NCBI GenBank assembly: GCA_002897695.1
Contig: BDTG01000025.1
Location: 1 to 19,406, forward strand
DNA: 19,406 nt
Reading direction: 5' to 3'
From: a bacterium BMS3Abin14
GTDB lineage: Bacteria > BMS3Abin14
Shown: positions 1 through 19,406 of the stretch, piece by piece
Layout of the letters: each line of letters starts with the position of its first letter
Numbering within the stretch: the stretch's first letter is position 1
Notes under the pieces: generated by a model
Told to the model about the DNA's origin: nothing
The model's input: the letters and a program-made list of their open reading frames with translations, nothing else
Databases searched by the model: none
Translations under genes and position numbers: made by a program

Positions 1-56
1 AGGGGGACCGAAAACGCCTTACGGCTGCGCCTGGCCAACAGTTTTCAACTTTGTAT

Positions 57-146
57 GCCTAACGCTTCACATCAGCGGCAGCAAAGAGCAAAGTGTAGCG
101 CAGTGAAACGCCGCTTTTTGATGTCCGCTGGATGTGATTGTTATGC
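57..146 (+). other. attC: Integron attC (59-base element)-like recombination site
   Basis: The site begins with GCCTAAC (57-63, an RYYYAAC core) and ends with GTTATGC (140-146, a GTTRRRY-like core). Between them 67-73 (TCACATC) pairs with 131-137 (GATGTGA), 74-78 (AGCGG) pairs with 125-129 (CCGCT), G130 is left extrahelical, and short unpaired spacers (64-66 and 138-139) separate the R and L boxes. This is the folded single-strand architecture that integron integrases recognise, and the right half agrees with the remembered 59-base-element consensus at about 18 of 23 positions. The variable terminal structure is about 46 nt. In this orientation the cassette gene would lie left of the window. 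No integrase and no second attC are visible, so this could be the last site of an array or an isolated relic. Confidence 0.68.
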
Positions 147-238
147 GATGATGGTTTCATTTTTCTCTTACCTTCAATAAATATTTGTATAAAGATTCAA
201 GAAGAAAAAAAGAAGAAACCAAATTATCAACGTGTCTT

Positions 239-266
239 GGGACCGCACCTCACATCCTCAGGGTTT
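239..266 (-). repeat. Dispersed repeat, copy 1 (inverted)
   Basis: Read on the minus strand this carries CCTGAGGATGTGAGGT followed by GCGGTCCC. It matches the copy at 18621-18663 at about 25 of 28 positions. Other copies are at 14379-14420 and, more diverged, at 17920-17950. This is the only one of the four in the opposite orientation. Confidence 0.6.
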
Positions 267-454
267 CCCTTTTTGGCCCTTCTTTAAAACCCTGCCTGGC
301 CTGAGCTTGTCGAAGGGCGTCTGCATTCCACCCATTGATCTTTGGACCCGTCTTTGTCCTGAGGACTACGCCGTGGCAAGCATTGAACGTTGAACACTGG
401 AACGTGTTTCCAGGCCCCCAGTAGGTACACTAACTTCGTAAAACTTCGTGTTTC

Positions 455-483
455 TTGACATCCCCCAGATCATGCCCTAAAAT
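455..483 (+). promoter_or_regulatory. Sigma70-type promoter upstream of the HD-GYP gene
   Basis: TTGACA (455-460), a 17-bp spacer and TAAAAT (478-483) form a near-consensus promoter. Transcription would begin near 490, leaving a leader of about 184 nt before the HD-GYP start at 674. No gene lies between, so it most likely drives that gene. Confidence 0.5.
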
Positions 484-673
484 TATCGTAAAAGGAAGAA
501 GGGGTTGGGTCCCTGGGGGTGATATCCTTTGGCAAATCTTCGAAAACCTTTCCTGGCGATGTTGCAGCACTCGGCATTTAATCACTGACAGGCTGTGTTT
601 AGACCCGACAAATGGAGAATTCATGTGGGATAATCAGTTCAAATCTCTAAATCGCTCTAAAAGTTGACGTATC

Positions 674-1951
674 ATGATAAATATTAATAAAATAATTTTT
701 AGAAATCTGATCCTGGGCGGGATCACAATTTCCATCCTGGTTGGAATTACGGTCCATTTTGTTGAACATAATCGTATTAATAATTATGCAGAAAAATTAG
801 CGTTTAGCGAGTCAACAAAGTACTCTGAATATTATAACAACTTTTACCATAATCCCTCTATTTCCTCCCTGCAAACCTTAAGGAAAATCGTACAAAACAC
901 CCTTGATCATGATTTGTTTATCTCAATTGAAATTTATGACGATAGTTTAAACAGAATAATTCGCGAAAGCTTAAAAGATAAAGATATTAATGAAATAAAA
1001 CATGATCTGGACAGTAAATTTCCCGAATTTATTATGGCAGGAGAAATTGCTCATAAGGTGGCTTCTATAAATGGTCAATTGTATATAAAAGTAATGTCAC
1101 CTATTCGAGATAAAAATAAAGATAAAATTATTGGCCATTTCGAAGGAGTATACCATGTAAGTAATGACAAAATAGTTGAGATTAGAAATAAAGCCTTTTT
1201 ATCAGTATTTCAATCAGTATTAATTGTACTGGCCACTACCTTTTTACTTTATCCAGTTATTCTTCAACTGAAGAAAAAACTATCAATACGCTCTTATGAG
1301 TTGCTAGACTCAAACATTAATACTATCAAGTCTCTTGGAAGTGCGATAGCAAAGAGGGATAGCGATACAAATTCACATAACTATCGTGTTACAATATACT
1401 CTGTAAGTCTCGCAGAGAAATCAAGATTAAGTAAGTCTCAAATCCAGGCATTGATAAAAGGTGCCTTCCTCCATGATATCGGAAAAATTGGTATCAGTGA
1501 TGCTATTCTTCTCAAGCCAGGCAAGCTGACTCATGATGAATTTGAAATAGTGAAGCAACATGTTGTACTAGGTGTAGAGATACTCGAAAACAACAAGTGG
1601 TTAAGAGATGCTATCGATGTTGTACTTTATCATCATGAAAAATTTGATGGAAGCGGTTACATTCATGGGCTTAAGGGTAAAGACATACCTGTAAATGCAA
1701 AAATATTTGCAATAGCTGATGTTTTTGATGCTTTAACTTCCAGTCGCCCATATAAAAAAGCCTTTTCTCTCGATAAATCTCTGGAGATTTTAAAATCAGA
1801 TGCCGGCTCACACTTCGAACCTCAATTTATATCAAAGTTTGAGCAGATAGCAAAAGAACTTTATATAGAAATCAGCAATCTTGAAAATGAACGAGTATTA
1901 AACAAGCATTTAGATTCACTTATAAGTAGATATTTTACGATCTTAAATTAA
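674..1951 (+). CDS. Membrane-anchored HD-GYP domain protein (putative cyclic-di-nucleotide phosphodiesterase)
   Basis: 425 residues. An N-terminal membrane helix (about 10-28) is followed by a probable periplasmic sensor region (about 30-170), a second helix (about 175-197) and a C-terminal HD-GYP domain. The metal-binding HDIGK is at 267-271 and HHEKFDGSGY at 320-329, followed by the usual KG..IP....I..IADVFDALT stretch. HD-GYP enzymes hydrolyse c-di-GMP (some c-GAMP), so this is probably a sensory phosphodiesterase lowering the second messenger at the inner membrane. The name-giving GYP is GYI here (Ile330), which may affect activity or GGDEF binding. The gene is strikingly AT-rich compared with the GC-rich genes after it, suggesting transfer. 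The ATG has no clear Shine-Dalgarno sequence. A strong promoter lies about 190 bp upstream. Confidence 0.88.
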   Translation: MININKIIFRNLILGGITISILVGITVHFVEHNRINNYAEKLAFSESTKYSEYYNNFYHNPSISSLQTLRKIVQNTLDHDLFISIEIYDDSLNRIIRESLKDKDINEIKHDLDSKFPEFIMAGEIAHKVASINGQLYIKVMSPIRDKNKDKIIGHFEGVYHVSNDKIVEIRNKAFLSVFQSVLIVLATTFLLYPVILQLKKKLSIRSYELLDSNINTIKSLGSAIAKRDSDTNSHNYRVTIYSVSLAEKSRLSKSQIQALIKGAFLHDIGKIGISDAILLKPGKLTHDEFEIVKQHVVLGVEILENNKWLRDAIDVVLYHHEKFDGSGYIHGLKGKDIPVNAKIFAIADVFDALTSSRPYKKAFSLDKSLEILKSDAGSHFEPQFISKFEQIAKELYIEISNLENERVLNKHLDSLISRYFTILN

Positions 1952-2056
1952 CTCGTGTCAATCCGCAAACTCCGACCTGTGATAATATTAATGGTTCATC
2001 CGGTTTATGCGTACCTGGATAAGAACCATATCCCACCATTTGTCATCGCGCTTGTC

Positions 2057-2083
2057 CCGCCAAAGCTTACAGAGCGACGGCGG
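2057..2083. repeat. Hairpin repeat of the CCGCC...AGCT...GAGCGA...GGCGG type
   Basis: CCGCC (2057-2061) and GGCGG (2079-2083) flank AAAGCTTACAGAGCGAC. The layout and wording (CCGCC..AGCT....GAGCGA.GG.GG) recur at 17187-17218 and 17881-17913, and related motifs occur in the 14031-14178 inverted repeat. It is probably a REP-like intergenic hairpin. Confidence 0.45.
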
Positions 2084-2192
2084 AAGCTGTAACCCATGCG
2101 AAGCGATCCCATAGCGGCCGGAGGGCGCTGTGACAAGCTTTTCAGCTCCGCCCGCGGGATTGCCGCGTCACTCTCGTCTCCCTCGATGGATA

Positions 2193-2264
2193 GTGGACCC
2201 CTTAAATGGGACAGTCCGCTAAAGTGTAACAGACTTGTTCCGAAAGGGGGTAAGAATGAAGAGG
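2193..2264 (+). mobile_element. Possible relic of an IS3-family left end
   Basis: The stretch starts with GTGGACCCCTTAAATGGGAC and ends with a purine-rich ribosome binding site just before ATGAAGAGG (2256-). This resembles the terminal repeat and the start of orfA in IS3-type elements. The reading frame that would be orfA stops after about 18 codons, so at most a short end remains. The assignment rests on style only. Confidence 0.3.
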
Positions 2265-2308
2265 GGCCCCTCCGTCCTCCGTCCTTTTTCTCCCCTGATT
2301 TTCAGTTC

Positions 2309-2358
2309 TTGACCGTCCCGGGCTGAAGGTATACAAAGCAGAGTGACCAGGGGGTCAC
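2309..2358 (+). promoter_or_regulatory. Promoter with overlapping palindrome upstream of the prenyltransferase gene
   Basis: TTGACC (2309-2314), 17 bp, then TACAAA (2332-2337) make a reasonable sigma70 promoter with a start near 2343. Exactly there lies a palindrome, GTGACC (2343-2348) and GGTCAC (2353-2358) separated by 4 bp, which could be a repressor operator at the transcription start. This promoter may serve the prenyltransferase gene and perhaps the genes behind it. Confidence 0.4.
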
Positions 2359-2391
2359 GTTTTGCGCGCGATTTAGAAAGCAGGGGGAAGT

Positions 2392-3282
2392 ATGAAGCCG
2401 AAAATCGCTGTCTGGGCCGCCCAGATACGAGCGCCGTTCCTTCTTCTGGCTGTTGCCCTTGTCCTGATCGGGGGCGCCCTGGCCCACGAATACGGACAGT
2501 TCGGCTTTTTGCTCTTTTTCCTATGCCTGGCAGGTACGGTCCTGGCTCACGCTTCCGTCAATCTTTTCAACGAACTTTCCGATTTCCGGACCGGCATCGA
2601 TTCCATTACCAGGAGAACGCCGTTCTCGGGAGGGAGCGGGAACCTGCAGGCGGGTCTTACATCGGAATGGGGCGTCAGGATCGCCGCGTGGTGCACCCTG
2701 GCTTTGGCCGGCGCGATCGGGCTGTACCTGGCGTGGCGGTCAGGCTGGATTCTGCTGGTGTTTATCCTGGTGGGGGGGCTGACGACAGTGTTTTACACAA
2801 GCCGCCTGGCCAAATTTGCCATGGGGGAACTGTTCGCGGGCATGTGTCTTGGGAGCATGGTGGTCGTCGGCACTTTCATCGCCATGACCGGGGAGCTGAA
2901 CACTACGGTACTGCTCGCCTCCGTGCCGCCCGGCATTCTTACATCACTGCTGCTTTTCCTGAATGAATTCCCGGACCTGCAAGCGGACAGTTCCGGAGGG
3001 CGGCGTCACCTTCTTATCGTCCTGGGGAGGTCGGTCTCGGCGCGGGTCTACACGGTTTCTCTGGGCGTCTGCTACGGGTTCATCGTCTGGGGTGTCGCCT
3101 CGGGCGTCTTTCCGGTTCCAATGCTTATCACCCTCCTGACCCTCCCCCTCGCCTTCAAGGCCGCTGTCATCACCCTGAAGCACCATGACGATTTCGAGAA
3201 GATGATCGCGGCACAGGGGGCCAACGTGGGGCTGGTCCTGGGAATAGACTTTCTCATGGCCATAGCCTACTTCATTCACTGA
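2392..3282 (+). CDS. UbiA-family prenyltransferase (MenA-like)
   Basis: 296 residues, highly hydrophobic with about 8 or 9 membrane helices, the normal length for MenA (1,4-dihydroxy-2-naphthoate polyprenyltransferase, a menaquinone step). The first Asp-rich motif reads NELSDFRTGID (60-70), followed by the RRTPFSGGSGNLQ loop. The second, NEFPDLQAD, precedes GGRRHLLIVLG, the equivalent of the GKRTL..LLG stretch of MenA. These motifs bind Mg-prenyl-diphosphate. The family transfers a polyprenyl chain to an aromatic acceptor in the inner membrane. The acceptor cannot be read from sequence, so MenA is likely but not certain. The RBS is GGGGGAAG (about 2382-2389). The gene precedes mobA by 55 bp. 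Menaquinone supply fits the neighbouring respiratory enzyme but could be coincidence. Confidence 0.82.
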   Translation: MKPKIAVWAAQIRAPFLLLAVALVLIGGALAHEYGQFGFLLFFLCLAGTVLAHASVNLFNELSDFRTGIDSITRRTPFSGGSGNLQAGLTSEWGVRIAAWCTLALAGAIGLYLAWRSGWILLVFILVGGLTTVFYTSRLAKFAMGELFAGMCLGSMVVVGTFIAMTGELNTTVLLASVPPGILTSLLLFLNEFPDLQADSSGGRRHLLIVLGRSVSARVYTVSLGVCYGFIVWGVASGVFPVPMLITLLTLPLAFKAAVITLKHHDDFEKMIAAQGANVGLVLGIDFLMAIAYFIH

Positions 3283-3323
3283 CAGGTCCAAAACAAGATT
3301 CTTATATCCGCCCTGATTTGTTG

Positions 3324-3337
3324 TATAATATTTTTCC
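3324..3337 (+). promoter_or_regulatory. Consensus -10 element directly before mobA; possible leaderless start
   Basis: A perfect TATAAT (3324-3329) ends 8 bp before the mobA ATG (3338). Transcription would begin at about 3336-3338, giving an mRNA with almost no leader. No Shine-Dalgarno sequence is visible in the 20 bp before the ATG. The -35 region is weak (TTCTTA or CTTATA near 3299-3306). Confidence 0.4.
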
Positions 3338-3949
3338 ATGGAAAACATTACGGGAGTTATCCTTGCCGGCGGGCGGAGTGAAAGAATGGGAGTGGACAAA
3401 GCTACGCTGCGCATACAGGGTGAGACACTGTTCGAGCGCCAGCTCAATGCTTTCCGCGAGGTCTTTCCAAGAGTTCTGATCGCCGGGGACCGACCAGACC
3501 TGGCCAGTCCGGAGGTCCCCTGCGTTCCCGACCTGTATCCCGGCAGCGCTTTGGGAGGCCTGTACACCGGGTTATCGACTGCCGGGACCCCATACATCTT
3601 CGCGGCACCCTGCGATATGCCCCTACCCGATACCGACATGATCCGCTTCATCGTGTCCTGTCGAACGAGTGCCTACGACGCTGTGGTCCCCAGGACCAGT
3701 GCAGGCATGGAGCCCCTCTTCGCCGTATATTCCAGGAAGTGCCTCCCGGTCATGAAGAGCCTCCTTGAGGAGGGAAACTACCGGGTTCTGGACATATATG
3801 AGAGGGTGAACGTCCTGTTTATTGAAGAGGATTCTCTACCTCCCGGTTGGGAGAGGGCTCTGTTGAATATTAATACACGTGAGAATTTGGAACATGTTAT
3901 GCTCGATATTGAATTTAAAACCCGGCATGACCGCACATTCAATGATTGA
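3338..3949 (+). CDS. mobA: Molybdenum cofactor guanylyltransferase MobA
   Basis: 203 residues, normal for MobA. The N-terminal nucleotide-binding loop is intact: GVILAGGRSERMGVDKATL (6-24), containing the LAGGxSxRMGxDK signature, followed by the Mg-binding CDMP motif near residue 92 and the C-terminal NINTRENL. MobA transfers GMP from GTP to Mo-molybdopterin, forming the MGD and bis-MGD cofactor of DMSO-reductase-family enzymes such as the one encoded at 9352-12540. The start must be 3338, because any later start removes the loop, although no ribosome binding site is present. A second, degenerate MobA-like domain is encoded at 5391. It shares the VVPR.S.G.EPL.AVYSR block with this gene, so the two are paralogues. 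MoeA follows after a short repeat insertion. Confidence 0.93.
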   Translation: MENITGVILAGGRSERMGVDKATLRIQGETLFERQLNAFREVFPRVLIAGDRPDLASPEVPCVPDLYPGSALGGLYTGLSTAGTPYIFAAPCDMPLPDTDMIRFIVSCRTSAYDAVVPRTSAGMEPLFAVYSRKCLPVMKSLLEEGNYRVLDIYERVNVLFIEEDSLPPGWERALLNINTRENLEHVMLDIEFKTRHDRTFND

Positions 3950-4000
3950 TGACTTCGCAAAAAGTCATGAATGGATTTTTACGACCCTATCAATGATTGA
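3939..4000. repeat. Short insertion flanked by 11-bp direct repeats between mobA and moeA
   Basis: TCAATGATTGA occurs at 3939-3949, including the mobA stop, and again at 3990-4000. Between them are 40 bp with GACTT..AAGTC inverted arms around CGCAAA (3951-3966) and GGATTTTTACGACC. A related CTCGCAAAAAGT string occurs at 13395-13406. It looks like a short mobile repeat with a duplicated target. Confidence 0.45.
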
Positions 4001-4029
4001 CAACTATGGATTCTGCTGAAGGAGACATG

Positions 4030-5259
4030 ATGTCCGAAAATAGTATGTTGACATTCGATGAAGCTCTTGCCGTCATTCACCGCAGCGTATCTACCTCCGA
4101 ACCGGTCCATGTAGCACTCGAGAAGGCGCTCGGAACCGTCGCGGCGGAAGGTATCCACTCCAGCGTGGACCTGCCACCGGCAGACAGTTCGGCAATGGAC
4201 GGCTACGCTTTCGCGTATATGGGTCAGAGGAAGGGTGACAATTTGCCGGTGACCGGCGTTTCCATGGCGGGCGAACCATTCGGAGGCGTCGTGCAGAAAG
4301 ATCAGGCCGTGAAGATCATGACAGGCGGGATCGTCCCGCAGGGCTGCGACGCGGTGATCCCTTTCGAGGAGGTTGAAGAATCGCGTGATTCTATCTGTCT
4401 CAAGGCCGATGCCGCTTTTGGAACCAATATCCGATTCCGTGGTGAGGAGGTCGGTAAGGGTGAAATTCTGGTACAGGCTGGAACCCTTCTCGACTCCCGC
4501 GAAATCGGCATGGTGGCGGCCGGTGCTGTCCCGCAAGTGAAGGTTATACAGAGGCCCCGCGTGGCCCTCCTCACTACCGGGACGGAACTGACGTCCCTGG
4601 GAGAACCGCTGAGTCCAGGGCGGATTGTCAATTCCAACCATTACTTTCTTTCAGCCCGTCTACGGGAACTTGGCTGCGATGTTCTGCCGCTGGGAACCGT
4701 TCCGGACGACATGAAGCGGCTTAAGAGTGCGTTCATCGAGGGCCTTGAGGCCGACGCGATTATCAGCACCGGTGGTGTGTCGGTCGGGGATCGGGATCTT
4801 GTCAAAAATTCCCTGTCAGAGCTTGGATTCGACCTCGGTTTCTGGAGGGTTCTCATGCGTCCTGGAAAACCGGTTTTGTTCGGGATGCTGGAGGGCAAGC
4901 TGGTCTTCGGACTTCCCGGCAATCCCGCCGCCTGCGGGGCGGCCTTTGAGCTGTTTGTGGTCCCCGCTCTGAGACGGCTGGCCGGCATGGAAGCTGGAAA
5001 GGAGGCCGTCATCAGGGTTGCCGTCACCCAACCGGTAAGGTCGAGGAGGGGCAGGGATTCCTTCATCTGGGGGGTGCTGAAGAGGCGGGAAAACTCTTTT
5101 CTGTTCACGCCCAAACAAAGGCAGGGATCGGGTCAGCACAGGAGTATGGCTGGTGCCAACGCTTTGCTCCGTGTGCCCCCGGATCTGGGGGATCTTTCCG
5201 GGGGTTGGGAAGGAGATGCTTTCCCGTTGCGGCAACGCCTTTTGGGCGGCGTTTTATGA
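4030..5259 (+). CDS. moeA: Molybdopterin molybdenumtransferase MoeA
   Basis: 409 residues from ATG 4030. This start is preferred over ATG 3997 because AAGGAG (4019-4024) sits 5 bp upstream and homology begins with LTFDEAL. MoeA inserts molybdate into adenylylated molybdopterin to give Mo-MPT, the substrate of MobA. Visible family features are PADSSAMDGYAF early in the protein, the KIMTGGIVPQGCDAVIPFEEVE block, TTGTEL and PGRIVNSN in the MoCF-binding domain, STGGVSVGDRDL, LMRPGKP and LPGNPAACGAAFELF, then a short beta C-terminal domain. The length is normal for bacterial MoeA. It lies in the + strand molybdenum cluster after mobA, and its presumed partner MogA is not in the window. Confidence 0.95.
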   Translation: MSENSMLTFDEALAVIHRSVSTSEPVHVALEKALGTVAAEGIHSSVDLPPADSSAMDGYAFAYMGQRKGDNLPVTGVSMAGEPFGGVVQKDQAVKIMTGGIVPQGCDAVIPFEEVEESRDSICLKADAAFGTNIRFRGEEVGKGEILVQAGTLLDSREIGMVAAGAVPQVKVIQRPRVALLTTGTELTSLGEPLSPGRIVNSNHYFLSARLRELGCDVLPLGTVPDDMKRLKSAFIEGLEADAIISTGGVSVGDRDLVKNSLSELGFDLGFWRVLMRPGKPVLFGMLEGKLVFGLPGNPAACGAAFELFVVPALRRLAGMEAGKEAVIRVAVTQPVRSRRGRDSFIWGVLKRRENSFLFTPKQRQGSGQHRSMAGANALLRVPPDLGDLSGGWEGDAFPLRQRLLGGVL

Positions 5260-5341
5260 CATCATTTACGTAAGGGAGGATCCGTCTCCAGTGGTCCGAT
5301 TCTCGAAGCGCAACGTATGCGTACTTCTCATGTCCGTCGTT

Positions 5342-5370
5342 TTGACAGGATGGGATGTGGACCTCAGAAT
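5342..5370 (+). promoter_or_regulatory. Possible internal promoter before the mobA-like/mobB fusion
   Basis: TTGACA (5342-5347), a 17-bp spacer and CAGAAT (5365-5370, weak) lie in the 131-bp gap between moeA and the fusion gene. It could make the downstream mobAB-modABC genes partly independent of the upstream ones. The rest of the gap holds nothing recognisable. Confidence 0.35.
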
Positions 5371-5390
5371 GATATGGAGAACATGACCGG

Positions 5391-6497
5391 ATGAGAGATA
5401 AAAGAACAGCGATCATCCTTGCCGATGGCGAGGAGAAGCGATGGAGTTGGGAACTGAGAGGCGAACCGATCGTACAGCGTGCACATCGTACACTGGAAGG
5501 TTTTTTCGACCGTATTCTGGTTGTAGCCCCGGATCCTGCTCCCTTTGAGGAAATGGGATTCGAGACCCTGGCGGACGACTACCCGGAATCGGCACGAATC
5601 GGGGCTATTGCCACCGGCCTGAAATATATCGACAGCCCTTATGCTTTCGTTACGGGCGCGGACATGCCATTGCTCAATCCCAGGATCATCCGGTTCCTCT
5701 ACAGCCAGAGAAAAGGATGGGATGTGGTGGTCCCCAGGAGCAGCAAAGGATTCGAGCCATTATGTGCCGTCTACAGCCGGTCGTGTGTGGCTGTTATGGA
5801 AGAACGGATCAGCAACGGCAGTTTCAAGATCCTGGATCTTATCGCTGACGTCCGAACCCGGATCGTCAATGGAGAGGACCTCCGGGTACTGGACCCTGCT
5901 GAGCTTACCTTTCGGAACGTCAATACGAAAACTGACCTGGATGAATGTCGCCTTCACCTGGCGCGCGTGAGGAGTTACGGTCCTGCCGCGGTTTCCGTCG
6001 TGGCCAAATCGGGGACTGGAAAAACCACGATGCTGGAGAAGATCATCAGCGAGTTGGTAAGCAGGGGGTATCGAGTGGGTACCGTAAAACACGATGCCCA
6101 CCATTTTGACATTGACCACGAAGGCAAGGATTCCTGGCGGCTCACCCGGGCTGGGGGGTCGCCAATGGTCATCTCATCTCCTGAAAAGATGGCCATGGTC
6201 AGGTCTCACCTGCTGGGTGAGATGTCCGTTGAAGAGATTATCTTTCGTTTCATGACCGATGTGGACATCGTTTTGTCGGAAGGCTACAAATCGGGGAACT
6301 TGCCCAAGATCGAGATCCATCGGAGTGAGCGGAGCCCTGAACTTCTTTGTATGTCGAGGGATGGAACCATCCTTGATCACAGACTCATTGCTATCGCAAG
6401 CGACGAGGAACTCCCTTCCCCGGTGCCCATTTTCCCTCTGGATCATCCCGGTCCGGTCTGTGACTTCCTCGAGGAACAGTTCCTTGGTGGAGCGTAG
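5391..6497 (+). CDS. Fusion: degenerate MobA-like domain plus MobB GTP-binding domain
   Basis: 368 residues in two parts. Residues 1-195 follow the MobA fold: GADMP (89-93), VVPRSSKGFEPLCAVYSR and NVNTKTDL are recognisable. However, the N-terminal GTP loop that should read LAGGxSxRMGxDK is replaced by ILADGEEKRWSWELRG (9-24), so catalysis is doubtful. Residues 196-368 are MobB, with a P-loop AKSGTGKT (205-212, the first Gly of the usual motif is Ala), TVKHDAHHFDID and DSWRLTRAGG. MobB is a GTP-binding partner that helps MobA in MGD synthesis. MobA-MobB fusions are known; here the intact MobA is separate at 3338, so this half may be a scaffold. The RBS is weak: GGAG (5376-5379) is 11 bp from the ATG, and a three-codon frame (5383-5394) overlaps the start. 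modA follows after 3 bp. Confidence 0.85.
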   Translation: MRDKRTAIILADGEEKRWSWELRGEPIVQRAHRTLEGFFDRILVVAPDPAPFEEMGFETLADDYPESARIGAIATGLKYIDSPYAFVTGADMPLLNPRIIRFLYSQRKGWDVVVPRSSKGFEPLCAVYSRSCVAVMEERISNGSFKILDLIADVRTRIVNGEDLRVLDPAELTFRNVNTKTDLDECRLHLARVRSYGPAAVSVVAKSGTGKTTMLEKIISELVSRGYRVGTVKHDAHHFDIDHEGKDSWRLTRAGGSPMVISSPEKMAMVRSHLLGEMSVEEIIFRFMTDVDIVLSEGYKSGNLPKIEIHRSERSPELLCMSRDGTILDHRLIAIASDEELPSPVPIFPLDHPGPVCDFLEEQFLGGA

Positions 6498-6500
6498 GCT

Positions 6501-7379
6501 GTGTCTCTTTTCCAGAGGAAACCAGGCTCACTGGTAAAATTTTCCTGTTGGGTGCTTTTCGCCACAGTTTTCTTTCTCATCATCGGTCTCAGCCCTATTC
6601 CTTCCCACAGTGGTCCTGTTATCGAGGTGTTTGCGGGATCCGTCTCCATGATGGTTCTTGAAGAAGCTGTCTCAAGTTTCGAAAAATCTACCGGCAGCAG
6701 GGTTGACATGATATTCAGTGGGTCGGGAAGCGCACTCGCCCAGATGCGGCTCGCCCGGCACGGGGACCTTTACATTCCCGCATCCCAGCAGTTCATGGAT
6801 ATTGCTCTGGAAAAAGGCGTGGTAGATCGGTCTTCAGTGGTTCGTCTCGCCTATCTGGTTCCAGCTATAGGTGTGGCCGCGGGAAACCCAAAGGGAATCC
6901 ATGGACTTGATGACCTCCTTCGCTCCGATGTCAGATTTGTTATGGCGCGACCGGATACTGTAAGTATTGGACTATTCGCTGCGGAAATATTTGATAAAAA
7001 CGGTCTGGGCAAAGAGGCCAGATCCAGGGTCAGCGGCTTTACTGAATCTTTCGCCCAGGAGGTTCAGTTGCTCATCCTCGGGACCGCGGATGCTATCATT
7101 GGCTGGTCCGTTCTCGGTAATTGGGATCCGGACAAACTCGAAGTGATCCCAATACAGCCGTCCAGCGTTCCGCGGATCGCTTACATTTCAGGTGCGGTTT
7201 CAGTATATTCAAAGAACCCGGTTCTGGCTCGGGGCTTTCTCAATTATTTGGCCGGCGAGAAGGGAAAAGCTATTTTCGAATCACATGGCTATCCGACGGA
7301 TGTGAATGATATTCGCCACATGGTCACACCTGCCGTTACCGTAGGTGGTCGATACGAACTTCTGGATCGGTGGAGATAA
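6501..7379 (+). CDS. modA: Molybdate (or tungstate) ABC transporter substrate-binding protein
   Basis: 292 residues from GTG 6501, with GGAG (6489-6492) upstream and only 3 bp after the previous stop. A signal peptide is evident: basic start, hydrophobic core about 15-32, then SHSGP. The mature part follows ModA: a VFAGSVS start, FSGSGSALAQMRLARHGDLYIPAS, an interdomain DDLLR region and the C-terminal FLNYLAGEKGKAIFESHGY. ModA-type proteins capture oxyanions in the periplasm and pass them to ModB. Molybdate is the likely ligand given moeA, mobA and mobB alongside, but tungstate cannot be excluded by sequence. The stop overlaps the modB start by one base (TAATG), indicating translational coupling. 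Confidence 0.88.
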   Translation: MSLFQRKPGSLVKFSCWVLFATVFFLIIGLSPIPSHSGPVIEVFAGSVSMMVLEEAVSSFEKSTGSRVDMIFSGSGSALAQMRLARHGDLYIPASQQFMDIALEKGVVDRSSVVRLAYLVPAIGVAAGNPKGIHGLDDLLRSDVRFVMARPDTVSIGLFAAEIFDKNGLGKEARSRVSGFTESFAQEVQLLILGTADAIIGWSVLGNWDPDKLEVIPIQPSSVPRIAYISGAVSVYSKNPVLARGFLNYLAGEKGKAIFESHGYPTDVNDIRHMVTPAVTVGGRYELLDRWR

Positions 7380-8167
7380 TGTCAGGGTGGCGCAATTGGG
7401 GATTCTATACGGCTATCGTATGTGCCTTGGCTCTCTCCCTCGGGCTGATCTTTGCCATCTTGTTCTCTCAGTTGGGTTACAGCGGGATCGGGCAGTCCCT
7501 GAACTCCTTTCTGGACCCTGGAATAAGACACGCGATACTATTGAGCCTGTTAACCGCCACGGGTTCCGCCATTCTTGCATTGCTTGTGGGGATACCTGCG
7601 GCATACGGCCTGGCGCGGTACCGGTTTCCCGGTTCTCTCATCGTTGATGTCCTGCTTGATCTGCCCATTGTCCTCTCCCCGGTGGCGGTGGGGCTATCCA
7701 TGCTCCTGTTCTTCCGGTCCGGGATGGGACAGTGGATTGAAAGCCATTTGATCCGTTTTGTTTTCGAGATCCCGGGGATCCTCCTCTCCCAGTTTATCGT
7801 GGCTCTGGCCCTGACCATCCGGGTTCTTAAAGCGGTGTTCCAGAACATCGACGAAAGATACGAACAGGTGGCTTGTTTCCTCGGGTGCACGCCGTGGCTG
7901 GCCTTCCGGAAGGTGACCTTTCCTCTCGCAGGCAAAGGGATCATGGCGGTGTTTATCCTGGCCTGGGCCAGATCCATTGGTGAATTCGGTGCGACCGTGA
8001 CCCTGGCCGGCGCTATACCGCGGAAAACGGAAACGATCCCCGTAGCGATTTACCTGCGCATGGCCCGTGTGGATATCTCCGGGGCTGTTTCCCTCATGAT
8101 CGTCCTTTCCTTTATCAGTCTTCTCGTCCTTCTCGGTGTCAGGATTCTGGCAGGGAGACAGAGATGA
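7379..8167 (+). CDS. modB: Molybdate ABC transporter permease
   Basis: 262 residues from ATG 7379. This start is favoured over GTG 7370 because GGTGGAG (7369-7375) lies immediately upstream and the ATG overlaps the modA stop. The protein has about six membrane helices. The ABC-permease EAA-type loop is visible as EQVACFLGCTPWLAFRKVTFPLAGKG, read here as EQVACFLG followed by FRKVTFPL, which contacts the ATPase. ARSIGEFGATVTLAG, typical of ModB/CysT-type permeases, follows. It forms the inner-membrane channel for molybdate. The stop overlaps the modC start by 4 bp (ATGA). Confidence 0.93.
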   Translation: MSGWRNWGFYTAIVCALALSLGLIFAILFSQLGYSGIGQSLNSFLDPGIRHAILLSLLTATGSAILALLVGIPAAYGLARYRFPGSLIVDVLLDLPIVLSPVAVGLSMLLFFRSGMGQWIESHLIRFVFEIPGILLSQFIVALALTIRVLKAVFQNIDERYEQVACFLGCTPWLAFRKVTFPLAGKGIMAVFILAWARSIGEFGATVTLAGAIPRKTETIPVAIYLRMARVDISGAVSLMIVLSFISLLVLLGVRILAGRQR

Positions 8168-9258
8168 TCGAGGCCACCGGTCTCAGCGTTACATTTGGAA
8201 AGTTCCTACTGCGGGAGTTGAATCTAACTATTCATCCAGGAGAGAGTTTTTTTATCCTCGGGCCCTCGGGGGCCGGAAAATCACTTCTTCTGGAGACGCT
8301 TCTGGGAATTCGCCGACCTGACGCCGGCAAGGTCTTTCTGGAAGGACGGGACATCACTGAGCTTCCTCCAGCTGAGCGTCAGGTGGCCTATGTTCCCCAG
8401 GACCTTGCCCTTTTCCCCCACCTTTCCGTCCGAGAGAACATTCTGTTCGGCCTGAAGGTTCAGAAAAGTTCCTCAGAGGATATGTCGGAGCGTCTGAACC
8501 GCATGGTTGATCTTCTGGATCTGCACGATATCATTCCCAGGAAGAGCGTTCTTAGCCTCTCAGGCGGTGAGAAGCAAAGGGTGGCGTTGGCCAGGGCTCT
8601 CATCCTCAATCCCAAGGTCCTCTTCATGGATGAGCCGTTCAAAGCCTTGGATATTTCCCTGAGACGAAGGCTGCTTACGGAGGTCAGGCACCTCCAGAGG
8701 GAACTCGGGTTGACTCTGGTGCACGTGACGCATGATCCGGAGGAAGGATTTCTTATGGCGGACCGGATGGTCCTCTTAATGAACGGCCGCATCGAGCAGA
8801 TGGGAACTCCCAATGAGTTGTACTACAAACCCGGCAACCTCCGGGTGGCCACGTTCCTGATGCTGCAGAACATCTTTCCGGGACGGATGGGAAAGAAGAC
8901 GGGCGATGGTTACCAGGAGATCAGTTTGGAGGACGAGGATCTAATGCTGCTTTCCACGCCTTCATCAAGGTTTCCCGAAGGGAGCCCCGTGCTGGTTGGC
9001 GCAAGGCCGGAAGAGGTGATCATCGTCGAACCGGGCCGCCCGCCTGACACAGAACATCAGAAGAACCTTCTTCTCGCAGAAGTAACAGGATGGGTTGACC
9101 TCGGACATTACCGGTCGGTGAACCTGAGAGTTGGTCAGTTGAAACTGGAGAGCTGGCTGAGTATCCGGGAGGCCCGGGAGTGTCCCCTTAACGTGGGCAT
9201 GGAAGTCTGGTGCCACATCAGACCCTGGAGCTTCTGCCTCCTCACTCCTGAATCGTAA
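8164..9258 (+). CDS. modC: Molybdate ABC transporter ATP-binding protein
   Basis: 364 residues. The ATPase domain is complete: Walker A GPSGAGKS (33-40), Q-loop VPQD (78-81), signature LSGGEKQR (132-139), Walker B VLFMDE (152-157) and the H-loop His190 in VTHD. The region from about 235 to 364 is a C-terminal regulatory extension as in ModC/CysA proteins (MOP/TOBE-like), ending in CHIRPWSFCLL, and may sense oxyanion. It powers molybdate uptake with ModA and ModB. It starts inside the modB stop codon region (4-bp overlap) and is the last gene of the + strand block. A strong hairpin follows 50 bp later. Confidence 0.93.
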   Translation: MIEATGLSVTFGKFLLRELNLTIHPGESFFILGPSGAGKSLLLETLLGIRRPDAGKVFLEGRDITELPPAERQVAYVPQDLALFPHLSVRENILFGLKVQKSSSEDMSERLNRMVDLLDLHDIIPRKSVLSLSGGEKQRVALARALILNPKVLFMDEPFKALDISLRRRLLTEVRHLQRELGLTLVHVTHDPEEGFLMADRMVLLMNGRIEQMGTPNELYYKPGNLRVATFLMLQNIFPGRMGKKTGDGYQEISLEDEDLMLLSTPSSRFPEGSPVLVGARPEEVIIVEPGRPPDTEHQKNLLLAEVTGWVDLGHYRSVNLRVGQLKLESWLSIREARECPLNVGMEVWCHIRPWSFCLLTPES

Positions 9259-9307
9259 GTGGTCAGAGAACTGTTCTTTTATCTAGCATGCCGGGCAAAT
9301 TCAGATT

Positions 9308-9340
9308 CCGGGCGGCGGAGTTCTATACTCCGCCGCCCGG
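9308..9340. terminator. Hairpin terminator between the convergent modC and ttrA-like genes
   Basis: CCGGGCGGCGGAG (9308-9320) and CTCCGCCGCCCGG (9328-9340) form a perfect 13-bp GC-rich stem with a 7-nt loop. TTGTTT follows on the + strand, so it works best for the modABC transcript. On the minus strand the following AATCTGA is not a T-run, but the stem may still stop or protect the opposing mRNA. Confidence 0.8.
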
Positions 9341-9351
9341 TTGTTTCAGGA

Positions 9352-12300
9352 TCAGGCGGGTACCACCTTGACCTTGGTGTCATAGAATGACGAGGATCCC
9401 CCGATCGGATCGGTCAGGCACATATCTCCCAGGGCCGGGTCGATACGCATGGCGGCGTTGGGACAGATCCCCTTGCCGCGGCGCTTGTCGCCCTTGACCA
9501 CCTTGCCGTCGACCTTGACGTCGTTGGCACCGTAGGCCCAGTGGCCGCAGGACCAGGAGACCGCCACCACACCGGGGCGGATCCCTTCGATCACCTTGAC
9601 CTTGCCACCGACCGACCGGTCGAGGCCATGGCCGATTTGCCACATGCCGTCCGGGTTACTGGCGGAGACGATATTGGCATGGCCGCCATCACGCAGACCA
9701 AGCTTCCTGGCATCGCGCGAGTTCATCAAAATGTAGTTCTCGGCCAGTTCACGTCCTTGGGACCAGTAGTTGCCGATGGTTCGTGATTGCCCGCCGACGA
9801 TGTCCTTATAGGTGATCAGTGTCATGTCATAGCCGGCATCCTTGACTTCTTTGCCGTGAAAATCGCGGATCGGATCGGCCAGAGCCAATCCGGAGAAGCG
9901 CTTGCCGGTACCGGGGTGTTTGGCCAGGCCCACTTTTTCAACGTAAAGATTGAACGGCCCCTTGTACTGATGATTAACCTTGTTCCCCTTGTAGGCATGC
10001 TCGGCGTCTTCGAAGCGGCCACCGCGATTCAGTACGGTGATGGTGCGCAGGAACATGTCATCACCCAGAATCCTGCGCCAGCGCTGTGGGTCATAAGCGT
10101 AGCCGGAGAGATACTTGCGTGCCTCGGCAAAAATTTGCTGTTCTTTCTCGTCGGCGGGGGGCACCTGGTTATTCGGCTTGTCGCCTTGAGCCAGGTTGGC
10201 GACCATACGGATGAACCAGTCGTCAGCGCGCTCCAACGGCTGATCCTTGCCTAAGCCATCCTTGCCGTGGTTCGGCAGGTCGAGTCGCTCGGCAAGCGCC
10301 AGCAGAACCGCTTCCATCCCCAGCGGCTGCTCGACACCGAAAACCTTGACCTTCTCGGTCATTGCCTGGACCAGCGGCTGACGGACCCTGGAAACGGCAG
10401 TCAGCAGGTCAGGCGTAGGATGAGGCGTACCCCAGCGCTCCCAGATGGCGGTGTCGGGGAAGATGTAATCAGCGTACATGGAGGTTTCGCCGATGACGAT
10501 ATCCGAGGCAAACAACAGCGGGATCTTGTTCAGGTCCTGAAGAACCTCGATGTTCTTGTTCGCTCCCGGAACACTCAGTGCCGGGCTCCCCTTGTGCAGG
10601 AAAAGGGCATCGACAGTGTAGGGATAGTCCATGGCGGCCGAGGGGATGATTTCTTGATAGATGTTGCCGGAGAAGGGATACCAGCAACGTTTGGCCGGGT
10701 AGCCGGCGAACAGGGTCGAATCCTCATACCTGTATTTTTCACGGGTGAGGGGCACGCCGAACGCTTTCGTCTTGTCGGCATAGAGCTTCTTGATGTTATA
10801 GGGACCGTTCTTGCTACCGTCCTCGTGCCAGTGGCCGCCACCAGCCTGCAGACCTCCCTTCCAATCGGCGTTGCCGTTCAACACATTGAGGGTGATGATC
10901 GCCTGGGCGTTGTAGTAGCCGTTGGTGTGCTGAACCGGACCACGATAGAGTTCGGCCACCGCCTGCTTGCCGTAAGAGGAAAAGTCCCTGGCGGCACGAA
11001 CGATTTCAGCCTTGGGCAAACCGCACTCGTCGGCCCACTGGGCCACAGTCTTACCGTGGGCCATTTCGGTGAGCAGGGAGAAGACCGTTTTGACCTTATG
11101 GCCACCGACGGTTCCGACAAAAGTGAGATCGCCGACGACCGGCTTGCCATTTTGGACATCAACAGCAGTGGGCCGGCCACCGACCATGGCAACAAATTCT
11201 TCCTTGCCGCCGACTCCGGCTTCGCCGGCGCGCAACAGAGCGCCAGGACCGTCCTTGTCGATTTTGACCAGATAGGTAGCGTTGCTCCAGGTGGTCTCCT
11301 TGACCGCATTGGCCGCCGTCTTGTTGGCGCAGGTTAGATACTTGGCATCATAACGCTTGTTGTCGATGATCCAGCGGATCACGCCGTAGGCCAGAGCGGC
11401 ATCGGTGCCCGGCTTAAGCGGCAACCACTGCTGAGCCTTGGCCGCGGTCTTGGAGAAACGCGGATCGGCCACGGCGATCTTCAGCGTACCATCGGAGAGC
11501 CCCTGGGTGACCTTGCGTGCCAGGCTGGTCGGCCCGAAGTTGGCCTCGAAGGCCCCGGTGCCGAAGTAGAGGATATATTTCGAATTGTAGATATCGGGTT
11601 TCATGTGGTGCTTGCCGCTGCCCCACTTGCCCTTGTCCCACTTGCGGGTCATCTCGTAGTAGCCGATATGGTGGGACTGCTCGCAGATAGAAGTGTGTTC
11701 GAACCAGTTGATACTGCCGAAGCAATCCATCTGCCAGCGCTTGGAGAACTCCTTGCGGCCATGCTCGATCCGGCCGTTCATGATGACAAATCTATTGTTT
11801 TTCGGACCGAGATCGGGGTGGTTGGGATCGATCAGGGTATCAAGGTACCTGGCGTACTTGGCCTTGAAATCGGCCAGCTTCACCTTCTTCTTGCCGACGG
11901 CAGCGGCGTCCTTGGCCATGGCGGCCGCGACCTTACTGTCGCGCAGTGCATAGGTTTCCTTGAGACCCTTGACGGTACGATTTTTCTCTCCGGCAACATG
12001 CTTAAAAAGCTTGCCGCCGTTGACGATTTCATTAACCGCCTGGTCGAAAGAGACCACCTGCCACTTGTTCTCTCCACGCTTGCCGGCGCGCTTGAGCACC
12101 TTGACAATGCGGTAGGGATCGTACAGTGACTGGATGCCGGCCTGACCTTTGGGACAGAGGTGGCCGTCAACCTTCGCCGCCTCGGCCAGGTTGGTTTTAT
12201 ACGATAGATGCGGGCTCATGGTCATGGCGCTGTAAGGGTTGCCGTCGATTTTGACCAGCACGCCATTGAGGATTTTACCCTTGATACTGCAGGCGGTGTG

Positions 12301-12540
12301 GCACTGTAGGCAAGCTCCGTAAATAATGTTTTCGGCCTTGGCCAATTCATAGGTGTCGTCCGCTGAAAGCGTCCCGGCCTCGGCCTTGGCCACCATACCG
12401 AGCGCCCATTCCATCTGGCTGGCGACCAGCAGCGAACCGCCCAAAAATGCGCCGCACTTCAAAAAACCGCGGCGGTTGACTCCTTTTTCATCGATCACTT
12501 CCGCTTGGGCGGCAATCTGTTCTTTATCCTTCTTTTTCAT
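9352..12540 (-). CDS. TtrA-like molybdopterin oxidoreductase, catalytic subunit (tetrathionate/selenate/arsenate-reductase type)
   Basis: 1062 residues. A twin-arginine signal, NRRGFLKCGAFLGG (22-35), predicts export of the folded protein. The [4Fe-4S] site is Cys77-x2-Cys80-x3-Cys84 and Cys129 (HLCPKG). The probable Mo ligand is Cys286 in EHTSICEQSHH, which aligns by eye with the cysteine of Salmonella TtrA. GKRGENKWQVVSFDQ, LKPGTDAALAYGVIRWI and the late PGVVAVS stretch also follow TtrA, as does the length (TtrA about 1020). A Lys/Ala-rich insertion lies at about 178-235. The family reduces inorganic oxyanions with a bis-MGD cofactor in the periplasm, and the true substrate is unknown. It is translated 12 bp after the TtrB-like gene, with GGAGGG upstream. 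No TtrC anchor gene is present in the window. Confidence 0.85.
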   Translation of the reverse strand: MKKKDKEQIAAQAEVIDEKGVNRRGFLKCGAFLGGSLLVASQMEWALGMVAKAEAGTLSADDTYELAKAENIIYGACLQCHTACSIKGKILNGVLVKIDGNPYSAMTMSPHLSYKTNLAEAAKVDGHLCPKGQAGIQSLYDPYRIVKVLKRAGKRGENKWQVVSFDQAVNEIVNGGKLFKHVAGEKNRTVKGLKETYALRDSKVAAAMAKDAAAVGKKKVKLADFKAKYARYLDTLIDPNHPDLGPKNNRFVIMNGRIEHGRKEFSKRWQMDCFGSINWFEHTSICEQSHHIGYYEMTRKWDKGKWGSGKHHMKPDIYNSKYILYFGTGAFEANFGPTSLARKVTQGLSDGTLKIAVADPRFSKTAAKAQQWLPLKPGTDAALAYGVIRWIIDNKRYDAKYLTCANKTAANAVKETTWSNATYLVKIDKDGPGALLRAGEAGVGGKEEFVAMVGGRPTAVDVQNGKPVVGDLTFVGTVGGHKVKTVFSLLTEMAHGKTVAQWADECGLPKAEIVRAARDFSSYGKQAVAELYRGPVQHTNGYYNAQAIITLNVLNGNADWKGGLQAGGGHWHEDGSKNGPYNIKKLYADKTKAFGVPLTREKYRYEDSTLFAGYPAKRCWYPFSGNIYQEIIPSAAMDYPYTVDALFLHKGSPALSVPGANKNIEVLQDLNKIPLLFASDIVIGETSMYADYIFPDTAIWERWGTPHPTPDLLTAVSRVRQPLVQAMTEKVKVFGVEQPLGMEAVLLALAERLDLPNHGKDGLGKDQPLERADDWFIRMVANLAQGDKPNNQVPPADEKEQQIFAEARKYLSGYAYDPQRWRRILGDDMFLRTITVLNRGGRFEDAEHAYKGNKVNHQYKGPFNLYVEKVGLAKHPGTGKRFSGLALADPIRDFHGKEVKDAGYDMTLITYKDIVGGQSRTIGNYWSQGRELAENYILMNSRDARKLGLRDGGHANIVSASNPDGMWQIGHGLDRSVGGKVKVIEGIRPGVVAVSWSCGHWAYGANDVKVDGKVVKGDKRRGKGICPNAAMRIDPALGDMCLTDPIGGSSSFYDTKVKVVPA

Positions 12541-12552
12541 CGTCGCCCTCCT

Positions 12553-13284
12553 TTATCCGTGGCACTTGGCGCAGCTGTAAGCATCGGCGCCAAGATAACG
12601 GGTTATCGGTTTGGTCCCAAAATCGGCCCCAAAAACATAAAGTCCCTTCTCTTTGGCCATCTGCGCCACCAGGGAGCTGGAGTCGTCCAGATCACCGAAG
12701 TAGTTCGCCTCACCGATACAGGTAGACACACAGGCAGGCAACATCCCGGCTTCGATCCGGTGCAGACAGTAATGGCACTTGCGGTTCTTGCCGATCTTGC
12801 CCTTGCGGCCGGCTTCCTTGCCATATTCAAAGGTATCAGCGTCCTCATAGGCTTCACGTTTTGGGGTGTCTTCGGTGTAGTATTCACCCTTATCGGTAAA
12901 CATCACCCCATAGGGGCAGGCGGCCGTGACTTTCGGATCGCCGGTATTCTTGACATAGTCGATCCGCACCACGCCATCTTTGCCCTTGGTGACCGAGCCA
13001 TCCTTGCAGGCCTTGACACAGGGAGCATTGTCACACTGCATGCAGAGATTCGGCATGAAGTAATGGCGGACATTCGGATACTCGCCGTCTTCTGCATCTT
13101 TAACAAAACGATAGTCGACATCCAGGGGCGTCTTGTTCTCAGCTTTGCAAGCAACAGTACAGCCATGACAGCCAACACACTTGCGGATGTCGACTATCAT
13201 CGCCCAGCGTCTCTGCTCCAGTGGTTTGACCAGTGCGCGCTGGATGTCGGCACGCATCTGTTCTAAAACAGACTGCTCACTCAC
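12553..13284 (-). CDS. TtrB-like iron-sulfur electron-transfer subunit with one defective cluster motif and a C-terminal CxxCH
   Basis: 243 residues from GTG 13284, with an ideal AGGAGGT (13296-13290). Four-cluster ferredoxin of the DmsB/TtrB type: Cys36/39/42/46, Cys81/84/89/93 and Cys170/173/185/189 are complete. The third motif, expected as C-x2-C-x2-C-x3-CPY, reads NTGDPKVTAACPYG: only Cys123 remains, with Asn113, Asp116 and Val119 in the other places. One cluster is therefore probably absent. The protein ends SCAKCHG, a CxxCH haem-c-type motif at 238-242. RRWAMIVDIRKCVGC and CLHRIEAGMLPACVSTC follow TtrB closely. It has no signal peptide of its own, so it is likely exported bound to the Tat-substrate catalytic subunit. 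It is the first gene of a two-gene operon. Confidence 0.87.
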   Translation of the reverse strand: MSEQSVLEQMRADIQRALVKPLEQRRWAMIVDIRKCVGCHGCTVACKAENKTPLDVDYRFVKDAEDGEYPNVRHYFMPNLCMQCDNAPCVKACKDGSVTKGKDGVVRIDYVKNTGDPKVTAACPYGVMFTDKGEYYTEDTPKREAYEDADTFEYGKEAGRKGKIGKNRKCHYCLHRIEAGMLPACVSTCIGEANYFGDLDDSSSLVAQMAKEKGLYVFGADFGTKPITRYLGADAYSCAKCHG

Positions 13285-13350
13285 TTGATACCTCCTGGAT
13301 AAAGGGGAATACTTCTGGAACCTCTTCTCAACTCACAACAATAATAGTTA

Positions 13351-13379
13351 ATTTTAACATAGATCATTTTTTTTGACAA
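13351..13379 (-). promoter_or_regulatory. Strong sigma70-type promoter of the ttrBA-like operon
   Basis: On the minus strand TTGTCA (13379-13374), exactly 17 bp, then TAAAAT (13356-13351) match the sigma70 consensus at 5 of 6 bases each. Transcription would start near 13344, about 60 nt before the GTG at 13284. I see no FNR-type or other known operator around it. Confidence 0.6.
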
Positions 13380-13422
13380 TTAATAATGACGGACTCGCAA
13401 AAAGTATCATTCTTCCAACTAT

Positions 13423-13451
13423 TTGAAAATATTGGATAAAGTTCAAATAAT
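13423..13451 (+). promoter_or_regulatory. Promoter of the truncated transposase gene
   Basis: TTGAAA (13423-13428), 17 bp, then AATAAT (13446-13451), both 5 of 6 to consensus, point to the transposase remnant at 13518. It diverges from the ttrBA-like promoter. Confidence 0.45.
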
Positions 13452-13517
13452 CCTTTTAACGGGGCGTGGTTTATGGTAGAATATGGCAATGAAATCAATG
13501 ATTTGCGAGGAGTTGCC

Positions 13518-13970
13518 ATGTTCTATACCAAGGACCACAAAACCCTCAACATGTTCGATCCTTTCGAACATTTAGGCCCTAAGCGCCGCAAGCTTCTTGA
13601 AAGTTCCTGGGCTCATCTTTTCCGACAGGAGATCCTCCCTGATCTGCCTGTGCATAAGTTGACCGGCATTTACAGCGAACTTCACGGCCGTCCCACCAAG
13701 GAGCTATACGCCATGCTGGGGCTGATGATCATCCAGCAGATGCACGATCTGACCGACGACGAGGCGGCCGACAAGTTTGCCTTCGACATCCAGTGGCAAT
13801 ACGCCTTGAATGTCACCGGCGGGTCGGACGAGGAAGCCTATATCAGTTCCAGGACTCTGTGGAGCATGCGCAATATCCTTACCGAACACAACCTCTATCT
13901 TCCCCTGTTCGAGTCCGTTACCGACAAGCTTGCCAAGTTGTTTAACATAGACACCGGCAAACAGCGCATT
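13518..13970 (+). pseudogene. Truncated IS1182-type (DUF772) transposase, N-terminal third only
   Basis: 151 codons from ATG 13518 (GAGGAG at about 13506-13511) read as a DUF772/IS1182-family transposase start: a KTLNMFDPFEHLGPKRRKLL opening, LHGRPTKELYAMLGLMIIQ and FDIQWQYALNV. Similarity stops abruptly after KQRI at 13970. The open frame runs on to 14378 but the rest is repeat sequence, not transposase. Such transposases are usually about 450-550 residues, so the catalytic region is gone. It marks the border between the ttr-like operon and the accessory region. Confidence 0.75.
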
Positions 13971-14030
13971 CGGAGACATGGAGACACGGAGAGATTATGC
14001 CCGTCATTGCGCCTGTCCACCGACTTGTCA

Positions 14031-14178
14031 CGGCGAAGCTTTAGCGAAGACGGAAGCTTTATGCGAAGGTGGAAACAGCAGAGTCCTGTGCGCGGCAATC
14101 CCGTGCGAAGCCGTGCATGTCATTGCGGCACCCTTAGATCGCCACGGGATCGCTTCCGTCTTCGCCGAGGCTTCGACG
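14031..14178. repeat. Large nested inverted repeat
   Basis: The left arm 14031-14057 and right arm 14152-14178 are complementary at 23 of 27 positions, with a perfect 14-bp core GCGAAGACGGAAGC / GCTTCCGTCTTCGC. Inside, ATCCCGTG (14098-14105) pairs with CACGGGAT (14143-14150). The right arm is continuous with that inner arm, whereas the left is split by about 40 bp. A long cruciform or RNA hairpin is possible. Confidence 0.6.
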
Positions 14179-14378
14179 TTACAGGCCGCAAGGAACACAG
14201 CTCGCTGACATCGCGGCACGTTGGACCCTGGAACGTGGAACATGGAACTACCGCCGGTGTCAGAGACAGGGGAAAAGCTGGTCAAACGTCCAATGCCTGC
14301 CGCGGCGACCTGTCGCGTCGAAGTTCGAAGAACGAAGACGGGTCTGCGGAAAAGGCAATACAAAGGCAAGTAAGTTAG

Positions 14379-14420
14379 AAACCTGAGAATCTGAGCTCCG
14401 GACCCACGGGTTACCATCTT
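14379..14420 (+). repeat. Dispersed repeat, copy 2
   Basis: AAACCTGAGAATCTGAGCTC begins this copy and GTTACCATCTT ends it. It agrees with 18621-18663 at about 36 of 42 positions. Confidence 0.6.
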
Positions 14421-14455
14421 GCTTTTGCCCATTGACGAGAGCAAATTTCATTGGA

Positions 14456-14773
14456 TTATTTCTTCCTCACGGAACGCCTTTGTGTTCCCCCCATATTCTT
14501 AACGGTACCTGACACCCCAACTTTCTTCATAGCTGCCACAGCTTTTCCCATGTCCTTTTGAGGTACCTGCAAAACTTTCTGCGGTTTACCACTGGATTTC
14601 AATCTGCGAGCAGCTTTATCCAAGCCTTGCTGAGTGCCACTTCGCTCCACCTCGGTGCCTTTTTTTGCTGTGGCCGCATCAAGATTTCTATTGCGCGAAA
14701 TTGGAACCTCTGTTTTCCCTGATTTCCCGGCGGCCTCGGATTTGGCTCTTTTGTGGCTATTAGATTCAGACAT
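14456..14773 (-). CDS. Small basic protein of unknown function
   Basis: 105 residues from ATG 14773. This is chosen over an upstream ATG at 14821 because AAAGGAG lies about 7 bp before it and the text MSESNSHKRAKSEAAGK looks like a true start. It is strongly basic and hydrophilic, rich in Lys, Arg, Ser and Gly, with no membrane segment and no motif I can name. A central block, GLDKAARRLKSSGKPQKVL, followed by MGKAVAAMKKVGVSGTVKNM, suggests two short amphipathic helices. It is the last of three minus-strand genes after the XRE-ImmA and PIN-like genes, 55 bp from the latter, and may be a nucleic-acid-binding accessory of that module. No function is assigned. Confidence 0.6.
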   Translation of the reverse strand: MSESNSHKRAKSEAAGKSGKTEVPISRNRNLDAATAKKGTEVERSGTQQGLDKAARRLKSSGKPQKVLQVPQKDMGKAVAAMKKVGVSGTVKNMGGTQRRSVRKK

Positions 14774-14828
14774 GATTAAGCTCCTTTGAGTATGAACCCG
14801 TTTATAACGTAGGTTCTTCAATTCGTTC

Positions 14829-15350
14829 CTATGTCAGGGCACCGAGTACCACTTTCGTTTTAGTACTTGACAACCAGGCGTCCTGGTATTGAGTTCTAAG
14901 TTGTCTTAAGATCGCTCTTCCAACACCCGCCTCTCGAGCTAAGGCATCCAAGGATGTCCATGAATCCAACCATCCCAATTCACGGGCAGCTATTATTGCC
15001 GCTTTATCCGGTGTTAATACCAGTATGTCCTGCGAAGGTAGGATCTCGTCTGCATAGAGTCGGGCAAGAAGTTGTTGTTCTCCATCGTCCAAAACGTAGC
15101 ACTCAGAATGAGATAGTACGAGTTTGACGATTTCAGCTTGGCTAACCTGATGCACACTAGTAAGCCTTTCTCTCAACTCATTCTCGGACACGTGGATATA
15201 GCCTGGTTTATCTGGGTTGCCGGAAGTAGATTCGCGGACACATTTTTCTACCGTCTCTATGGAAAACGAACCACAGATTGCATTCCAGCAACCCACCCTA
15301 TGAGCTTCAAGAATTACGTTCGTGTCAACGAAGACCCTCTCTCCCGCCAT
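14829..15350 (-). CDS. PIN-like domain protein (putative ribonuclease toxin)
   Basis: 173 residues from ATG 15350. A TTG at 15365 overlapping the previous stop (TTGA) would add five residues; neither has a clear ribosome binding site, so translation is probably coupled to the upstream gene. It starts VFVDTNVILEAHRVG, the first acidic strand of PIN nucleases. Further acidic positions are DDGEQQLLARLYADE and LTPDKAAIIAARELGW, consistent with a PIN active site. PIN proteins are Mg-dependent RNases, often toxins. Its position directly behind an XRE-ImmA/IrrE gene suggests a regulated toxin whose partner binds the promoter and perhaps senses or cleaves something. Family placement is moderate; the function is inferred. 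Confidence 0.7.
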   Translation of the reverse strand: MAGERVFVDTNVILEAHRVGCWNAICGSFSIETVEKCVRESTSGNPDKPGYIHVSENELRERLTSVHQVSQAEIVKLVLSHSECYVLDDGEQQLLARLYADEILPSQDILVLTPDKAAIIAARELGWLDSWTSLDALAREAGVGRAILRQLRTQYQDAWLSSTKTKVVLGALT

Positions 15351-15361
15351 TTCATCACGTC

Positions 15362-16483
15362 TCAAAGATCGAATGGGACAACTAAGTTGTATTGCTTGAA
15401 AAGATCGGCTAACCCGCGGAGGTTTGTACCTAATGTCTTTGCGGCTTTCCGGGCAGACAGGTCACCATGGGCTAATGTTTCCTGGAGCATTTCCATGAAG
15501 TTCGAAGAGAAGAGGTTCGGTACGGAATATTCTGAGAGATCCTGCCTTCTTGCCGACAACTCGCAACGCACAAGATCATCTATGATTTTAAGGTTAAAAA
15601 GCCGCCAGGAAAATGCCATTGGAGTTACCCTGAATACTGAGGAGATTTCGTAAAGGTAGTCGATCTCCGTGACCTTATCCAAATCCAGGATCTTTTCCAC
15701 GGACGATTCTGGCATCAGGAGAGCAGACGCAAAGTTGTCAGCCAACTGTTCCATTCGTCTTGCGTTAAGGCCCATTTCGAAGCCTTTTAACTCCCGGTGA
15801 TCAGGGGTCATGGCGTCCCAAGTGAGTATGTGAAAAAGCTCGTGGGCAAGATCCCAGTTCTGGCGACCGGGCGGTTCGTTCCTGTTGATTAAAATTACGG
15901 CCAGATCTCTGAGTGAGCAGGCTGCACCCGAAATCCACTCACCACCGTCACCTTGAATCGTGTCAACATGCAGGACAGGGATATCAAGCCTGTTCTCCAC
16001 GCTTTCCAGAAGCCGCTCACCAGGAAACATTCCGAGTTCCAGTTCCTTAACAAGACTTTCTGCACCTTTCTGGGCATCTTCATAGCTGGAGGTGGCCGAG
16101 ATCCTTAACGAGTACTTCAGCGCACTCGGTTTCCGTCCTTTTGACTCCCGCAACCAGCGGAGTATTCCGATCCACTTACCTGCTTTCAACTCGAAATCCT
16201 CAAGCTCCTCCTGCGAAAGAGCAGAGTCGGCTCTCCAGGAGAACTGGCCCTCACCGGCAATAACGAATGGATCAATGAAAAATTCTATGTCACGATCAAG
16301 AGACGCGCATATCCGCATCAATTCTTCCGGTTTGAGTGCTCTCTTGCCTTTTTCCAGATCTGAAACGGTTTGCCGATCCTTGAAGCCGAGTTCTTCGGCA
16401 AGCCGCTGCTGCGACCAATTTGAAGATTCACGTGCCGCCTTAATCCTGTAGCCGATCATTCTCTGTGAGATATGATCCAACAC
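15362..16483 (-). CDS. XRE-family DNA-binding / ImmA-IrrE metallopeptidase fusion
   Basis: 373 residues from GTG 16483, with GGGAGG 5 bp upstream. An HTH_XRE domain occupies about residues 8-72 (IKAARESSNWSQQRLAEELG ... TVSDLEKGKRALKPEEL). A linker of about 120 residues follows, then a zinc-peptidase core with HELFH (214-218) and the downstream acidic EQLADNFASALLMP (Glu245 as likely third ligand). This is the ImmA/IrrE architecture. Such fusions act as repressors, some cleaving a partner repressor in response to stress, and recur as antitoxin-like partners in toxin-antitoxin and phage-immunity modules. Its promoter carries a matching palindrome (16559-16573). The stop overlaps the next gene's alternative start, indicating an operon with the PIN-like gene. 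Confidence 0.88.
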   Translation of the reverse strand: MLDHISQRMIGYRIKAARESSNWSQQRLAEELGFKDRQTVSDLEKGKRALKPEELMRICASLDRDIEFFIDPFVIAGEGQFSWRADSALSQEELEDFELKAGKWIGILRWLRESKGRKPSALKYSLRISATSSYEDAQKGAESLVKELELGMFPGERLLESVENRLDIPVLHVDTIQGDGGEWISGAACSLRDLAVILINRNEPPGRQNWDLAHELFHILTWDAMTPDHRELKGFEMGLNARRMEQLADNFASALLMPESSVEKILDLDKVTEIDYLYEISSVFRVTPMAFSWRLFNLKIIDDLVRCELSARRQDLSEYSVPNLFSSNFMEMLQETLAHGDLSARKAAKTLGTNLRGLADLFKQYNLVVPFDL

Positions 16484-16500
16484 ATCTCCCTCCCTTCCAA

Positions 16501-16526
16501 TACACTCTCCCCTTACACTCTCCCCT
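16501..16526. repeat. Perfect 13-bp tandem duplication in the XRE leader
   Basis: TACACTCTCCCCT is repeated head-to-tail (16501-16513 and 16514-16526). On the minus strand this lies in the untranslated leader of the XRE-ImmA gene, upstream of its ribosome binding site. Confidence 0.7.
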
Positions 16527-16533
16527 CAAATCA

Positions 16534-16573
16534 ATAATAATCTTGCGAATCACAAAAGGCAAGAAATTCTTGC
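16534..16573 (-). promoter_or_regulatory. XRE-ImmA promoter with overlapping palindromic operator
   Basis: On the minus strand TTGCCT (16562-16557), 17 bp, then TATTAT (16539-16534) form a promoter. The palindrome GCAAGAAATTCTTGC (16559-16573, 7-bp arms around one base) overlaps the -35, and a second half site AATCTTGC lies at 16539-16546, next to the -10. The layout suits autorepression by the XRE domain. Confidence 0.5.
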
Positions 16574-16609
16574 ATTTTAGTATCAGCAAGATTGACAGGG
16601 TGTCTCAGG

Positions 16610-17286
16610 TTGAAATTTAACTGGGCGGAGATCCCCCTCGTCTTCCTGACATTGCCTGCCTATGCCGCGGCTTTCAGCGGTCTGATAATCGGTGTCGTGG
16701 ATGGAGATACGATCGATGTCATGCATAACGGCAAAGCGGAACGAATCCGCCTCTACGGCATTGACTGTCCGGAGAAAAACCAACCGTACGGTAAAAAGTC
16801 CAAATGGTTCACCTCCACCCTGGCCTTCAGGAAGATCGTCACCGTAATCACAAAGGCCACGATCGCTATGGTAGAACGATCGGAGAGGTGATCCTCCCGG
16901 ATGGAGACAGCCTGAACAGTGAACTCGTCAGGACCGGCTATGCCTGGTGGTACAGGAAGTATGCCTCGAAGAATTTTGAACTGATGATCCTGCAGGACAC
17001 TTCGAGGAAACTGAACGCGGGACTATGGGCCGATACCGCGCCGGTAGCTCCGTGGGAGTTCAGGCGAAGAAGGAAAAAAAGTTCGAGACCCCAGACCCCG
17101 AGAAAAGTTTCCGCAAGAAAAAATGCTCTTACACCTGGTGCCCCCAACTATCTCTGTGACATCCTGAAAAGACTGGAAACCTGCTGGTCCGCCGTAGCTC
17201 CATGGAGCGAAGGGGGAAGAATGTCGGGTAGAAAATCAAGGAGAAAAATTCCCGGCAGCAACTTCGCCCGGTACGCGCCATTCTAG
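16610..17286 (+). pseudogene. Secreted thermonuclease-like (SNase) gene with a frameshift
   Basis: The first frame gives a signal peptide (KFNWAEIPLVFLTLPAYAAA) then the staphylococcal-nuclease start VVDGDTIDV ... RLYGIDCPEKNQPYG and KWFTSTLAFRKIVTV. Near 16850 the frame is lost. The continuation KGHDRYGRTIGEVILPDG ... LVRTGYAWWYRKYA ... GLWADTAPVAPWEFRR is in the -1 frame, so about one base is missing around GTCACCGTAATC. All catalytic residues of the family (Asp, Arg, Asp, Glu, second Arg) are present across the two frames. Starts are TTG 16610 or TTG 16592; neither has a good ribosome binding site. The 3' end runs into a dispersed hairpin repeat (17176-17223). This could be a recent pseudogene or a sequencing error. 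Confidence 0.75.
17176..17223 (+). repeat. Hairpin repeat, left copy flanking the holin-like gene
   Basis: It contains GGTCCGCCGTAGCTCCATGG, with the 12-bp palindrome GCTCCATGGAGC at its centre and CGCC/GGGG arms. It is nearly identical to 17872-17920 (about 46 of 48 positions, same orientation). It forms the last codons of the thermonuclease frame. Confidence 0.7.
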
Positions 17287-17363
17287 CTTCCCCAAGATCC
17301 AAGGTTTTTTGGTATTATATTTAGTGGGGATGTTGCTCATCGGCTTTTGTCGGGAGGTTTATC

Positions 17364-17765
17364 ATGCGTTTTCTCATCAATTGGTTCATCTATACCCTTG
17401 CCATCGGAATTACCGCCTACATCCTGCCTGGAATTCGCCTGGACGGGGTTTTCACCGCCCTGGTAACGGCGGTGATCCTGGGGTTTGCCAATGGGTTCCT
17501 GCGGCCCGTCCTGTTCATCTTTACCCTTCCACTGACGCTCCTGACCCTGGGCCTTTTCACCTTCGTCCTCAACGCCCTCATGGTCCTGTTGGCCGCGGCC
17601 ATCGTACCGGGATTTCACGTGAACGGTTTCTGGTGGGCCCTCCTTTTCTCTCTGGCTCTGTCCATAGTGATGTTCTTCCTCGGGGAGATGACTGAACCGC
17701 GGGAACGCACTGTTCGCTACGTCAGGCACGGACCGGATGTGAGGCGGGAGAGGGATGTCAACTGA
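17364..17765 (+). CDS. Four-helix membrane protein of the phage-holin-like (Phage_holin_4_2) family
   Basis: 133 residues with a GGGAGG ribosome binding site (17349-17354). Four hydrophobic segments are visible (about 4-22, 28-50, 53-80 and 88-110), separated by RLDGVFTALVTAVILG, NGFLRPVLFIFTLPLTLLTL and PGFHVNGFWWA. This pattern, with the LRP....LPLT..T.G.F..V.NA core, is the widespread DUF360/holin_4_2 family. Despite the name its function in chromosomes is unknown, and nothing here indicates phage lysis. The C-terminal tail is charged and cytoplasmic (EPRERTVRYVRH). It stands alone between two direct repeats. Confidence 0.85.
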   Translation: MRFLINWFIYTLAIGITAYILPGIRLDGVFTALVTAVILGFANGFLRPVLFIFTLPLTLLTLGLFTFVLNALMVLLAAAIVPGFHVNGFWWALLFSLALSIVMFFLGEMTEPRERTVRYVRHGPDVRRERDVN

Positions 17766-17871
17766 TAAACTTCTCCGATAACCGTGCCAACGCAAAGCCG
17801 CCAGGGAAAGAGAGTGCGCCGCATTGTAGGCCAGGACAAACATTTCCTCTGGACCAAATCAATCACTGTGT

Positions 17872-17920
17872 GAAACCTGTTGGTCCGCCGTAGCTCCAGG
17901 GAGCGAAGGGGGAAGAAAAT
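17872..17920 (+). repeat. Hairpin repeat, right copy flanking the holin-like gene
   Basis: Direct repeat of 17176-17223, differing by about two substitutions and a 2-base insertion in the A-run. CCATGG in the centre is CCAGGG here, so the central palindrome is damaged. Confidence 0.7.
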
Positions 17921-17950
17921 GAGGTCCGGCTCCAGTGAGTCACCATCGTT
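17920..17950 (+). repeat. Dispersed repeat, copy 3 (diverged, partial)
   Basis: TGAGGTCCGGCTCCAGTGAG followed by TCACCATCGTT. The core TGAGGTCCGG and the ACCAT end match the copies at 14379-14420 and 18621-18663; the middle is longer and diverged. Confidence 0.45.
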
Positions 17951-18075
17951 GTGTGACGAACGGGTGGTAAAATAACACGTCCCGACGCCCTACGGCCGCA
18001 ACCCAAAGCCTCTCTTTGCACACCATTAAGTCATGGACGACGCCAGGAATTTCAGTTGAAATTAAGTCAGGCAAC

Positions 18076-18101
18076 AGCTATTCTTACTGGTAAGAATAGC
18101 T
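18076..18101 (+). promoter_or_regulatory. 26-bp palindrome abutting the AbrB-type antitoxin ribosome binding site
   Basis: AGCTATTCTTAC (18076-18087) and GTAAGAATAGCT (18090-18101) are perfect 12-bp arms separated by TG. The second arm touches the ribosome binding site GGGAGG (18102-18107). It is a natural operator for a dimeric AbrB/MazE-type autorepressor, and as RNA it would form a tight stem beside the start of translation. Confidence 0.65.
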
Positions 18102-18112
18102 GGGAGGTCATT

Positions 18113-18376
18113 ATGAAACCTTTTGCAACAACCAAAATGTCATCCAAGGGACAGATCGTAATCCCGGAGTCAATCCGCAAGAACCTGAAACTGGAGGCCG
18201 GCACGCAGTTCGTCGTGATCGCCGAGGATGATGTCGTAATCCTCAAGACGATCACCCCACCGTCCCTGGACGCTTTCGATGAAGTCATTTCCAAGGCTAG
18301 ACGACAGGCCAGGGAGGCCGGACTCACACGGGAATCGGTTAAGGATGCGCTTGCCAAGGTCCGCGAATCCCGATGA
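18113..18376 (+). CDS. AbrB/MazE-type (SpoVT-AbrB) antitoxin
   Basis: 87 residues from ATG 18113, chosen because GGGAGG lies 5 bp upstream; an open frame extends further upstream through the palindrome but without a start signal. The N-terminal swapped-hairpin DNA-binding domain is clear: TKMSSKGQIVIPESIRKNLK, then LEAGTQFVVIAEDDVVIL. The helical C-terminal half (about 50-87), ending ESVKDALAKVRESR, would bind a toxin. Its ATGA end overlaps the start of a PIN-toxin gene, the standard antitoxin-toxin arrangement. That toxin gene is truncated, so the antitoxin is now an orphan. It probably still represses its own promoter through the upstream palindrome. Confidence 0.88.
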   Translation: MKPFATTKMSSKGQIVIPESIRKNLKLEAGTQFVVIAEDDVVILKTITPPSLDAFDEVISKARRQAREAGLTRESVKDALAKVRESR

Positions 18377-18453
18377 AGGTGCTCCTGGATACCAATGTGT
18401 TCATTTCGGCGGTGTTCTTCGGCGGTGTTCCTGGAAAGATCCTCAAAGGTTGA
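18373..18453 (+). pseudogene. Truncated PIN-family toxin (26 codons)
   Basis: Translation from the ATG overlapping the antitoxin stop gives MKVLLDTNVFISAVFFGG followed by VPGKILKG and a stop. This is the canonical N-terminus of PIN-family toxins (first catalytic Asp in LLDTNVFIS), which normally have about 130-145 residues. The other acidic residues are gone, so no RNase activity is possible. At 18451-18454 the sequence switches directly to the tail of a thermonuclease gene. Confidence 0.8.
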
Positions 18454-18555
18454 TGGGCAGATGCCAAACCCGTGGCCCCATGGGAGTTCAGGAGGAGCGG
18501 GAGGGAAAGCGCCATTCGCCGGCAAGTCTTTGACTCTTCGCCCTGCGAAGGATGA
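18454..18555 (+). pseudogene. C-terminal fragment of a second thermonuclease-like gene
   Basis: One frame reads WADAKPVAPWEFRRSGRES, then about 14 further residues to a stop. It matches WADTAPVAPWEFRRRRKKS at the end of the thermonuclease pseudogene (about 17027-17083). The preceding GGTTGATGG is where a Gly-Leu-Trp codon run would be expected. It is a fragment of a paralogous SNase gene joined to the PIN stump. Confidence 0.72.
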
Positions 18556-18786
18556 AGATCTCATCCCCCTTCGCAATTATGGGAAGCGGTGATGATTATC
18601 AAGTAAAGACTCATTCATCCAAAACCTGAGGATGTGAGGTCCGGCCCCAGGCGTTACCATGTTAAAATCCCCAAAAGTGACGATTCAATATTCTTCAATT
18701 TGTATGATATTCGGCGAGGGCTGGCCTCAATATATTGGCCTCCAGGCAGTAGACAAAAGAAAAGCGGTCCCAACGGCCCGATTAAG
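18556..18786. other. Non-coding gap with one dispersed repeat
   Basis: Apart from the repeat copy at 18621-18663, I see nothing recognisable. Short open frames here lack ribosome binding sites and family resemblance. Confidence 0.5.
18621..18663 (+). repeat. Dispersed repeat, copy 4
   Basis: It begins AAAACCTGAGGATGTGAGGT and ends GCGTTACCATGTT. It is the copy closest to an apparent consensus, matching 14379-14420 (about 36 of 42) and the reverse complement of 239-266 (about 25 of 28). Confidence 0.65.
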
Positions 18787-19182
18787 TTACAGAAAAATAA
18801 GGTGTTTTCCCTTTTCCATTTCCACTACAATATCGCAGACATCTTGCAATTGTCTCGCAGGATATCCCCCTTTTGGATACGCAAGCTCAACATGTTTACC
18901 AGCATCTTTGACGATCTGAACAGCCTCCGAAAAATCGCCGTCGCCACTTACAAGAACCGCAACATCATACTGGCTTTTCAGACCCATCGAAACCATATCA
19001 ACCGCTAGGCGCACATCAACACCCTTTTCAATTGGTGATGCACCTGGGATCTTTTTAAGACGACCCAGTTTTACTTCAAAATATGGAAGCCTTCTAACTC
19101 TGCTAAAAAAAGCCTGCTGCTTCTTGTAGTCCATTTGATTTGTCTCTTGGTTAAGGGGCGCATTGTAATAATAAACTCTCAC
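18787..19182 (-). pseudogene. NYN-domain (LabA/DUF88-like) protein, 5' end cut off by an IS21-type element
   Basis: 131 codons remain. RVYYYNAPLNQE, KGVDVRLAVDMVSMG, VLVSGDGDFSEAVQIVKDAG and the final VELAYPKGGYP ... LQDVCDIVVEM are typical of NYN proteins, a PIN-related putative RNase fold. VDVRLAVDM and SGDGDF carry conserved acidic residues. The expected N-terminal strand with its first acidic residue (FIDGxN-type, about 35-45 residues) is absent. Upstream in frame there is a TGA six bases before the GTG at 19182, already inside the IS21-type end that begins at 19186. The apparent GTG is therefore an accident of truncation. The missing 5' part may lie beyond the IS, outside the window. Confidence 0.75.
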
Positions 19183-19185
19183 CAG

Positions 19186-19406
19186 TGCTCAGCGACAATT
19201 ATACTTCCCTGGTGACGACAATTACACTTCCCTACTAACCGGTGTTATTGGAGACTCCTCTTTAAGGAGGATGAGTCTTTATGATGACACCAGACAGGAA
19301 AGTGAGGAAGTTAATGGAGGAGTATCAAAAGACCTGGAACCTATCGAAGGCCGCATTGCGAACGGATCTGGATCCCAAGACGGCCCGCAAGTATCTCAAA
19401 GCAGGG
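19186..19406 (+). mobile_element. IS21-family element, left end (continues past the window)
   Basis: The element starts with TG (19186) in TGCTCAGCGACAATTATACT. CGACAATTATACTTCCCT (19193-19210) recurs as CGACAATTACACTTCCCT (19216-19233), 17 of 18 identical and 23 bp apart. Repeated terminal sites of this kind are characteristic of IS21-type ends. An istA-like gene begins at 19281 or 19284. The right end is outside the window. Confidence 0.75.
19284..19406 (+). CDS. istA: IS21-family transposase IstA, N-terminal part (runs off the window)
   Basis: At least 41 residues: MTPDRKVRKLMEEYQKTWNL, then SKAALRTDLDPKTARKYLKAG. This is the helix-turn-helix N-terminus of IS21-type transposases that binds the terminal repeats. 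ATG 19281 and ATG 19284 are adjacent, and AAGGAGG (19264-19270) is 10-13 bp upstream. The catalytic DDE domain and the helper ATPase IstB would follow outside the window. A second frame from ATG 19271 is also open, but it does not resemble a transposase. Confidence 0.8.
   Translation, partial: MTPDRKVRKLMEEYQKTWNLSKAALRTDLDPKTARKYLKAG

What the first reader, a model, noticed from the sequence alone, without database searches (positions are those of the whole stretch)
12916..12948. TtrB-like subunit has lost three cysteines of one [4Fe-4S] motif while keeping the exact spacing
Seen: where TtrB/DmsB proteins carry C-x2-C-x2-C-x3-CPY, this protein has N113-x2-D116-x2-V119-x3-C123-PY, without a gap. 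The other three motifs are complete. Known: in these ferredoxins the last cysteine of a motif usually ligates the partner cluster, so retaining Cys123 while losing the other three fits removal of exactly one cluster and preservation of its partner. Inference: a three-cluster electron wire, perhaps with rerouted electron flow, not a decayed gene.
Basis: partly seen in the sequence, partly recalled or inferred. Interest (0 to 1): 0.75.

Follow-up and report, generated by a model that had tools for sequence, protein, structure and literature searches.

The report
Fe-S subunit trades cluster for heme
The electron-carrying subunit of an arsenic-linked molybdenum enzyme has lost the binding site of its outermost iron-sulfur cluster and gained a heme-attachment motif at its tail, which suggests the enzyme now exchanges electrons with soluble cytochromes instead of a membrane quinone partner.

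Summary
N113-x2-D116-x2-V119-x3-C123 stands exactly where relatives have C-x2-C-x2-C-x3-C. It is neither an error nor decay: a genome outside the window's phylum (L123, 84% identical) has the same N/D/V lesion, and dN/dS is about 0.06.

Motif III holds FS4, the cluster facing the membrane anchor. Solved relatives have lost the same ligands (FdhB 6sdr/1h0h, BthL 4v4c), so loss of FS4 alone is not new.

Of 103 distinct homologues, 12 have a degenerate motif III plus a terminal CxxCH, 90 have an intact motif III and no CxxCH, one has lost motif III without CxxCH, and none is intact with CxxCH. Nearly all intact proteins sit in B-NrfD-A operons; every degenerate one sits in B-A without NrfD. The exception without CxxCH has a triheme cytochrome c7 gene beside the operon.

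Best reading: the anchor was lost, FS4 became dispensable, and a covalent heme c on the Fe-S subunit became the port to periplasmic cytochromes. Neighbouring genes suggest arsenic or antimony chemistry. Heme attachment, cluster content and substrate are inferred, not shown.

The parts
12553..13284 (-). Fe-S subunit (B), 243 aa, GTG start; no own signal peptide
   Evidence: Fer4_11 hit; AlphaFold2 model pLDDT 88.5, VIA-align Z 23.5 to PsrB 2vpw_B and 22.2 to ArrB 6cz7_B
13147..13179 (-). motif I, C36-x2-C39-x2-C42-x3-C46, intact
13006..13044 (-). motif II, C81-x2-C84-x4-C89-x3-C93, intact; C93 is the one FS4 ligand left and is expected to be free
   Evidence: the equivalent Cys is lost in L071, L078, L129, L131, BthL and FdhB
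12916..12948 (-). motif III (FS4 site), N113-x2-D116-x2-V119-x3-C123: three FS4 ligands lost, partner-cluster Cys kept
12718..12777 (-). motif IV, C170-x2-C173-x11-C185-x3-C189, intact
12559..12573 (-). C-terminal C238-A-K-C-H242, putative c-type heme attachment motif, ending one residue before the end of the protein
   Evidence: (C238, C241, H242 invariant in the clade)
9352..12540 (-). catalytic molybdopterin subunit (A), 1062 aa, TtrA/ArrA-like
   Evidence: 83% identical to L123 A
12457..12477 (-). twin-arginine export motif NRRGFLK of A; B is presumed to be co-exported
   Evidence: sequence; inference from known CISM enzymes
2392..9258 (+). UbiA-like prenyltransferase followed by molybdenum cofactor and molybdate/tungstate uptake genes (MobA-like, MoeA, MobA-MobB, ModA-like, permease, WtpC-like), convergent with A
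   Evidence: a MobA-like ORF also follows the BA operon in L014

Best explanation
B is the electron-transfer subunit of a periplasmic, anchorless molybdenum enzyme (A + B). Shown: the FS4 motif is gone, FS1-FS3 motifs are intact, a CxxCH ends the protein, no NrfD/TtrC gene adjoins the operon, A carries a Tat motif, and the genome has cytochrome c assembly genes. Inferred: after loss of the quinone-reactive NrfD anchor, FS4, whose job was to pass electrons to that anchor, became dispensable and eroded. A c-type heme, attached in the periplasm to the C-terminal CxxCH of B, became the new port. The chain is then Mo - FS0 - FS1 - FS2 - FS3 - heme c - soluble periplasmic cytochrome(s), in place of FS4 - NrfD - quinone. 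The likely substrate is an arsenic or antimony oxyanion, direction unknown (about 0.6 within this reading).
For: Motif III and tail in 103 distinct B homologues: 12 degenerate with CxxCH, 1 degenerate without, 90 intact without, 0 intact with (rows are related, so the Fisher p of 8.5e-15 overstates it). NrfD lies beside B and A in nearly all intact loci and in none of the degenerate ones. Where both CxxCH and NrfD are lacking, a triheme cytochrome c7 gene (PF14522) adjoins the operon in most cases: directly downstream of A in L131, directly upstream of B in L034, L049, L056, L059, L067, L070, L132. Stepwise erosion: three FS4 ligands left (L014, Deferribacterota), one (window, L123, L130), none (L071, L078, L129, L131). 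The catalytic-subunit tree needs at least three changes of the lesion, one group nested beside intact NrfD operons with support 100/98. All 15 genomes searched have Cytochrom_C_asm proteins. FS4 is the last cluster before the exit heme in EbDH (PMC8840923), whose motif III has an altered ligand position, CKGHRHC, consistent with its [3Fe-4S] FS4. Purifying selection on B. ars genes or an ArsP-type permease in 9 of 14 degenerate loci and an AioX/PhnD-like binding protein in 9 of 14.
Against: No heme has been shown. The tail reaches only about 7-17 residues beyond the conserved fold, with modest model confidence (66-76), and no coordinates were available to measure its distance to FS3. No distal axial ligand is known. 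L131 has the lesion without CxxCH. Thermus loci lack NrfD and an adjacent cytochrome gene yet keep FS4. Only 3 independent pairs exist on the tree, so the association cannot reach significance by sign test. The window's own contig carries no ars gene; its Acr3 is elsewhere in the genome.
Confidence: 0.7

Rival explanations
1. Plain three-cluster subunit, as in D. vulgaris FdhB or BthL: FS4 is lost, FS3 is the exit, and the terminal CxxCH binds something else (metal, arsenic, a redox disulfide) or is a trafficking signal.
For: Three-cluster subunits without heme are established by structures with the same ligand losses. FdhB hands electrons to cytochromes without a heme of its own (general knowledge).
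Against: C, C and H are all invariant in 12 divergent tails of different length, the signature of heme c, and a cytochrome c7 gene stands in for the tail in L131. A metal or disulfide role would not need the His or the link with FS4 loss.
Confidence: 0.14
2. The tail religates FS4: C238/C241 (and H242) with C93 rebuild the cluster, so four clusters remain.
For: The window retains C93, and the tail supplies two Cys plus a His; loss of three ligands and gain of three potential ligands coincide.
Against: L071, L078 and L129 have also lost the C93 equivalent, leaving only two Cys plus His for a cluster, while L014 and the Deferribacterota would have five or more candidate ligands; the tail is equally conserved in all.
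Confidence: 0.08
3. Sequence error or private decay of one gene.
For: An IS-like transposase fragment lies directly upstream (13473-14378) and no anchor gene is present.
Against: Same lesion in L123 in a genome outside the window's phylum, dN/dS about 0.06 for B and 0.10 for A, intact 1062-aa catalytic subunit.
Confidence: 0.01
4. The electron-transfer reading is right but the enzyme is a true tetrathionate (or other sulfur/selenium) reductase, not an arsenic or antimony enzyme. This concerns the substrate only and is compatible with the best explanation's electron route.
For: The best curated match of A is TtrA (480 bits). The Deferribacter enzyme was annotated so (PMC6896113).
Against: The TtrA cut-off is 1750 bits. 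Neighbours are acr3, arsC, arsR, arsA/D, arsP and AioX-like sensor genes. TtrA-clade enzymes acting on arsenate have been proposed (Pyrobaculum; PMC7331816; PMC9751042).
Confidence: 0.3

Closest known systems
FdhB of Desulfovibrio FdhAB (6sdr, 1h0h)
   Same: Periplasmic anchorless Mo/W enzyme; motif II lacks Cys4 and motif III lacks Cys1-3 while keeping Cys4; VIA-align Z 17.4; known to feed cytochrome c (general knowledge)
   Different: No CxxCH tail known; formate chemistry; the window keeps C93
BthL, pyrogallol transhydroxylase small subunit (4v4c)
   Same: Motif III AKGKKELLDTC and motif II CVAKG: FS4 ligands lost; Z 18.3
   Different: No heme motif known; not part of a respiratory chain; different catalytic partner
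TtrB/TtrA, ArrB/ArrA and PsrB families (CISM, four-cluster proteins)
   Same: Overall fold and subunit pairing; a Cys of A aligns with the region of the ArrA active-site Cys
   Different: They have four clusters and mostly an NrfD-type anchor (PMC8076601); curated cut-offs are not met
B-NrfD-A operons of Chloroflexota and others (L016-L093) and haloarchaea (L009-L011)
   Same: Closest homologues of B outside the heme-tailed group, about 41-52% identical, with AioX-like and ars neighbours in part
   Different: FS4 motif intact, NrfD anchor present, no CxxCH tail
'Tetrathionate reductase without TtrC' of Deferribacter (PMC6896113)
   Same: G422 contig length equals the D. desulfuricans SSM1 chromosome (2,234,389); its B has a degenerate motif III and a CKRCHE tail
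   Different: Was reported (for D. autotrophicus) as of uncertain function for want of an anchor; no heme tail is mentioned in the passages read

Membership tests
CISM Fe-S (four-cluster) subunit | Double ferredoxin fold with PsrB/ArrB topology | tested here: met
   Foldseek top hits 6cz7_B, 2vpw_B; VIA-align Z 23.5 and 22.2
CISM Fe-S (four-cluster) subunit | Four complete Cys motifs / four clusters | tested here: not met
   Motif III has one of four Cys
Three-cluster subunits (FdhB, BthL type) | Loss of FS4 ligands with Cys4 of motif III kept | tested here: met
   window keeps motif II C93, L071/L078/L129 do not
Three-cluster subunits (FdhB, BthL type) | Three clusters by spectroscopy or structure | not testable with these tools
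   needs protein
TtrB (NF011569) | Curated score cut-off 416 bits | tested here: not met
   132 bits
ArrB (NF041715) | Curated score cut-off 450 bits | tested here: not met
   136.7 bits
TtrA (NF011567) | Curated score cut-off 1750 bits | tested here: not met
   480 bits
TtrABC-type quinone-linked complex | NrfD-type membrane anchor in the operon | tested here: not met
   None next to B or A in the window or other degenerate loci; a distant separate gene is not excluded
c-type heme protein | CxxCH motif | tested here: met
   C238-A-K-C-H242, invariant in clade
c-type heme protein | Export to periplasm and cytochrome c assembly in the genome | tested here: met
   Tat motif on A (co-export of B inferred); Cytochrom_C_asm in G000
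c-type heme protein | Covalent heme | not testable with these tools
   needs protein
ArrA arsenate reductase (NF041714) | Curated score cut-off 1600 bits | tested here: not met
   123.6 bits for the window A; no gene over the cut-off in 13 genomes with degenerate B, though G429 has one at 1164 bits

The most novel reading that the evidence does not exclude
At least twice, an arsenic/antimony-linked relative of tetrathionate reductase changed from quinone-coupled to cytochrome-c-coupled by dropping its NrfD anchor and FS4 cluster and growing a one-heme C-terminal tail on the Fe-S subunit. In Deferribacter desulfuricans, described as arsenate-reducing and with no ArrA over the cut-off, this enzyme is the candidate respiratory arsenate reductase.
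Probability: 0.35. Interest if true: 0.8.

Novelty: new variant of a known kind. Interest (0 to 1): 0.62.

Why it matters
It gives a concrete answer to how anchorless 'TtrAB' enzymes could be connected to respiration, a point left open in the Deferribacter literature. It is also a natural series of intermediates in which one cofactor of an electron wire erodes while another type appears on the same subunit. If the arsenic link holds, it adds a candidate arsenic or antimony oxidoreductase in genomes that have no gene over the ArrA cut-off, and a simple sequence mark (terminal CxxCH plus broken motif III) to find it in metagenomes.

Tried and rejected
Sequence error or decay: rejected by L123 and dN/dS. 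Tail as FS4 ligand donor: disfavoured by L071/L078/L129. Single origin of tail plus lesion: not rejected (AU p 0.073), only disfavoured. Origin of the tail from the cytochrome c7 gene by fusion: considered, but c7 lies upstream of B, at the wrong end, and no sequence test was made. Viral contigs gave nothing. Phylum-mates of the window genome have no homologue at E 1e-40. Thermus: the polytopic membrane proteins found downstream of A are sulfur-transport proteins (PF04143), not NrfD. Model coordinates were not provided, so no cofactor distances. Genus and species of the window were not determined. The D. desulfuricans genome paper is not in the library. Literature searches for a heme-bearing CISM Fe-S subunit found none by title, abstract or the passages read, but the library is partial.

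Full report
CHECK. The minus-strand ORF 12553-13284 encodes a 243-residue Fe-S protein; N113, D116, V119 and C123 lie at 12948-12916. Aligned without a gap to homologues, they replace three Cys of motif III and keep the fourth. Motifs I, II and IV are complete. The downstream gene 9352-12540 is a 1062-residue molybdopterin subunit with a Tat motif NRRGFLK, nearest to TtrA but far under that family's cut-off (480 against 1750 bits).

WHAT THE MOTIF IS. In ethylbenzene dehydrogenase electrons run FS0 to FS4 and then to heme b, and FS4 is the [3Fe-4S] cluster (PMC8840923). Its motif III reads CKGHRHCVEAC, with the second Cys replaced, so motif III carries FS4, the cluster that faces the exit subunit (inference from these two facts and general knowledge of NarH/DmsB). 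Loss of these ligands is known: BthL of pyrogallol transhydroxylase has AKGKKELLDTC and CVAKG, and Desulfovibrio FdhB has ELTAKVDGESVRSAC and CKGQAD.

The protein ends ...GADAYSCAKCHG: a CxxCH, the c-type heme attachment signature. A scan of 84,980 genomes with an alignment of the window protein and three haloarchaeal homologues gave 80 loci, and profile searches in further genomes added more. Among 103 distinct proteins, 12 have a degenerate motif III and a terminal CxxCH, one has a degenerate motif III without it, 90 have an intact motif III, and none of these 90 has the tail. L123 (genome G284) has the same N/D/V lesion as the window, and purifying selection is strong (B: dN 0.091, dS 1.62).

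EROSION SERIES. L014/L124 keep C-x2-C of motif III (CNGCSKPSAC). Five Deferribacterota keep C-x2-C with an extra residue (CxxCGGxAxxAC). Window, L123 and L130 keep none of the three but keep motif II Cys4. L071, L078, L129 and L131 have lost that too, so all four FS4 ligands are gone. Cys4 of motif III, needed by the partner cluster, is kept in every one.

OPERONS. Homologues with intact FS4 lie mostly in B-NrfD-A operons; all degenerate ones lie in B-A operons without NrfD (the NrfD match in L125 belongs to a separate Psr-like operon). NrfD subunits hold the quinone site next to the Fe-S subunit (PMC8076601). Intact but anchorless operons of Desulfobulbaceae, Geotalea and L132 have a triheme cytochrome c7 gene directly upstream of B, and the one degenerate protein without CxxCH (L131) has such a gene directly downstream of A. 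Thermus is the unexplained case: no NrfD, no adjacent cytochrome, FS4 intact.

PHYLOGENY. A tree of 42 catalytic subunits needs three changes of the lesion: the group of window, L123, L014 with the Deferribacterota; the group L129, L130, L071, L078, which is sister (100/98) to NrfD-bearing Bacteroidota, Calditrichota and Planctomycetota; and L131. Holding the 12 heme-tailed rows together is 22 log units worse but not rejected (AU p 0.073). The tails of the two groups also differ in linker length. Two origins of the tail are therefore favoured, not proven.

MECHANISM (inferred). With the anchor gone, FS4 loses its customer. A heme c on the flexible C terminus, attached in the periplasm after Tat export with A, takes its place and passes electrons to or from soluble cytochromes. 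All 15 genomes searched, including the window's, contain cytochrome c assembly proteins. The tail's distance to FS3 could not be measured: the model is good (pLDDT 88.5) but less certain at the tail (66-76), and coordinates are not released.

SUBSTRATE (inferred). Nine of 14 degenerate loci have ars genes or an ArsP-like permease nearby and nine have a phosphonate-binding-type (AioX-like) periplasmic protein, often with a sigma-54 response regulator. ArrA is not found over its cut-off in 13 such genomes; one (G429) has a near match of 1164 bits. G422 has the exact chromosome length of Deferribacter desulfuricans SSM1, described in its naming paper's title as arsenate-reducing; its BA operon lies a few kilobases from arsR-arsC-acr3. 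The related D. autotrophicus enzyme was called a tetrathionate reductase of uncertain function because no TtrC was found (PMC6896113). TtrA-clade arsenate reductases have been proposed for Pyrobaculum (PMC7331816; PMC9751042). In the window's own genome Acr3 and an ArsP-like permease are on another contig, so the arsenic link there rests on homology.

VERDICT. The larger finding is the coupling of FS4 loss, anchor loss and a C-terminal heme motif: a new variant of a known kind.

Noticed in passing
L015:10877-11278, L125:5122-5481, L126:5512-5883, L127:12583-12954, L128:5241-5609; also L123:14052-14561, L078:8842-9564, L014:11034-11306: Small exported proteins and rhodaneses beside the heme-tailed operons end in an acidic stretch plus aromatic/Met-Gly-Cys or Tyr-Ser-Cys (EERxWGC, EEDFGC, EEDMGC). 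The small one tested has no Pfam family; role unknown.
   Followed up: partly
L129:363-1121: Motif I reads CVGDHAC: the second Cys is Asp, so a second cluster may also be altered in this member.
   Followed up: no
L071 and L078: Nearly identical operons in bins labelled Gammaproteobacteria and Deltaproteobacteria: recent transfer or mis-binning.
   Followed up: no
window 13473-14378: Transposase-like ORF with DUF772 directly upstream of the B gene, possibly a truncated IS element.
   Followed up: partly
window 14829-16483: Adjacent minus-strand genes that look by eye like a PIN-type nuclease and an HTH plus ImmA/IrrE-type metallopeptidase pair; not searched.
   Followed up: no
window 18056-18376: Small AbrB-like antitoxin ORF by eye; not searched.
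   Followed up: no
L131:1032-1949: The only degenerate B without a heme tail carries an N-terminal signal-like stretch of its own, and 10-heme and 4-heme proteins are encoded nearby.
   Followed up: partly
L032, L033, L039, L045 (Thermus): Anchorless operons that keep FS4 and have no adjacent cytochrome gene; their electron partner is unexplained.
   Followed up: partly
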